Shown here in pieces: positions 1 to 64,000 of a stretch of 64,000 bases of DNA (the stretch's first letter is position 1; each line of letters starts with the position of its first letter). The notes under the pieces were generated by a model, which was given only the letters and a program-made list of their open reading frames with translations, searched no databases and was not told the origin of the DNA. The stretch is from Thiomargarita sp. (GTDB lineage: Bacteria; Pseudomonadota; Gammaproteobacteria; Beggiatoales; Beggiatoaceae), in the NCBI GenBank assembly GCA_020718845.1, contig DYRG01000003.1:10954-74953 (forward strand), read 5' to 3'. Both the position numbers and the translations under genes were made by a program.

Positions 1-162
1 ATTTTGTTGGGGTTAGCACCCCAACCTACTCGGTGTAATGTAATTGCACCCTACTTTGATGAATAATGAGCACTTTAAATTAAAGTAGGTTGGACTGGAA
101 GTCCAACATTTTGTTGGGGTTAGCACCCCAACCTACTCGGTGTAATGTAATTGCACCCTACT
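1..162. repeat. 55-bp direct repeat carrying hairpins
   Basis: Positions 1-55 and 108-162 are identical 55-bp copies. Each holds a perfect 8-bp hairpin (GTTGGGGT, loop TAGC, ACCCCAAC; 6-25 and 113-132). Between them lies a second hairpin, GTTGGACT-GGA-AGTCCAAC, at 89-107. AGTAGGTTGG at 84-93 and CCAACCTACT at 128-137 form an outer palindrome enclosing both hairpins. This resembles a non-coding REP-like palindromic element. A decayed relative (GTTGGACTTACAGTCTAATCTACT) lies near 12718. The short minus-strand reading frame through this region is only the repeat translated. Confidence 0.85.
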
Positions 163-163
163 A

Positions 164-379
164 CTTATGAAAGGCTTGGTGTAATTGTATTGCACCCTAC
201 TTATGAAAGGCTTGGTGCAATTGTATTGCACCCTACTTATGAAAGGCTCGGTGTAATGTAATTGCACCCTACTTATGAAAGGCTTGGTGTAATTGTATTG
301 CACCCTACTTATGAAAGGCTTGGTGTAATTGTATTGCACCCTACTTATGAAAGGCTTGGTGTAATTGTATTGCACCCCA
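164..379. repeat. six-copy 36-bp tandem repeat
   Basis: Six head-to-tail copies with an exact 36-bp period start at 164, 200, 236, 272, 308 and 344. Each starts CTTATGAAAGGCT and contains GGTGYAAT-TGT-ATTGCACC or a close variant, which can fold into an 8-bp hairpin. The third copy carries the GTAATGTAATTGCACC form also seen in the 55-bp repeat. The array ends 19 bp before the start codon of the fimL-like gene. Because 36 is a multiple of three, the minus strand stays open as a 12-residue repeat, but nothing suggests that it is translated. Confidence 0.9.
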
Positions 380-398
380 CTTTGATGAATAAAATGAA

Positions 399-2072
399 AT
401 GAAATACGCAACGTTAAGCTGGGTTAAACCCGCCATTGATGACACCCTCAAATTGACTCGCCAATCCTTAGAGCAATTTGTCGAGAATCCCGACGACACC
501 GGTCCTTTACAAGAAGCCGTTGGTTGGTTGCATGAGATTCATGGTGCATTAACTATGTTAGAAATCGACAGTGCGGTGCTTTTATTACAAGAAATGGAGC
601 ACGTCACGTTGGCTTTGTTGGCAAACAAAATTCCTGACAAAGGGGCGGCTTATGACAGCTTAATGCGTGGGGTATTACAATTACCCAATTATTTAGATCA
701 TTTGACGTTAGGTTATCCGCAAGTACCGATGGCATTATTGCCGTTAATCAATAAGTTACGCGCGTTAATTCGTGAGAAACCCTTACCTGCGGCGACGCTA
801 TTTTTTCCTGATGTGAGTTTGAGCAACCCACAGGCGAAACCGATTCCAAAAATACCCGATGCGCAGTTCAAAGTTTTAATTCAAAAGATTAGAATTTCTT
901 ATCAAAAAGGCTTAGTGGAATTTGTGCAAGGCGCAAACAAAATGGACGGTTTGAAGTTAATGCTCAACACTTTAAACCAAGCGCAACAAGTGACGGGGAC
1001 AGCGCAAGTGAGCAAGGTGTGGTGGATTAGTGAAGCGTTATTAGAAAGCATTGCGCAAAAGGGTTTAAATTTAAATGAAAATCTGATTGGGATGTTTAAG
1101 CAACTTGATGGGTTGTTGAAACCGTTAATGGAACGGGGGATGGGGGCTTTAAATGTTGCCCCGCCGGCGAAATTTGTGAGCAATTTATTATTTTACGCCG
1201 CCCAAGGAAAGTCAACGGGACAACGTTTGATGGCGGTGAAAGAAACTTATCAATTAGATTATTGTTTGCCGTCTGAAGTAGCATTACAAAATATCATTCA
1301 AATCTTTTCGGGACCCGATATTGAATTGATGAGAATAGTGGTGCTGACGATGAGAGATGAGGTGAGTCGTTTTGAAGAAACCTTAGATATTTTTATGCGC
1401 ACCGAACACCCCGAACTGAGTGATTTGAAACCCTTAGTTGAACTGATGAGAAACGCGGGTTTCACGTTGCGTTTGTTGGGATTAGAAAAACAAGCGCAAG
1501 CCTTATTGAAACAAAGCCAAGTGATTGACGCGATTGTCGAAGGAAAAATTGAGCCCAATTTACCGAGAATGCTTGATATTGCGAATGTGATTTTAAGAGT
1601 GGAAGCCGCGATGGAAACGCTTTCAAAACGCGGCACGCACGCGATTTCTCAAATCCAACAAGAACAAGGTTTGTTAGAAACCCAATTTAAAGAAGTTGTC
1701 AAAGTGTTGGTTGAGGAAGCCAAGATTGAATTATCCGAAATGATTCAACCCTTTATTTCGTATTTAGAAACCAAAACCCCTGACGACGAACTTCACAAAA
1801 TTCCTGAACGTTTTCAAAATCTTGGCGGGGTGTTTTTAATCCTCAATCAACCGAGGGCGGCTAAATTAACCGACGTGAGCGCCCATTATGTCGCCAAAAA
1901 AATCTTGCAAGATAACCGCGTTCCCGACGATCAACAACGCAAATTATTTGCTGATCTTATCGTCTGCTTTGAACTCTTTTTGGATTCTTTAGCGGGTCAC
2001 CCTTTAGATGCCATCCGCATCCTACAATCCGCTCAATCTTCCCTTCAAGCCCTTCTCCCTTCTCCTCAATAG
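399..2072 (+). CDS. fimL: FimL-like / ChpA N-terminus-like Hpt-type scaffold
   Basis: This mostly helical 557-residue protein resembles Pseudomonas FimL and the related non-catalytic N-terminal part of the chemosensory kinase ChpA. FimL is a cytoplasmic scaffold that supports type IV pilus assembly and twitching through cAMP signalling. Length and the opening pattern (WVKPAIDDTLKLTRQSLEQF, then a VGWLHEIHGALTMLEI helix with a degenerate Hpt core) fit FimL. It stops well before any CheA catalytic region, so it is not a full ChpA. No signal peptide or membrane segment is visible. No Shine-Dalgarno sequence precedes the ATG, and the 36-bp array ends just upstream. The stop lies 6 bp from the convergent mlaE stop. 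The nearby fimX supports the assignment. Confidence 0.65.
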   Translation: MKYATLSWVKPAIDDTLKLTRQSLEQFVENPDDTGPLQEAVGWLHEIHGALTMLEIDSAVLLLQEMEHVTLALLANKIPDKGAAYDSLMRGVLQLPNYLDHLTLGYPQVPMALLPLINKLRALIREKPLPAATLFFPDVSLSNPQAKPIPKIPDAQFKVLIQKIRISYQKGLVEFVQGANKMDGLKLMLNTLNQAQQVTGTAQVSKVWWISEALLESIAQKGLNLNENLIGMFKQLDGLLKPLMERGMGALNVAPPAKFVSNLLFYAAQGKSTGQRLMAVKETYQLDYCLPSEVALQNIIQIFSGPDIELMRIVVLTMRDEVSRFEETLDIFMRTEHPELSDLKPLVELMRNAGFTLRLLGLEKQAQALLKQSQVIDAIVEGKIEPNLPRMLDIANVILRVEAAMETLSKRGTHAISQIQQEQGLLETQFKEVVKVLVEEAKIELSEMIQPFISYLETKTPDDELHKIPERFQNLGGVFLILNQPRAAKLTDVSAHYVAKKILQDNRVPDDQQRKLFADLIVCFELFLDSLAGHPLDAIRILQSAQSSLQALLPSPQ

Positions 2073-2078
2073 CATTCC

Positions 2079-2858
2079 TTACACATTACTAAACATCAGT
2101 GCCGTCAGCAAAAAGTCCAACCCTAAGGTTGCTAATGATCCGTTCACTACTGCGCGGGTGGTTGCTCTACTTACCCCTTCCGACGTCGCTTCACAATCAT
2201 ACCCTTCAAACACCGCTATCCACGTCACCGCTATCCCAAACACCACGCTTTTGAGCACCCCATTCAATATATCGTCTGTCCAATCAACTTTTGCTTGCGT
2301 TCCCCAAAATGCACCTTCGTCAACACCTAATAAAACAACCACCACCAAATGTCCGCCGATCATGCCCATTGCACTGAAAATCGCCGCTAACAACGGCATC
2401 GACAACACTCCCGCCAACCAACGCGGTGCAATCACCAAATGCAAAGGATTCACCGCCATCATTTCCATTGCAGAAAGTTGTTCCGTTGCTTTCATTAAAC
2501 CAATTTCTGCAGTTAAAGCCGAACCCGCTCGACCCGCAAATAAAATCGCTGTTAAAACAGGACCTAACTCGCGCACTAAGGTTAAAGCAACCATGACTCC
2601 CAACGAATCCGTTGCTCCAAAATTTACTAAAATAGTGTACCCTTGCAACCCTAACACCATTCCAACAAATAAACCTGAAATAGCAATAATTGATAACGAT
2701 AACACCCCAACAAAAAACATTTGTCTAATCAACAAATTAGGACGCATCAAAAGTCGTGGCAAACCTAATAAAACCTGCCCCAAAAATAGATTACCGCGCC
2801 CCAAACGTTGAAAAACATTTAAGGTTATTTGACCGATTTTTACTAAAAAATTGAGCAT
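2079..2858 (-). CDS. mlaE: MlaE-family ABC transporter permease
   Basis: This is an inner-membrane permease of the Mla phospholipid transport system, which moves lipids between inner and outer membranes with ATPase MlaF and substrate-binding MlaD. The 259-residue length is normal. About five or six hydrophobic segments are visible, with the family signature VRELGPVLTAILFAGRAGSA near residues 95-115 and the EIGLMKATEQLSAMEMMAVNP loop after it. mlaF, mlaD, mlaC and mlaB are absent from both sides, so this is a detached copy or a stand-alone MlaE-like permease. The start codon has no clear ribosome binding site. Family assignment is firm; membership of a complete Mla system here is not shown. 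Confidence 0.92.
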   Translation of the reverse strand: MLNFLVKIGQITLNVFQRLGRGNLFLGQVLLGLPRLLMRPNLLIRQMFFVGVLSLSIIAISGLFVGMVLGLQGYTILVNFGATDSLGVMVALTLVRELGPVLTAILFAGRAGSALTAEIGLMKATEQLSAMEMMAVNPLHLVIAPRWLAGVLSMPLLAAIFSAMGMIGGHLVVVVLLGVDEGAFWGTQAKVDWTDDILNGVLKSVVFGIAVTWIAVFEGYDCEATSEGVSRATTRAVVNGSLATLGLDFLLTALMFSNV

Positions 2859-3002
2859 AATAAATAATTATCCGAATGTTTGGAGAATTTAAGATAAAAA
2901 ATAGGTAGCAATATGAAATGAGGAGAAATAATAAATTTAAAGCAATAGAAACACATTTTTATAACATTTGAATTGTGTCGTATTTGCTAAATTTTACAAA
3001 CA

Positions 3003-5093
3003 TTATTCTTCAGTAAAATCATAGTCTAAGGTATCTAAAGGTTCTTGAATGTAATGCCCTTGTGCGAAATCAACTTCGCATTGCCATAATACCGTTAAAC
3101 TATTGGCATCTTCTACGGCTTCTGCAATGGTTTTCTTTTCATAACTATGCACCATTTCAACGATATTTTTCACTGAATTTTGGTGTTCAGCATTAGAAGA
3201 AAGTCCTTTCGCATATGATGAATCTATCTTTACAAAATCAACTGGCAAATGTTTCAAAATGGTTTCAGAATTCAAACTTGTTCCAAAATGTTCTAATGCC
3301 GTTCGACAGCCCATTTTCTTTAATTGCATAACAAATGCTTTGGCATATTTGACTTGACTAATCGCAGTTGCTTCACTAATTTCAATCGTAAAATGCTCAC
3401 CTGACAAATGCGATGCTCTCAATAATTTGTTAATATATAAAACAATTGTTTCATCTTTAACGACTTGATCAGAAAGTTTAATAAAGAAATTTGTTTTATG
3501 TCCAGATTTTTGGCGTTTCAAACAAATTTGCGCCGCTTCTTTTAAAACCCATTTGTCGAGTTTAATGCTCAAATTTGCTTTCTCAGCCGCCGCAAATAAT
3601 GTTCCCGCTGGGACATTTGTGCCAGCTGTATCAACCATTCTCAAAAAGACTTCGTAAATTTCCTCAACTTCACCACGCAAACTTACGACGGGCTGAAATA
3701 CTAATGAAAGGCGTTTTTCTTCTTCAGCCGTTTCAATAAGTTTAGTAACATCTTTTAAAGCATCTTCTCCGCCACCTGCTTTGACAATTGCTTTGTAAAT
3801 TTCAACCCGATTTCCACCTTGTTGCACTGCTGATTTGCAAGCCGCGTGTGCATCACTTAAAACGCTTTGTGGTGTTCCCGCAGAAGCTAATACTTGAGCA
3901 ATACCTACACTACAAGTAACAACAATAGATTTTTCATCCACTTCTGTTACGCAATTTTCTACCGTTCGACGTAATTTTTCTGCAAAGTCCTGCGCACTAT
4001 TTGTATCACTATCATGCAATAATAAAGTGAACGCATATTCTCCAAACCGTGCAATAGCAATTTCTTCAACAACTGTTTTTAAACTCTTTGCAACATTTGC
4101 TAAGATTGGATCACAGCCAGCAATCCCAATTTGCTCACGAACTTTGCTAAAGTTATCTAATTGAAGATATAACACTAAACTGCGGGTGTGTGATTCAATG
4201 ACTTTTGAAAGTGCTTTTTCTAATAATTGTAAGAAATATTGCGAATTATATAAACCCGTAACTTGGTCTAACTTACTCATTTCTTTGAGTTTTTTCTCAA
4301 GTTCTTTGCTATTATCTGATTGATCACGAATAATAATTTGAATACAACGTTCATTGTCATATAAAGCCTGACTTACTTCCATTTTTAATTTAAATTTGGC
4401 TTTTTTACCTTTCGCATTTCTTACCCCAATTAATTCAATATCTCGATCTTGTTGATTCTCATCGGTCATATATTCGCGCATAAATTCTTTGAACTTGGTA
4501 TGATTCTCTGCTGCAACCAAATCCATAACGGGCATTCCTTCCAATTCATCGAGGCTTTGATACCCGAACATTTCCAAATAAGCAGGGTTTGCATGAATGT
4601 GCATTCCATCGTGAACATAACTAATCGCATCGCGTGAAGTTTCTAATAAGATTTTGTTATGTTGTTGGCTTTGTCGATAAAGCTGTTCTACTCTTCTTAA
4701 TGATTGACGATTCTCTAAATCTTCTAATTCTTTTCTCACCGCAATTTGTAAGCAAGTGTCATTTTCAGAAGGTAAGACTTGACGTGCACCGTTGCTCAAC
4801 AGTTCGACTAAACTTTCTGCTGCGAATTTGCGCGTTAAAACAATTAAAGGAATATCTTGTTTAGAGTTTTTAATTAATTCAGCAATTTCTTTAACGGTGA
4901 AATCCCCAACAAAGGGAACAGAAATAACCATATCCCATTCTTGTTCACTTAACGCTTTTTGAAAGTCTTCCGCGTCTTCAACATGGCGAGGACGAATAGG
5001 AAAACGGGCTTTGCGCAGTGCATTTAAAATCAACTCTGCATCATTTGCAGATTCTTCAACAACAATGAGCCGAATAATATTGCCCTGAATCAC
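3003..5093 (-). CDS. fimX: FimX-like degenerate REC-PAS-GGDEF-EAL c-di-GMP receptor
   Basis: The 696-residue protein has the FimX order: REC (1-125), PAS (about 145-260), GGDEF (about 275-430), EAL (about 440-690). FimX binds c-di-GMP through its EAL domain and promotes type IV pilus assembly at the cell pole. All enzymatic sites look degenerate, as in FimX: the REC acceptor position holds V59 rather than Asp, the GGDEF motif reads FGEYAF (350-355), and the EAL motif reads EVF (481-483). It is therefore probably a receptor, not an enzyme. It begins with GTG, preceded by AAGGAG at good spacing. It lies 18 bp downstream of the interrupted diguanylate cyclase on the same strand, so the two are probably co-transcribed. 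Confidence 0.82.
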   Translation of the reverse strand: MIQGNIIRLIVVEESANDAELILNALRKARFPIRPRHVEDAEDFQKALSEQEWDMVISVPFVGDFTVKEIAELIKNSKQDIPLIVLTRKFAAESLVELLSNGARQVLPSENDTCLQIAVRKELEDLENRQSLRRVEQLYRQSQQHNKILLETSRDAISYVHDGMHIHANPAYLEMFGYQSLDELEGMPVMDLVAAENHTKFKEFMREYMTDENQQDRDIELIGVRNAKGKKAKFKLKMEVSQALYDNERCIQIIIRDQSDNSKELEKKLKEMSKLDQVTGLYNSQYFLQLLEKALSKVIESHTRSLVLYLQLDNFSKVREQIGIAGCDPILANVAKSLKTVVEEIAIARFGEYAFTLLLHDSDTNSAQDFAEKLRRTVENCVTEVDEKSIVVTCSVGIAQVLASAGTPQSVLSDAHAACKSAVQQGGNRVEIYKAIVKAGGGEDALKDVTKLIETAEEEKRLSLVFQPVVSLRGEVEEIYEVFLRMVDTAGTNVPAGTLFAAAEKANLSIKLDKWVLKEAAQICLKRQKSGHKTNFFIKLSDQVVKDETIVLYINKLLRASHLSGEHFTIEISEATAISQVKYAKAFVMQLKKMGCRTALEHFGTSLNSETILKHLPVDFVKIDSSYAKGLSSNAEHQNSVKNIVEMVHSYEKKTIAEAVEDANSLTVLWQCEVDFAQGHYIQEPLDTLDYDFTEE

Positions 5094-5111
5094 AAAAAAC
5101 TCCTTTAAATA

Positions 5112-5426
5112 CTAATGTACATTTAACATTTGAAAATAACGAAATGCAACCACTTGATTACGCCCTTGTTCTTTCGCTTGAAATAACGCATCGTCGGCGT
5201 GTTTAATTAACTCTTCTAAACCATCCACATTATCTTCGGGAAACGAGGTTGCTCCAAAACTTGCAGAGAAATGAATGTGTTGCAAACCATCTTTCACAAT
5301 CGTTTCTGAAATTAAACGTCGAATATTTTCAGCAATTTCAACACTATCTGCTTGAGATGCGCCGGGTAATGCAATGATGAATTCTTCTCCGCCATAACGC
5401 ACGATGAAATCGCCTTCTCTTAATGC
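5112..5426 (-). pseudogene. C-terminal half of a GGDEF diguanylate cyclase, cut off by in-frame TGA
   Basis: This stretch continues the frame of the upstream ORF immediately after a TGA at 5427-5429. It encodes ALREGDFIV and then RYGGEEF, the catalytic GGDEF signature, and the rest of the cyclase domain to the end (about 105 residues). No indel is needed to join the halves; only one codon separates them. The GTG at 5400-5402 could be read as a start, but it lies inside the conserved domain and has no ribosome binding site, so independent translation is unlikely. It could be a nonsense mutation (CGA to TGA is one transition), a sequencing error or, less likely, readthrough. Confidence 0.75.
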
Positions 5427-6485
5427 TCACCCGCACGTTTCTGCAACCTTACTTAATACCCGATCTCCCACCAAATGTCCATACGAATCATTCACTGATT
5501 TGAAATGATCCAAATCCATTAATAAAATCCCTAATGGCGTTGCATTTCTTAAAGACCGATTAAATTCTTCTCTCAAACGCATAAAACCAAAACGTCGATT
5601 ATACGCGCCCGTTAAAACATCAATTGCTGCCATACGTTGCAAACGGTCGTGCACTAAGGCGTTGTTTAATGCCAAACCAAAACCTTGGCGAAACAATTGT
5701 AACAAATGTGCTTTCTCATTACTAAAGGTTTGTGTGTTTGCTAAAATCACCACGCCCAGAGGAACTTCTTTAAAATCAATCGGAACAACTAAGATTTCTC
5801 TTGGCGTAAATTCGGTTAAAATCGCTTCGATATGAATATCTTCAGGAAAAACAACACGTTGACATTCACCAGTTCGCATGGCGCGTCGAACATGATCGCT
5901 ATCGCCGATTTTTTGCGGATGTTTTAATCCATAACGCGCTAAAATCGTTAATTCGCCATTTTCCTCGATTAAAACCACGCCCGCCACCGCGCCAGTGTGT
6001 TGAATGAGTAAATCTAAGGCTTCTTTGCATAATGCGTCCAAATCTAATTGACTCGACAAGGTTCGTGAAAAATCCCTCACCGCCACGTCCACATCATGCG
6101 CTCGAAACAACGCTTCGACTAACTCATTGAATGTTTGGGCACTTTTTCCTAAATCATCATCCGAATCGACAATCACGCGGCATTTTTCAGCATTACATTG
6201 CGACCAATCCCCACTATACGTCGCATTTCGCAAGGTGCTTTCGACGATCTGCATATGATGTGCCAAAATTTGCAATCGCGGCTTGACAACCCGTTGTGCA
6301 ATCCAAAAATTGACTGCGCCCATCGCAATTCCCGCCGCCAAGGTTGCCCCCCAAAATGATAGGGTTAAACCTTTTTCGATTTGCAATGCCAACACAAAAA
6401 AAGGGAATAATGCGCCCATCAGCACGCCCATTCCAATCATCCAAACGGCTAAGTCTATGAATACTTTATGAGTAAAACGCGGCAT
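5427..6485 (-). CDS. N-terminal part of membrane GAF-GGDEF diguanylate cyclase, truncated by TGA
   Basis: The product has two hydrophobic segments (about 10-33 and 40-62), a linker that may be HAMP-like, a GAF-type sensor domain (about 135-300) and the first third of a GGDEF domain (LLMDLDHFKSVNDSYGHLVGD), before stopping at TGA in AETCG-stop. The intact protein would be 457 codons. Such enzymes make c-di-GMP at the inner membrane. As read, the active-site loop is missing and the product should be inactive. The start is well supported by GGAGG 5 bases before the ATG. The genes behind it on this strand are its own C-terminal half and fimX, which suggests that the enzyme once fed c-di-GMP to FimX. 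Confidence 0.85.
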   Translation of the reverse strand: MPRFTHKVFIDLAVWMIGMGVLMGALFPFFVLALQIEKGLTLSFWGATLAAGIAMGAVNFWIAQRVVKPRLQILAHHMQIVESTLRNATYSGDWSQCNAEKCRVIVDSDDDLGKSAQTFNELVEALFRAHDVDVAVRDFSRTLSSQLDLDALCKEALDLLIQHTGAVAGVVLIEENGELTILARYGLKHPQKIGDSDHVRRAMRTGECQRVVFPEDIHIEAILTEFTPREILVVPIDFKEVPLGVVILANTQTFSNEKAHLLQLFRQGFGLALNNALVHDRLQRMAAIDVLTGAYNRRFGFMRLREEFNRSLRNATPLGILLMDLDHFKSVNDSYGHLVGDRVLSKVAETCG

Positions 6486-6643
6486 AGCTCCTCCACTTGC
6501 CGTTAATCCATTCTATTCTATAACAAATTCCACACTTTACGGTGATTTACATTTTTTGTGCCGTGTAAATTGATTTATCTCAAAAACGGTGTTAAGGTGT
6601 TTTCGTTTTTTTAGACGCAAATTTTGGATTTATTTTTTAAATT

Positions 6644-6650
6644 AAGGAGG
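6644..6650 (+). promoter_or_regulatory. strong ribosome binding site
   Basis: AAGGAGG, 7 bases before the ATG of the LamG protein, fixes its start. It is one of the strongest ribosome binding sites in this AT-rich window. Confidence 0.85.
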
Positions 6651-6657
6651 AAAAATC

Positions 6658-8952
6658 ATGAGGTTAACGCAAAACTATCGTACCTCGCATAAAATCGTTC
6701 AGTGGTTAAGCATAGGATTATTAAGCGTTTTATCCTTTTCCGCTAAAAGTGCGATTCCAGCTTCATGCGAAGGTGTCAAAGAGGGCTTAATTGCTTGCTA
6801 TCCCTTTGATGGCAATACAAATGATTTGAGTGGCAAGAATTATCACGGGGCTGCTAAAAACGTCACTTATGTTGCGGGTCAAGCGGGTCAAGCCGCGCAT
6901 TTTGATGGCAAAACTAGCTACATTGAAATCACGAGCAATAAAGATTTGAATTCCCCACAAATAACTTTTGCAACATGGGTAAAACCCTTAGCTGGATCAA
7001 ATAACAAAGGTGCAGATCACAGCATCATTTTCAATAAAGAATCGCAGTATGAATTAGCGATTTTTGAAGATAATTACGGCAGACAAGTCAAAAGAGGAGA
7101 ATTATCTTTTGCTTTTGAATCAAATTGGGATTGGATGGGAACTAGCACTTCTTTGCCTCCAAACAAATTTGTACACCTTGCTTTAGCTTACACAAAAGAT
7201 AACATGGCAAAATTCTATGTCGACGGCAAACTCGTTAAAGAGCAAAAATATGCGCGTGGATTGATAACAAATGATCTGTGCGTAAGAATTGGTGCGAGAG
7301 GCTGTCCCAGCAGTGCTGCCGTTTATTTCTTTAATGGTGATATGGATGAATTCCGTATTTATAATCGTGAGTTGTCTGAATTAGAAGTTAAACAACTCGC
7401 TGGCGTAGAAACCAAACCCGTTGAAGTTACTACAAACCCAATTCCAGCCTCATGCGAAGGAATTAAAGATGGTTTAGTGGCTTGCTATCCCTTTGATGGT
7501 AGTGCAAATGATTTAAGTGGTAAAAACTATCATGGTAAAGTGGCAGGTAACTTAACTTACGTTCAAGGAAAAGCAGGTGGGCAAGCAGCTCATTTTGATG
7601 GAAGTAATTATGTAGAAGTTGCTGATACCCCAGATTTAAATTCTCCACAAATGAGTTTTGCTGCGTGGGTTAAACCTTTATCACTTGAAAGACCTTCAAC
7701 AGATACCTCAGGTTCTTTCAATAGTCACTCTATTTTTAATAAAGAACCACAACATTCGCTTTCTCTTTTTGGGGAAAGTTACATGAAAGATAGAATTAAA
7801 GTGGGTGAATTGGGCTTTGCTTTTAATCCAAACTGGCTTTATATGCCAACTAATTACACGCCTTCCTTAAATCAATTTATGCACGTTGTTCTAACCTTTG
7901 ATCAAAACAACACTGGTAAATTATATATCAATGGCAACCTTGTAAAAGAAGAGCAATACGGCAAACCCTTAAAAACACCAGCTGAAGTTGAAGCGGTTAT
8001 TCACATGAATGTGAGCAACTTAAGGATTGGGGCATCAACTTGCTTGCCAATTCTTTCAAGAAAGTGCTCTTCACCCGCGGCTGTTCATTCGTTGTTTAAT
8101 GGCGACATCGATGAATTTCGCGTTTATAACCGCAGTTTATCTGAAACAGAAATTAAACAACTCGCGGGAATCGAACCCATTAAACCAGTTGAACAACCTG
8201 TTGTTAAATATACTGTTTCTGTAACTAAAACGGGAGAAGGCAAAGGCGAAGTTCAAGCCGAAGATTTGAAGTTAACGTGCGGTCCGTCGTGCAAATATGA
8301 TTACCCAAGCGGAAGCACAGTGAAGTTAATGGCATATCCTTTTCAAAAGAACTTCCTCAAAGAATGGACTGGCGATTGCTCTCCTGCAAATCAAGGCGTG
8401 ATACTCAGCGCAAATAAGCAAGATGTAACTATCACTGTTGATAAAGCGAAGAATTGCACAGCGGTTTTCATGCCTGAACAAGCACAACAAGCCGCTCCCA
8501 CGCCGCCACCCTCTAATGCGCCCAGCCAATTATGTGCGAATGTGACGGGAACGTATGGGCAAGATCATGCAGGTTATTGTAATGATTATACTTTTGAAGG
8601 AAATAATGTTCCTTGTGTGATCAATAAAAACGGTGAAATCATTGCGGGCGACTGTGCGCAAGATCAACTTAATCCAAAACCTTTAGCAAACAATACGTTA
8701 GCATACAGTAAGCGGGCGTTTGTGGGTAAAAGTTTCTCTGCAACCACACCACGTTGTGATAGTTCTGTAGAATTTAGCGCAGAAAACAAAGTCAAAGCCC
8801 CTTCAAATATGGCTTTCTTATGCGTGCGTTATGAAAAAACAGCAGGAAGTAATAGCTTTTATTATGGGCTTGCTTTTGTAAATAATGCTCAAATATTAAG
8901 CTATAAACTTGAAACCACTCCCGACAAATGTGTAGGAACTTGCTCTAACTAA
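6658..8952 (+). CDS. secreted two-LamG protein with Cys-rich C-terminal domain
   Basis: A long signal peptide ends around SAKSA (residues 30-35). Two tandem LamG/concanavalin-like domains follow (about 37-250 and 262-505), each starting with GL(I/V)ACYPFDG and ending with DEFR(I/V)YNR.LSE.E(V/I)KQLAG. Next comes a bacterial surface repeat domain (about 518-612; GxGxGxV, LTCGPSC, LKEWTGDC, CTAVF). The last domain (622-764) has eight cysteines and is shared with the protein at 11645-12643. LamG domains usually bind carbohydrate or protein ligands; the ligand here is unknown and no enzymatic motif is visible. No sorting signal or membrane anchor is seen at the end, so it is probably released or held by other means. 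It is a single-gene unit with a strong ribosome binding site and its own terminator. Confidence 0.85.
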   Translation: MRLTQNYRTSHKIVQWLSIGLLSVLSFSAKSAIPASCEGVKEGLIACYPFDGNTNDLSGKNYHGAAKNVTYVAGQAGQAAHFDGKTSYIEITSNKDLNSPQITFATWVKPLAGSNNKGADHSIIFNKESQYELAIFEDNYGRQVKRGELSFAFESNWDWMGTSTSLPPNKFVHLALAYTKDNMAKFYVDGKLVKEQKYARGLITNDLCVRIGARGCPSSAAVYFFNGDMDEFRIYNRELSELEVKQLAGVETKPVEVTTNPIPASCEGIKDGLVACYPFDGSANDLSGKNYHGKVAGNLTYVQGKAGGQAAHFDGSNYVEVADTPDLNSPQMSFAAWVKPLSLERPSTDTSGSFNSHSIFNKEPQHSLSLFGESYMKDRIKVGELGFAFNPNWLYMPTNYTPSLNQFMHVVLTFDQNNTGKLYINGNLVKEEQYGKPLKTPAEVEAVIHMNVSNLRIGASTCLPILSRKCSSPAAVHSLFNGDIDEFRVYNRSLSETEIKQLAGIEPIKPVEQPVVKYTVSVTKTGEGKGEVQAEDLKLTCGPSCKYDYPSGSTVKLMAYPFQKNFLKEWTGDCSPANQGVILSANKQDVTITVDKAKNCTAVFMPEQAQQAAPTPPPSNAPSQLCANVTGTYGQDHAGYCNDYTFEGNNVPCVINKNGEIIAGDCAQDQLNPKPLANNTLAYSKRAFVGKSFSATTPRCDSSVEFSAENKVKAPSNMAFLCVRYEKTAGSNSFYYGLAFVNNAQILSYKLETTPDKCVGTCSN

Positions 8953-8971
8953 CGCATTTGTTTAAATAATT

Positions 8972-9008
8972 AAAAGCCCGTTAAACTTTAAAATTTGACG
9001 GGCTTTTT
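8972..9008 (+). terminator. rho-independent terminator
   Basis: AAAAGCCCGT at 8972-8981 pairs with ACGGGCTTTT at 8998-9007, with further A/T pairing inside the loop, and runs into T residues. It lies 20 bp after the LamG protein stop. Confidence 0.88.
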
Positions 9009-9163
9009 AATGTCTTTTTTATATCTCAAAAAAAGCGTGATGTTTGTTTTAAATTTTAAAAATCAAGCCCTATTAAAATGCAAAAACCTATTTACAAGAA
9101 GCCAAAAATTAAATATTATTGACATATATTTAACAATTTGCTAGAGTAATTTCGACACAAGCC

Positions 9164-10189
9164 ATGACTAATACTACTCAAGCTGTAGTAATTCCAGCAC
9201 AACCTATCACCACACAAACCTTTAATCAATGTATGACAGATTGTTTTGCTCAAATGGGCGAACAAACCCGTAATTTCGTGATTAACACCATCAAAATTCA
9301 TATCGAACAATTAATCAATAGCGGTAAGTTTGATATTGATCATTACAAAAAAATTATTGATGAATTAATCAAACTTTTAGATGGCGATGATCAACACGAA
9401 GGCTTTCAAAAGTTTGTTCAATTGATTACTGATGTTAATATCCTCAAACAAGAACACATCAGCCGCCAAGAAGTCATCAATATAATTAAAAATCTGTTTA
9501 TCAACGAAAATGTTGAAGTGAATAATAACTTCTTGATTAATATCGCTAAAAACGATGTGTTCATCAACGAAATTAAGAACAATGCAGTTGTTATTAATGC
9601 AGTAGTTAATAATGTATTAACTTCCATTATTAATTATTTAGCTAATAATGGCGGAAAAGGTGATGCAATTGGTGATCAATTTATTGCGTTGCTCTATCAA
9701 TATGTTAATAATCAAATTGTAGCCGTAACTAACAATTTCTCTACGCAAATTAACCAAGTGAAAGTTGATGTAACTAACCAGTTTAACGTTTCGATTGAAA
9801 ACGTGCAAAACAACCTAACTCGCATTACTAATGAAATTACGCGAATTAACACATGGATTAACAACTGCTCAACTAAAGATGAATTAGCAGGCATTCGCAA
9901 AGAACTTGAAATCTACAATTCTTTACGCATTCAATTCATTACTTTGCAAGCAGATGTGAGCGATTTGATTAAAAAATGTAATGATGCGAACTTTTATGCG
10001 AATATCGATTTAAGCCGTAACGTTACCATTCTTAACATTAGTTCTCAGCTCACGACTATTAATCAAAGCATCATTGAGTTAAATGGCAAGATTTCTCAAT
10101 GTAATGATTATGTGAACAAACAAGATTTAGCAAATGCTTGCTCGGCTGCGTGCGCAATCTTTGTTCAAACTTTGACAGGTTCTAGATAA
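9164..10189 (+). CDS. Asn/Ile-rich coiled-coil protein of unknown function
   Basis: I do not recognise this 341-residue protein. It is very rich in Asn, Ile, Gln and Val, with long stretches of helical heptad-like sequence (for example FSTQINQVKVDVTNQFNVSI near residue 190, then NLTRITNEITRINTWINN), so it is probably an extended coiled coil or fibre-like protein. Several Cys are scattered (CMTDCF near the start, NNC, KKC, SQC, CSAAC near the end). No Sec signal peptide is present, although both neighbours on this strand are exported. The start has no good ribosome binding site. It is followed after 30 bp by the next secreted-protein gene with no terminator between them, so the two may be co-transcribed. 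A secretion substrate or structural filament is possible, but this is speculation. Confidence 0.7.
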   Translation: MTNTTQAVVIPAQPITTQTFNQCMTDCFAQMGEQTRNFVINTIKIHIEQLINSGKFDIDHYKKIIDELIKLLDGDDQHEGFQKFVQLITDVNILKQEHISRQEVINIIKNLFINENVEVNNNFLINIAKNDVFINEIKNNAVVINAVVNNVLTSIINYLANNGGKGDAIGDQFIALLYQYVNNQIVAVTNNFSTQINQVKVDVTNQFNVSIENVQNNLTRITNEITRINTWINNCSTKDELAGIRKELEIYNSLRIQFITLQADVSDLIKKCNDANFYANIDLSRNVTILNISSQLTTINQSIIELNGKISQCNDYVNKQDLANACSAACAIFVQTLTGSR

Positions 10190-10219
10190 TATCTTTTAAA
10201 CAAAGAAGGATGGAGAAAA

Positions 10220-11566
10220 ATGAAACTAAAACTATGTGCAATATTGGTGAGTGCTGCTTTAGCAACTTCTGCAAGTGCAAAAACCTTATGGATGGATGAT
10301 TTTGAAAATGGTTTGACCAAATGGGTTGGCAAAAACAACGCATCCGCCACTTCTTTTGGCAAAATTGAAAATGATCCTGTGAATGCTGGACATGGAAAAG
10401 TTGTCACGTTTCCTTCCAAAGTCATTGAAGGAGCTATCTTTTCTACCTTTTCTGTCAATCACAAAGAACTTAAAAAGCCTTTGCGGTTAGAATTTGATTA
10501 TTTAGGAATCCCCAATCGCGGCGGTGTGGCAGGAGATTTGGGCGGTTACATTGGCTATGCTAAAAATCCAAATCCAGGTCCCGGTTCTGAAAATCATCGC
10601 TGGGTCGGCGGCACAAATCCCAATTACAGCATTTACAAAGGTGATAATTACATTCACATCGAAGACGATGGAAAATGGCATCACTATGTTGTTGATTTAT
10701 CTGCAACTGATTTTCCTGATTTTCAATTAATGCTTGAAGATTATGAATATGCGAACGGGGTTGCGGGCGATGCTTATTTTGATAATATCGTTTTGACCGA
10801 TGCGGACGGTAAAGATAAACCCGAACCAGCAAAGCAAGTTGATCCACCTAAAGAACCAGCAAAGCAAGTTGATCCACCTAAAGAACCAGCAAAGCAAGTT
10901 GATCCACCCAAAGAACCAGCAAAGCAAGTTGATCCGCCTAAAGAACCAGCAAAGCAAGTTGATCCGCCCAAAGAACCAGCAAAGCAAGTTGATCCGCCCA
11001 AAGAACCAGCGATTGATCCTATTAAACCCGTGAGTTGTCAATGTGCAACTTATACGGTTTCAGATTATTCGTTGAACATGCCCGAAGTTAAAATGTCTTT
11101 ATCAAATGCTTTAACGGGCGAAATAGTGGGTGAACCTCAACGTTTTGCAGCGAGAATGAAACGCTTTGAATTATATAGCACAGCGAAAGGAACAGTGTAT
11201 GGTTTCAATGTGTTATGTGATACAACGTCAGAATTAATTTCTCCAAATACAAATCCTCAATGCGCCGCCGTTTTAGATAAAGGAACTTTAACCATTCCTT
11301 GCGTAGAAATTCCAGCGAATGGATTATGTGGCGAAGAGGACAATCCTCAAAAGAAATGCACTACTTCTGAGAAATACGAAGTGGTTTTAGATAAAATCAC
11401 TTCCTCTAAAACTTGCAATAATTGCAATGGATTAGAAACGAATGGCGGAATGTCTTTTGTGTTGAGAGAAATGAAGAAAGTCGATGAGAAGAAATTTTCT
11501 TCCACTTCTTCAACAACCATCATTGAAACTTCGACCTCGACTGTAACAACTACAAACAGCAAATAA
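10220..11566 (+). CDS. secreted protein with CBM-like domain, EPAKQVDPPK repeats and Cys-rich end
   Basis: A clear Sec signal peptide (MKLKLCAILVSAALATSASA) is followed by a beta-rich domain (about 22-195; WMDDFENGLTKW, DYLGIP, HHYVVDLSA, YFDNIVLTD) of the kind found in carbohydrate-binding modules. Six tandem copies of a Pro/Lys decapeptide form a linker (about 202-263). A C-terminal domain (about 270-425) has Cys pairs (CQC, CNNC) and ends in a Ser/Thr-rich tail. The likely role is an extracellular or envelope glycan-binding protein; the ligand is unknown. The C-terminal domain is not the eight-cysteine domain of the neighbours. A ribosome binding site (AAGGATGG) precedes the ATG, and a strong terminator follows. 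Confidence 0.82.
   Translation: MKLKLCAILVSAALATSASAKTLWMDDFENGLTKWVGKNNASATSFGKIENDPVNAGHGKVVTFPSKVIEGAIFSTFSVNHKELKKPLRLEFDYLGIPNRGGVAGDLGGYIGYAKNPNPGPGSENHRWVGGTNPNYSIYKGDNYIHIEDDGKWHHYVVDLSATDFPDFQLMLEDYEYANGVAGDAYFDNIVLTDADGKDKPEPAKQVDPPKEPAKQVDPPKEPAKQVDPPKEPAKQVDPPKEPAKQVDPPKEPAKQVDPPKEPAIDPIKPVSCQCATYTVSDYSLNMPEVKMSLSNALTGEIVGEPQRFAARMKRFELYSTAKGTVYGFNVLCDTTSELISPNTNPQCAAVLDKGTLTIPCVEIPANGLCGEEDNPQKKCTTSEKYEVVLDKITSSKTCNNCNGLETNGGMSFVLREMKKVDEKKFSSTSSTTIIETSTSTVTTTNSK
10823..11010 (+). repeat. 30-bp in-frame tandem repeat (6 copies plus partial)
   Basis: Units start at 10823, 10853, 10883, 10913, 10943 and 10973, with a partial copy at 11003. They encode EPAKQVDPPK. The copies differ only at third codon positions of the PPK codons (CCA CCT, CCA CCC, CCG CCT, CCG CCC), so the peptide is invariant while the DNA drifts in a graded order along the array. 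Confidence 0.95.
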
Positions 11567-11590
11567 CTGTTCGTTAAAATGAGTATTTCT

Positions 11591-11625
11591 AGGGTGATGC
11601 GCTTTTTGTGACATCACCCTTTTTT
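11591..11625 (+). terminator. rho-independent terminator
   Basis: AGGGTGATG (11591-11599) and CATCACCCT (11612-11620) form a perfect 9-bp stem followed by a T run. It lies 24 bp after the repeat-linker protein. Confidence 0.92.
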
Positions 11626-11644
11626 ACATTTAAACGGTGCTAAC

Positions 11645-12643
11645 ATGATGAAAAAAATGCTTTTTTTAACTACATTGGGATTGATGCTTAACCAGTTTGT
11701 AATGGCAACTTCTTCTTTTTGTCCAACGCTAAAATCAACAACGTTCTTACCTGCATTTACAAATTGGAAAGTGTTAGAAGTTTCTCCACAACGTCAACCT
11801 CCAATTCCACCCAACTTACAAACCCTTTGTCAACACACTTGTTTAGTTTTAGAATCGAGAGAATATTCTTATTGGTCATATACTTATAAAAATAACTCTT
11901 CCAGATTGGTTATCATTGCTTATAATCGTGAAAACCAAATGATGCAACGTTGGGATTTTAATGGCGCATTGGATTCGTTAGTTGAAATTAATATCAACCC
12001 AATGGCACAATGGATTCATTTCAATGGAGCAAATCACCAACAAATTATTATGAGTTGGCAGGAACTAACTTTCTATAAAAAAATTGTTATAAATCAACGA
12101 GGAAATCAAACATTTGCAGAGGAATTGCCTGTTAAACAAAATACGGCAATACAAACAAAACCTATTTCTCCGCCGATTTCAAATAATAATACTGCACCGA
12201 GCAAATTATGTTTAAGTGCAACGGGAGCATTTTCATTTGAAGAAAACAAAGGACAAGCAGGTTATTGCAATGATTATGGTTTTTCAGATTCAACCGTTCC
12301 ATGCATTACTGCAATTAAAGGTAATTTAAAGGTTGGAAATTGCGCACTAAACACACTCACACCAAAACCTATTCCTCTAATGAAATTAACATTTTCAAAA
12401 GCAGCCTTTATTGGAAGTTCTTTTTCTGCAATTAAACCACGCTGTGATGCTTCTTTCTCATATTTAGAAACCCCGATAATTAAAGCTCCTTCCTCGATGT
12501 CTTTCGTGTGTTTCAAATATGAACGAGAAACCCCTTCAAGTTTCTATTATGGGCTTGCATTTGTAAATAATGGACAAATAATAAATTTTCAATTTGAAAC
12601 CACACCCGACAAATGTATTGGCAATTGTCCAATAACGCCTTAA
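11645..12643 (+). CDS. secreted protein sharing the eight-Cys C-terminal domain
   Basis: The signal peptide (MMKKMLFLTTLGLMLNQFVMA) is followed by an unrecognised region (22-165) with CPTLKST, a CQHTC pair and Trp-rich beta-like sequence, then a short Pro-rich linker. Residues 185-332 are plainly homologous to residues 622-764 of the LamG protein: AGYCNDY, VPC, PKP, SFSA..PRCD, KAPS.M.F, SFYYGLAFVNN.QI and ETTPDKC.G.C are conserved, as are all eight cysteines. The domain is probably disulfide-bonded and works outside the cytoplasm. Function is unknown. A strong terminator lies just upstream, so it needs its own promoter or depends on readthrough. Confidence 0.82.
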   Translation: MMKKMLFLTTLGLMLNQFVMATSSFCPTLKSTTFLPAFTNWKVLEVSPQRQPPIPPNLQTLCQHTCLVLESREYSYWSYTYKNNSSRLVIIAYNRENQMMQRWDFNGALDSLVEININPMAQWIHFNGANHQQIIMSWQELTFYKKIVINQRGNQTFAEELPVKQNTAIQTKPISPPISNNNTAPSKLCLSATGAFSFEENKGQAGYCNDYGFSDSTVPCITAIKGNLKVGNCALNTLTPKPIPLMKLTFSKAAFIGSSFSAIKPRCDASFSYLETPIIKAPSSMSFVCFKYERETPSSFYYGLAFVNNGQIINFQFETTPDKCIGNCPITP

Positions 12644-12813
12644 TTAAACTTATTTTCTCTCTTATGTTCACAACAAAGGAGAGGATTATTTCTATAGCTT
12701 TATTACACCATTTAAATGTTGGACTTACAGTCTAATCTACTAAATATTTTTATGTAATATCGCTATATTTCACAAATAATAATTTAAAACTTTTCTTACA
12801 AAAAAATGAAAAT

Positions 12814-12829
12814 TGTCGATTTTGCGACA
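12814..12829 (+). promoter_or_regulatory. NifA-type upstream activator sequence
   Basis: TGT-N10-ACA (TGTCGATTTTGCGACA) matches the NifA binding consensus and is an inverted repeat (TTGTCG/CGACAA). Its centre lies about 80 bp before the start expected from the -24/-12 element, a normal distance for a NifA site. Confidence 0.75.
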
Positions 12830-12873
12830 AAAGAGTTTTGATTTAAAAATCAATAAAATCAAATGATTATAAT

Positions 12874-12890
12874 TTGGAATGCGGATTGCT
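12874..12890 (+). promoter_or_regulatory. sigma-54 (-24/-12) promoter for nifE
   Basis: TTGGAATGCGGATTGCT has GG at 12876-12877 and GC at 12888-12889 with exactly ten bases between them, the sigma-54 hallmark (TGG-N9-TTGCW). It lies 38 bp before the nifE start codon and downstream of the TGT-N10-ACA site. Confidence 0.8.
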
Positions 12891-12927
12891 TTTTATGAAC
12901 TAAAAGAAAACTTTGGGAGAATTTGTC

Positions 12928-14304
12928 ATGAAAAGTTCAGAAGTCGCGGCATTGCTCGACGAACCCGCGTGTGCGCATAACCACAAAGAAAAATCCGGCT
13001 GCGCACGTCCGAAACCAGGCGCGACCGCTGGCGGGTGTTCGTTCGACGGCGCGCAAATCGCGTTATTGCCCATCGCCGACGTGGCACATATTGTTCACGG
13101 ATCAATCGCTTGCGCGGGAAGTTCGTGGGATAATCGCGGCACAAAATCAACCGGATCAACGCTTTATCGCATCGGCATGACCACCGATTTGACCGAACAA
13201 GACGTGATCATGGGGCGCGGCGAAAAACGCCTTTTTCATTCGATAAAACAAGCACTTGAAACTTATCAACCCGCTGCCGTTTTCGTGTACAACACTTGCG
13301 TTCCAGCGTTAGTGGGAGATGATTTTGGCGCAGTTTGCAAAACCGCTCAACAACATTTTGGTGTCCCGATTGTGCCCATTGATTGTGCGGGCTTTTATGG
13401 CACAAAAAATCTCGGCAATCGAATCGCCGGCGAAGCAATGGTCAAATACGTCATCGGCACACGCGAAGCCGATCCCAAACCCGCTGCCCCGTTTCAACTC
13501 CATGATATTAATTTAATTGGAGAATATAACATCGCGGGCGAATTGTGGCACGTTTTGCCGTTGTTGGATGAATTGGGATTGAGGGTTTTGTGCACATTGT
13601 CGGGCGATGCGCGGTTTCACGAAGTCCAATCGATGCATTGTGCGGAAGTCAACATGATGGTGTGCTCAAAAGCGATGGTGAATGTTGCGCGTCGTTTGCA
13701 AGAACTCTATAAAACTCAATGGTTTGAAGGAAGTTTCTATGGCGTTGCGGACGTTTCTCAAGCATTACGCGATTTTGCTCGATTAATTAATGATCCAGAT
13801 TTAACCGAACGTACAGAGAAACTCATTTCTCGCGAAGAAAAGAAAATCCACGATTTGCTCGAGCCTTGGCGTGAACGTTTGAGAAATAAAAGAGTGCTTT
13901 TATACACAGGTGGCGTGAAATCGTGGTCGGTGATTTCTGCATTACAAGATTTGGGAATGAATGTCTTAGCAACTGGTACAAAGAAATCCACCGAAGAGGA
14001 TAAAACAAGAATTCGTCAATTAATGGGAGAAAATGCGATCATGATTGATGATGGGAATCCTCGTGCGTTGATTGATTTTGTTAAGAATAATCAAGTTGAT
14101 ATTTTGATCGCAGGTGGAAGAAATCTTTACACGGCATTAAAAGCACGGATTCCTTTTTTAGATATTAACCAAGAACGTGAATTTGGTTATGCGGGTTATA
14201 CAGGAATGTTAGAACTTGCTCGACAACTTGCTTTAACAATTGAAAGCCAGATCTGGGATGCTGTGAAATCAACTCCGCCTTGGAAACCTCGTTTGATGGT
14301 GTAA
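12928..14304 (+). CDS. nifE: nitrogenase FeMo-cofactor scaffold subunit NifE
   Basis: NifE pairs with NifN as the scaffold on which the FeMo-cofactor precursor is built before transfer to nitrogenase. The sequence shows the family pattern: [78 protein letters not shown]. The Cys in the conserved cluster positions are present. The ATG at 12928 is preferred over an upstream TTG because GGGAGAA lies just before it; that gives 458 residues. The promoter region carries sigma-54 and NifA-type sites, so expression is probably tied to nitrogen fixation. nifN and all other nif genes are missing from the window, and mnmC follows instead. The 5' half is more GC-rich than the 3' half. Confidence 0.93.
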
Positions 14305-14312
14305 TTAATTTA

Positions 14313-14347
14313 GGAGAAACTCTTGTCGTTTGAGTTTTTCCCATTTT
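14313..14347 (+). terminator. probable rho-independent terminator after nifE
   Basis: GGAGAAACTC (14313-14322) pairs with GAGTTTTTCC (14332-14341) with one G-U pair, followed by CATTTTTTG. It separates nifE from mnmC. Confidence 0.7.
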
Positions 14348-14388
14348 TTGTTATTATATAAGCTATATTTTGATTTTTAGCTTATATA

Positions 14389-16149
14389 ATGATTACAAAT
14401 GATAATATTTCAATTTCTCCCGCGATTTTAGAATGGAATGAACGCGGAGAACCTTTTGCAAGTGGATTTGGTGATCGGTATTTTAATTCTATTGATGGAT
14501 TAGAAGAAACTCAGCAAATTTTCATTCAAAATAATCAATTGTCAACCCGTTGGCAATCTCAAAACAAAACCTTTGTGATTGTTGAATTAGGATTTGGAAG
14601 TGGTTTGAATTGTTTTGCAACGTGGCAACATTTCTTAGAAACCACATCTTCAAATCAAATTTTACAATTCGTTTCGATAGAACAATTCCCTTTTTCTCTT
14701 GAAGATTTTAAACGTTCCGCAGAAAGATGGTCTTCTTTAAAATCCCTTTCAGATCAATATATTGAAAACTACCCACCTTTAATAAAAGGTTGTCATCGTC
14801 GGATTTTTGGGCGGGTAATTATTGATGTGTGGTTTGAGGAAGTTTCTCAAGCCCTTTCTCAAATGGAAGGGCAAGTCGATGCGTGGTTTCTCGATGGTTT
14901 CTCGCCGTCCAAAAATCCTCAAATGTGGGATAAGAAACTCTTTGAGGAAATGGCGCGTTTAAGCAAAAGAAATGCTACTTTTAGCACCTTCACTGCCGCC
15001 AGCCAAGTTCGTCGAGATTTGATAAGTGTCGGATTTCACGTTGAAAAAGTCGCTGGATTTGGAAATAAACGTAAAAGTTTATGCGGTTACTTTCCTCACG
15101 AAACCCCATTTTCAAAATTACCGCCTTGGTTTCAACTCATTGAAAATAAAGATAAAATTGCAACCATTGTCGGCGGAGGTTTAGCGGGAACGGCGACCGC
15201 TTTGAGTTTGCAACGACGTGGGTGGCAATGTAAAATCCTTGAAAAACAAGAGATTGCAACGGGTGCATCAGGTAATCATATTGGGGCTTGTTATCCGTTA
15301 TTAAATGTAACCCATGATTTTTCCTCACAATTTTATAGCAATGCGTTTAGTTTTGCGCGGCATCATATTTCAAATTTTAAAGAAGTTCCTCAAAGTTGGG
15401 ATGGAGTTTTCCTTTTTAATCAACAAGATATTTTCTTAAAAGAAGCGGGTTGGGTTTCTCCAAAAGTCTTATGTTTAGAACAAGCGAAATTGTGTGATAT
15501 TGAGTATCGAGAATTTAAAAATGATGAAAAATGTGAAAATCTAACTATTTTTGCGAATGGTTGGGAAAATGGGCAATTTTTTCCACAATTACCTTTAACA
15601 CCAGTTCGAGGGCAAATTACCCATTTAGAAGCTAATGCCTTGTCTTTACAGCTAAAAAAAGTGCTATGCAAAGAAATTTATCTCACGCCCGCTTTTGAAA
15701 ATATTCATGTTTTAGGCGCAACTCATCAACGTAACTGTTTGGATTTAGAGATAAAAAAAGAAGATAATGAAAGAAATCTTGCTTTTTTAGCGAAAAACTT
15801 CCCAAAATACTCAGAATTACAAGAAATCGGCAGTCGAGTTGGAATTCGAGGAACAAGTTTAGATCATTTGCCGTTGATTGGAATGTTGCCAGATTATCAA
15901 CAATTTATGAATAATTTCAAAGAGATACATAAGGGAAAACGTTGGTCAACTTATCCAAATTTAACACCAACTTTAAGATGGGTAAATATTGCGCACGGTG
16001 CGAGGGGTTTAACGACGATTCCGTTGGCGGCGGAGATTTTAGCCTCACAATTAAATGGGGAAATATTGCCCATTTCCCGTCAAATTTATATGGCTTTACA
16101 GCCGCAACGTTTTTGGGTGCGTGATTTGTGTCGCATAAAAAAGTTATAA
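14389..16149 (+). CDS. mnmC: bifunctional tRNA mnm5s2U biosynthesis enzyme MnmC
   Basis: MnmC finishes the 5-methylaminomethyl-2-thiouridine modification at tRNA wobble position 34. The C-terminal FAD domain removes the carboxymethyl group, and the N-terminal domain then methylates using S-adenosylmethionine. Both parts are visible: the methyltransferase (about 1-245; PFASGFGDRYF, VIVELGFGSGLNCF, DAWFLDGFSPSKNPQMW) and the FAD oxidoreductase (from TIVGGGLAGTATALSLQRRGW, about 260, to SRVGIRGTSLDHLPLIG and HGARGLTTIPLAAE near the end). At 586 residues it is somewhat shorter than typical enzymes. It stands alone, downstream of the nifE terminator. Confidence 0.94.
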   Translation: MITNDNISISPAILEWNERGEPFASGFGDRYFNSIDGLEETQQIFIQNNQLSTRWQSQNKTFVIVELGFGSGLNCFATWQHFLETTSSNQILQFVSIEQFPFSLEDFKRSAERWSSLKSLSDQYIENYPPLIKGCHRRIFGRVIIDVWFEEVSQALSQMEGQVDAWFLDGFSPSKNPQMWDKKLFEEMARLSKRNATFSTFTAASQVRRDLISVGFHVEKVAGFGNKRKSLCGYFPHETPFSKLPPWFQLIENKDKIATIVGGGLAGTATALSLQRRGWQCKILEKQEIATGASGNHIGACYPLLNVTHDFSSQFYSNAFSFARHHISNFKEVPQSWDGVFLFNQQDIFLKEAGWVSPKVLCLEQAKLCDIEYREFKNDEKCENLTIFANGWENGQFFPQLPLTPVRGQITHLEANALSLQLKKVLCKEIYLTPAFENIHVLGATHQRNCLDLEIKKEDNERNLAFLAKNFPKYSELQEIGSRVGIRGTSLDHLPLIGMLPDYQQFMNNFKEIHKGKRWSTYPNLTPTLRWVNIAHGARGLTTIPLAAEILASQLNGEILPISRQIYMALQPQRFWVRDLCRIKKL

Positions 16150-16192
16150 TATAAAAAATTAAATACGCTCAAAATAATGAGGAGAAGAGAAA

Positions 16193-18172
16193 ATGAAAGT
16201 AATTTTACTTAACATCTTGTTTTTGTTGAATATTTTCGCATTTTCATTACACGCAGAAGAAGATGAAACAGACGTGAAACATCTCATTAGTTTATCGTTA
16301 GAAGAACTAATGGATATCAAAATTATTACCGCTTCTAAAAATGAAGAATCAGTAGAAAATGCACCAGGTATTATTTCTGTTGTTACCTCAAAAGAAATCA
16401 ATGATTTTGGAGCAAATAGTTTATTTGAAGTCTTAGAGCGTGTTACCAGTATTTATATGACGGGTTCTCACACTTATCCTCAAAATATTACTTCTATGCG
16501 TGGTGACTTATCTACTCACATTGATAATCATGTGTTGTTATTATTAAATGGTCGTCCAGTTCGTGAAGGTTTTGCAGGCGGTTATAATTTCGCTTTCTAT
16601 AATGCTTTTCCTCTCAATATGATCGATAAAATTGAAATCATTCGTGGACCTGGTTCTGTTTTATATGGTACAAATGCTTACACAGGTGTGATTAACGTTT
16701 TAACTAAGCAAGAAACGCCTACTTTGACAACTAAAATCATGAGTGGTTCTTCAAACGCACAAGGCTTTGAAGCAAGCACTATGTATAAAGATAAAGAACT
16801 AAAAATAATTAGCGGTTTGAAATCCTTTAAAGAAGACGGTTGGAATTTTTCTGGAATTGGAGAAGATAATAAATTAGGAAATAAACTTTATTATGAAGAT
16901 AATTTAGGAGCTTTTGCTCTCGGTGAATATAAAAATATTACCTTAAATGCTCTCATCACCAAAAGCGCGCAAAATCGTTGGGGAGCTTCACCTGTTTGGA
17001 CAACAAATGAAAACGTTGTTCAAGACACTAAAATGTTTCTCGACTTAGGTTATAAATATAAAATATCGGATATTTGGAGAAGTCAAGTTAATTTAACCTT
17101 TAATCGGGATTTGATTCGTTTTGATTCTCCCCCAAATGTAACTTCAGTTCCTACCAAAGATTTGATTTTAGAAACCACCCATTTCCTTGAATATGACAAA
17201 TGGCAAGGCGTATTTGGTGCAACTGCTCAAACGATGTCTGGAGAAGCATTAATTTATGATCAGACGGGTAAATATTTTGGTGTAAATACAAGCGCTTACA
17301 ATGAAAAATGGTTTAGTTTGTATGCGCAAGGACGTTATCGTTGGAATGAAGATTTTAGTATCTTTTTTGGTGGACAAGCAATTAAACCCACTGATGTTGA
17401 TTGGAATTTTGTTCCGCGCATTGGAATGGTGTATCAAATCAATAAAGAAATCGGTACAAAACTACTTTATAGCAAAGCATTTCGCGCTGCCTTTCAAATC
17501 GAAAAACGGGTTAATAATATCGGCGTAATTGTTGGCGATCCTAATTTAACACCAGAAATCATTGGTACATTAGATTTTCAAATCTTTTATCATGACAAAA
17601 ATTATCAATTATCTGCAACCTATTTTAATAGTCGTCAACAAGACTTAATTACCCGCATTCCAAACCCTAATTTAGGCACAAAGGGTAATATTTATGCCAA
17701 TGGTGGTGAAATCCATTCTAATGGTTTAGAATTAGAAGGAAAATATATGCCGTCTTCTAAATTGTATTTGTTGGGTTCTTTAACTTATCAAACCAATCAA
17801 TTTAATCAAGATAAAACCGATTACACCATGATTCCTAATTGGATGGCAAAACTAGGTGTTAGTTATGAATTTGATAAAGGTTCTTCAATTGGTATTTTTG
17901 ATAATTTTATAGGAAAAGCACAAGATGTTAGTATTAAATTTCCTAATGTCAAAAACGTTAATTCTCCCGCAAGTTCTTATCATTTATTAACAGCGAATTT
18001 GAAATTAAATTTGCGTAAATATTTGGGGCAACCTTTAACCTTAAATACTTATGTTTATAATGCGTTAAATAAACAGATTTATACACCAGAATTTAATCGT
18101 GGTAACATTAATACAATCCCATTCCGTCAAGATCGTGGATTCTATATTGGTTTGCAATACGCTTTACCTTAA
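16193..18172 (+). CDS. TonB-dependent outer-membrane receptor
   Basis: The signal peptide (MKVILLNILFLLNIFAFSLHA) is followed by the N-terminal segment LSLEELMDIKIITASKNEES, the plug domain (about 50-160; APGIISVVTSKEINDFG, NHVLLLLNGRPVREG, IDKIEIIRGPGSVLYGTNAYTGVINVLTK) and a beta-barrel to the C-terminus. Such receptors import chelated metals, cofactors or sugars using TonB energy. The substrate cannot be told from sequence, and no riboswitch or Fur box is evident. AGGAG lies just before the ATG. It resembles the receptor at 21235-23457 in its N-terminal LSL(E/D)ELM motif, but the barrels differ. fabD follows after 34 bp, probably as a separate unit. Confidence 0.9.
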   Translation: MKVILLNILFLLNIFAFSLHAEEDETDVKHLISLSLEELMDIKIITASKNEESVENAPGIISVVTSKEINDFGANSLFEVLERVTSIYMTGSHTYPQNITSMRGDLSTHIDNHVLLLLNGRPVREGFAGGYNFAFYNAFPLNMIDKIEIIRGPGSVLYGTNAYTGVINVLTKQETPTLTTKIMSGSSNAQGFEASTMYKDKELKIISGLKSFKEDGWNFSGIGEDNKLGNKLYYEDNLGAFALGEYKNITLNALITKSAQNRWGASPVWTTNENVVQDTKMFLDLGYKYKISDIWRSQVNLTFNRDLIRFDSPPNVTSVPTKDLILETTHFLEYDKWQGVFGATAQTMSGEALIYDQTGKYFGVNTSAYNEKWFSLYAQGRYRWNEDFSIFFGGQAIKPTDVDWNFVPRIGMVYQINKEIGTKLLYSKAFRAAFQIEKRVNNIGVIVGDPNLTPEIIGTLDFQIFYHDKNYQLSATYFNSRQQDLITRIPNPNLGTKGNIYANGGEIHSNGLELEGKYMPSSKLYLLGSLTYQTNQFNQDKTDYTMIPNWMAKLGVSYEFDKGSSIGIFDNFIGKAQDVSIKFPNVKNVNSPASSYHLLTANLKLNLRKYLGQPLTLNTYVYNALNKQIYTPEFNRGNINTIPFRQDRGFYIGLQYALP

Positions 18173-18206
18173 CTTTTCTTTCTTTTTTTAATCATTTTGA
18201 AATATT

Positions 18207-19142
18207 ATGAATTACGCAATTACTTTTCCCGGGCAAGGCTCACAATCGGTTGGAATGTTAAAAGAACTTGCTGAGGCATTTCCTCTCGTTAAACAAACCT
18301 TTGAAGAAGCCGCAGATGCTTTAAGTTTTGATTTGTGGAAATTAGTCCAAGAAGGACACGAAAGCGATTTGAATCGCACTGATAACACTCAACCCGCAAT
18401 GCTGACGGCGGGAATCGCGGTCGCACGAGTGTGGAAAAATCATTATAATCAACAACCTACATTATTAGCAGGTCATAGTTTAGGGGAATATACCGCCTTA
18501 TGTTTTTCGGGGGTATTTTCGTTCGCGGATGCGGTCAAATTAGTCGCCACACGCGGAAAATTAATGCAAGCTGCTGTTTCTGAAGGCGAAGGCGCAATGG
18601 CAGCAATTCTAGGATTAGATGATGCCTTAGTTGCTGAAGCCTGCAAAAAAGCTCAACAAAATGAAATAGTTACACCTGCTAATTTTAATGGTCCAGGACA
18701 AGTTGTAATTGCTGGACATAAGAACGCGGTAGAAAGAGCGATTTCTGAAGCAAAGCAACTTGGAGCAAAACGCGGTGTTTTGTTACCCGTCAGCGTGCCT
18801 GCGCATTGTGCATTAATGAAACCCGCCGCCGAGAAACTTGCAATCGTTTTAAATGAAATAAAAATGGTTTCTCCAAACGTGCCAGTTGTTCATAATGTTG
18901 ATGTTTCAACTAAAACCGATCCAGAAGAGATTAAAAAGGCTTTAATTGCACAATTATCGGATTCAGTTCGTTGGACAGAAACTGTGCAATATTTAGCAAA
19001 ACAAGAAATAGAATTAGTGTTAGAACTTGGACCTGGAAAAGTTTTAACGGGAATTAATAAACGGGTAGATAAAAATTTAAATACTTTACCTGTTTTTGAT
19101 CCGCAAACTTTAGAACAAGCCTTAAAAGCCTTAGGAGCATAA
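18207..19142 (+). CDS. fabD: malonyl-CoA:ACP transacylase FabD
   Basis: FabD loads malonyl groups onto acyl carrier protein for fatty acid synthesis. Visible motifs are FPGQGSQSVGM at the start, the nucleophile motif GHSLGEYTAL (Ser near residue 92), NFNGPGQVVIAG and the active-site His in VPAHCALM (near 201). The 311-residue length is normal. The 3-bp gap to fabG indicates one operon. The usual neighbours plsX and fabH upstream and acpP and fabF downstream are absent. Confidence 0.96.
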   Translation: MNYAITFPGQGSQSVGMLKELAEAFPLVKQTFEEAADALSFDLWKLVQEGHESDLNRTDNTQPAMLTAGIAVARVWKNHYNQQPTLLAGHSLGEYTALCFSGVFSFADAVKLVATRGKLMQAAVSEGEGAMAAILGLDDALVAEACKKAQQNEIVTPANFNGPGQVVIAGHKNAVERAISEAKQLGAKRGVLLPVSVPAHCALMKPAAEKLAIVLNEIKMVSPNVPVVHNVDVSTKTDPEEIKKALIAQLSDSVRWTETVQYLAKQEIELVLELGPGKVLTGINKRVDKNLNTLPVFDPQTLEQALKALGA

Positions 19143-19145
19143 GAA

Positions 19146-19874
19146 ATGGAATTATCTTTAAATGGAGAAATCGCATTAGTCACGGGTGCAAGTCGAGGGA
19201 TTGGAAAAGCGATTGCCTTAACTTTGAAAAATGCGGGAGCAACTGTGTATGGAACTGCTACTTCAGAAAGTGGTGCACAAAATATTTCAAGTTTTTTAGG
19301 TGAAGGTAAAGGACTTGTTTATCAAGCCACTGATATTAATTCATTAAATACATTGTTAGAAACCTTAAAGAACACTATGCCGAGCATTTTAGTAAATAAT
19401 GCTGCAATTACCCGTGATAATTTGTTTATGCGGATGAAAGATGAAGAATGGGAACAAGTCATTGAAACCAATTTAAATGCGGTGTTTCGTTTAACAAAAG
19501 CCTGCATTCGCACGATGATGAAGGCAAAACAAGGGCGAATTATTAACATTGCATCAGTAGTTGGTTTTAGTGGAAATGCAGGGCAAGCAAATTACGTTGC
19601 AACCAAGGCGGGTTTGGTAGGTTTTACGAAATCTTTAGCATTAGAACTTGGTGCAAGAAACATTACAGTGAATGCGATTGCACCTGGTTTCATTGAAACC
19701 GATATGACCCAATCTTTACCTGAAGAATATCGCAAAACATTATTGAGCAAAATTCCTTTATCTCGCGCTGGAACGCCTGAAGATATTGCAAATGCAGTCT
19801 TATTTCTCGCATCGCCCGCTGCTTCTTATGTAACGGGAACAACGTTGCACGTTAATGGTGGAATGTACGTTTAA
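19146..19874 (+). CDS. fabG: 3-oxoacyl-ACP reductase FabG
   Basis: This NADPH-dependent short-chain dehydrogenase carries out the first reduction of the fatty acid elongation cycle. It has the Rossmann motif TGASRGIGKAIA, the NNAAITRDNLFMRMKDEEW signature typical of FabG, catalytic Ser in IASVVGFSGNAGQ, YVATKAG (Tyr-x-x-x-Lys) and IAPGFIETDMT. The 242-residue length is standard. It is the last gene of the fabD-fabG pair and is followed by a strong hairpin terminator. acpP, normally next, is not present. Confidence 0.96.
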   Translation: MELSLNGEIALVTGASRGIGKAIALTLKNAGATVYGTATSESGAQNISSFLGEGKGLVYQATDINSLNTLLETLKNTMPSILVNNAAITRDNLFMRMKDEEWEQVIETNLNAVFRLTKACIRTMMKAKQGRIINIASVVGFSGNAGQANYVATKAGLVGFTKSLALELGARNITVNAIAPGFIETDMTQSLPEEYRKTLLSKIPLSRAGTPEDIANAVLFLASPAASYVTGTTLHVNGGMYV

Positions 19875-19885
19875 AATTTATTTTA

Positions 19886-19920
19886 AACCTGACAGGTTTT
19901 TAAAACCTGTCAGGTTTTTA
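19886..19920. terminator. hairpin terminator with CCTGACAGG repeat element
   Basis: AACCTGACAGGTTTT (19886-19900) and AAAACCTGTCAGGTT (19902-19916) form a perfect 15-bp inverted repeat with T and A runs on both sides. It lies between convergent fabG and ppsR and could serve both. A fragment of the same element (AACCTGACAGG) occurs near 53201, so it may be a dispersed repeat. Confidence 0.88.
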
Positions 19921-19927
19921 TTTCTAT

Positions 19928-20758
19928 CTAACGCCAATCCCATTTGATATGTTGAAGAACTAGCGCCGAGATTTCCTCGACAGATTTAGTGGTCGTATCT
20001 GCAAATGGAATGTTTAAACGCTTATAAAGAACTTCAATTTTTTGCACTTCAGTTTCGCATTGAATTAATGAAGCATAACGGCTATTTGGACGACGTTCTT
20101 GACGGATTTTAGCTAAACGTTCTGGGCGAATTGTTAAACCAAAGAGTTTTTCTCTAAAATTTCTAATAGATTCAGGAAGTTGCATATCTAAAATATCGTC
20201 ATCGGTGATAGGAAAGTTTGCTGCTGCAACCCCAAATTGCACTGCTAAAAACATAGAAGTTGGGGTTTTACCACATCGAGATGCACCTATTAAAATCACA
20301 TCGGCTTCTTCATAATGTGCAGTGCTTGCACCATCATCGTGTTGGGTTGCAAAATTGATTGCATTAATGCGTTTGTTGTAATTAAGAACTTTGGTATTAT
20401 GACTGCGTCCGACCGCGTGAGAAGAAGGCATTTGTAATTCTAATTCTAAGGGTTCAATAAAAGTGCCGAGCAAATCCATGACCATGCCGTGCGCTTTTGA
20501 AATAATATGTCGAACTTTTGCATCAGTAATCGTTACAAAAATTAGAGGACGGTTCTCTAAAATTGCTGCGCAATGATTGATTTCACCGATTGCTTTTTGA
20601 GCGGTTTCAACGGTATTAATATTTGAGAAAATCCGATATTCAAAAGTTAAATGATCAAATTGACTGAGCAAACTATGTCCCAACGTATGCGCCGTAATCC
20701 CCGTACTATCTGAAACAAAAAATACCATTCGTGATTTCAAATGTTGTGAGCAATCCAT
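19928..20758 (-). CDS. ppsR: PEP synthase regulatory protein (kinase/pyrophosphorylase)
   Basis: This DUF299-family protein inactivates phosphoenolpyruvate synthase by ADP-dependent phosphorylation and reactivates it by phosphate-dependent dephosphorylation, switching gluconeogenic flux. The start FFVSDSTGITAHTLGHSLLSQF, the GRSHNTK segment, the P-loop-like GASRCGKTPTSMFLA (about 150-165) and the NFPITDDDILDMQLPE region are diagnostic. The 276-residue length fits. The usual partner ppsA, often divergent from it, is not in the window; an AT-rich gap and a TonB receptor lie in its place. Confidence 0.93.
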   Translation of the reverse strand: MDCSQHLKSRMVFFVSDSTGITAHTLGHSLLSQFDHLTFEYRIFSNINTVETAQKAIGEINHCAAILENRPLIFVTITDAKVRHIISKAHGMVMDLLGTFIEPLELELQMPSSHAVGRSHNTKVLNYNKRINAINFATQHDDGASTAHYEEADVILIGASRCGKTPTSMFLAVQFGVAAANFPITDDDILDMQLPESIRNFREKLFGLTIRPERLAKIRQERRPNSRYASLIQCETEVQKIEVLYKRLNIPFADTTTKSVEEISALVLQHIKWDWR

Positions 20759-21234
20759 TTTATTATCTCTTTCTGTAAGTTATGTAAGCCGTGTTTCATT
20801 TTGAATGTATTTTACCAATAAATGCCATTTATATCTGATTTTAGTCTACTTGTAAATGATTTTATTTTGCGCGACTTATTGTTATAATCTTACATAAGTT
20901 TTCTATTATTTCAGATTGCGAAACAATAATACTAAAGTTATTGAATATAAATTTAAAGAAAATATCTTCACTTTGAGATATTAAATAATATTGGAAAATG
21001 TTATGTGGTTTCTTTAAATTAACTTAAAAGACTTTAATAAAAGTAGAATAGCATGGAAAATGCGGTATTTGATTTGCATTTAAAAAGACACAAAAATAAA
21101 TTATGAATAATCTATCTATTTGTTTTATAAGATTAACTTGAATTTCTTTTTGATTAATTGTGCATATTGATTGCAATATTACTTTTAGTTTGCATTGCAT
21201 TATAATTCTAATAGTTGGCATGAGGTTTAACTAT
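20759..21234. other. 476-bp AT-rich intergenic region
   Basis: This gap lies between divergent ppsR and a TonB receptor. It is strongly AT-rich, with no convincing ORF, tRNA or riboswitch. A TATAAT at 21201-21206 could be a -10 element for the receptor, but no good -35 lies at the right spacing. GAGG at 21222-21225 is the receptor's ribosome binding site. Confidence 0.5.
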
Positions 21235-23457
21235 ATGAAATTAATATCTTTTTTAATGATTGCTCTCATTAATACTCCTTCGCTTGCTAATGATAATTCT
21301 TCCAAAAATAGCGATAAAGATGACGCAAAAAAAAGAATTTTTGAATTGAGCAAATTATCTTTAGATGAATTAATGGAAGTCCCCATTACAAGTGCGTCTC
21401 GAATTAAAGAAAAAATTAGTGATACGCCCGCTAATATTCTCGTAATTACAAAAGAACAAATTGAAACCCGTCGTTATACGAGTTTAATTGATTTAATGCG
21501 TGATTTACCCGGAGTTCAAGTTCAAGAACGAAGTAACCAAATTTTCTATAATACGATAACATTTCGTGGTCACTTATTTACTAATAAATTCCTACTCTTA
21601 CAAGACGGCGTGCGTATTGATTCCCCCACTGGTGAAGCATTGCCTATTGCTGAAAATTTTCCTTTGTATCATGCAAAACAAGTTGAAATCGTGTATGGTC
21701 CAGCATCGGCGGTATATGGAACGGACGCATTTGGAGGAGTGATTAATATTATTACCGAGAAACCCGAAGATGTAGATGGAGGAAAAATAGGTATAACAAC
21801 AGGTAATCATGACTATCGTTATTCCTATGCGTATATGGGTAAGAAATTAAATGAAAATGTTAGTTTAAGTGTGGGTGCACACAAGCATAATTTTAATGAT
21901 GAAGAGATTGCAAAAGATTATCCTAATTCATTTCAAATGGTTAATTTAACAAATTCAACGGGTCAAGTGGTTGAAAAAGCAAACGAACGCCATCCTTTCA
22001 CCGCACCCGCACAAAGCCAAAGTTTCTATAGTAAATTAAATCTTAGCGATCACCTAACTATCGGTTATCAAAGAAATATTTTGAGAAACCCATCGACGAC
22101 GGGTGAACCCCCAAAAATTACTCCGTATGGTGAAGATTTGATTTGGGAAACCATTACCGATAATTTTTACGCAAAATATAATCATCGTTTTAATGACAAA
22201 TTAAGTGGAACAACTCAATTTGAATATAGTGGTTATGAAATTGGAAATATGTCCAAATTTAGAAACCGTTATTGTGAATATATTAGTTGTTATATTTATG
22301 CAAAAGGAACGAAAGAAAGTGTTGAACAACAGCTTAGTTTTCAAATCAACGATATTCATCAATTAACGGGTGGTTTTAGTTATGCGCATTATTATTCATT
22401 ACCTAAAACAACTGACTTGCCTATGCCTTATAATACCAGCCTTTCTCCATCCGAACAAAACTTACATCATTTAGGTACAAATAATAGTTTGCCAATTGAT
22501 ATAATTGAATTACGTTATCAAACCCGTTCTATGTATTTGCAATTGCAATCGGCGTGGCATGAGCAATGGTCATCAACAATGGGTGTCCGTTACGATTACA
22601 ACTCACGTTATGGAGAAACCATTAATCCGCGTTTAGGATTGGTGTATCGTCCGACTAATAAAACTGTATTTAAGTTATTGTATGGAGAGGCTTTTCGTGC
22701 GCCCTCAGCAATGGATTTGTTTGAAACATATGGGATTTTTACAGGAAAGCAAAATGCGGCGGGACAATACATTAGTTCGCTTTTTAAAGCACCGAGTCCA
22801 AACTTACAACCAGAGAAAGCAAAAAATTTAGAATTTAATATTTTACATCGCATTGATGATCATTTGAATATTGCATTAAGTACCTATTACACCAAAGCAA
22901 ATAATTTAATTTTACAGGCAAACGATTCTATTGCAAATCAATTTATTACTGGCGGTCAAATTTTAAACACTAAAAGTAATTACAATTCAGGTCAAAGTAA
23001 CCGTTATGGTTTAGAACTAAGTTTAAATGGAAGTTATCCTTTAACAAATAGTTGGAAAATAGATTTCTGGGCAAATTACAGTTATTTGAAAGGAAAAAAT
23101 ACTTACCCTGGTTTTAGTATAGAATTGAATTTACCTTATGTATCACAAAATTTGTTTAAATTTGGCACAACGTTGAAATATAATAAAGATTATTTTGCAA
23201 CCTTACAAATGCGTAGCAATAGCCCCGTCAATATGATTCCTTCCAGTACAAAAACGCCCACATTACACATTGATACGGCTGGAAGTGCAATATTTGATTT
23301 GCATTTAGGCACGGCTATTTACAAAAATTTATCAGCAAATATAGATATTTACAATTTATTTGATACCCATTATTACGCGGCAGCATCAAACTATCCAAAT
23401 AATGCAATTCCTCAAACCTTACGAAGCTGGATGTTTTCTTTAAATTACCGTTTTTAA
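21235..23457 (+). CDS. TonB-dependent outer-membrane receptor
   Basis: The ATG at 21235 is chosen because it follows GAGG and opens directly into a signal peptide (MKLISFLMIALINTPSLA). The mature protein has the segment LSLDELMEVPITSASRIKEK, a plug (PANILVITKEQIETRRYTS, LLLQDGVRIDSPTGE, KQVEIVYGPASAVYGTDAFGGVINIIT) and a beta-barrel ending in Phe (SWMFSLNYRF), the usual outer-membrane insertion signal. Length is 740 residues. An upstream frame extension of 25 codons is unlikely to be used. Substrate is unknown. It is distantly related to the receptor at 16193-18172. Confidence 0.9.
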   Translation: MKLISFLMIALINTPSLANDNSSKNSDKDDAKKRIFELSKLSLDELMEVPITSASRIKEKISDTPANILVITKEQIETRRYTSLIDLMRDLPGVQVQERSNQIFYNTITFRGHLFTNKFLLLQDGVRIDSPTGEALPIAENFPLYHAKQVEIVYGPASAVYGTDAFGGVINIITEKPEDVDGGKIGITTGNHDYRYSYAYMGKKLNENVSLSVGAHKHNFNDEEIAKDYPNSFQMVNLTNSTGQVVEKANERHPFTAPAQSQSFYSKLNLSDHLTIGYQRNILRNPSTTGEPPKITPYGEDLIWETITDNFYAKYNHRFNDKLSGTTQFEYSGYEIGNMSKFRNRYCEYISCYIYAKGTKESVEQQLSFQINDIHQLTGGFSYAHYYSLPKTTDLPMPYNTSLSPSEQNLHHLGTNNSLPIDIIELRYQTRSMYLQLQSAWHEQWSSTMGVRYDYNSRYGETINPRLGLVYRPTNKTVFKLLYGEAFRAPSAMDLFETYGIFTGKQNAAGQYISSLFKAPSPNLQPEKAKNLEFNILHRIDDHLNIALSTYYTKANNLILQANDSIANQFITGGQILNTKSNYNSGQSNRYGLELSLNGSYPLTNSWKIDFWANYSYLKGKNTYPGFSIELNLPYVSQNLFKFGTTLKYNKDYFATLQMRSNSPVNMIPSSTKTPTLHIDTAGSAIFDLHLGTAIYKNLSANIDIYNLFDTHYYAAASNYPNNAIPQTLRSWMFSLNYRF

Positions 23458-23662
23458 ACAACGATATTGCTTATTATAAAATGGTTTCAAAGCTGGTTTG
23501 TCAATAAATCATTCAAATCGAACCAGATTTGAGCAACTTTATTATGCAACCAATCCACCCATTATTGATTGATTGCATAGGATTGTTTCCGAAATGGTGT
23601 TTAAAAGACTGCATTTTAGATCGAGCAAAAAAATCTAGCTTTTAAAAACAACAAGTTATCTA

Positions 23663-23848
23663 TCAAGAATCAAGATGTGAGTTTTTGGGATGATTGAGAG
23701 GAAAATCCTTTTGGATACATTGATTTAGGAGATGTTGGATGCGTTTTAAGCAGGCTAAGGCTTGATCGCCGGTGGGATTGGTTTGCAAGGTTTCTTCGAT
23801 ATCGAGCCATGCTTTTTTAGTGTTGTCTAAACAGGTTTGATCGTACAT
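23663..23848 (-). CDS. small hypothetical protein
   Basis: This is a possible 61-residue protein beginning MYDQTCLDNTKKAWLDIEET, predicted helical, with a central TGDQALACLKRIQHLLNQC segment. GGAGAG lies 6 bases before the ATG, which favours this start over the longer frame. I recognise no family. It stands alone between two plus-strand genes. The ribosome binding site and amphipathic helix pattern argue that it may be real. Confidence 0.45.
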   Translation of the reverse strand: MYDQTCLDNTKKAWLDIEETLQTNPTGDQALACLKRIQHLLNQCIQKDFPLNHPKNSHLDS

Positions 23849-23995
23849 TTTGAGTCTCTCCGTGAAATGATTTGTCCGCAAATGGTAGCGGGTTGGCTTT
23901 AGTTAGGCTAACATAAAGGGATTGCACGTTGAACGATTTTTGGCGCGCACCCTGAATTTTTTATGATTTTTAATTATTTTTCTGAGGATAAACCG

Positions 23996-26900
23996 ATGGT
24001 TCGGGCATTTTTAGCTCTTTTCTTCACAACATTACTCGCGGGTTGCGGCGGCGGCGGCGCATTTACCGAGACCACCACCAGCACCACCACCAATCCAACC
24101 GCAACGGGTAATGCCACCTTGACGATGCGCGGTCAAACCGTCATTCCAGCAGGTCAAAAAAATACCACTCTGACTTTCACATTCCGCAACGAAAACGGCA
24201 CCCCGATCACCAACGGAACGTTGACTTTTACGGTGAACGGTTCTGCCCGAATTGGCGGACAATCCAGCGGAACGTATAATACTGATTCAAATGGCGATGT
24301 TAAAGTTGTCATCGACGATACCGTCAGCGAAGCCGTTTTATTATCAATCACGCCGAGCGCGCCCAGTCGAACTTTTACGCCGACACATTTAGATTATTCC
24401 TTGTATTTTTCACCCGTTATTAACGCCTTCATTTCGCCCAATAATCAACCCGCTAACGGCACTGCTGCCTCAAAATTAACCGTTCGCATTCAAGATCAAC
24501 AAGGCAACCCTTTTGTAGGCGTTTCGACTGCGCTGGCGTTTTCACCCGGATCGTTTGCGGTGGCGGCAAATGTGCCCACTCAAACCGATTCAAACGGGAT
24601 TTTCGCCGTCGACATCACCGATACAATTGCTGAAACTTTAATGGTTTATCCTTCGTTGGGCGGTTATACGCTGGAAGGATTGCCCGTCATTTTCAGCGCG
24701 AGTGCTCAAAGTGTTCCAAGCACTGTGAGTTTAACGGTCAACAGCAGCCCCGTGTTAGCCGACGGCATCGCCACCGCCGAATTGGTGGTGATTGCACGCG
24801 ACAGTGCCAATACCCCAATCGCCGATGTGGAAGTGGTGTTATCGTTGGATTCTGGAAACGCTATTTTAGGAACAGCACGCGGCAAAACGGCTTCAAATGG
24901 GGTTTTTAAAACCACAATTAGCAATACCCTCGAACAAGAAGTGTATGTATTTGCATCGGTGGCGGGCGTTCAAGCCAAACCTCAAAAAGTTGTCTTTAGC
25001 AAAGCGGTTTCTTTAAGCGGAAATGCCATCATTTCTATGCAAGGACAAACCGTCATTCCAACCGGACAAAATAGTGCAAAATTAACCTTTAGATTTCAAA
25101 ACGAAAACAGCACCCCAATTACGAATGGTTCTTTAACTTTTACGGTGAGCGGATCGGCAAAAATAGCTGGAAAATCAAGTGGTTCAGTAAATACCGATGA
25201 AAATGGAAATGCCACCGTTATTATCGAAAATAGCGTGAGTGAAAGCGTTACTTTAGCCGTCACACCCACCGCGCCTAATCGGACTTTTACGCCAACGCAT
25301 TTAGATACCACTTTGTATTTCTCGCCGACAATTAATGCGTTCATTTCAAACGATGGGCAACCCGCTAATGGCACTGCCGCCGCTAAATTAACCGTCCGCA
25401 TTCAAGATCAAAAGGGTAATCCTTTTGCAGGTGTGCCTGTCGCGTTGGCTTTTTCGCCCAAATCTTTTGCAACCACCGTCAATTTGCCCGCTCAAACCGA
25501 TGGCAATGGCTTATTTGTGGTCGACATCACCGATACAGTGGCTGAATCTTTATCCGTTTATCCCACCTTGGGCGGACACACATTGAACGGTTTGCCGCTC
25601 ACCTTTACCGCATCGTCATTGACCACGCCCTCGTTGGTCACGATCACTGCCAGCGATAAAACCGTCTTAGCCGACGGTGCAGCAACCACCAATTTAACCG
25701 TTATCGCTCGTGACGCATCGGGCACGCCAATCGCTGATGCCGAAGTGACGTTGTCGAGCAGTTCGGGCAGCGCAGTGTTGGGCGCGGCAGCGGGTAAAAC
25801 TGGCACAAATGGCGCGTTTCAAACTACTCTCAAAAACACCGTCGCTGAACCCGTCACCATCACTCCTAGTGTGGGTAATGTGCGCGGCGCGTCTCTCACC
25901 GTCGAGTTCACGAACAGCACGTCCACGTCGCCAGTTGCTACCATCACCGCGACCAAAAACGGCGATCCGCGTCCTGCCAGTGGCACAGATGCCATCGTCT
26001 TGACCGTTTTTGCCCGCAACATCAGTGGCGATCCCGTGATTGGCGCGGAGGTTTCTTTGAAAGTGTCGGGCGGATCAGCTATTTTCGCTCCCGATAGCGG
26101 CAAAACCGACAATTTAGGACGTTTCATCACCAACGTCACCGACAAAGTCGCCGAGAATTTCACCGTCACGCCTGTCGTGGCAAATGTCGCGGGCGAAACG
26201 CTCAGTTTAACCTTCACCGCGATCCCCAGCAGCTCGACCGCTGTTCCCAACACCATCTCGATCACCGCCGCCAATAACAATCAAGCCGCCGACGGTAAAT
26301 CCCCCATCACCTTGAACGTTGTGGTGCGTGATGCCAGCAATATCCCGTTAAGTGGCGTGGATGTGGTGTTATCGAGTGATTCGACCACTGCCCTGCTCAC
26401 CGCTGCCAGCGGCAAAACCAATGCGGGAGGCGTATTCACCACCACCATTTCCAACACCAAAGTCGAGTCGTTTTTAGTGAGAGCCAATGCGGGTGCAAAA
26501 GTCGCTGAAACAACGGTGGCATTTGGCGCGCCCACCAATGTCAACATTTCACAAATCACTGTCACCGACAACAACAAACTCGCCGACGGCAAAGATGCCA
26601 TCACGATCACTGCCTTAGTGCGCGATGCTCAAAATCGACCCGCCGTCGGGATTCCCATGACTTTGGCGATCAATCCAAACACTTCCAATCTCGCCGCCGC
26701 CGCCATTCCTGACAAAGCCACTGGCATGACAGGTTCAGGGGGCGAATTTATCGTGAAATTGACCGACACCGTCCCCGAAACCTTTACCGTCACAATGGGC
26801 GTTAGCGGCACACTCAACTCTAAAACCTCTGGAAATATCACTTTCATCGAAGCCGCCACCACCGCTCAACCCGCCGCGTTGGAATTATTAACCAGCAGCT

Positions 26901-28909
26901 CACAATTAGCTTCCGAAGGCAAAGCGGAAGGGGTTACTTTAACTGCACTTTTAAAAACCAAAGATAACAATCCCTACAAAGGGGGCGAAGTTCGTTTTAG
27001 CAGCACTTCTGGCACAATTCAACCCATTGCAATGGGAACAACGGCAGCTGGAACAACTAATGACGCAGGTCAAGCCCAAGCACGTTTAACCACCGAAGGA
27101 AATCCGATTAACCGTGATATTGAAGTGACTGCAAAATCAGGTGAATTAACCCAAAAAATAACCATTACTGTCGACGGCACAGTGTTAAGCATTTCTGGTC
27201 AAGGAACTGTGGTTCAAGGAAGCAACCCAACTTTCTCTATTTTCTTGAAAGATTCCATAGGAAAAGGGATTGCTGGAAAAACACTTCAAGTAACTTCTTT
27301 TGCAAGTAACACAATTAATCCCTTAAAACCGATTGAAAAACCGTCATTTGTTACAAATGATTCAGGAATTGTAGAAATAGGATTAGTTGCCAATACTATT
27401 TCCACAGTACCAATTGATACTAAAGGAAATACTATTCAAGGTGATAAGCTAACTGTAAGTTTATTAGAATCAAACGGTAAAGTGAAACCGATTGAATATT
27501 TCTTAAACATATCAGGTGATAAATTTGAATTGACTGCCAAAGATTTGGATGCCGACGGAAAACCCGCCGATATATGTTTAAATTCAATTGGTAATTTTTC
27601 TCTAAATTGGGTAAATGGAATTGGTTGCAGTGTTGGTATTTATACTGCAAGAGGAACTGTTGAGAAAATTATTCCCCCTATTAGCATTCCGATTCCTCCA
27701 AGTTCTCCAATCATTAATTTTGGATTACGTTCGGATAATGCAGGACCTAACACATTAAATGTAAGTGCAATTAAATCAGCACTTTGTAAAACAGCACCTT
27801 CTGCCTCGTTAGAATTTGATTTTGTTGCATTAACTGCAAACACTATTAACTTACAAGCCGAACCCCCAACAGTAAGTGCAAATTTACCTAGTAAAGATTC
27901 TGAACAAAGCACTATTATTGCGGTTGTGCGTGATTCAAAGAATAACTTAGTGAAAGGAAAAAGAATTAATTTTCAAATTTCTGATGTAACTGCTGGTCGA
28001 CTTTCTCCTTCTTACGCAGTTACTGACAAGTATGGAAAAGCGAGTATTTCTTATATTGCGGGAGAATCAACGGGTGCAAATAAAGATGTGATTATCACAG
28101 CAACTGTAGATTGTAAAACTGCACCTGATTGCAAACCAACCCCAACTTTAACTAATTACTGTGAATCAAGTACCGCTCCTTCTGCTCAAGTAAAAGTAAC
28201 GGTTGCACGTCGTGAAGCATTTATTGTTTTAGGTACGGGTAATAAAATTACTGAAAAAGACGTTACAAAATATCAACTTCCTTTTACTTCATTAGTAACG
28301 GATGTGAATGGTAATCCAATAAAGGGAGCAGTCGTTGATTTTACTGTGATTCCTACTCGCTATATGAAGGGTTGGTGGGAGTGGAGTGATAAAGTCGATC
28401 CCGCTGCTTGGGTAAAATACCAAATTCTTACTTGCGATAATGAAGATATAAATCGCAATGCTATTCTCGATGCAGGTGAGGATATTAACCGCAATGCTCA
28501 ACTCGATCCTCGAAATGTTGCAGTATTAGCAGATGCTAGTGGAACAGGTGCAAGTAGCTCGATTAAAATTACAACCAATGAAAGTGGTTTTGCAGATTTT
28601 AATATTATTTATCCCAAAAGTTACTCGACTTGGGTTGATGTTGAAATTGTTGCAAGAACAGTCGTGGCAGGAACAGAGGCGGAAGCGCGTTCTAAATTTC
28701 GTTTAACTGCAATGCAGGCTGATTTAGCAGGAAAAGATTCTGCTCATCCAAGCGAAATTAGCCCATTTGGGACTGGTGTAAATCGCTTGGATAGTGGCAG
28801 TAAATGGGTTGTTGATGAAACCTTGTTTACTCCTCCTAAGGATGTGAATAATAACGGGACAACAACTGACGCTGCATTGATACCCTCTTGTAATTTCTTA
28901 TTAGATTAG
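23996..28909 (+). CDS. giant Ig-like repeat lipoprotein (adhesin/invasin-like)
   Basis: The start at 23996 follows GAGGATAAACCG and opens a lipoprotein signal with lipobox LLAG-C (Cys17), so the protein is lipid-anchored; the upstream frame extension is not needed. About 1637 residues follow, with a Gly/Thr-rich linker and many Big_1/invasin-type Ig-like domains of about 90-110 residues. Markers are ADG.A.T.L.V.ARD..G.P..., (K/Q)T...G.F...(I/L). and similar strand patterns. Residues about 35-335 and 340-640 are a duplicated unit of roughly 304 residues (both start G.A.(L/I)(T/S)M.GQTVIP). Near residue 1490 a Ca-loop-like stretch, NEDINRNAILDAGEDINRN, occurs. The first 2.9 kb is visibly GC-richer than the last 2 kb. 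It is probably an outer-membrane adhesin; a GAF-HlyD gene follows after 14 bp. Confidence 0.85.
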   Translation: MVRAFLALFFTTLLAGCGGGGAFTETTTSTTTNPTATGNATLTMRGQTVIPAGQKNTTLTFTFRNENGTPITNGTLTFTVNGSARIGGQSSGTYNTDSNGDVKVVIDDTVSEAVLLSITPSAPSRTFTPTHLDYSLYFSPVINAFISPNNQPANGTAASKLTVRIQDQQGNPFVGVSTALAFSPGSFAVAANVPTQTDSNGIFAVDITDTIAETLMVYPSLGGYTLEGLPVIFSASAQSVPSTVSLTVNSSPVLADGIATAELVVIARDSANTPIADVEVVLSLDSGNAILGTARGKTASNGVFKTTISNTLEQEVYVFASVAGVQAKPQKVVFSKAVSLSGNAIISMQGQTVIPTGQNSAKLTFRFQNENSTPITNGSLTFTVSGSAKIAGKSSGSVNTDENGNATVIIENSVSESVTLAVTPTAPNRTFTPTHLDTTLYFSPTINAFISNDGQPANGTAAAKLTVRIQDQKGNPFAGVPVALAFSPKSFATTVNLPAQTDGNGLFVVDITDTVAESLSVYPTLGGHTLNGLPLTFTASSLTTPSLVTITASDKTVLADGAATTNLTVIARDASGTPIADAEVTLSSSSGSAVLGAAAGKTGTNGAFQTTLKNTVAEPVTITPSVGNVRGASLTVEFTNSTSTSPVATITATKNGDPRPASGTDAIVLTVFARNISGDPVIGAEVSLKVSGGSAIFAPDSGKTDNLGRFITNVTDKVAENFTVTPVVANVAGETLSLTFTAIPSSSTAVPNTISITAANNNQAADGKSPITLNVVVRDASNIPLSGVDVVLSSDSTTALLTAASGKTNAGGVFTTTISNTKVESFLVRANAGAKVAETTVAFGAPTNVNISQITVTDNNKLADGKDAITITALVRDAQNRPAVGIPMTLAINPNTSNLAAAAIPDKATGMTGSGGEFIVKLTDTVPETFTVTMGVSGTLNSKTSGNITFIEAATTAQPAALELLTSSSQLASEGKAEGVTLTALLKTKDNNPYKGGEVRFSSTSGTIQPIAMGTTAAGTTNDAGQAQARLTTEGNPINRDIEVTAKSGELTQKITITVDGTVLSISGQGTVVQGSNPTFSIFLKDSIGKGIAGKTLQVTSFASNTINPLKPIEKPSFVTNDSGIVEIGLVANTISTVPIDTKGNTIQGDKLTVSLLESNGKVKPIEYFLNISGDKFELTAKDLDADGKPADICLNSIGNFSLNWVNGIGCSVGIYTARGTVEKIIPPISIPIPPSSPIINFGLRSDNAGPNTLNVSAIKSALCKTAPSASLEFDFVALTANTINLQAEPPTVSANLPSKDSEQSTIIAVVRDSKNNLVKGKRINFQISDVTAGRLSPSYAVTDKYGKASISYIAGESTGANKDVIITATVDCKTAPDCKPTPTLTNYCESSTAPSAQVKVTVARREAFIVLGTGNKITEKDVTKYQLPFTSLVTDVNGNPIKGAVVDFTVIPTRYMKGWWEWSDKVDPAAWVKYQILTCDNEDINRNAILDAGEDINRNAQLDPRNVAVLADASGTGASSSIKITTNESGFADFNIIYPKSYSTWVDVEIVARTVVAGTEAEARSKFRLTAMQADLAGKDSAHPSEISPFGTGVNRLDSGSKWVVDETLFTPPKDVNNNGTTTDAALIPSCNFLLD

Positions 28910-28923
28910 GGTTTTGGAAAAAA

Positions 28924-30684
28924 ATGACCACGCCACGTCCGCTTAAAGCAACGCCATTGAATTTATTGATATTACATCAAGAGATTCAGGCATTGCTTGA
29001 GAGCAACGTGGCGCGGGAAGATCGGGTTTTAGCAGCATTACAACTTTTATTACGCCTGACCAATGCGGCGGGCGTTTTTCATTCTTACTTTGGTGATAAA
29101 CAACTCATTGCTGGACAACGCATTTTATCCAAACAAGCCTTAACATGGCACTCTAATTTAGAAACCCTTTTTTTAGAACAAGCACAATTAACGTTAGATA
29201 AAAAAGAAACTCAAATTTTTCCTCTCGATAAATCTCAACAAATCTATATTTTAACCGCTCCCATTAATAATGCTGAAACCATTGCATTAGCATTAGTGTT
29301 AGGTGAGCAACGCCTAGAAATGTTTGCCACTATTTTGCAATTAATCGTGGGTTATTTAAGTGTTTCTTCACAACATACGTCGACAAATACCGATTGGCTA
29401 ATGATGTTGAGCAAAGTGTTTGCAATGCCAGATATTGATAAAGCATTTCAAGGTTTATTGCATACTATTCAACATCACTTTAATGCACAACGGGTTATTT
29501 TAGGATTACAAAAAGGCAAACATTGTCGCGTTGAAACGATTTCTGAAATCGATCATTTCAAACGCCAAGCTGACATTGTTCATGTAAGTGAAGCGTTAAT
29601 GAAAAGCACGTTATTATTGAAATCACCGCTCACCAATGATAACGAAGATTATGAAGTAAAACAAATGCTTAAAATAACGGGAACACAAGGTTTATTAAGC
29701 ATTCCGTTGCCCATTTTACCCGAAGGTTTTGCGGGTGTTTTAATCGTTTTGTGGGAACATCCTCCCAAAGAAACTCAATTAAAAGAATTAGAGCAACTTT
29801 CTCCCGCCTTAGGAATGACAGTTGTTGCATTAAAACGTTCGCGTCCGCGTTGGTGGCAACGTTTGTGGTTGAATGCACCTGCGCAAAGAAACCGCCGCAT
29901 TTTGAAATTATCTTTGTGGTTAGGTTTTCTTTTAATTATGTTAATTCCCGTTCCTCATCGAGTGGCGGGTTCTGTGATATTAGAACCCACCGTTCGACGC
30001 TTTGTAAATGCGCCATTTGACGGGATATTGAAAAAGACTTTTCATTTGTCGGGCGATCAAATTAAAAATGGAGAATTACTCGCTGAATTAGACGGCAAAG
30101 AAATTGAGTGGCAATTATCGGGTTTGAAAGCAGAGAAAAGTCGTGCACAAAAACAAAAAGACGTAAGTGCTGCCGCTCGTGATACCAGTGCCGTTCAAAT
30201 CGCTCAGCTTGAAATGGAACGCATTGATGCCCAACTTGATTTATTAGAGCATCGTTTAGCAAATCTACAAATCAAAAGTCCATTAGATGGTATTATTATT
30301 TCTGGCGATTTGAAACGGGTTGAAGGAAGTCCGTTAAATAAAGGTCATGTATTATTTGAAATCGCACCATTAGATAACATATTGATTCAAATGGCAATTT
30401 CGGTCGATGATATTAGTTATGTTGCTCCTAATTTAGTTTTGAGCATTATTTTAGATGCGTATCCTAATGAAATTTTTGAGCAAACCATTACAAAAATTCA
30501 ACCGCGAGCAACCACGCGAGATGGTCAGCAAGTATTTGTTTTAGAAGCTAAAATAGATAATGTAGATGGGCGTTTGCGACCTGGTTTGAAAGGTCGAGGA
30601 AGAGTGTACGCTGGAAATGAAACTTTAGGTTGGGTGATTCTCCATAAAGCATGGGAACATCTTTTTAAATGGATTGTTCAATAA
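28924..30684 (+). CDS. GAF domain-HlyD membrane-fusion hybrid protein
   Basis: The N-terminal half (about 10-310) is cytoplasmic and looks like one or two GAF-type sensory domains (RVLAALQLLLRLTNA; DKAFQGLLHTIQHHFNAQRVILGLQKG). A Trp/Arg-rich stretch is followed by one transmembrane segment (about 332-346, LWLGFLLIMLIPVP). The periplasmic half is HlyD/biotinyl-lipoyl type: VAGSVILEPTVRRFVNAPFDG, a short coiled coil, ANLQIKSPLDGIIISGD, then LRPGLKGRGRVYAG. It lacks the long helical hairpin of true type I secretion adaptors. It lies 14 bp after the giant lipoprotein and may help to export or regulate it. No ABC transporter or TolC gene is next to it. Confidence 0.8.
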   Translation: MTTPRPLKATPLNLLILHQEIQALLESNVAREDRVLAALQLLLRLTNAAGVFHSYFGDKQLIAGQRILSKQALTWHSNLETLFLEQAQLTLDKKETQIFPLDKSQQIYILTAPINNAETIALALVLGEQRLEMFATILQLIVGYLSVSSQHTSTNTDWLMMLSKVFAMPDIDKAFQGLLHTIQHHFNAQRVILGLQKGKHCRVETISEIDHFKRQADIVHVSEALMKSTLLLKSPLTNDNEDYEVKQMLKITGTQGLLSIPLPILPEGFAGVLIVLWEHPPKETQLKELEQLSPALGMTVVALKRSRPRWWQRLWLNAPAQRNRRILKLSLWLGFLLIMLIPVPHRVAGSVILEPTVRRFVNAPFDGILKKTFHLSGDQIKNGELLAELDGKEIEWQLSGLKAEKSRAQKQKDVSAAARDTSAVQIAQLEMERIDAQLDLLEHRLANLQIKSPLDGIIISGDLKRVEGSPLNKGHVLFEIAPLDNILIQMAISVDDISYVAPNLVLSIILDAYPNEIFEQTITKIQPRATTRDGQQVFVLEAKIDNVDGRLRPGLKGRGRVYAGNETLGWVILHKAWEHLFKWIVQ

Positions 30685-30702
30685 ATACTGGGGAAAATCA
30701 AA

Positions 30703-30972
30703 ATGTTAAGAAAGATAATCATTCCAAATGAAGAAAAATTGGTTATTGATTTACCAAAAACCTACATTGGAGAAGAAATAGAAATTTTAATATTCCCTAT
30801 TCCTTCTGAAATGGATACGATAGCAACTTCAGAAATGGATACCACTGAATATTTATTATCAAATCCAGCAAATGCAAAATATTTACTTGAATCATTAGAA
30901 AATTCAAAAAATTCTGCTAACTTGATACACGTTTCAATAGAAGAACTTGAAGAACTGGAAAGAAGATTATAA
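30703..30972 (+). CDS. small antitoxin-like protein
   Basis: The 89-residue acidic protein has a short beta-rich start (RKIIIPNEEKLVIDLPKTYIG) and a C-terminal EYLLSNPANAKYLLESLENS...ISIEELEEL-like stretch resembling the toxin-binding tail of Phd/YefM-type antitoxins. No toxin gene follows; a PIN-PhoH gene starts 45 bp later. It may be an orphan antitoxin or an unrelated small protein. Confidence 0.55.
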   Translation: MLRKIIIPNEEKLVIDLPKTYIGEEIEILIFPIPSEMDTIATSEMDTTEYLLSNPANAKYLLESLENSKNSANLIHVSIEELEELERRL

Positions 30973-31017
30973 TCTATTTCTAAATTAATAAACAAACAAT
31001 AGAACAAGGGAGAAAGT

Positions 31018-32412
31018 ATGAACGCGAAACGTTTATTTGTATTGGATACCAATGTTTTAATGCACGATCCAACTGCATTATATCGTTTTCAAGAACACGA
31101 TGTTTATTTGCCAATGGTGGTTTTAGAAGAGTTAGATGCAGGAAAGAAAGGCACTTCTGAAGTGGCGAGAAACGTTCGACAAGTCACGCGCTTTTTAGAT
31201 GATTTGATTAAGACTTCAAATGACGATATTGCAACTGGTATTCCGATTACGGGTTATGGTTCAAATCAAACGAATGGACGGTTATTTTTTCAAACCCGCG
31301 AATTAGCTAATTCTTTGCCAGCAACTTTACCTGGTTCAAAAGCTGATAATAGTATTTTAAGCATTGCACAATCTTTACAAAAAGAAAGTCCAGAACTTAA
31401 TGTAACTTTAGTTTCAAAAGATATTAATTTGCGGGTTAAAGCGCGAGTTTTAGGGATTCACACCGAAGACTATCAAAACGATAAAGTTTTAGATGATGTT
31501 AATCTTTTGTACGGTGGTTTTCTTCCACTTTCAAAAGATTTCTGGGACAAACATAGCAACGGTTTAGAATCTTGGCAAGAAAAAGGTCGAATTTATTATC
31601 GTTTGCGTGGTGAAGATGTCAATGATTGGTATCCAAATCAAGGTTTATTTCTGAATGAGGAAGGTGGTTTTGAAGCTCTTGTGAAAGAAGTTAAACCTAA
31701 TGAAGCGGTAATTCAAATCGTGCATAATTATCGAGCACCGCATCATGGAATTTGGGGCATTAATGCTCGAAATCGTGAACAAAATTATGCACTTAACTTA
31801 CTCATGGACGATCAAATTGATTTCGTGACTTTGTTAGGAGTTGCGGGAAGTGGTAAAACCTTAATGGCATTAGCAGCGGGTTTGACGCAGATATTAGAAA
31901 AACAGTTGTACCGTGAAATAATTGTTACAAGAGTGACTGTTCCAGTGGGTGAGGATATTGGATTTCTACCTGGTACAGAAGAAGAGAAAATGACTCCTTG
32001 GATGGGTGCGTTAATGGATAATTTAGAGGTTTTAAATCCAAGCGCACACGGACATAACAACGAAGGCGATTGGGGACGCGCTGCGACAAATGATATTTTG
32101 AGTAATAAAATCAAAATTCGTTCTTTAAATTTTATGCGAGGAAGAACATTTCTAAATCGTTATATTATTTTAGATGAAGCGCAGAATTTAACCCCAAAGC
32201 AAATGAAAACCTTAATTACTCGAGCTGGACCCGGAACAAAAATTGTTTGTTTAGGTAATATTGGTCAAATCGACACGCCTTATTTGAGTGAAACAACGTC
32301 AGGTTTAACTTATGTAGTTGATCGTTTCAAAAACTGTGCATTTAGCGGTCATATTACATTACAACGCGGCGAACGTTCTCGTTTAGCAGATTATGCCACT
32401 GAAATTTTATAA
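31018..32412 (+). CDS. PIN-PhoH family ATPase/ribonuclease
   Basis: An N-terminal PIN nuclease domain (1-150; FVLDTNVLMHDP, VVLEELDAGKKG, DNSILSIA, LVSKDINLRVKA) is fused to a C-terminal PhoH ATPase (about 230-464; Walker A LLGVAGSGKTLMALAAG, VTRVTVPVGEDIGFLPG, Walker B YIILDEAQNLTPKQMKTLITRAG). Proteins of this PhoH2/YlaK type are thought to unwind and cut RNA. The 464-residue length is usual. AGGGAGA precedes the ATG and a terminator follows, so it is a monocistronic unit or ends the unit begun upstream. Confidence 0.93.
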   Translation: MNAKRLFVLDTNVLMHDPTALYRFQEHDVYLPMVVLEELDAGKKGTSEVARNVRQVTRFLDDLIKTSNDDIATGIPITGYGSNQTNGRLFFQTRELANSLPATLPGSKADNSILSIAQSLQKESPELNVTLVSKDINLRVKARVLGIHTEDYQNDKVLDDVNLLYGGFLPLSKDFWDKHSNGLESWQEKGRIYYRLRGEDVNDWYPNQGLFLNEEGGFEALVKEVKPNEAVIQIVHNYRAPHHGIWGINARNREQNYALNLLMDDQIDFVTLLGVAGSGKTLMALAAGLTQILEKQLYREIIVTRVTVPVGEDIGFLPGTEEEKMTPWMGALMDNLEVLNPSAHGHNNEGDWGRAATNDILSNKIKIRSLNFMRGRTFLNRYIILDEAQNLTPKQMKTLITRAGPGTKIVCLGNIGQIDTPYLSETTSGLTYVVDRFKNCAFSGHITLQRGERSRLADYATEIL

Positions 32413-32434
32413 AATTTCATAATCTAAAACTCCG

Positions 32435-32460
32435 CCCTCTCTATTTGAGAGGGTTTTTAT
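32435..32460 (+). terminator. rho-independent terminator
   Basis: CCCTCTC (32435-32441) and GAGAGGG (32447-32453) with loop TATTT, followed by TTTTTATTTT. It ends the PIN-PhoH transcript. Confidence 0.92.
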
Positions 32461-32485
32461 TTTCTAACAAAAATACATTTCAAAG

Positions 32486-34114
32486 ATGAGTACAAAACAT
32501 TTAACGATTGGCGTTTTTAGTTTATTTCTAGTTGTTTATATTTTATTGCTAGGAACGCATCCTTTAACGATTCCTTCAGAAGCGCGTTATGCTGAAATTC
32601 CGCGTGAAATTTTAGCGAGCAATGAGTGGATTGTTCCGCATTTGAATGGGATGCGTTATTTTGAGAAAACTCCTTTAGGATATTGGTTAGAAGCGGGAGC
32701 AATGTGGGTATTTGGAGAAAACCTTTTTGCGAATCGTTTGCCGACGGCATTAGCGGCGAGTTTCTCGGCGTGGTGGATTTTTATTTTAATTCGGCGATTT
32801 GGTAAAACAACTCAACCTATTTTAAGTACATTTGTTTATTTGACTTTTTTTCAAGTTTTTTTGTTAGGAATTACCAATGTTTTAGATGGAATGCTCACGG
32901 CTTTTTTAACGGCGGCGGTTGCAAGTTTCTTTATTGTCTCTCAATCAAATGAGAAACGAGAAATAAATAAGTATTTGTTTTTATTGGGTATTTTTTGTGG
33001 ATTAGCGTTTTTAATTAAAGGATTTCTCGCGTTTGTCGTGCCTTTTATGGTGATCATTGCATTTATGATTTGGGAAAAACGTGCAAAAGATATTTTAAGT
33101 TGGAGCGTTATTCCTATTTTTGCAGTTTTATTAGTATGTGTGCCTTGGGGGATTGCCATTCATTTAAAAGAAAGTGATTTCTGGCATTATTTTTTTTGGG
33201 TAGAACATATTAATCGTTTTACGGGTGGAGAAAATGCGCAACATTCATCACCGATTTGGTATTTTTTACCTGTTATATTAGGAGGAGCATTACCTTGGAC
33301 ATTTTTAATTCCAGCAGCCTTTTATAATTTAAAAGAAAAACTCTTTACAGAACCATTGTATCGTTTTAGTTTATTGTGGTTTGTATTGCCATTTGTGTTC
33401 TTTTCATTTTCAAATGGAAAATTAGCTCCTTATATTTTGCCTTGTTATGCGCCATTAGCGATTTTATTAAGTGAAGGATTATCAACAAATAACATTTCAA
33501 ATAAATTACAAAATTGGGGAATTCGTGTAGGTTTAATGATCATGGTGTTTGCATTATTGGTTGTGATTTCTGCACAATTCAATTTGTTTAATTTGAAAGC
33601 CTTTTATCAATCAAGTGAACTACATAAAGTAATTTTGATTATTTTTTCTCTAATGATCGGTGCTTTTTTGATATTTAAAGCATTAATAAATTCTAATCAA
33701 ATCAATAGATTATTTTTATATGGAATCTCACTTATAGGGATAATGCTCAGTATTCATTTTGTGCTACCTCAAAAATTTTTAGATACTAAAGCACCCGAAG
33801 ATTTTTTTCTTAAAAATCAACATCTTATTACACCGCAAACGATGTTAATTTCTGACGCACCTTTAATGCACGCGGTGAATTGGTTTTATAAACGACATGA
33901 TGTATATTTGTTTCATTCGCAAGGAGAAATGAAATATGGTTTGAGTTATCCCGATGCAAAACATCGTTATTTGGAAACAGAGCAACTTTTGCAAGCAATT
34001 CAAACGCGCCGTCCATTAGTAATTGTGCATGAAAGTTCAATTCTGATGACGGATTTTCCTCAACCAACACAGCGTTATCAACAGGGCATTTTTGTATTGG
34101 ATTATTATCAATAA
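32486..34114 (+). CDS. ArnT/PMT-family lipid-linked sugar transferase
   Basis: This polytopic inner-membrane glycosyltransferase (542 residues, about 11-12 hydrophobic segments) is of the GT83/ArnT class, which moves a sugar from a polyprenyl-phosphate carrier to lipid A or another envelope acceptor. The first periplasmic loop carries the family signature PSEARYAEIPREILASNEW and MRYFEKTPLGYW. The C-terminal soluble part is short. Accessory arn genes for making aminoarabinose are absent, so donor and acceptor are unknown. It follows the PIN-PhoH terminator and lies 42 bp before a dienelactone hydrolase gene. Confidence 0.85.
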   Translation: MSTKHLTIGVFSLFLVVYILLLGTHPLTIPSEARYAEIPREILASNEWIVPHLNGMRYFEKTPLGYWLEAGAMWVFGENLFANRLPTALAASFSAWWIFILIRRFGKTTQPILSTFVYLTFFQVFLLGITNVLDGMLTAFLTAAVASFFIVSQSNEKREINKYLFLLGIFCGLAFLIKGFLAFVVPFMVIIAFMIWEKRAKDILSWSVIPIFAVLLVCVPWGIAIHLKESDFWHYFFWVEHINRFTGGENAQHSSPIWYFLPVILGGALPWTFLIPAAFYNLKEKLFTEPLYRFSLLWFVLPFVFFSFSNGKLAPYILPCYAPLAILLSEGLSTNNISNKLQNWGIRVGLMIMVFALLVVISAQFNLFNLKAFYQSSELHKVILIIFSLMIGAFLIFKALINSNQINRLFLYGISLIGIMLSIHFVLPQKFLDTKAPEDFFLKNQHLITPQTMLISDAPLMHAVNWFYKRHDVYLFHSQGEMKYGLSYPDAKHRYLETEQLLQAIQTRRPLVIVHESSILMTDFPQPTQRYQQGIFVLDYYQ

Positions 34115-34156
34115 GTGTTACAATATCAGTATTTTCAAACAAGGAGTGATTTTAAG

Positions 34157-34969
34157 ATGAAAACGTGGTTAGCAGGTGTTTTAATGATGGCGGCGAGTTT
34201 TCCAACCTTTGCGGCGGTGAAAGGCGAAACGGTAGAATATAACGCCGATGGTGTTACTTTGAAAGGTTATTTGGCATTTGATGATGCAAAGAAAGAACCA
34301 CGTCCAGCGGTGTTAGTTGTTCACGAATGGTGGGGGCAAAATGCTTATGCGAGAAAACGTGCAGAAATGCTTGCAGAAATGGGTTACACCGCCTTAGCAG
34401 TTGATATGTATGGTGATGGAAAAAACGCTAATCATCCCAAAGAAGCGGGTGCGTTTGCAACTGAGGTTTTAAAAAATAAAGAACTTGCTAAAAAACGGTT
34501 TCTTGCTGCAATGGATTTATTAAAACAAAATCCTACTGTTCAGAAAGAAAATTTCGCCGCAATTGGTTATTGTTTTGGGGGAGCAACCGTGTTAAATATG
34601 GCGAGAATGGGCGTGGATTTGAAAGGCGTTGCAAGTTTTCACGGAATGCTTTCAACTAAAGAACCCGCAAAAGTTGGAGAAATCAAAGCAAAAATCATGG
34701 TTTTCAATGGAGAAGCCGATGCAATGTTTCCTGAAGAACAGGTTGAAGCATTTAAATCTGAAATGAAAGCCGCCAAAGCTGATTTTGAATATGTGGGTTA
34801 TCCTAATGTTCAACATAGTTTTACAAACCCAATTGCTGATGAAGTTGCTCAAAAATTTAGCTTACCATTGGCGTATGACGAAGAAGCCGATAAAGATTCT
34901 TGGAAGAAACTCGACGATTTCTTAAAACATATTTTTAAATCTTCCACTAAACGTGGATTAAGAGGTTGA
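34157..34969 (+). CDS. exported dienelactone hydrolase family protein
   Basis: The ATG at 34157 is preferred because AAGGAGTGA lies upstream and it opens a signal peptide (MKTWLAGVLMMAASFPTFA). The mature alpha/beta hydrolase has the DLH pattern: VLVVHEWWGQNAYARKRAEMLAEMGY, the Cys nucleophile in IGYCFGG, Asp in NGEADAMF and His in NVQHSFTNP. Cys-Asp-His is the triad expected for dienelactone hydrolases. The natural ester substrate is unknown, and the periplasmic location argues against a role in aromatic breakdown. It lies just upstream of rlmJ, possibly co-transcribed. Confidence 0.9.
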   Translation: MKTWLAGVLMMAASFPTFAAVKGETVEYNADGVTLKGYLAFDDAKKEPRPAVLVVHEWWGQNAYARKRAEMLAEMGYTALAVDMYGDGKNANHPKEAGAFATEVLKNKELAKKRFLAAMDLLKQNPTVQKENFAAIGYCFGGATVLNMARMGVDLKGVASFHGMLSTKEPAKVGEIKAKIMVFNGEADAMFPEEQVEAFKSEMKAAKADFEYVGYPNVQHSFTNPIADEVAQKFSLPLAYDEEADKDSWKKLDDFLKHIFKSSTKRGLRG

Positions 34970-34992
34970 TTTTAAAGGGCAATATTAATCTT

Positions 34993-35835
34993 ATGAATTA
35001 TCGACATAGTTATCACGCTGGAAACTTTGCGGATGTGTGCAAGCATAGTTTGTTATTAGTATTGCTCAATAAATTTTTAGAGAAACCTGCGCCGTTTTGT
35101 TATATAGAAACGCATTCTGGAAGTGGTTTGTATGATTTGAAAAGCATTGAATCTGAGAAAACTTTAGAATATCAACAAGGCATTTCAAAATTATTAAATC
35201 AAAACTTAAAACTACCTTTTTTAGAACAATATGTTCAATTAATTAAAAATTATAACAAAAATGAATTGCGATTTTATCTTGGATCGCCATTATTCGCAGC
35301 GCAAATGTTAAGAGAGCAAGATGAATTGATCTTAAATGAATTACATCCAGAAACTTTTGCGCAATTAAAGAATCTTCTCAAACAAGATAGAAGAATTCAT
35401 TTGCATCAGCGCGATGGTTATGAGGCTTTAAAAGCTCTTTTACCGCCAAAATTAAAACGAGGATTAGTTTTCATTGATCCCGCGTATGAAATGCAACAAA
35501 AAGAGTTTTCTTTAGCGTTAGAGCATCTTTTGGTGGGTTTGCAACGGTGGTCGCAAGCAACTTTTGTATTGTGGTATCCAATAAAACATCGTCAAATGCT
35601 TAAAAGTTTCTATCAAAAAATTAAGCAAAGTAATGTAAAGAAAGCCTTAGCAATTGAATTATGGATTTTACCGCCCGATAATGAATTAAGTTTAAATGGA
35701 TCGGGTTTGTTAGTAATTAATCCCCCTTGGCAATTTGATCAACAAGCAACGGCTGTTTTAAAAGTATTGCAACCATTGCTTTCACAAAGTCCCCAATCGG
35801 GTTTTAATCTCATTTGGTTAAAGGAAGAACATTAA
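34993..35835 (+). CDS. rlmJ: 23S rRNA (adenine2030-N6)-methyltransferase RlmJ
   Basis: RlmJ methylates A2030 of 23S rRNA. The start MNYRHSYHAGNFADVCKH is diagnostic of the family, which is why the ATG at 34993 is chosen over the frame start nine codons upstream. Other motifs are YIETHSGSGLYDL, the catalytic-loop FIDPAYE (usually DPPY; here the second Pro is Ala) and FVLWYPIK. Length is 280 residues, as expected. The next gene starts at the base after its stop codon. Confidence 0.94.
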   Translation: MNYRHSYHAGNFADVCKHSLLLVLLNKFLEKPAPFCYIETHSGSGLYDLKSIESEKTLEYQQGISKLLNQNLKLPFLEQYVQLIKNYNKNELRFYLGSPLFAAQMLREQDELILNELHPETFAQLKNLLKQDRRIHLHQRDGYEALKALLPPKLKRGLVFIDPAYEMQQKEFSLALEHLLVGLQRWSQATFVLWYPIKHRQMLKSFYQKIKQSNVKKALAIELWILPPDNELSLNGSGLLVINPPWQFDQQATAVLKVLQPLLSQSPQSGFNLIWLKEEH

Positions 35836-36873
35836 ATGAATTTGCTCAAATTTTTTATTTCAATCCTATGTTTTAATTCTAATGTGTTTGCTGCTGATCC
35901 AAAACCTTCTGCACCTCCACCTTCACCCGTAGAAGTAGCACAAGTTAAAGTCGATACTGTGACAGAGGAAGTATCTACCATTGGAACATTGAAACCAGAG
36001 GAATCAGTTGTTATAAAATCGGAAGTAGCGGGACGTATTCAAGCTATTGAATTTATTGAAGGTCAGAAAGTCGAAGCGGGTGCGCCATTGATTTTATTAG
36101 ATGCTTCTGAATATAAAGCATTATTAGAGCAAAACAATGCAACTTTGGTTTTAAATAAGCAAAGTTACGATAGAATAAAAGATTTATTTAATAAACAATT
36201 AACCAGCCGTCAAACATTAGATGAAGCGAAATCAAAATTAGATGAATCAAAAGCAAAATTAGCGGTAGATAAAGTGCGTTTGGATAAAATGACCATTAAA
36301 GCACCGTTCTCTGGTATTTTGGGTTTGAGAGAAATAAGTCAAGGGGCTTATATTATTCCTGATCAACCTTTAGTGCGTTTGGATAAATTAGATACCATTA
36401 AATTGGATTTCAAAGTGCCAGAAATTTATTTGTCGAAAATCAATCGTGGACAAACCGTCACTGTAATATTAGATTCATTTCCTGCCAAAGAATTTACGGG
36501 TAAAGTATATGCAATGGATTTAGCAGTGGAAGAAGAAAGCAGAACGTTATTATTACGGGCTAAATTACCGAATCCAAATTTAGAATTACAAGGCGGTTTA
36601 TTTGCTCGAGTGAAATTGGTTTTAAGTCAGAGAGAAAAAGCCTTATTAATTCCAGAGCAAGCGATTGTGCCACAAGGTGGTGATAGCTTTGTTTTTAAAA
36701 TACAAGAAGACAAAGCAATTCTAACAAAAATTAAATTAGGTCAGCGACGTACGGGTGATGTAGAAGTGATTGAAGGTTTAAATGCAAATGATTTTGTAAT
36801 TACGGCGGGTCAAATGAAATTACGTCCTAATGCAACCGTTACAATTGTTACACCTCCTCAAGAGAAGAAATAA
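35836..36873 (+). CDS. RND-type efflux periplasmic adaptor
   Basis: This is a periplasmic membrane-fusion protein of the RND efflux class. The signal peptide (MNLLKFFISILCFNSNVFA) is followed by a lipoyl-like half (EVAGRIQAIEFIEGQKVEAG), a helical hairpin (about 95-145; SYDRIKDLFNKQLTSRQTLD), the second lipoyl half (TIKAPFSGILGLREISQG) and beta-barrel and proximal domains (LDSFPAKEFTGKVYAMD, LLIPEQAIVPQGG). Such adaptors join an inner-membrane pump to an outer-membrane channel. The pump gene that normally follows is absent; a histidine kinase begins 2 bp later instead. It is directly abutted to rlmJ, so translation may be coupled. Confidence 0.9.
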   Translation: MNLLKFFISILCFNSNVFAADPKPSAPPPSPVEVAQVKVDTVTEEVSTIGTLKPEESVVIKSEVAGRIQAIEFIEGQKVEAGAPLILLDASEYKALLEQNNATLVLNKQSYDRIKDLFNKQLTSRQTLDEAKSKLDESKAKLAVDKVRLDKMTIKAPFSGILGLREISQGAYIIPDQPLVRLDKLDTIKLDFKVPEIYLSKINRGQTVTVILDSFPAKEFTGKVYAMDLAVEEESRTLLLRAKLPNPNLELQGGLFARVKLVLSQREKALLIPEQAIVPQGGDSFVFKIQEDKAILTKIKLGQRRTGDVEVIEGLNANDFVITAGQMKLRPNATVTIVTPPQEKK

Positions 36874-36875
36874 TT

Positions 36876-39800
36876 ATGAAACTTCATAGCAAAATATTTG
36901 GGGCTTCTTTAATCATTGGCACTATCCCATTGATTTTAATAGGAATTATTGCAGTTTGGCAAAGCGATAAAGCGTTGTCATATCAAACATTTAATCAATT
37001 AGAAAGCCTAAGAGAAATTAAGAAAACACAGGTTGAAGGTTATTTCTTAGAACGAAAACAAGATGTAAATAATTTATTAGAAGTCGTGGGTATGTTGTGG
37101 AAAAATGCTCTCGATAAAATGCTTGCAATCCAAGAAAACAAAAAAGGGCAAATTATAGATTATTTCAAAGAGCGCGTTGACAATTTAATTGTTATTTCAC
37201 AAAATGATGTGTATGTGCAAGGAATGATTGAATTTAATCATGCGTTTAAAGTAGAACAACATACAAATAGCGAAGCATGGTTAGCCATAGAAAATAAACG
37301 TGCTGAATTTTTAAGAAAAATAGCTAAACAATATAATTTTCATGAATGGTTATTTGTTTCTCCAGAAGGTGACGTTGTTTTTTCAGCGAAAAAAAGTATT
37401 TTACTTGGAAAGAATCTCTTAAAAACCGATCTACAAATAAATGCTTTAAAAAATGCTTTTGAGAAAAGTCTAAAAAGTGAACAAGTTATAGAAGATTTTA
37501 GTTTTGATCCTGTGTATGAAAAACATTTGGCACACTTTAGTGCACCGTTTAAACATCAAGGTGAATTAGTGGGCGTTTTAATTATGTCGATTACGCCAGA
37601 AAAAATCAATGAAATTATGCTTAATGTTGATCATATGGGAAAAACAGGTGATAACTATTTGGTGGGTAGAGCAAATGATGGAAAAACCTATTACCGTAGC
37701 GATCGACGTACCACTGTAAAAGATGCTTTTGGAAAATTAAGAACTTCTGCACAAATAGAGCAAGCCTTTATGGGAGAAACTGCCATTGGTGTTAGAGTAA
37801 ATATGGCTAATAAATTGGCGTTATTTATTAACTCACCTTTGCAAATATACGGTTTAAATTGGGTTGCAGCAACCACATTTGAAATGGAAGAAGCAATCAC
37901 GCCAAAACAAGAGAACAACCAAGATTTTTTTAGTAATTATATTAATCGTTATGGTTATTATGATTTACTCTTGGTCGATCCAAAAGGAAAAATATTTTAT
38001 ACAACTAAACGGGAAATTGATTATGAAGCAAATTTATTTGAAGGAACTTTAGCCAATAGTCATTTAACAAAACTCATAAAAAGAATTATTGAAGAAAAGA
38101 CGTTTGCGATGAGTGATTATGCGCCTTATGAACCTTCACAAAATCGTCCTGTTGCTTTTACTGCAAAACCCCTATTATCCTCTAAAGGAGAAGTGCAAAT
38201 TATCGTTGTACTTCAAATGCTTGATGATGCGTTGAATAATCTAACTCAGCAACGCGAAGGCTTAGGAAAAACGGGTGAAGTTTATTTAGTAGGAAATGAT
38301 TATTTAATGCGTTCAAATTCGGTTTTAGACCCAAAGAAACATTCTATAGAATACTCTTTTAAACATCCAGAAGATGGTCAAGCAAAAACACCTGCAGTTG
38401 AAATGGCTTTGAAAGGAGAAAAAGGTAAAATTATTACCACGAATTACGCTGGAAATACGGTATTATCTGCTTATACACCTATCAAAATAGAAAACTATCA
38501 ATGGGCATTAATTGCAGATATAGGTAAAGATGAAGCATTTGCTGCTGTTTTTGAATTAAAACTCTTAACAACAATGATTGGAATTTTTGTTATTTTTATC
38601 ATTTGGTTTTTAGCAAGAAAATTTACGCAACAATTAGTAACGCCTCTCTCTGCAATTAATAATCAACTGAGAATTTTATCGCAAGGAAAACCCACGAAAG
38701 AACTCTTGCAATATCACGGTAAAGATGAAATTGCAGAAATTGTTTGTTCAACAGAGCAACTTAAAACAGGAATTCGTGGAACAATTGAGCAAGCAAAAGC
38801 GATTGCAGATGGTAATTTTAATAATGATGTAAAACTCCTTTCAGATCAAGATGAAATGGGGCAAGCATTAACTGAAATGACGAGAACTTTACGCGGCGTT
38901 ATTTTGCAAGCAAATGCGATTGCAGCGGGGGATTACAATCGTGAAGTAAAATTGCTCTCGGAAAGCGATGAATTAGGTCGAGCATTATTAGAAATGACAC
39001 GACGGTTGCGCGATATTACAAATAACAATCGCCAAGCATTAGAACAACTAGAACAAGAAAATGCGCGTAAAAATGCTCAAGATTGGTTGAAAACGGGGCA
39101 AACTCAATTAAGTGAAACCATGAGCGGAGATTTGGATTTACCAACGCTTTGCAAAAATATTGTAACCTTTTTAGCACGTTATTTAGAATGCCAAGTTGCA
39201 ACCTTTTATATATTACATACGCCTGATTTGAATAAAACCCAACCTCATTTGAAATTGATTGCAACTTATGCGTATAAAAAACGTAAAAATATTAGTAATG
39301 AGATTGCAATTGGTGAAGGTTTATTAGGACAAGCAGCATTAGAAAAAGAAATCATCGTTGTTACACAAGTGCCAGAAGATTATGTCATTGTTCAATCAGG
39401 TTTAGGTGAAAGAACGCCGCATAATTTAGCAATTGTGCCTTTCTTATATGAAAATAATTTGAAAGGGGTATTTGAACTCGGTGCATTTAAACCTTTTAGT
39501 GAAATGCAATTGGATTTCTTGCAACAAGTCACGCCCGCAATTGCAATTGCAGTAAATACTGCTGAATCAAGAGTGCGTTTGCAAGAATTATTACAACAAA
39601 GCCAAACGATGGCAGAAGAATTACAAAGCCAAACAGAGGAACTTCAAGCCCAACAAGAAGAACTTCGTCAAACAAATGAAGAATTAGAAGAACGTAGTCG
39701 TGAATTAGAACGCCAAAAAGAGTCGATTAGAATTAAAAACCAAGAATTAGAGAAAAATCGGATTGAAGTTGAAAGAAAAGCTAAAGAACTTGAGGTTGCA

Positions 39801-41879
39801 AATCAATACAAATCTGAATTTCTTGCGAATATGTCGCATGAATTGCGTACCCCATTGAATAGTATGCTAATTTTGGCACAAATGCTCGCAACAAATAAAG
39901 ATAAGAACTTAACAGAGAAACAAGTTGAATTTGCTCAAACTATTCATAAAGCTGGCACTGAGCTTTTAGTATTAATTAACGATATTTTAGATTTATCAAA
40001 AGTAGAAGCAGGTCATTTAGAGCTTCATTTTGAAGAATGCCCTTTGTTGCAAATTACCGAATCGTTGAGTAGAAAATTTTCTCACATGGCGGAGGATAAA
40101 GGGTTAAATTTTGTGATTAATATTGAGAAATCTTTAGAAGAAACCTTAATTTATACTGATTCTCAACGCTTACAACAAGTGATTACAAATTTACTTTCTA
40201 ATGCGTTTAAATTTACCGAGAAAAGTGGGCAAGTTACTTTAAAAATTCGTCGCCCCGATTTTAATACAAATCATTTGTCTGCGCAAAGCAGTATTATGAT
40301 TAGTGTGATAGATTCTGGAATTGGAATTCCTAAAGCAAAACAGCATTTGATTTTTGAAGCATTTAAACAAGCAGATGGAACAACCAGCCGTCGTTATGGT
40401 GGAACAGGTTTGGGTTTGTCGATTTCTCGTGAATTAACGCGATTGCTAGGTGGTGTTTTAAATATTGAAAGCGAAGAAGGGGTTGGAAGTACCTTTAGTT
40501 TAACGATTCCAAATCGGGTTACAAAATCAATCAATTATGATGAAAAACAACATATCAAATCTATATTAAAATCACCAGCAAGTTCATCTAAAATTTTAAT
40601 GGATGAAACGCCGCCTGTTGAAATGCCTCCCACTATTTCAGAACCACCTAAATTTGAATCAAAAATTAGTGAAGATGATCGTGATAATATTCAAACGGGT
40701 GATCGAGTGTTATTAATTATTGAAGACGACATTCAGTTTGCTCAATTAATTCAAGACCTTGCGCACGAAAAAGATTTTAAATGTGTATTGGCACATGATG
40801 GAAAAATGGGATTAGAACTTGCCAAACAATATCAACCAAATGCAATCATTTTAGATATAGGTTTGCCATTGGTAGATGGTTGGACAGTAATGGATCGTTT
40901 GAAAACAGATGCTCAAACACGACATATTCCCGTGCATTTCATGTCGGGAGGAGATATTGCTCAAAGTCGTGATGCCAGACAAATGGGTGCAATTGGTTAT
41001 TTACTCAAACCCGTGAGTATGACAGAGTTAAGCAATGCGTTTAAGAAAATAGAGCATTTTATCGATCATGAAGTTAAACATTTATTAATTGCATTAGCAG
41101 AGCAAAATCGTCGTGAGCAAGTATTAGAACTCTTAGGGGGTGGAGAGGTTTCTACTGTTTTAGTTCATAATAGTGAAGAAGCCTATCAAAAGCTACATAG
41201 CACAACCGTCGATTGCATTGTTTTAGATATTGATTTTGATGAAGGACGCGGTTTGAAAATGTTAGAGCAACTGCGCTCTGATGAGGATTTGAGTTTAATT
41301 CCAGTGATTATTTATACTAATCGTGAATTAACTTCTATAGAAGAACAACGTTTAGCTCAAAATGGGGAAGATTTGACTTTAAAAGCCGTGCATTCTCCAG
41401 AACGTTTATTAGATGAAGCGACATTATTTTTGCATCAAGTTGAATCAAAATTACCTAAAGAACAACAGCGCATTTTGAAAATGATTCACGATAAAGAAGC
41501 GATTTTAAATAATAAAAAAGTGCTGTTAGTCGATGATGATGCGAGAAACGTTTTTTCTTTAGGCGCAACGTTAGAAGAAAAAGGCATGGAAGTTTTAATT
41601 GCAAAAGACGGCACGCAAGCCATTAAACTATTAGAAGAAAATCCTAACACAGATTTGATTTTAATGGATATTATGATGCCGCGCATGGATGGATATGAAA
41701 CGATGCGTAAAATTCGTTCACAAGCACGGTTTCGTAAATTACCGATTATTGCTTTGACCGCCAAAGCAATGAAAGGGGATCGCGTGAAATGTATTGAAGC
41801 GGGAGCAAATGATTACATGGCAAAACCACTAGAAACAGAGAAACTTCTTTCTCTGATGCGGGTTTGGTTATATCGTTAG
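36876..41879 (+). CDS. large hybrid sensor histidine kinase (Cache-HAMP-GAF-HK-REC-REC-REC)
   Basis: This 1667-residue inner-membrane sensor has a first membrane segment at about 8-29, a very large periplasmic region with two Cache-like sensing units (about 30-350 and 360-555), and a second membrane segment near 567-585. HAMP and two HAMP-like repeats follow (IADGNFNNDVKLLSDQDEMG; IAAGDYNREVKLLSESDELG). A GAF domain (about 750-905), a long Glu/Gln coiled coil, HisKA with SHELRTPLNS (His988) and HATPase_c (NLLSNAFKF, DSGIGIP, GGTGLGLSIS) come next. Three REC domains end it: the first (about 1277-1395; LIIEDD, LDIGLP) and third (about 1548-1665; LLVDDD, LMDIMMP) have the expected acidic residues, and the middle one is divergent. 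No Hpt domain is present, so a separate phosphotransfer protein is expected. It lies 2 bp from the adaptor gene, an unusual pairing. Confidence 0.93.
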   Translation: MKLHSKIFGASLIIGTIPLILIGIIAVWQSDKALSYQTFNQLESLREIKKTQVEGYFLERKQDVNNLLEVVGMLWKNALDKMLAIQENKKGQIIDYFKERVDNLIVISQNDVYVQGMIEFNHAFKVEQHTNSEAWLAIENKRAEFLRKIAKQYNFHEWLFVSPEGDVVFSAKKSILLGKNLLKTDLQINALKNAFEKSLKSEQVIEDFSFDPVYEKHLAHFSAPFKHQGELVGVLIMSITPEKINEIMLNVDHMGKTGDNYLVGRANDGKTYYRSDRRTTVKDAFGKLRTSAQIEQAFMGETAIGVRVNMANKLALFINSPLQIYGLNWVAATTFEMEEAITPKQENNQDFFSNYINRYGYYDLLLVDPKGKIFYTTKREIDYEANLFEGTLANSHLTKLIKRIIEEKTFAMSDYAPYEPSQNRPVAFTAKPLLSSKGEVQIIVVLQMLDDALNNLTQQREGLGKTGEVYLVGNDYLMRSNSVLDPKKHSIEYSFKHPEDGQAKTPAVEMALKGEKGKIITTNYAGNTVLSAYTPIKIENYQWALIADIGKDEAFAAVFELKLLTTMIGIFVIFIIWFLARKFTQQLVTPLSAINNQLRILSQGKPTKELLQYHGKDEIAEIVCSTEQLKTGIRGTIEQAKAIADGNFNNDVKLLSDQDEMGQALTEMTRTLRGVILQANAIAAGDYNREVKLLSESDELGRALLEMTRRLRDITNNNRQALEQLEQENARKNAQDWLKTGQTQLSETMSGDLDLPTLCKNIVTFLARYLECQVATFYILHTPDLNKTQPHLKLIATYAYKKRKNISNEIAIGEGLLGQAALEKEIIVVTQVPEDYVIVQSGLGERTPHNLAIVPFLYENNLKGVFELGAFKPFSEMQLDFLQQVTPAIAIAVNTAESRVRLQELLQQSQTMAEELQSQTEELQAQQEELRQTNEELEERSRELERQKESIRIKNQELEKNRIEVERKAKELEVANQYKSEFLANMSHELRTPLNSMLILAQMLATNKDKNLTEKQVEFAQTIHKAGTELLVLINDILDLSKVEAGHLELHFEECPLLQITESLSRKFSHMAEDKGLNFVINIEKSLEETLIYTDSQRLQQVITNLLSNAFKFTEKSGQVTLKIRRPDFNTNHLSAQSSIMISVIDSGIGIPKAKQHLIFEAFKQADGTTSRRYGGTGLGLSISRELTRLLGGVLNIESEEGVGSTFSLTIPNRVTKSINYDEKQHIKSILKSPASSSKILMDETPPVEMPPTISEPPKFESKISEDDRDNIQTGDRVLLIIEDDIQFAQLIQDLAHEKDFKCVLAHDGKMGLELAKQYQPNAIILDIGLPLVDGWTVMDRLKTDAQTRHIPVHFMSGGDIAQSRDARQMGAIGYLLKPVSMTELSNAFKKIEHFIDHEVKHLLIALAEQNRREQVLELLGGGEVSTVLVHNSEEAYQKLHSTTVDCIVLDIDFDEGRGLKMLEQLRSDEDLSLIPVIIYTNRELTSIEEQRLAQNGEDLTLKAVHSPERLLDEATLFLHQVESKLPKEQQRILKMIHDKEAILNNKKVLLVDDDARNVFSLGATLEEKGMEVLIAKDGTQAIKLLEENPNTDLILMDIMMPRMDGYETMRKIRSQARFRKLPIIALTAKAMKGDRVKCIEAGANDYMAKPLETEKLLSLMRVWLYR

Positions 41880-41899
41880 ATACAACCAAACATATTACA

Positions 41900-42469
41900 T
41901 TACCATGTAACCGTAAAATTAGTTGAACGTAAATTTGTCCAGCCAAAAGAGGGTTGTCCCCAATAATTATAAATGGTATAAGCACCATAGAAATTTAGAG
42001 TTAAATTTCCTATATCAGAATAATCACTTGAGAAAGGAATTGAATAACAACCCGTTCGTGAAGGTGCGTTGAAATAAAAAAGTTGTAATCGGTCAGCATC
42101 CCATCTATTTTGATTCAGAAACTCCAAGCCTACATAAGTAAGTGATCTATCTATGCAAAAATCAACATAGAAAGTATTATAAGGGCGGGTCACAGATGGA
42201 TTAACCGAAAGATTACTAATTCCACTAGATGTTTGACCACAACTAAGAGGATTAAGCGTGAACAAATAAGAGGTTGTGTTATAGCAAATACCTCCTTTAC
42301 CATAACCGTTTTGTTCACTAATAGTACCAAGCGGTGCAACGTTAAACACTGTGCCGCTACTGGATCGTCTGCTATCACGGTTGGTTTCATTTTCAAGTGG
42401 TGGATGAAATGCCCAGCTTAATGAAGAAGAAAATAAGGAAGCAAAAAGGATAGTGTAATGAAACTTCAT
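41900..42469 (-). CDS. secreted protein of unknown function
   Basis: The 189-residue protein has a clear signal peptide (MKFHYTILFASLFSSSLSWA) and a mature part rich in Ser, Asn, Tyr and Phe with four Cys (CYN, SCGQ, FCID, GCYS). Predicted structure is mainly beta. I recognise no family. GGAG lies 8 bases before the ATG. It is divergent from the XRE regulator gene, with 143 bp between them, so the regulator may control it. It is convergent with the histidine kinase. Confidence 0.75.
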   Translation of the reverse strand: MKFHYTILFASLFSSSLSWAFHPPLENETNRDSRRSSSGTVFNVAPLGTISEQNGYGKGGICYNTTSYLFTLNPLSCGQTSSGISNLSVNPSVTRPYNTFYVDFCIDRSLTYVGLEFLNQNRWDADRLQLFYFNAPSRTGCYSIPFSSDYSDIGNLTLNFYGAYTIYNYWGQPSFGWTNLRSTNFTVTW

Positions 42470-42612
42470 AATAAAATCTCCGTTAATAAAGGAATAAATT
42501 TACATTGCAAATAAATAACTATTGAAATACAATGCCTTTTAATAATAAAATTATTCAGCTTGTGAAGCCATACACTGAAAGTTATTATTGTGATTACTAG
42601 GAGTATACATTT

Positions 42613-43044
42613 ATGGAACTGGTAGAAAAAATTAAGTTTATGCGGATGTTTAGAGGATGGTCGCAAGAAGAAATGGCTGAAAAATTAGATATGACGCTAG
42701 GCGGATACGCAAAACTTGAACGCGGAGAGACTGATATAAATTATTCTCGACTACAACAAATTGCTAACATACTTGGCATTGATTTAGTTCAACTTATTGA
42801 ATTGAACGATAAAAATGTTTTTAATGTAATTGGCAATCATGATGATTTAAATAAAAAAAACCAAAAAATAATAAATTACTATTCATTAGAATCTTCTGTA
42901 AATTATTATTCACTGGATTTGCCTGAAACGAAAAATAAAGTAGAAGAACTTTCTCATATTGTAAAACAGCAAATGCAAGAAATTGATCATTTAAAAATGC
43001 TCATCAATTTAATGCAAAAAGAATTTAAATCCGCACTAAAGTAA
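42613..43044 (+). CDS. XRE-family HTH regulator with coiled-coil tail
   Basis: The N-terminal Cro/C1-type helix-turn-helix (about 6-62; KIKFMRMFRGWSQEEMAEKL, GYAKLERGETDINYSRLQQIA) is followed by a polar linker and a C-terminal coiled coil (about 105-140) likely to dimerise the protein. At 143 residues it has no peptidase or ligand domain. TAGGAG precedes the ATG. The divergent secreted-protein gene is the obvious candidate target. The gene is AT-rich. Confidence 0.9.
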   Translation: MELVEKIKFMRMFRGWSQEEMAEKLDMTLGGYAKLERGETDINYSRLQQIANILGIDLVQLIELNDKNVFNVIGNHDDLNKKNQKIINYYSLESSVNYYSLDLPETKNKVEELSHIVKQQMQEIDHLKMLINLMQKEFKSALK

Positions 43045-43086
43045 AAAATTATTATTAATTTTACTTTCAGCATTTGTGATTATTAA

Positions 43087-44607
43087 CTAGGGTTTTAACA
43101 TATTAACCAACGTGTGAGGAAAGTTGTTTGCTTCCATGTCACGAATGGTTTTGTCGATGGGGTAATCTAAGCATTTGAAATGGATTTTATTTTCAGTGCG
43201 ATCAAATATTGCAAATTGTGCTCCCAATTGACGATTGCGAGGTTGACCAATTGAACCAGGGCAGACTAATGAATGAGAAAAACGAGTTAAATCAAGGGTT
43301 TCCTGAACATAAAACTGATCAGACACACCAGTAATTCTGCCATACATTCCGGGTAAATGTGTATGCCCATGAAAACAAAGGCTTATTTTACGATTTTCTA
43401 AGGTATCTAAATTGCGCTCATACGTCATTTCATACACATACGCATAGAAAAACAGCGGATCAATTGGCGAACCATGCACCGCTAACCATTGATCATTCAA
43501 TAACATAGGCGGCAAATTTTCCAACCATTGACGATGTTCGGCGTTCACTTGGGTCATATTCCAATTCAATGCCCATTGTGCGGTTTTTGAAAAACCTTTG
43601 GTAAATTCCCCTGTTGCTAATCCGTGATCATGATTGCCTTTAAGAATCACTAACCCACTGTTTTGTAAGCGTTCGATACATTGAACGGGGTGCGGTCCAT
43701 ATCCAACGACATCGCCTAATACAACGCCTTCAGTGATATTTTCATTTCTCAAATAGGTTAAAACGCATTCTAAAGCGGGCAAATTCGAATGCACATCCGC
43801 TAATAAAGCGATGAATCTTTGAGAGTTTTTAGGCGGCTCAGATCGAGTTTTTGCTTGACCTCGCATTAAGGTATTTACTAACGCATTTAACAAATGTATT
43901 TTGGTTTCTGGAATAAAGACGTTTCTAATAAGTTCAGCTAAAACGGTGAAATATTGTTGTCCAAAGAATTTTAAAATCAATTCTCGCAAACATCCGCCGA
44001 GTTCAGCGCAGGATTCTTCGGTCAACCAAGGCAAACCCCGCAAATACACGCCAAGTGCTTGTGCTGCCGACAAAAAACAATCCCAGTTGTACACATCATC
44101 GTCGAGATAATAAATTTGACCATCTTTTGCAAGCCCAAAATTAGATAATCCTTCATCTAATCTTAAATTGTGAATGGTCGCAACATTAAAATACATCCGC
44201 CAAATTTTCTCTAACCAATCAACAGCTTCGGAGGAACTTTGCGTAGGATTGTTTAATAAAGAATGCAATGGTTTTAATAAAGGACAAATGCTGCCAATTA
44301 AAGCCTCGCCATCTTCTTGCGGAGCGGCAACAAACCACGTTTTGGTTGGAAAATGAATATTTAAAACTCGTTCTTTTTCAATCGCTTGCGCAACCCAACG
44401 CAACGCAGATTTTTCATCAAAATGAAGTTCAGCTCGAATCTTTAAAATGTTATGATCATCAATATGTAAGCGCGTGTGCGGACGACCCGTAAAAACTTGT
44501 CCATGCTCTAATGCGACTTGTGGTAACGTTAGTAATTTTTCAATGTTTTCAATATGATAGGGCGAGTCGCCAGCGATTGCACCCATCAAAGTAATGTTGT
44601 ATTGCAT
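43087..44607 (-). CDS. kinase-like domain fused to calcineurin-type metallophosphoesterase
   Basis: The C-terminal half (about 262-506) is a complete metallophosphoesterase of the YfcE/MJ0936-like type: D271-x-H273 in LLADVHSN, GD in VVLGDVVGYGP, GNHD at 324-327, AVHGSP and FHGHTHLP. The N-terminal half (1-255) is not annotated easily but has features of a protein kinase/aminoglycoside kinase fold: a Lys in ILKIRAE (K56), a catalytic-loop-like IHNLRLDEGLSNFGL (about 145-159) and a metal-site-like YYLDDD (167-171). If that reading is right, opposing kinase and phosphatase activities are fused in one cytoplasmic protein. The substrate is unknown. It is divergent from scpA; GAGAG precedes the ATG. 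Confidence 0.85.
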   Translation of the reverse strand: MQYNITLMGAIAGDSPYHIENIEKLLTLPQVALEHGQVFTGRPHTRLHIDDHNILKIRAELHFDEKSALRWVAQAIEKERVLNIHFPTKTWFVAAPQEDGEALIGSICPLLKPLHSLLNNPTQSSSEAVDWLEKIWRMYFNVATIHNLRLDEGLSNFGLAKDGQIYYLDDDVYNWDCFLSAAQALGVYLRGLPWLTEESCAELGGCLRELILKFFGQQYFTVLAELIRNVFIPETKIHLLNALVNTLMRGQAKTRSEPPKNSQRFIALLADVHSNLPALECVLTYLRNENITEGVVLGDVVGYGPHPVQCIERLQNSGLVILKGNHDHGLATGEFTKGFSKTAQWALNWNMTQVNAEHRQWLENLPPMLLNDQWLAVHGSPIDPLFFYAYVYEMTYERNLDTLENRKISLCFHGHTHLPGMYGRITGVSDQFYVQETLDLTRFSHSLVCPGSIGQPRNRQLGAQFAIFDRTENKIHFKCLDYPIDKTIRDMEANNFPHTLVNMLKP

Positions 44608-44653
44608 AGGATTCTCTCGTTTTTTGATTCATTCTAACAGGATTTTGATTAAG

Positions 44654-45448
44654 ATGTTACCTACTTCTGAAATACCGATTGCAGTTGTTCAAGGTGTACC
44701 GTTTATTGAAATGCCTAAAGATTTGTTTATTCCTCCCGATGCTTTGCGAGTTTTTTTAGAAACTTTTGAAGGACCATTAGACTTGTTGCTCTATTTAATT
44801 CAAAAACAAAATATTGATATTTTACATATCCCCATTGCTCAAATTACCCAACAATATTTGCAGTATATTCATTTAATGCAAGAATTACAACTCGATTTAG
44901 CGGGAGAGTATTTGTCAATGGCGAGTTTATTATTAGAAATCAAATCCCGTTTGCTATTGCCACAACCCGATAAAAAAGTTGATAATGATCCGCGTCGTCA
45001 ATTAATTCAACAATTAGAAGAATATGCTGCCATCAAACGTGCCGCAGAAATGCTGGGTGAATATCCGATCATTGGACGAGATACCTTTTTAACTGAAGTG
45101 TTTGTTCCCGAAGTTGCTCGCCCAAAAATTCCTCCGAATATTAAATTAAATGATTTATTAGAAGCAATGCAAGATGTGTTATTGAGAATTGAATTATTTA
45201 CCGCGCATCAAATCACTCGTGAACCGCTTTCGGTTCGAGAAAGAATGACGTTTATTTTAGAATTATTTAAAACCAATTTACAGCTTGAGTTCTACAGTTG
45301 TTTTAAATCCCAAGAATTAAGAGCTGGCGTAGTGGTTGCTTTTTTAGCTATTTTAGAACTCGCCAAAGAAAGTTTGCTCAAAATTGATCAACACAGCACG
45401 TTCGCACCGATTTCTCTTTTTGTCGAAAATATTCACGAATCTATATGA
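44654..45448 (+). CDS. scpA: segregation and condensation protein A
   Basis: ScpA is the kleisin of the SMC-ScpAB complex, which organises and separates chromosomes. The family core is clear: FEGPLDLLLYLIQKQNIDILHIPIAQI, YLSMASLLLEIKSRLLLP and a C-terminal winged helix (about 195-264). The ATG at 44654 is preferred because the upstream frame start at 44594 would overlap the divergent neighbour's start codon. The protein is 264 residues. scpB, usually adjacent, is missing; the next gene, overlapping or 8 bp away, is a lectin-like lipoprotein. Hence scpB must be elsewhere. Confidence 0.92.
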   Translation: MLPTSEIPIAVVQGVPFIEMPKDLFIPPDALRVFLETFEGPLDLLLYLIQKQNIDILHIPIAQITQQYLQYIHLMQELQLDLAGEYLSMASLLLEIKSRLLLPQPDKKVDNDPRRQLIQQLEEYAAIKRAAEMLGEYPIIGRDTFLTEVFVPEVARPKIPPNIKLNDLLEAMQDVLLRIELFTAHQITREPLSVRERMTFILELFKTNLQLEFYSCFKSQELRAGVVVAFLAILELAKESLLKIDQHSTFAPISLFVENIHESI

Positions 45449-45456
45449 GGTTTGTT

Positions 45457-46287
45457 ATGAAAAAGTTATTTCTAGTTTTATTCGTTTTAAATGGTTGTAC
45501 AACATACATTCATCGTTATGAAGTTGCTCAACCGACAAACCCTCAATTGAACACTTCAAATCAATTAGGACAAATCATTAATGGAAAGCAACAATGTTTG
45601 AGTTTCTCTGCGGGACAAATCGTGAATTTGAAATCCTGCGATGGAAATCCTGCGCAACAATGGGTTTATGAACCTCAAACCGCCATTTTACGCAATCCAA
45701 TCAGTGGGTTATGTTTAGATGTTGCGGCAGATGTGGTGACTTCGGGCGTGTTTTTGGCGGGAAAACCTTGTCAAAATATGCCTTCACAACAATGGTTTTT
45801 TGATCGACAAAATCTTTATAATTCAATGGGTTGGTGCATTGATGAAATGAAAGAAACCACCCAAACGGTCGCTTATTTAGCCGCGTGCAGCAATCGACCC
45901 GCGCAGCAATTTCATTTAATTCAATTAAATCAACCAGTTACTTCTTATATCGCGCCGCAATCGCCAACGCCCGTTTATCAACCGATTGTCGTTCAAGATC
46001 GGACGTATTATTCGCCGTTTTTTTACACATATCCTTATTTTTATTGGAATTTTTATTATCATTATCCGCATCGCCCGATTCATCACAGTCCACCGCATCG
46101 TCATGAACCGCCGCCTCATCGCCCCGTCGTGCCCGTGAAACCTACGCCCGCTGCGCCGATTAGCCCTCTGCCTGTCGATAAAAACCGCGATGGGCGTTAT
46201 GATAGGGGGGATTTGAACCGCAACGATTCGCTTAAAGGACGCATTGGCATTAATCCGCCCGCCCGTCCCCATAAATCAAACAAGTAA
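45457..46287 (+). CDS. ricin-type beta-trefoil lipoprotein
   Basis: The ATG at 45457 follows GAGG and opens a short lipoprotein signal (MKKLFLVLFVLNGC; lipobox LNG-C). The mature protein has a ricin B-like trefoil (about 35-150) with the (Q/x)xW repeats AQQW, SQQW and AQQF, each after a Cys-containing strand, so it probably binds carbohydrate. The C-terminal half is Tyr/His/Pro-rich (FFYTYPYFYWNFYYHYPH, then PHRHEPPPHRP). It ends with a Ca-loop-like stretch DKNRDGRYDRGDLNRND. It is an envelope protein of unknown role that overlaps the end of scpA or nearly so, but is functionally unrelated. Confidence 0.85.
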   Translation: MKKLFLVLFVLNGCTTYIHRYEVAQPTNPQLNTSNQLGQIINGKQQCLSFSAGQIVNLKSCDGNPAQQWVYEPQTAILRNPISGLCLDVAADVVTSGVFLAGKPCQNMPSQQWFFDRQNLYNSMGWCIDEMKETTQTVAYLAACSNRPAQQFHLIQLNQPVTSYIAPQSPTPVYQPIVVQDRTYYSPFFYTYPYFYWNFYYHYPHRPIHHSPPHRHEPPPHRPVVPVKPTPAAPISPLPVDKNRDGRYDRGDLNRNDSLKGRIGINPPARPHKSNK

Positions 46288-46316
46288 TTTCGTAAAAACA
46301 AAAAGGAGGATGTAAC

Positions 46317-46724
46317 ATGGCTTTAGTGGTTTGGAACGATAATTTTAGTGTGCAAGTTGCAGAAATAGATACGCAACATCAAAAACTTATTGCGATCATC
46401 AACGAATTAGACGACGCAATTAAAGCAAATCATAGCAACGAAGCATTAGGTCAAGTTTTAGCGGAATTATTAGATTACACTAAAACCCATTTTGAATATG
46501 AAGAAAACCTTTTATCTTCAAATGGTTATCCGATGTTTGATCCGCACAAAGCAGAACACGATGCTCTCGCCGAGAAAGTCGTTTTTATGGGCGACATCTT
46601 TGCAAAAGGTCAAAACATCGACAGTGGACAATTAATGAACTTCCTTAAATTCTGGATCGAGGAACATATCCTTGAAATCGACAAAAAATATTCCTCCCAT
46701 TTACATAGCAAAGGCGTGCATTAA
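46317..46724 (+). CDS. bacteriohemerythrin
   Basis: This is a single-domain hemerythrin, a four-helix protein with a non-heme di-iron site that binds oxygen. The iron ligands are visible: His in EIDTQHQKL (about 21), His and Glu in THFEYEENLL (about 57 and 61), two His in DPHKAEHDAL (about 75-80), and His/Asp in EEHILEIDKKYS. The 135-residue length is typical. AAGGAGG precedes the ATG. It probably serves oxygen storage or delivery, or sensing, in a microaerophilic lifestyle. It is a single gene followed by a long hairpin. Confidence 0.95.
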   Translation: MALVVWNDNFSVQVAEIDTQHQKLIAIINELDDAIKANHSNEALGQVLAELLDYTKTHFEYEENLLSSNGYPMFDPHKAEHDALAEKVVFMGDIFAKGQNIDSGQLMNFLKFWIEEHILEIDKKYSSHLHSKGVH

Positions 46725-46739
46725 CTTATTTCAAATCTT

Positions 46740-46779
46740 TTTCTCTCATTCTTATGTTCGAGTGTAGGAATAAGAGAAA
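46740..46779 (+). terminator. long hairpin after hemerythrin
   Basis: TTTCTCTCATTCTTA (46740-46754) pairs with TAGGAATAAGAGAAA (46765-46779) over 15 bp with two G-U pairs. The tail is ATATTTTATA rather than a clean T run, so efficiency is uncertain. Confidence 0.6.
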
Positions 46780-46803
46780 TATTTTATAAAACCGAGAGAA
46801 AAC

Positions 46804-47058
46804 ATGAAAACAATTACTATCGAAGTCGAAGATAACTATTGGTTAGAAATATTAAATCTAATCAAAACATTTCCTATCAAAATCATCGAAGAAAAAAACA
46901 CTGATTCAACCCTAAAAATTCCTCACAAAACACCTTCAACTGAGGGAGAAAAAATATTAGCTATTTTACAAAAAACGGGTTTCTTGGGAAGTATGCCAGA
47001 TGTTGCTAATTTATCAGAAAATTACAAAGATTATTTGGATTGGAGCGATAAAACATGA
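46804..47058 (+). CDS. antitoxin of PIN-type toxin-antitoxin pair
   Basis: The 84-residue protein starts MKTITIEVEDNYWLEILNLIK, a beta-strand/helix pattern typical of small antitoxins, and ends with an acidic tail (SENYKDYLDWSDKT) suited to toxin binding. Its stop overlaps the PIN gene start (ATGA), the classic antitoxin-toxin arrangement. DNA-binding type cannot be assigned with confidence. Confidence 0.78.
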   Translation: MKTITIEVEDNYWLEILNLIKTFPIKIIEEKNTDSTLKIPHKTPSTEGEKILAILQKTGFLGSMPDVANLSENYKDYLDWSDKT

Positions 47059-47471
47059 TCATTACTGATAGTGGGTTTTGGGTTGCTCTGGTTAATCCTA
47101 ATGATACGCATCACCAAAGTGTAATTCAAACCTTAACTAAAATTACCGAACCATTGATTACAACCTATCCCGTTCTTACTGAAGTTTGTCATTTGTTGCT
47201 CAAACGACGTGGTAGAAAATCAATGTTATCTTTTATGGAAAGTTACCAACAAAATGCTTTTAGTATTTTTCAAATAGAACCGCATCATAAACAAAAACTT
47301 TTTATTTTAATGCAACAATATATTGATTTACCAATGGATTTTGCCGATGCTTCTTTAGTTTTATTAGCCGAACACTTAGGACATGGTAGAATTTTAAGCA
47401 CTGATCAACGCGATTTTAATACTTATCGTTGGAAACAAACTAAACCATTTGAAAATTTATTGTTTTTGTAA
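47055..47471 (+). CDS. PIN-domain toxin (VapC-like)
   Basis: The 138-residue PIN ribonuclease has the four acidic positions: D in MIITDSGFWVALVN, E in PVLTEVCHLL, D in MDFADASLVLLAE and D in LSTDQRDFNTY. VapC toxins cut specific RNAs, often initiator tRNA, until bound by the antitoxin. It is translated in overlap with the antitoxin. It may form an accessory island with the nuclease gene 98 bp downstream. Confidence 0.88.
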   Translation: MIITDSGFWVALVNPNDTHHQSVIQTLTKITEPLITTYPVLTEVCHLLLKRRGRKSMLSFMESYQQNAFSIFQIEPHHKQKLFILMQQYIDLPMDFADASLVLLAEHLGHGRILSTDQRDFNTYRWKQTKPFENLLFL

Positions 47472-47569
47472 TTTAACTTGGGTTACATTAATTTATTTCA
47501 AAGTTCCTTTCAATTATCGATGCTATAATTTTCCACAATGTTTTTTCTTTTTAACCTTTCAATAAACCT

Positions 47570-48862
47570 ATGAATATCGACGAACAACGCTTACAACAGT
47601 TTTTCACCGAATTAAATGCCAAACGTAAGGCTTTTGATGAAAACTATAAATATTTTGCCCCACAACTTGCCCCGCAATTTAATTGTTTTGATTTCATCGC
47701 CCCTAATGAAAATAAACTCTCAGAAATCATTGCTCATTTATTAAATCCACAAGTATTAAATCCACAAGCAACTCATGCACAGGGCAATTTGTTTTTAAAG
47801 CTATTTTTTAAGCAAATAGGGATTGACTATCCTGATTGTAATCAAGAAATTACTACTGTTAATTGTGAAGTAGCCATTCAAAATAACCGTCGTATTGATA
47901 TTTTGGTTGATTTTGGAAAAGACTGTTTTGGTTTAGCAATTGAAAATAAACCTTGGACGGGAGATCAATATAAACAACTATCCGATTATAATAAACATTT
48001 AAACAATATTTATAGAAATAAATACTGTTTAATTTATTTATCGGGTTATGATTCTGATCCTAGTGAGAACAGCATAACTAAAGCAGAAAAAGAACAATTA
48101 GAGAAAAGCAATCATTATAAGAAAATAAATTTCTTTAATATTGTTTCATGGTTAGAACAATGTGAGAAAGCATCTAAATCCGATCACGTTAAACATTTTC
48201 TACGCGATTTTATCGCTTATTGTCAAAAAACATTTTTAGGAGTAACGAATATGATTGATAAAGATGTAATTAAGAAAACCATTTTAGAAAATGATAACAA
48301 TATAGAGTTAGCATTTGCTGTTGAGAAACAAATGTCGAGTGTAAAGGAATCTCTATTAAAGGATTTTGCTAATAGTTTGAAAGAGAAGTTTGAAGCTAAA
48401 TATAAAGATAAAGGCTGGGTATGTGAAATTGAAGACAATTTCAGCTCCTTATTTGAAAGATATAAAGGAATTAAATTTTATAAACGTGGATGGAATAAAT
48501 ATCGTCTTAGATTTCATTCCGAGAGAACAAGATGTACTGAATTTATTTGGGGAGTTGCGAAAAAGGATGGTAATATACCTGATATTAATTTGGACATAAA
48601 AAAGTTGAATGAAAATCTAAATGAATCAGGTAAAAAAAGTAATTACTGGCCTTGGTGGTGTTATTTTCAGGAACCGTACAGAAATTGGGATATAAATGTT
48701 GAACCTTGGCTTGGCATTCAATCAAAAGAAAAAGAAATAGTTAAATTTGTAATGGATAAAATTGAAGCATTAATCTATGAAGCAGAAGGCTTTATTGATC
48801 AAGCTGAGGGATTAACACCAACCCCAAAAACAGTTGTTAATGAAGCAGATAAACAACCTTAA
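47570..48862 (+). CDS. PD-(D/E)XK nuclease superfamily protein
   Basis: The N-terminal domain (about 20-220) matches the PDDEXK_4-type fold: NENKLSEIIAHLL, RRIDILVDFG with the catalytic Asp, and LAIENKPWTGDQYKQLSDY with E-x-K. The remainder (about 230-430) is a helical and Trp-rich region (YWPWWCYF, VEPWLGIQ) of unknown role. These proteins often occur in defence or mobile neighbourhoods; the target is unknown. A 15-bp tandem duplication (TTAAATCCACAAG twice) lies near 47748. It ends 14 bp before rnfD, so the nuclease and rnfD may be co-transcribed although they are functionally unrelated. Confidence 0.82.
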   Translation: MNIDEQRLQQFFTELNAKRKAFDENYKYFAPQLAPQFNCFDFIAPNENKLSEIIAHLLNPQVLNPQATHAQGNLFLKLFFKQIGIDYPDCNQEITTVNCEVAIQNNRRIDILVDFGKDCFGLAIENKPWTGDQYKQLSDYNKHLNNIYRNKYCLIYLSGYDSDPSENSITKAEKEQLEKSNHYKKINFFNIVSWLEQCEKASKSDHVKHFLRDFIAYCQKTFLGVTNMIDKDVIKKTILENDNNIELAFAVEKQMSSVKESLLKDFANSLKEKFEAKYKDKGWVCEIEDNFSSLFERYKGIKFYKRGWNKYRLRFHSERTRCTEFIWGVAKKDGNIPDINLDIKKLNENLNESGKKSNYWPWWCYFQEPYRNWDINVEPWLGIQSKEKEIVKFVMDKIEALIYEAEGFIDQAEGLTPTPKTVVNEADKQP

Positions 48863-48876
48863 AGGAAAATAGAAAC

Positions 48877-49893
48877 ATGGCGTTGGTAATGTCGGCTGCA
48901 CCGTTTGGGCATCAAAGTTATAGCGTGGGACAAATCATGCGACAAGTGATTTACGCGCTAATTCCAGCGGTAAGTTTGTGTGTGTGGTTCTTTGGTTTTG
49001 GGATTATCGTTCAAATACTTTTAGGGGTTGCAACGGCATTAATTACCGAAACCCTAATGTTATATTTGCGTGAACGACCAATTAAACTTTTTCTTAATGA
49101 TTTCAGTGCGATATTAACTGCAATCTTATTAGCAGTTGCCATTCCACCTTATTCGCCTTGGTGGATGATTGTGTTAGGCGTGAGCTTTTCTTTGGTGTTT
49201 GCAAAACATTTGTACGGCGGTTTAGGTTTCAACCCTTTTAATCCAGCCATGATTGGTTATGCGGTGTTATTAATTTCCTTTCCAAAAGAAATGACAAATT
49301 GGTCAATGTTTGAAATAGATAAATTAGTTGACATGATCTTTTTTAGCATAGGAAATAATGACGCTCACACGGGAGCAACTGCTTTAGATGCGGTGAAAAC
49401 TCATGTAAAACAAAACTTGAGTTTAACTGAATTATTTAATCAACCGATGTGGGGTTTGTTAAGTCTTAAAAAATGGGAATGGGTGGGGATTGCTTATTTT
49501 AGTGGTGGTGTTTATTTAATTTATAAGAAAATCATTACATGGCATATTCCCGTTGCAATGTTATTAAGTTTATTTTTAATTGCAACGTTGTTTTATGTTT
49601 GGCAACCTCAAACTTATCCGTCGGGATTATTTCATTTGTTTAGTGGTGCAACAATGTTGGGAGCATTTTTTATTGCCACTGATCCCGTTACAGCAGCGAC
49701 TTCCAATCGAGGAAAGTTGTTTTATGGAATTGGCATTGGAATGATTATTTATATTATAAGAACTTGGGGTAATTATCCTGACGGAATAGCGTTTGCAGTT
49801 CTTTTGATGAATTTAGCAGCGCCGACTATCGATTATTATACGAAACCACCTTATTTTGGAGAACAAACCTATAAAAAGGAATTGCATAAATGA
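48877..49893 (+). CDS. rnfD: Rnf electron transport complex subunit RnfD
   Basis: RnfD is a membrane subunit of the ion-pumping ferredoxin:NAD oxidoreductase, which in diazotrophs can drive ferredoxin reduction for nitrogenase. About nine membrane segments are visible, with FNPFNPAMIGYAVLL and the covalent FMN site HTGATALDA (Thr near 168). The 338-residue length is usual. AAAGGA precedes the ATG. It overlaps rnfG by 4 bp. rnfA, rnfB and rnfC, expected upstream, are replaced by the nuclease gene. Confidence 0.94.
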   Translation: MALVMSAAPFGHQSYSVGQIMRQVIYALIPAVSLCVWFFGFGIIVQILLGVATALITETLMLYLRERPIKLFLNDFSAILTAILLAVAIPPYSPWWMIVLGVSFSLVFAKHLYGGLGFNPFNPAMIGYAVLLISFPKEMTNWSMFEIDKLVDMIFFSIGNNDAHTGATALDAVKTHVKQNLSLTELFNQPMWGLLSLKKWEWVGIAYFSGGVYLIYKKIITWHIPVAMLLSLFLIATLFYVWQPQTYPSGLFHLFSGATMLGAFFIATDPVTAATSNRGKLFYGIGIGMIIYIIRTWGNYPDGIAFAVLLMNLAAPTIDYYTKPPYFGEQTYKKELHK

Positions 49894-50513
49894 GCACCGA
49901 ATCGCTAAAACAAATTGTGAGCAAAATGGCGGTTATTTTATTTCTATTTACGGCGATTGGAACAGCGATTGTTTCGTTAAGTTATGATCTTACAAAAAAC
50001 CTGATTACTGACAATCAAAAACAAACTCTGTTAAAACAATTAAATTCACTGATTTCAACAGATTTGTATGATAATGATTTGCTTAATGATAAAATTGAAA
50101 TCATCGATAAAGAAAATTTGGGAACAACTATGCCAGTTTCTTTTTATCGTGCGAGGAAACAAAATCAACCTCAAGCAATCATTTTTATGCCAGTTGCACC
50201 AGATGGTTATGGGGGGAGCATTCAATTATTGGTAGGCATTACAATTGAGGGCACTTTATTAGGTGTAAGAGTGGTTTCTCATCAAGAAACCCCTGGATTA
50301 GGTGATTTGATTGAAGAAAAACGTTCAAAATGGATTTATAGTTTTAATGGATTTTCTTTAGAATATCCACCTTTAGAAAAGTGGAACGTTAAAAAAGACG
50401 GCGGGATATTTGATCAATTCACGGGTGCAACTATTACGCCTCGATCAATTGTTAAAGCGGTAAAGAAAAGTTTAATCTTTTTTCAAAACAAAAAAGAGCA
50501 ATTATTTCAATAA
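49890..50513 (+). CDS. rnfG: Rnf electron transport complex subunit RnfG
   Basis: RnfG has one N-terminal membrane segment (about 12-32) and a periplasmic flavin-binding domain. The covalent FMN attachment motif FTGATITPRSIVKAV is near residues 177-191 (Thr181 acceptor), and VSHQETPGLGDLI is also typical. The 207-residue length is normal. The start overlaps the rnfD stop (ATGA). rnfE, expected next, is missing; the next gene is a TlpA-like thioredoxin after 136 bp. Confidence 0.94.
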   Translation: MSTESLKQIVSKMAVILFLFTAIGTAIVSLSYDLTKNLITDNQKQTLLKQLNSLISTDLYDNDLLNDKIEIIDKENLGTTMPVSFYRARKQNQPQAIIFMPVAPDGYGGSIQLLVGITIEGTLLGVRVVSHQETPGLGDLIEEKRSKWIYSFNGFSLEYPPLEKWNVKKDGGIFDQFTGATITPRSIVKAVKKSLIFFQNKKEQLFQ

Positions 50514-50649
50514 ACTCTTTAGGAAACTAACCCAATAAAGCTGGCAAACGAAATAGATCACTGCGATCATAAGAACCTCCTATAAAAGTTGCTTTGTTTT
50601 AGATTGAGGATAAAATATGATCACGTTAAATACTTTTAAGAGGATTGTT

Positions 50650-51171
50650 ATGAAGAAATGGTTGATGTTGGCACTAAGCCTGACGGCGTGTACGGCGAGT
50701 TCAGAAATGCTTACGCCGATTCAAGGTCGTCCGCAAGCACCTGATTTTATTCTAAAAGATGTGCATGGACAAACGCATCAATTAGCAAATTATCGTGGAA
50801 AAGTGGTGGTGGTGAATTTTTGGGCAACGTGGTGTCCGCCGTGCGTGCACGAAATGCCGTCAATGCAAAAAGCGTGGGAATCAATCCGCAATGATAATAT
50901 GGTTATTTTGGCGATCAATAATGGTGAGGATTTAGAAAAAGTCCAAGCATTTCGCAACAAAATGCCGCTCACTTTTCCTTTATTATTAGATACTAACGCG
51001 AACATTATGGCAGAATGGAAAGCGCGTGGAATGCCGAGTACTTTTGTGGTTGATCCAGAAGGACACTTGGTTTATCAAGCACTTGGCGGACGCGATTGGA
51101 ATCACCCAGCTATTTTAAAAATTTTGCGCGGTTTGTTTAAAAATACCACGCCTAATATAACTAAATCCTAA
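50650..51171 (+). CDS. TlpA-like thiol-disulfide oxidoreductase
   Basis: The ATG at 50650 follows AGGATTGTT and opens a signal (MKKWLMLALSLTAC) that can be read as a lipobox, so the protein is exported and perhaps lipid-anchored. The thioredoxin fold has the redox motif FWATWCPPCVHEMP (CPPC), the cis-Pro segment GMPSTFVVDPEGH and the AlkC/ResA-type opening APDFILKDVHGQTHQL. It probably reduces periplasmic disulfides, for example in cytochrome c maturation. An upstream frame extension of 11 codons is less likely. Confidence 0.9.
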   Translation: MKKWLMLALSLTACTASSEMLTPIQGRPQAPDFILKDVHGQTHQLANYRGKVVVVNFWATWCPPCVHEMPSMQKAWESIRNDNMVILAINNGEDLEKVQAFRNKMPLTFPLLLDTNANIMAEWKARGMPSTFVVDPEGHLVYQALGGRDWNHPAILKILRGLFKNTTPNITKS

Positions 51172-51173
51172 TC

Positions 51174-51214
51174 AATTCAATGGGTTATTTGTATAAAAGA
51201 TAACCCATTGAATT
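51174..51214. terminator. 15-bp inverted repeat between convergent genes
   Basis: AATTCAATGGGTTAT (51174-51188) and ATAACCCATTGAATT (51200-51214) are perfectly complementary. It lies 2 bp after the thioredoxin stop and between convergent genes, so it may end both transcripts, although no T run follows on either side. Confidence 0.6.
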
Positions 51215-51261
51215 AAATCCTAATTTAAAAACATAACAACTACAAAGAATCGAGAGAGCAA

Positions 51262-53169
51262 TTACACTGCAACTTGTTCACCAATTTCGACAACGCGGTT
51301 GTTTGGAATTTGGAAGAACTCCATTGGGCTAGCAGCATTTCTGGACATTAGAACAAATAGCTTTCTCATCCAGAAGGGTAATTTAGATTTCTTCGCGTAC
51401 ACAAGGGTTTCACGACTGAGAAAAAAGGTCGTTTCCATCATATTAAATTCCAATCCCGCTTTCTCACCCAAACGCGGCAAATCTTCTCCTAAATTCGGAC
51501 GTTCTTTGAAACCATAGTGCATGGTCATTTTATAGAAACCGCCCCCTAATTCAGTAATGATCATGCGTTCTTTATCATTTAATAAATAAGGAACATTCTC
51601 GGTTTTAACAGTGAAAATAACCACTTTCTCATGCAATACTTTATTGTGTTTCAAATTGTGAATCAACGAGTGAGGAATTGAATCTGGATCGGCGGTCATA
51701 AATACTGCTGTTCCATCCACTCTTGGAACACTCACCGCAATGTTTTCTACGAAATCATTAACTGACCATTCACTTTTAAGTTTATGAGAAAGAATTGAAC
51801 GTCCACGTTTCCAACTAATCATTAACATAAACAGAGAAGCCGCGATTAAAATTGGAAACCATCCACCATCAGGAATTTTGGTGCTATTTGCACTAAAAAA
51901 CGCGAAATCAATGCAGAGAAACGTAATAAACAATGCACTAATCAATAAACAAGTAATTCGATTGGTACAAAACAGTTTCAAAATACTAAAAGCTAAAATC
52001 GTATCAATGAGCATCGTGGTTGCAACTGCAATACCATAAGCTGAAGCTAGATTGCTCGAACTTTTAAACAATAAAACCAAAGAAATTACCGCCAATAAAA
52101 GAAACCAATTAATGCGAGGAATGTAGATTTGACCTTGTTCACCTTCGGAAGTATGAACGATTTGAAAACGGGGTGCAAATCCTAAGCGGGTTGCTTGTAA
52201 AGTCATTGAAAATGCACCAGAAATCACCGCTTGAGAAGCAATCACCGTTGCTGCGGTCGCTAAAAGAACTAAAAACGGCAAACCCCAACTTGGCGCTAAA
52301 TGATAAAAGAGATTTGCTGCCGTTTCATGATCGCTTAATAATAACGCGCCTTGTCCAAAATAATTTAGTAATAATCCAGGCATTACAACATAGAACCACG
52401 CACGACGAATCGGTAAACGTCCAAAATGCCCCATATCTGCATAAAGTGCTTCTGCGCCCGTGACGGTGAGAAAAACCGAGCTTAATACTAAAAACGCAAT
52501 GAAAGGTGAAGAACTAATAAAATATGCTGCATAATAAGGATTAATTGCCGAGAAAATAGTCGGGTTTTGAACAGCATGAAATAAACCTAAGAAACCCAAA
52601 GTGCTAAACCATAACAACATCACAGGCCCAAAGAAAGCACCAACTTTAGAAGTTCCAAAGGGTTGAATGGCAAACAAACCGATAATAATTCCTATCGTAA
52701 TTGGAACAACATAAGGTTCAAAAGAAGGTGCAATAACTTGTAATCCTTCGACCGCACTTAATACTGAAATAGCGGGTGTAATCATACTATCGCCGTAAAA
52801 CAAAGCTGCACCAATTACGCCTAAAGTAATTAATGTACGATGCCAAGTTTTGTTTTGATTTTTTTGGTGATTTTCTTTGGTTAAAGCTAATAAAGCTAAA
52901 ATGCCACCTTCACCTTGGTTGTCAGCGCGCATAATGAAAGTAACGTATTTCAAAGTGACCACTAAAATAACCGACCAACACATCATTGATAAAACGCCAT
53001 ACACGTTTTCTGGCGTGATAGGAATGCTGTGAGAACCGTGAAAGCATTCTCGCATTGCATACAGAGGACTTGTTCCAATATCGCCAAATACCACGCCTAA
53101 CGCTGCGATAATGAGCAACTTTGAAGGGGCGTTTGTAGAAGTTGTTTCGTGATTCATAAAATTACCCAA
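51262..53169 (-). CDS. kup: Kup potassium uptake transporter
   Basis: This low-affinity K+/H+ symporter of the inner membrane has the family signature ALGVVFGDIGTSPLYAMRECF at the start, about twelve hydrophobic segments (to about 440) and a cytoplasmic C-terminal domain (VDGTAVFMTADPDSIP, GFKERPNLGEDLPRL). The 635-residue length is normal. The start is either TTG at 53169, which has GGGAGGG at 7 bases, or ATG at 53157; the ribosome binding site favours the TTG. Confidence 0.95.
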   Translation of the reverse strand: MGNFMNHETTSTNAPSKLLIIAALGVVFGDIGTSPLYAMRECFHGSHSIPITPENVYGVLSMMCWSVILVVTLKYVTFIMRADNQGEGGILALLALTKENHQKNQNKTWHRTLITLGVIGAALFYGDSMITPAISVLSAVEGLQVIAPSFEPYVVPITIGIIIGLFAIQPFGTSKVGAFFGPVMLLWFSTLGFLGLFHAVQNPTIFSAINPYYAAYFISSSPFIAFLVLSSVFLTVTGAEALYADMGHFGRLPIRRAWFYVVMPGLLLNYFGQGALLLSDHETAANLFYHLAPSWGLPFLVLLATAATVIASQAVISGAFSMTLQATRLGFAPRFQIVHTSEGEQGQIYIPRINWFLLLAVISLVLLFKSSSNLASAYGIAVATTMLIDTILAFSILKLFCTNRITCLLISALFITFLCIDFAFFSANSTKIPDGGWFPILIAASLFMLMISWKRGRSILSHKLKSEWSVNDFVENIAVSVPRVDGTAVFMTADPDSIPHSLIHNLKHNKVLHEKVVIFTVKTENVPYLLNDKERMIITELGGGFYKMTMHYGFKERPNLGEDLPRLGEKAGLEFNMMETTFFLSRETLVYAKKSKLPFWMRKLFVLMSRNAASPMEFFQIPNNRVVEIGEQVAV

Positions 53170-53282
53170 AACAAAACCCTCCCAGATTGCTTTATTGCAA
53201 CCTGACAGGGCTTTCGATTAAAAAGGTTAGAGGAAATCAAAGGTGAATAAAATAATCCAAAAAAGTGGACGTATTATAAACC

Positions 53283-55091
53283 TCATTTGGCGTAGTGCAC
53301 ACTTAAAAACCACGTCCGACCCGCCATCGGATACAAATACGCCGTTTCGTATTGTTTATTAAGCAAATTATCGACGCGGGCTTTTAATGTCCAACGCTTA
53401 TCGACAAAATATTCGCCGCGTAAATTCCAGATCGTGTAACCACCTAATTTTATTGAATTTTCTACATCATCAAAACGATGGCTTTGAGTTAACATATTGA
53501 TTGCCATACGAGTTTTTCCGATTTGTTCGGCGATGTCGATTTGCACAGAATTTTGAGCGCGGCGCGGCAATATTTTCCCCGTTGCACTATCTTCGGGTTT
53601 TGTCCAACTGTATTGTGCTTTCATATCCAAACCCTTTAACGTGCGCCAAAATGCAGTTAATTCAGCACCTTGGATGTCAGCTTGATTCAAATTTTTTGGC
53701 TGCATTGCTCCACTTATTGGATCAAATACAAAACTAATCAATTTATCGACTTTTGTTTTATAAAAACTCGCTTCCCAACGTGCTTGACCTTCTTTGGCTT
53801 TGAAACCTACTTCCCACGTTTCAGCTTCTTCAGGTTCTAATGCTGGATTTCCAAACTGTGGATAATACAAATCATTAAAACTCGGTGCTTTAAATGCAGT
53901 GCCATAACTTACAAAAGTTCTTAACCCTTCCATTGGATGAAAACCTAAGGCTGCTTGATAAGTGGAATGTTTCCCAAATTGATCATTATCATCGCGTCGA
54001 CTTGAAACATTTACATCAAAATCTTGATAATTAACTCGATATTGCCCAAATAATGCTTTATTGAAACGTGAATTATTAGTGTAAGCGGTATCTGCAACGA
54101 TTTTATCTTCGCTTAATTCATATCCTAAAATTAAATGTTCTTGTTTCGATAAAATCAAATCATTTTGCCATAATGCTTGTTGACGCTTGGTGTCAAATAA
54201 ATCTCTTGGCATCTTGTGACCATAAGTCTCTAATTTATCACGACTTTCTCCAAGTTGAACTAAGGCTTTCCACGTTGGATTGATTTGGATATTGCTCTTT
54301 AATGTAAAGCTACTTTGCTCAATATCACCTTGATTTTGAAATGCCGAATCGTAATTAATTTCTCCACGCGCATGAAATCCTTGTAATTCAAGATTCCAAT
54401 TTGGATTAAAATGATGATTGATTCTCAATGAAGACGCTTGATTGTTATAACCATCTTGATCGGGTTCATTCGTATAACAACCCGCATTTAAATTAGGTGT
54501 ACAAGCATTAAATCCTTTTGAATGCAAATAACCCGTATTTAAACTAAATTTGGTTTTTTGATCACCACCTGAAATACCCGTGTGCATTTGATAAGTGCCA
54601 TTATTTCCTCCACCCATATCTAAATGAACGCCCGCAGCATTTTCTCCATTTCTTGTAAAGATTTGTACCACCCCGCCCATTGCTTCAGAACCATATAAAC
54701 CCGATCGAGTTCCTTTAACAATTTCTATGCGTTCAATTTCAGAAATTGGCAAATGTTGCCACGCGACCGTTCCCGTCGTTGCCGATCCGATTTTCACGCC
54801 GTCGACTAAAACCAACGTGTGTCCGCTGTTCATTCCGCGCAAAAAAACGCCGGCATTTTGCCCAAAACCGCCGTTGCTGCTCACGTCCACGCCCGACATC
54901 CCGCGCAATAAATCGGGGACTGATTGGGCTTGGGAGTTTTCAATCGCGGCGCGGTCGAGCACGGTGACGGAGGCGTATGCGCTGTCGGTGGGTTCGGGGG
55001 TTCGAGTGGCGGTGACGGTGATTGTCGGAAGAGCGGGGTTTTCAGCCCAACTATTTGAAAATAAAAGAGATATTAAAATAAATAAAATCAT
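53283..55091 (-). CDS. btuB: BtuB-like TonB-dependent cobalamin transporter
   Basis: This outer-membrane vitamin B12 receptor has a signal peptide (MILFILISLLFSNSWA), a TonB-box-like LPTITVTATRTPEP, the plug (SVPDLLRGMSGVDVSSNGG, VFLRGMNSGHTLVLVDGVK, RIEIVKGTRSGLYGSEAMGGVVQIFT) and a barrel ending in TWFLSVHYAK. The cobalamin riboswitch upstream supports the substrate. The open frame runs back to 55169 but passes through the riboswitch terminator, so the true start must lie after it. ATG 55091 has GGA 7 bases before it; ATG 55103 is the alternative. B12 should lower expression. Confidence 0.92.
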   Translation of the reverse strand: MILFILISLLFSNSWAENPALPTITVTATRTPEPTDSAYASVTVLDRAAIENSQAQSVPDLLRGMSGVDVSSNGGFGQNAGVFLRGMNSGHTLVLVDGVKIGSATTGTVAWQHLPISEIERIEIVKGTRSGLYGSEAMGGVVQIFTRNGENAAGVHLDMGGGNNGTYQMHTGISGGDQKTKFSLNTGYLHSKGFNACTPNLNAGCYTNEPDQDGYNNQASSLRINHHFNPNWNLELQGFHARGEINYDSAFQNQGDIEQSSFTLKSNIQINPTWKALVQLGESRDKLETYGHKMPRDLFDTKRQQALWQNDLILSKQEHLILGYELSEDKIVADTAYTNNSRFNKALFGQYRVNYQDFDVNVSSRRDDNDQFGKHSTYQAALGFHPMEGLRTFVSYGTAFKAPSFNDLYYPQFGNPALEPEEAETWEVGFKAKEGQARWEASFYKTKVDKLISFVFDPISGAMQPKNLNQADIQGAELTAFWRTLKGLDMKAQYSWTKPEDSATGKILPRRAQNSVQIDIAEQIGKTRMAINMLTQSHRFDDVENSIKLGGYTIWNLRGEYFVDKRWTLKARVDNLLNKQYETAYLYPMAGRTWFLSVHYAK

Positions 55092-55113
55092 GTGGTTATC
55101 CATATTAAAAATG

Positions 55114-55176
55114 AAAAAATGGCAGACGGAGTAACCCATTGATTTTGAAGTCAAAATTGCCCGCCGCAATCTGCCA
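55114..55176 (-). terminator. riboswitch-controlled intrinsic terminator of btuB
   Basis: On the minus strand TGGCAGA (55176-55170) pairs with TCTGCCA (55126-55120), followed by TTTTTT (55119-55114). A small inner hairpin (ATTTTGA-CT-TCAAAAT) lies in the loop. Its position right after the aptamer and before btuB marks it as the expression platform. Confidence 0.72.
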
Positions 55177-55183
55177 GACTGTT

Positions 55184-55350
55184 CTGCAAGGGCGGTCTCC
55201 GGACTTTTAAGCGGTTTCTTTTAATAAAAAAACCCAATTCAATCGCCTTCCCATAATTAAAAGAAACAGTGGCATCTGATTGAATTATATAACTTAATTA
55301 CCGTTGCGGGGGCAGTGTCGGCATTTCACCGACTTCCCGTTTCCTTGCAG
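55184..55350 (-). ncRNA. cobalamin (AdoCbl) riboswitch
   Basis: The minus strand shows the class signature: GGGAAGTCGGTG, CCGACACTGCCCCCGCAACG, ATGCCACTG and the B12 box AGTCCGGAGACCGCCC. The closing P1 stem is CTGCAAGG (55350-55343) with CCTTGCAG (55191-55184). It precedes btuB and is followed by a terminator hairpin, which suggests transcription attenuation when cobalamin is plentiful. The 5' end lies 28 bp after the DUF302 gene stop, so its promoter is within or close to that gene. Confidence 0.95.
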
Positions 55351-55378
55351 CTTTCTTTGTCTAAATGTAATTAAAAAA

Positions 55379-55957
55379 TTAAAACTCGCCTTTCGCTGCA
55401 CCTTCCATGATGGCGAGCATATTTCCTCTAACTTTCAATGCTTCTTTCTTTAAATCATCTGGAAGGGTTTTTCCACCATAAATCATTAAATCCATGTTCA
55501 TTGAATAAATAAACAATTTCCCCGCTTTATCTTGTACCAAACTAATCGTACAAGGCATCATTGCACTATACGCATCGTTGTAATCAAGCATTTTCTTTCC
55601 AACAGTTGCATCACAGAAATTCAAAAATGAAACGTGACGATAAGGTTGTCCAGTAACCGCTTCAACTTGTTTGTAGAAAGGTGATTCTCCTGCGAAAAAC
55701 ATTCCTTTTTGAACCGCAATGCTCTTCATGGATTCTTTCACTTGCTCTGCATCAATACCGTCATTTACTTGAAACTTCCACACCATCGGCATTGCAGCAT
55801 CTTTAGTTTCTAAAAGTTTTAAAGCAAGTTCTTTATAGATGGTAGGTGCTTGTGGATCAAAATCTCCTTGTATTTTAGAGAGTTGGATTGCAATAAATAC
55901 CACCCCAATAGTCGCAATAAATCCAATTAAAGCAAATAAATTTCTAATGATTCCCAC
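55379..55957 (-). CDS. membrane-anchored DUF302 protein
   Basis: One N-terminal membrane segment (about 5-27) is followed by a linker and a DUF302 domain (about 65-165; GESPFYKQVEAVTG, SFLNFCDATVGKKMLDYNDAYSAMMP split by loops, GKLFIYSMNMDLMIYGG). DUF302 proteins have no firmly established activity. The domain should face the periplasm. It is the last gene of the tight minus-strand run starting at valS, 26 bp after the YEATS-like gene, and lies just upstream of the btuB riboswitch. Confidence 0.85.
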   Translation of the reverse strand: MGIIRNLFALIGFIATIGVVFIAIQLSKIQGDFDPQAPTIYKELALKLLETKDAAMPMVWKFQVNDGIDAEQVKESMKSIAVQKGMFFAGESPFYKQVEAVTGQPYRHVSFLNFCDATVGKKMLDYNDAYSAMMPCTISLVQDKAGKLFIYSMNMDLMIYGGKTLPDDLKKEALKVRGNMLAIMEGAAKGEF

Positions 55958-55983
55958 TGCTAGTTTCTCCTGTCTAAAGTTAG

Positions 55984-56637
55984 TTAAAATTTCAAAGTAT
56001 GTATCAGTTTTTGTATTCCGCCATCTTTCAACAAGATGCGAATATTTACTTCAAATGAACCCCAGCCATTACCCGTTAGAACAAATGCCTGAGTTTCACT
56101 GTTTCCTTTCTCACAAATCTCTTGAACGGGATTGGGAAAAGTCGGGTGCAAGGTATATTCAACACATTTCACTTGGTTTAAAATATCTTCACTACTTTCT
56201 AGGAAGATTTTCCAATCCCAAGAACCCGCATTGTTCTTTGTAGCAATATTATTAATTTGAATCGGTAATTGACGAGTTTCTTCAGTTGCTTTCACTAAAT
56301 TTAATTTGTAATCCATACTAAAGTTCTTCCCATCTTTGAAAGTCACTTTAATTGGAATTACAAACTCGCCCCAACCTTGCATATTATGAGCAAATGGCAT
56401 TTCTACATTACCACCATGTTCACAAATTTCAATCGGTTTTTTATTGAAACTTTTATGCAATTTGTATTCAACACAGCGTATCTCATTGATTTTACTGGAA
56501 TCTTTCTTAATAAAAATCGTCCAATCCCAAATTCCCCCGCCCATATAACGCGAGGTATTTTCAATGGCAATTTCTTCTGCTGCAAAACTATGATTTGAAA
56601 TCAATAGAAATGCCATTGTAATAAAAAAAATCTTCAT
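55984..56637 (-). CDS. exported tandem YEATS-like (pYEATS) protein
   Basis: A signal peptide (MKIFFITMAFLLISNHSFA) precedes two tandem domains (about 22-115 and 122-217) with the prokaryotic YEATS pattern: WDW(T/K)IF(I/L), (R/K)CVEY.LH.(S/T)F..P(I/V).EIC, GWG.F.(V/I).I.(V/I)..KDG. The second copy has the classic LHPTF. Eukaryotic YEATS domains bind acylated lysines; the ligands of bacterial ones are not known to me. The ATG overlaps the upstream gene stop (ATGA), implying coupled translation with the membrane coiled-coil protein. An exported YEATS-like protein is unusual, since the fold is best known inside cells. Confidence 0.78.
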   Translation of the reverse strand: MKIFFITMAFLLISNHSFAAEEIAIENTSRYMGGGIWDWTIFIKKDSSKINEIRCVEYKLHKSFNKKPIEICEHGGNVEMPFAHNMQGWGEFVIPIKVTFKDGKNFSMDYKLNLVKATEETRQLPIQINNIATKNNAGSWDWKIFLESSEDILNQVKCVEYTLHPTFPNPVQEICEKGNSETQAFVLTGNGWGSFEVNIRILLKDGGIQKLIHTLKF

Positions 56638-57302
56638 TGTGTTACTCTCCTCATATTAAGGTCAGCATTAGGAACGGTCATATCATAACTACGCCAAGTT
56701 TTTCCATTTTCTTCTACTAACACAGAAACCCGATCTCCTTCGTGCAAATTCTCAAACTTTACAATAATTCCACCAGGTCCACTTTCAAAATCCGCATCAT
56801 TAAACACTTTTCCACTCTCACTTCCATCTTGTCTTTTGATTGCCGATTTCACTTTTGCAGTGAACGGATTTGCTTGACTTCCTTGAGGAAAAACTAAGTT
56901 CAAATGCAACCGATATGTTTTCAATGATCCCGTCACATTATGAATGGCAATTTCTAAACGATCTGCTAAATCATCTAACATCTTTGCTTTAATTGCCGTT
57001 TCGTTTTCTAAAGCAGAAATTTTGCTTTGCAATCGCTTTATATCTGCTTGATTATCAATGAGTTTAGTTTCATAGTTTTGGTAAATAAAAAACAAACCCA
57101 TTCCAATCATTGCAATGCCCGACAAAATCATTAAACCAAACGCATCAGACTTAAATCCTATCCCAAATTTTTCGCCATTGATATCGAGAACTTCTTTACC
57201 ACTTAAAATCGTTTTATTTCGAATCGCAAACCAAAAAACAATAATCCCGCCCACTAATAAACTTAGCAGCATTAATAGTGTTTGGGATAGTTCAACATTC
57301 AT
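56634..57302 (-). CDS. membrane coiled-coil protein with C-terminal beta domain
   Basis: I recognise no family. Two hydrophobic segments (about 6-25 and 52-72) flank a short loop (NGEKFGIGFKSDAFG). A coiled coil follows (about 78-120; NQADIKRLQSKISALENET) and then a C-terminal domain of about 100 residues that is mostly beta (LHLNLVFPQGSQANPF, VKFENLHEGDRVSVLVEENG). The ATG at 57302 has GGGAG at 8 bases; an ATG five codons earlier, right at the protease stop codon, lacks a ribosome binding site. It overlaps the YEATS-like gene by 4 bp, so the two products probably work together. Confidence 0.75.
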   Translation of the reverse strand: MNVELSQTLLMLLSLLVGGIIVFWFAIRNKTILSGKEVLDINGEKFGIGFKSDAFGLMILSGIAMIGMGLFFIYQNYETKLIDNQADIKRLQSKISALENETAIKAKMLDDLADRLEIAIHNVTGSLKTYRLHLNLVFPQGSQANPFTAKVKSAIKRQDGSESGKVFNDADFESGPGGIIVKFENLHEGDRVSVLVEENGKTWRSYDMTVPNADLNMRRVTQ

Positions 57303-57317
57303 TGCATTTGCTCCCAT

Positions 57318-58613
57318 TTAAGAAGAACGTTTTCCTACAGTAAATAAAATCATTTTCTCTGGTTTTATTTGACGTTTAATTGCGTCGTTGATTTGCTCTA
57401 AAGAAACCGCCTCAATTTTATTTGACCACACTTGCAAATAATCCAACGGCAAATTATAAAAACCAATGGTCGTCAAATAACTTAATAATTTCCCGTTGCT
57501 ATCTACCCGCATTGCAAAATTTCCTGTTAAATGTTTCTTTGCATCAATGACTTCTTTCTCTGTTGGACCTTGCTCAACAAATTCTTGAATAATTTTTTTC
57601 ACTAATTCAATAGCTTGTTGGGCATTTTCTTGACGGGTTTGCAAACTCGCAGAAATTGTTCCTGCTTGCAACATTGGAGAAACACTGCTGTGAACACTAT
57701 ACGCCAAACCCTGTTTCTCACGCACTTCCTCTGGTAATCTTGAAACCAAACTTCCTCCCCCCAAAATATAATTTGCAATCAACATCGGGAAATAATCTTT
57801 ATCACTTCGAGCATAACCAATTTGCCCTAATGCAATATGCGTTTGTTCTGATGGATGCTCAATATGAATGGGTTTCAAGTCTGGGGTTTTTGGTACTAAA
57901 GGAATAGCTGGCAAAGTTTCTCCCGCTGGCAAATCCGTTAAAATCCGTTTTACAAGGTTCTCTGCTTGCTCACGAGAAATCGCACCTATCAATGCAATAA
58001 TTGTATTTTTTGCAACATAATGTTTTTTATAGAAATTTATTACATTCTCGCGGCTTAAAATAGGCAAACTTTCTTCAGTTCCTCCAGTTTGAAAGGCGTA
58101 AGGATGCTCTCCATATAAATTTTCTTGAAAGGCTTTACTCAACAAAGAACTTGGCGATTGTTTTTGAGATTCTAATGATTGCAACATTTGCTGACGAATT
58201 CTTTCAAGTTCTTTTGCTGGAAATGTTGGTTTCTTCAAAATTCTCAGCATATTTTCAAACGCTGGTTCAAATAAATTTTGATCAGTTAGTGAACGAAGCT
58301 GTATCGATGCCATTTCTTTTGAAGCACCTTGACTAAATTGCGCCCCTACATCATCAAAAATCTCCGCAAGTTGCTCTGCATTCAAATCACCCGCTCCTTC
58401 ATTTAACGTGCCGCTGGTTAAAGCCGCCAAACCTAATTTTCCATTATCACGCATACTGCCTGCATCAAAGGAAATTTGAATATCAATAATGGGTAATTCC
58501 ATTGCTGAAATGAAATAGATTTTCGTACCTTGTTCAGTTTGCCAATATTGCACATCTGGAATCGCTTGCGCGGTTTGAATCCAGCCTACTAATAAAATCG
58601 CTAGAAATCTCAT
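57318..58613 (-). CDS. M16-family peptidase partner, catalytically degenerate
   Basis: This 431-residue exported M16 protein (signal MRFLAILLVGWIQTAQA) lacks the zinc motif HxxEH; the corresponding place reads LGLAALTSGTLNEGAGDLN. It keeps the C-terminal R/Y-type signature region (SRLPEEVREKQGLAYSVHSSV). In two-gene M16 pairs this subunit shapes the substrate chamber with the active subunit, as in mitochondrial processing peptidase. The active partner lies 5 bp upstream. The stop abuts the start region of the membrane coiled-coil gene. Confidence 0.9.
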   Translation of the reverse strand: MRFLAILLVGWIQTAQAIPDVQYWQTEQGTKIYFISAMELPIIDIQISFDAGSMRDNGKLGLAALTSGTLNEGAGDLNAEQLAEIFDDVGAQFSQGASKEMASIQLRSLTDQNLFEPAFENMLRILKKPTFPAKELERIRQQMLQSLESQKQSPSSLLSKAFQENLYGEHPYAFQTGGTEESLPILSRENVINFYKKHYVAKNTIIALIGAISREQAENLVKRILTDLPAGETLPAIPLVPKTPDLKPIHIEHPSEQTHIALGQIGYARSDKDYFPMLIANYILGGGSLVSRLPEEVREKQGLAYSVHSSVSPMLQAGTISASLQTRQENAQQAIELVKKIIQEFVEQGPTEKEVIDAKKHLTGNFAMRVDSNGKLLSYLTTIGFYNLPLDYLQVWSNKIEAVSLEQINDAIKRQIKPEKMILFTVGKRSS

Positions 58614-58618
58614 ATTAA

Positions 58619-59986
58619 TTAATGTCCATGTTTGTTTGAAAGCGGTTTTTCAACCGGAGAATTATCCGATAAAGGTTGAGGTTCTAATACGGCAACCGTT
58701 AAACCATCATCGATAAAATATTTTTGCGCAGCCATTTGAATTTGCTCTGGCGTAATTGCACTGAGTTTCTCAACAAATTGATCCAGCAAATCGTGCGGCA
58801 AACCAATCGTCTCCAATTGCCCCATTTGCATGGCTTGATAAAATACCGAATCCTTTTCGTAAATCTTTGCCGCAACTAACTGCGCTTTAATGCGTTTTAA
58901 TTCACTTTCTTTCACCAATTCGGTTTTAAGAATTTGGATCTGTTCACGGATGGCATTTTCTAGTGTTTCTACTGTATTAGTCTTTGTTGGTGTTCCACCA
59001 AATACAAACAACTCATCTAAGCGACCAAACGCATCATAACTACTACTTACACTGGTGGCAATTTCTTTTCCACGAATCAAATGTTTTGTAAAACGTGAAC
59101 TATCTCCACCATCCAAAATATATGCAATCAGTTGTAATGCGTAAGGAATCCAACTTTCTTCAGTTGTTTTAATTGATGGTACTTTGTAACCCATTAATAA
59201 ATTTGGTAATTTCGCCGGTTTTTTAACCGTAATTCTTTTAATTCCAAATTGCGGCACTTCTTGAGTGCTTTTAGTCGGTGTAATATCTGAAGGTTTCAAA
59301 TTTCCAAAATGTTCTTTCGCTAATGTTAAAACTTCTTCTGGATTTATATCACCCACCACCACTAAAATAGCATTATTTGGCGCATACCAACGTTGATACC
59401 AATTTTTGGCATCTTCCAAAGTAAGATTTTTCAAATCCGGCATCCAACCAATAACGGGATTTCTATAAGGCGAGCTTTGATAGGCAGTTGCTTTAAAGAT
59501 TTCATACATCAATGAATTAGGTTTATCATCGGTGCGTAATTTGCGTTCTTCAATGACGACTTCGCGTTCTTTATCAAACTCTTTTTGATCTAATTTCAAA
59601 CCCCGCATTCTATCCGCTTCTAATTTGAAACTAATCGCCAAGCGGTTTTTCTCTAGCTTTTGATAATAAGCCGTATAATCTGAACTGGTGAACGCATTTT
59701 CATCTGCACCGTTCTCTGCCATAATTTTAGAGAATTGACCCGCCGCATATTGCTCAGTTCCTCTAAACATTAAATGCTCTAAAAGATGAGAAAGTCCAGT
59801 TTTGGCATTTTCTTCATAACTTGAACCTATTTTGTACCAAATTTGGCTTACCACAACAGGAGAACGATGATCTTCTTTCACCAATATTTTCAAACCATTT
59901 TCTAAAACAAGTTCTTTAGTTTTATTATCTTCTGCAAAGCTACTTGCTGAAATGATAATTAAAACACAACTTAACAAATACTTCAT
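58619..59986 (-). CDS. M16-family zinc protease, active subunit
   Basis: The signal peptide (MKYLLSCVLIIISASSFA) is followed by an M16 domain with the inverted zinc motif HLLEHLMFRGT (HxxEH near residues 67-71) and the downstream Glu in EREVVIEERKLRTDD. A second half ends near EQIQMAAQKYFIDDGLTVAVLEPQP. The 455-residue length fits the paired periplasmic type. It lies 9 bp after valS and 5 bp before the degenerate partner. Its natural substrate is unknown. Confidence 0.93.
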   Translation of the reverse strand: MKYLLSCVLIIISASSFAEDNKTKELVLENGLKILVKEDHRSPVVVSQIWYKIGSSYEENAKTGLSHLLEHLMFRGTEQYAAGQFSKIMAENGADENAFTSSDYTAYYQKLEKNRLAISFKLEADRMRGLKLDQKEFDKEREVVIEERKLRTDDKPNSLMYEIFKATAYQSSPYRNPVIGWMPDLKNLTLEDAKNWYQRWYAPNNAILVVVGDINPEEVLTLAKEHFGNLKPSDITPTKSTQEVPQFGIKRITVKKPAKLPNLLMGYKVPSIKTTEESWIPYALQLIAYILDGGDSSRFTKHLIRGKEIATSVSSSYDAFGRLDELFVFGGTPTKTNTVETLENAIREQIQILKTELVKESELKRIKAQLVAAKIYEKDSVFYQAMQMGQLETIGLPHDLLDQFVEKLSAITPEQIQMAAQKYFIDDGLTVAVLEPQPLSDNSPVEKPLSNKHGH

Positions 59987-59995
59987 TTCATACTC

Positions 59996-62764
59996 CTATA
60001 AACCCGCTATTTTAACAGCTTGGGTTTCTAATTTAACTAATGCTGCTTGTAATTCTGCAACCCGTTGTTTTTCTTTCTCAACTAATTCAACTGGGGCTTT
60101 TTCAATAAAATTCGGATTTTCTAGTTTGCTAGAAAGTTTATCGTGTTCCTTACGAACTTTATCGATTTCTTTGTTCAAACGTTTTAGTTCTGCTTCTTTA
60201 TCAATCAGACCCGCTAAGGGAATTAAAATTTTCATTTCTCCCACTAACGTAATTGCAGATTCGGGCGGCATTGTACTTGAATCTAAAAACTCAATATTTT
60301 GCAATCTTGAAAGCGTTGAAATAAATGATTGATTATTTTGAAGTTTTTGCAAATCACTTTCAGAGCCATTTTGAACTAAAACGGATAGTTGTTTAGCGGG
60401 AGAAATGTTCATTTCAGAGCGAATTCTTCTAATCCCTAAAATAACTTCTTTTACCCATGCAATTTCAGTTTCTGCGTTCAAATCTACTTTAGTTTCTTCA
60501 AATTGTGGATAAGATTGCAACATGATCGTTAAACCATCTTTGCCAGCTAAAGGTGCAATTTTTTGCCATAGTTCCTCTGTAATAAATGGCATGATCGGAT
60601 GTAATAAACGCAAAATTGTTTCTAATACCCGAATTAAAGTTCTGCGCGTGCCGCGTTGTAATGTTTCACTTGCATTGCCCGTTAAAACAGGTTTTGAAAA
60701 CTCTAAATACCAATCACAATACTCATTCCACACAAATTCATAAATAGTTTGTGCCGCTAAATCAAAACGATACGTTTCAAAATGCGTTGTTACTTCTTTT
60801 TCCACTCTTTGTAATTGAGAAATAATCCATTTATCTGCTAAAGAAAGTTTTATTTCATCACTACCTAATCCAACGTCTTTTCCTTCAGTGTTCATTAACA
60901 CATAACGGGTCGCATTCCACAACTTATTGCAAAAGTTTCGATAACCCTCAATTCTTCCCGTATCAAAACGAATATCTCTACCCGTCGATGCTAAAGCTGC
61001 AAATGTAAAACGCAACGCATCTGTTCCATAGGGTTGAATACCATTGGGGAATTGATCTCGCGTCGATTTTTCTATGCGTGGCGATATTTCTGGTTGCATT
61101 AAACCAGTGGTACGTTTTTGCACTAAGGTTTCTAAATCAACACCATCAATCAAATCTAAAGGGTCTAAAACGTTCCCTTTTGATTTGGACATTTTATTAC
61201 CTTCTGCATCGCGCACCAATCCATGAATATATACTTCACGAAATGGCACATCACCCGTGAATTTCAAACCCATCATAATCATTCTCGCAACCCAGAAGAA
61301 AATAATGTCAAAACCTGTCACTAAAACACTGGTCGGGTGAAATAGTTGTAATCGTTTGGTGTTTTCTGGAAAACCTAAGGTAGAAAACGTCCATAACGCC
61401 GATGAAAACCAAGTATCCAATACATCATTATCTTGAGTTAAAACATCACCTGCGGGGATATTATATTTCTCTCTCACTTGTTTCTCAGAATACCCCACAT
61501 AAACCGCACCTGCTTCATCATACCATGCTGGAATTCGATGTCCCCACCAAATCTGCCGAGAAATACACCAATCTTGAATATTTCTCATCCATTCAAAATA
61601 AGTTTTGCTCCAATTTTCAGGAACAAATTTAATGCGTCCGTCCTCAACTACTTTAATCGCTTCTTTTGCTAAGGGTGCAACCTTCACATACCATTGATCA
61701 GTCAAATAAGGTTCAATCACGGCTTGACTACGATCTCCTCTCGGAGTCATTAATTTATGCGGTTCAATTTTTTCAAGTAAATCAAGAGCTTGCAAATCAG
61801 CAACAATCTGTTTTCTCGCCACAAAACGATCTAAACCACGATATTGTTCTGGAACATTTTCATTGAGTTTTGCATCGATAGTTAAAATATTAATCATTGG
61901 TAAATCATGACGCAAACCAATTTGATAATCGTTATGATCATGTGCGGGCGTTATTTTAACGCAACCTGTTCCAAATTCTTTATCAACATAATCATCTGCA
62001 ATAATTGGAATTGCTCTTTTTGTTAAAGGCAAATCAATGGTTTTTCCAATGTATTTTTGATAACGTTCATCATGTGGATTGACTGCAACGGCGGTATCAC
62101 CTAACATTGTTTCTGGACGTGTGGTTGCGACTACTAAAAATCCACTTCCATCGGTTAAAGGATAACGCAAATGCCACAAATGCCCACTTTCTTCTTGAGA
62201 AACCACTTCTAAATCAGAAACCGCTGTATGTAAAACTGGGTCCCAATTTACTAAACGTTTTCCTCGATAAATTAAGCCTTCATCATGCAAACGAACAAAT
62301 ACTTCTGTTACTGCTTTAGAAAGCCCTTCATCCATTGTAAAACGTTCGGTTTTCCAATCAACAGAAGCTCCCATTCTTCTTAACTGACGGGTAATCGTTC
62401 CTCCCGATTGTGCTTTCCATTCCCAAACTTTTTCTAAAAACTTTTCTCTACCAAAATCATGGCGACTTTGTTTTGTGGCTGCTAATTGGCGTTCTACTAC
62501 CATTTGGGTTGCAATGCCCGCATGATCTGTTCCGACTTGCCAAAGGGTATTTTCGCCTTTCATTCGATGATAACGAATTAACAAGTCCATTAAGGTATCT
62601 TGAAATGCGTGACCCATGTGCAATGTTCCCGTCACATTTGGCGGAGGAATCATAATACAATAAGTTTTTTTTAGCTCATCTTCTTTTGGAGAGAAATAAT
62701 CATTTTCTTCCCAAGTTTGATACCATTTTTGCTCAATTGACGCTGGGTTGTACGTTTTGTCCAT
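59996..62764 (-). CDS. valS: valyl-tRNA synthetase
   Basis: This class I synthetase charges tRNA-Val. It has the HIGH-type motif [17 protein letters not shown] (near 38-54), the editing domain ([19 protein letters not shown]), [12 protein letters not shown] (near 520-530), an anticodon-binding domain and the C-terminal coiled coil ([20 protein letters not shown]). The 922-residue length is normal. Its stop is 9 bp from the M16 protease gene, which makes it the first gene of a six-gene run on this strand. Confidence 0.97.
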
Positions 62765-62812
62765 AAAATTCTTTTTTATCTCTTTTTAGATCGTTGTTAT
62801 AATAAGGAAATC

Positions 62813-63106
62813 TTAATGTCTATTCCAGTTACTAAGCTGACGATGTTGATGCATAATTCCAAGAATCTGAATTTCTTCATTTTTCATGATTTGAAAAAGT
62901 ATTTTGTAAGGGAAGCGTTTTACTATGCAACATCTTACATTATTCAGTGCAAGAGGATATAAAAAAGGATTCTCAACAATCTTTTCTACATATTGATATA
63001 TTTCTTCAATAAACTCTTCACCTAGATTTTTTCTTTGCCGCTCGTAATAATAAGCAGCTTGCTGAATTTCTGTATCTGCAATCGGATGAAAAATAAAATT
63101 TCTCAT
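62813..63106 (-). CDS. RelE/ParE-type toxin
   Basis: The 97-residue protein has the ParE pattern: FIFHPIADTEIQQAAYYYE, LGEEFIEEIYQYVEKIVENP, VRCCIVKRFPYKILFQI and IMHQHRQ. Such toxins poison ribosome-bound mRNA or gyrase. The ATG overlaps the antitoxin stop by 4 bp (ATGA). It lies 48 bp upstream of valS. Confidence 0.9.
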   Translation of the reverse strand: MRNFIFHPIADTEIQQAAYYYERQRKNLGEEFIEEIYQYVEKIVENPFLYPLALNNVRCCIVKRFPYKILFQIMKNEEIQILGIMHQHRQLSNWNRH

Positions 63107-63339
63107 TTGAAATTCTTTAAATTCTGACGTAGTTTTTCAAATACTTGCTCACCAGAAATTCCTACCACCTTTCCTTCTTCAATTTCTTGAGCACGCCTTA
63201 CAGCTTCTTCTAAACACAAGCGATCATATTCAGTATCGTTTAATCCATTTAAATTTAACGATAATTTTCTAAGTAAAGAAGCTTGCTGTAAAACAGGAAG
63301 TTGTAATGCTTGTTGTTCTATTTCAGCGTAATCCATCAT
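63103..63339 (-). CDS. addiction-module antitoxin
   Basis: The 78-residue protein fits the small antitoxin family found with ParE-like toxins (EIEQQALQLPVLQQASLLRKL, then RRAQEIEEGKVVGISGEQVF). AAGGAG lies 6-7 bases before the ATG. It precedes and overlaps the toxin gene, the usual order. Confidence 0.88.
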   Translation of the reverse strand: MMDYAEIEQQALQLPVLQQASLLRKLSLNLNGLNDTEYDRLCLEEAVRRAQEIEEGKVVGISGEQVFEKLRQNLKNFK

Positions 63340-63355
63340 AAAAAACTCCTTTTAA

Positions 63356-63676
63356 CTAAACATAAGATTTGCGGTCACGACGACGAGTGCCTCCGCCAGA
63401 AATAATGACCCCCTCAACAGATTTCAAGTCGGGGATTTCTAAGATTGGATAACTGGGATTTAAGGGTTTCAAAAAGTATTTGTCATCTTTAATTTCAAGT
63501 TGACGAAAAATATATTCTTCTTGATGTTTTGCGAACACAAAAGAACCATTTCTAGGAGGCATTTCTGGATCGATAACAATCACATTTCCATCTTTAAATT
63601 CGGGCATCATGCTATCGCCGAGAACTAAGAGAGCAAAAGATTCTTGTTTTGTACAAGTATTTGAGGTTTCTAACAT
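63356..63676 (-). CDS. stand-alone S24/LexA-like peptidase domain
   Basis: The 106-residue protein is only the C-terminal domain of the LexA/UmuD family: Ser motif LVLGDSMMPEF, DGNVIVIDPEMPPRNGS, then YIFRQLE and KPLNPSYPI. In LexA the Lys partner sits in TVKRL; here the aligned place is IFRQL with Arg, so self-cleavage may be lost. No DNA-binding domain precedes it. It starts 1 bp after the hrcA stop, so it is probably co-transcribed with hrcA, and has a weak ribosome binding site. The toxin-antitoxin pair lies 16 bp downstream. Confidence 0.78.
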   Translation of the reverse strand: MLETSNTCTKQESFALLVLGDSMMPEFKDGNVIVIDPEMPPRNGSFVFAKHQEEYIFRQLEIKDDKYFLKPLNPSYPILEIPDLKSVEGVIISGGGTRRRDRKSYV

Positions 63677-63677
63677 A

Positions 63678-64000
63678 TTATTGTGCCAAAGCTGCGCCCA
63701 CTAATCGGGCAGTAACATCAACGATTGGAATAATTCGATCATAAGCCATGCGAGTGGGTCCTATAACACCGACTACTCCGATGATTTGATCTCCGACTAA
63801 ATAAGGTGAGGTAACAACGCTACATTCGTCGAGGATTTCATAACCAGATTCTTCGCCAATGAAAATTTGCATTCCATTTGCGCTAATTGCTTGATCTAAA
63901 AGGCTTAATATATCTCTCTTTTGATTAAAAGCTGCAAACAACTGACGTAATTTATCAACATTAGAAAGTTCATTTACACCCATTAAATGGGTTTCACCGC
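63678..64000 (-). CDS. hrcA: heat-inducible transcription repressor HrcA, C-terminal part (runs off window)
   Basis: The frame stays open to the window edge (codons for GETHL precede the internal ATG at 63983), so this is the 3' end of a longer gene. The sequence GVNELSNVDKLRQLFAAFNQK, MQIFIGEESGYEILDECSVV and GVIGPTRMAYDRIIPIVD is the conserved C-terminus of HrcA, which represses groE and dnaK operons by binding CIRCE. The N-terminal DNA-binding half lies beyond 64000. The end ...LVGAALAQ is the normal terminus. Confidence 0.93.
   Translation of the reverse strand, partial: GETHLMGVNELSNVDKLRQLFAAFNQKRDILSLLDQAISANGMQIFIGEESGYEILDECSVVTSPYLVGDQIIGVVGVIGPTRMAYDRIIPIVDVTARLVGAALAQ

Follow-up and report, generated by a model that had tools for sequence, protein, structure and literature searches.

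AceK, PFK-2/FBPase-2, HPr kinase/phosphorylase and Pnkp are bifunctional kinase/phosphatase enzymes. To our knowledge, none of these pairs a protein-kinase-like fold with a calcineurin-like metallophosphoesterase (MPE), and in Pnkp, where an MPE is present, the kinase is of the P-loop type. The calcineurin-like MPEs of PF00149/PF12850 with the solved structures 3rqz, 1nnw and 3qfm have chains of approximately 245-270 aa. Small-GTPase/Roadblock modules are widespread in bacteria, and the enzymes that provide their input and output are mostly unknown. The MglA-MglB, Rup and Cvn conservon modules with Roadblock proteins were treated by Wuichet and Sogaard-Andersen (PMC4316618); that article names histidine kinases, response regulators, chemosensory proteins and c-di-GMP enzymes as signalling partners, and the terms phosphatase and phosphoesterase (searched at the start of words) are absent from its main text.

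The window analysed here, a stretch of 64,000 nucleotides of Thiomargarita sp., contains a gene in which a kinase-like domain is fused to an MPE (Table 1). What the protein has in common with 3rqz, 1nnw and 3qfm is its C-terminal half, which passes the Pfam cut-offs and carries the motifs, and to this an N-terminal kinase-like domain is added. That domain shares its predicted overall fold and a Lys-Glu-Asp-Asn-Asp order with PRPK/Bud32, WaaP, maltokinase and the APH-type AmiN, but differs from them in its DDD motif, in the attached MPE and in having no detectable profile similarity to APH or Ser/Thr kinases. The surroundings of the fusion in other genomes resemble the MglA-MglB, Rup and Cvn modules as described there, in that Robl_LC7 genes and the gene of a Ras-like GTPase stand together with a signalling protein of kinase type; the partner is, however, a kinase-like/MPE fusion rather than a histidine kinase, response regulator or similar protein. 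The likeness to AceK and the other bifunctional enzymes holds only if both halves are active. No description of a kinase-metallophosphoesterase fusion of this kind was found in the portion of the open-licence PMC literature that was searched. The new part would be the enzyme architecture; the GTPase/Roadblock module is of a type already known.

Table 1. Positions of the fusion gene, its domains and predicted catalytic residues, and the adjoining genes in the window.
Feature	Position	Strand	Evidence or remark
Kinase-like/metallophosphoesterase fusion, complete gene, 506 aa	43087..44607	-	ATG 44607, stop TAG 43089-43087
Kinase-like domain, residues 1-258	43834..44607	-	AlphaFold2 model, Foldseek and VIA, conservation
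K56, predicted ATP-binding lysine, strand 53-58	44440..44442	-	61/61; DSSP
E79, predicted alphaC glutamate, helix 65-82	44371..44373	-	60/61; DSSP
Catalytic-loop-like D151-EGLS-N156, directly before strand 157-159	44140..44157	-	D and N 61/61; model
Metal-site-like D169-D170-D171, where DFG would stand, directly after strand 165-167	44095..44103	-	61/61, 61/61, 59/61; model
Metallophosphoesterase domain, about residues 265-506	43090..43815	-	Pfam, PDB profile search, Foldseek, conservation
HTH regulator gene, neighbour of the fusion	42613-43044		
scpA, divergent from the fusion gene	ATG 44654, or alternative in-frame ATG 44594		

The open reading frame had been picked out in an earlier note made from the sequence of the window, and it is a real, complete frame; that note had missed that it lies on the minus strand. 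Within the translated frame, K56, the segment LDEGLSNFGL (150-159) and the segment YYLDDD (166-171) are located where they had been placed. A search of the genome showed that the fusion gene is present as a single copy. Two other features of the window were observed. A hybrid sensor kinase of 1667 aa, with dCache, HAMP, GAF, HisKA and HATPase domains and three receiver matches, is encoded a little before the fusion at 36876-41879 (+). At 46317-46724 (+) and 46804-47471 (+) there is a gene for a hemerythrin-domain protein and, behind it, a small ORF with a PIN-domain gene, the latter two arranged like a VapBC toxin-antitoxin pair.

Residues 265-506 form a calcineurin-like metallophosphoesterase, with phosphatase activity predicted from its sequence. 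Residues 266-471 match Pfam Metallophos with 45.3 bits (cut-off 21.5) and Metallophos_2 with 42.5 bits (cut-off 27), both above the curated thresholds. The earlier claim that all five MPE motifs are intact was borne out: these are D271-x-H273-x-N275, G298-D299, G324-N325-H326-D327, H378-G379 and G414-H415-x-H417, and all are invariant in the 61 aligned fusions with the exception of D327, which is kept in 60 and is a Glu in one. The nearest solved sequence to the family profile in the PDB is 3rqz (E 3.5e-52), followed by 2gju and 1nnw, and every match of the whole-family profile with E <0.001 is confined to the MPE half. Foldseek with the full-length model adds 3qfm (SapH/Spr1479), a streptococcal protein titled asymmetric Ap4A hydrolase and phosphodiesterase; the likeness of the MPE half to a SapH-type Ap4A hydrolase is one of fold similarity to this structure only.

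Homologues covering both halves were found at six named loci in the contig collection. The fusion is present in 23 of 42 genomes of the order, where 25 match, two of them (G027 and G030) by the MPE part alone, and in 14 of the 369 genomes sampled from the class, where 48 match and the remainder have the MPE only. Across 398 genomes of the phylum the profile of the N-terminal domain matched 34; of 29 loci examined from this search, 27 are full-length fusions, one (L143) has an in-frame stop and one (L152) is ended by the end of its contig. The stop in L143 (genome G597) falls inside the kinase-like half, and this copy is possibly a pseudogene or the product of a sequencing error. Both loci were excluded from the alignment, together with five duplicate loci, which left 61 sequences. 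The apparent N-terminal extensions of L040, L041 and L044 were rejected, as the ORFs appear to have been called too long in GC-rich DNA. No stand-alone N-terminal domain was seen among the loci read. The eight loci on viral contigs are all MPE-only with 26-31% identity, and none of 113 plasmid records matched at 80% coverage, the 20 matches listed all being to the MPE half.

The most distant group in the alignment is only 33-39% identical to the window protein. K56, D151, N156, D169 and D170 are nevertheless kept in every sequence, E79 and S155 in all but one and D171 in all but two, so the loss of kinase-like residues in homologues that might have spoken against the proposal was not seen, and the conservation of these residues exceeds chance. 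The proposed order and spacing also held, with distances of +5 from D151 to N156 and +13 from N156 to D169. These equal the distances between D166, N171 and D184 of PKA.

Comparison of profiles did not connect the domain to any known family. Pfam scans of residues 1-258 in seven members returned no credible family and no kinase at E<=10, and APH (PF01636) was likewise not matched at this threshold; the window gene is not among the APH matches of its own genome (G000). Among the motifs of PF00069-type kinases, there is no conserved HR before D151, DDD replaces DFG, and no APE-like motif is found among the conserved positions. Searching the PDB sequences with the profile of the domain gave three matches (E 0.11-0.38), none of them a kinase. 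With hhalign, the 61-row alignment reached a probability of 0.2% against an APH profile and 1% against a Pkinase profile; with the profiles of GTPase, c4, ODP, rb2 and the MPE half of the family itself, the probability did not exceed 9.4%. The APH and Pkinase profiles were built from the same order (28 rows from 30 loci and 25 from 30, respectively), after L208 and L217 had been dropped beforehand from the former and L252, L267, L270, L272 and L280 from the latter; the aim was to retain matches comparable in length and with complete flanks, and some of the dropped loci could have stayed. As the positive control, APH against Pkinase, reached just 13%, the kinase comparison by hhalign is a weak one. 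The missing profile-profile support from APH and Ser/Thr-kinase alignments would thus place the domain far from both. A sequence beyond the reach of kinase profiles, with DDD instead of DFG and without a conserved HRD histidine, could belong to a pseudokinase-like sensor of ATP or another ligand, which would control the MPE allosterically and leave the phosphatase as the sole catalytic half. Against this, the Lys, the Glu, the catalytic Asp, the Asn and the metal Asp are all kept in 60 or 61 of the 61 sequences, which is unusual for a pseudokinase, and we consider such a sensor distinctly unlikely, ranking it after the small-molecule kinase discussed below.

The structure of the domain was predicted with AlphaFold2 from seven sequences, giving a pLDDT of 74 and a pTM of 0.67 for residues 1-258 (model m3e37eea206ae); the whole protein, also from seven sequences, gave a pLDDT of 72. 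In the domain model, residues 171-178 fall below a pLDDT of 50. According to DSSP, the strand that carries K56 is followed by the helix of E79, strands 90-96 and 102-109, a long helix (125-145), D151 and N156, a strand on either side of a short interval (157-159 and 165-167), D169 and, beyond a short unstructured segment, the two helices 181-191 and 197-214. We take this order to be beta3, alphaC, beta4, beta5, alphaE, catalytic loop, beta7, beta8, metal Asp and alphaF.

The best 50 PDB rows from Foldseek for this model are all protein kinases, with E values from 3.7e-4 to 7.3e-3 and TM-scores of only ~0.3. The top 1000 chains from Foldseek were passed to VIA-align; 998 were aligned, 866 of these with Z>=5, and the best 50 rows of the 998 are all kinase-like (protein kinases, WaaP, PRPK, maltokinase and an APH-type kinase). 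The highest Z, 7.6, was obtained with PRPK (182 residues, 6.3 A), followed by c-MET (7.5), WaaP (7.3), maltokinase (7.1) and AmiN (6.8), values which, being below 8, may reflect a chance arrangement of elements; models without a clear match give 7-8. This overlap, in addition to the negative hhalign results and the absence of a Pfam match, is what would be seen if the domain were not a kinase fold at all and the motif order and model matches were coincidental. Such a coincidence appears very improbable, as a single superfamily, divergent members included, fills both lists of 50 rows, and five invariant or nearly invariant residues stand at kinase spacing, each on the right secondary-structure element. 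The kinase or APH-like fold that had been suspected for the N-terminal half is therefore supported by prediction and structural comparison, and the unrelated fold that would have counted against it did not appear. Residues 1-258 are probably a strongly diverged, atypical member of the protein-kinase-like superfamily, which would be catalytically competent and bind ATP through K56.

The fold cannot discriminate between a kinase of proteins and one of small molecules, because both score equally well in VIA. The main rival to a protein kinase is that the N-terminal domain is an APH/WaaP-like metabolite or nucleotide kinase and the MPE a phosphodiesterase or hydrolase of the Ap4A-hydrolase type, the two making and breaking a soluble signal that is read by the GTPase/Roadblock module. 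In the model, D169 is followed after only about 12 residues by the next helix (181-191), a span shorter than the activation segment of Ser/Thr kinases; the VIA rows include WaaP, maltokinase and AmiN, and the MPE resembles SapH. However, hhalign to APH was negative, and c-MET, RIPK1, BRAF and PRPK score as well in VIA as the small-molecule kinases do. On balance, we regard a small-molecule kinase as rather unlikely.

The connection to small GTPases and Roadblock proteins was missed in the earlier note and emerged from the genome context of the homologues. Genes were called in the neighbourhoods, grouped into clusters and looked for with profiles, and Pfam scans were run on representative neighbours. 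The partners beside the fusion are rb1 (~135 aa), rb2, a Ras-like GTPase (~175 aa) and c4 (~340 aa). The GTPase matches Pfam Ras, ATP_bind_1 and Arf, and rb2 matches Robl_LC7; rb1 has no Robl_LC7 match in the representatives scanned and is named Roadblock-like because of its size and an hhalign probability of 66% to the rb2 family. In the set from other classes there is a GTPase, three Roadblock or Roadblock-like types, c8 (~205 aa, function unassigned) and, at six loci, a metallo-beta-lactamase of the ODP family.

In 33 of 43 neighbourhoods the fusion has a gene of a Roadblock or GTPase family no more than 1.5 kb away: 7/17 from its own order, 11/11 from the rest of the class and 15/15 from other classes. 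The 90 control loci, the surroundings of APH, Kdo and Pkinase matches in the same order, have no such gene within their 1.5-kb flanks. The 17 neighbourhoods from the order are those fetched wide out of 23, and of the other six, one (G025) is linked according to its coordinates. From other classes, 15 were fetched out of 32 genomes with a match. Within the order, 10 of the 17 have no Roadblock/GTPase family gene within 6 kb, and the window copy has no partner gene within about 11 kb. Its genome does carry these partners, apart from the fusion gene: contig C17 has a c4-GTPase-rb2 cluster, and contig C30 has rb1.

The fusion and rb1 also occur together. Within the order, rb1 is present in 23 of 42 genomes, in each with a best E of <=4e-53, and these are the identical 23 that carry the fusion; by genus it is present in 18 of 25, again the same 18. 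If the labels were independent, the chance of this identity would be 2e-12 for the genomes and 2e-6 for the genera, values in which kinship is uncorrected. In the class sample rb1 (E<=2e-42) is found in 14/14 fusion genomes versus 3 of the 355 others (G217, G278 and G400), with six further genomes left uncounted because their rb1-like matches are weak (E 4e-9 to 1e-13). As three of the 369 genomes have rb1 without the fusion, rb1 can exist and work on its own. Forty copies of rb1 from genomes with the fusion were compared with the three from genomes without it, and no Ser, Thr, Tyr or His is restricted to the fusion-bearing genomes: T41, T87, T90 and H92 are retained in all three fusion-free copies, and T109 is Ala in one. 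No phospho-site can therefore be named, since no such residue of rb1 tracks the fusion.

The closeness of the family to Ras-like GTPase and Roadblock genes suggests that the fusion may switch those systems by reversible phosphorylation. We give roughly even chances to the proposal that an atypical kinase and an MPE in one chain are functionally part of a Ras-like GTPase/Roadblock module and reversibly modify one of its components, with the activities and the substrate predicted from conserved residues and gene context. The N-terminal domain would phosphorylate a component of the module, most likely rb1 or the GTPase, and rb1 is the first substrate candidate because of its co-occurrence and adjacency. 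The MPE domain would take the phosphate off the same target, or would hydrolyse a related nucleotide signal, and the balance between kinase and phosphatase could be set by the nucleotide state or the binding of the GTPase/Roadblock complex. More tentatively, the fusion may represent a new bifunctional family, an atypical protein-kinase-like domain with a calcineurin-like phosphatase, that is dedicated to the reversible phosphorylation of bacterial Ras-like GTPase/Roadblock switches. If true, bacteria would have, in a single gene with two activities, a counterpart to the way eukaryotes link protein kinases and phosphatases to small GTPases. With its conserved halves and its co-occurrence with a Roadblock-like partner in several groups of one phylum, the fusion is a concrete candidate for a missing signalling enzyme of these modules.

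Several other genes recur in these neighbourhoods. The c4 protein (e.g. L002:9118-10152 (-)) has no Pfam match and is found with the GTPase and rb2; its cluster spans 22 loci, and it is regularly the fourth component of the module. Outside the class, the ODP-family metallo-beta-lactamase inside the Roadblock/GTPase cluster (L162:7474-8220 and five similar loci) hints at a redox or oxygen input. At two loci of the order, from two species, the neighbour of the fusion is a different, Arf-like GTPase-domain protein of 524-525 aa with the GTPase domain at its N-terminus (L006:4314-5888 (-) and L064:9653-11227 (+)). The C-terminal half of these proteins bears a weak resemblance to the catalytic-loop region of the fusion, but kinship is not claimed, as the hhalign probability (18%, E 1.3e-3) is not clearly above noise. 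Lastly, five genomes have, next to the fusion or rb1, a protein of ~530 aa with no Pfam or NCBIfam match in the members scanned: it flanks rb1 in the fusion-free L169 (4323-5921) and L171 (6760-8355), and adjoins the fusion in L007 (763-2319), L076 and L173.
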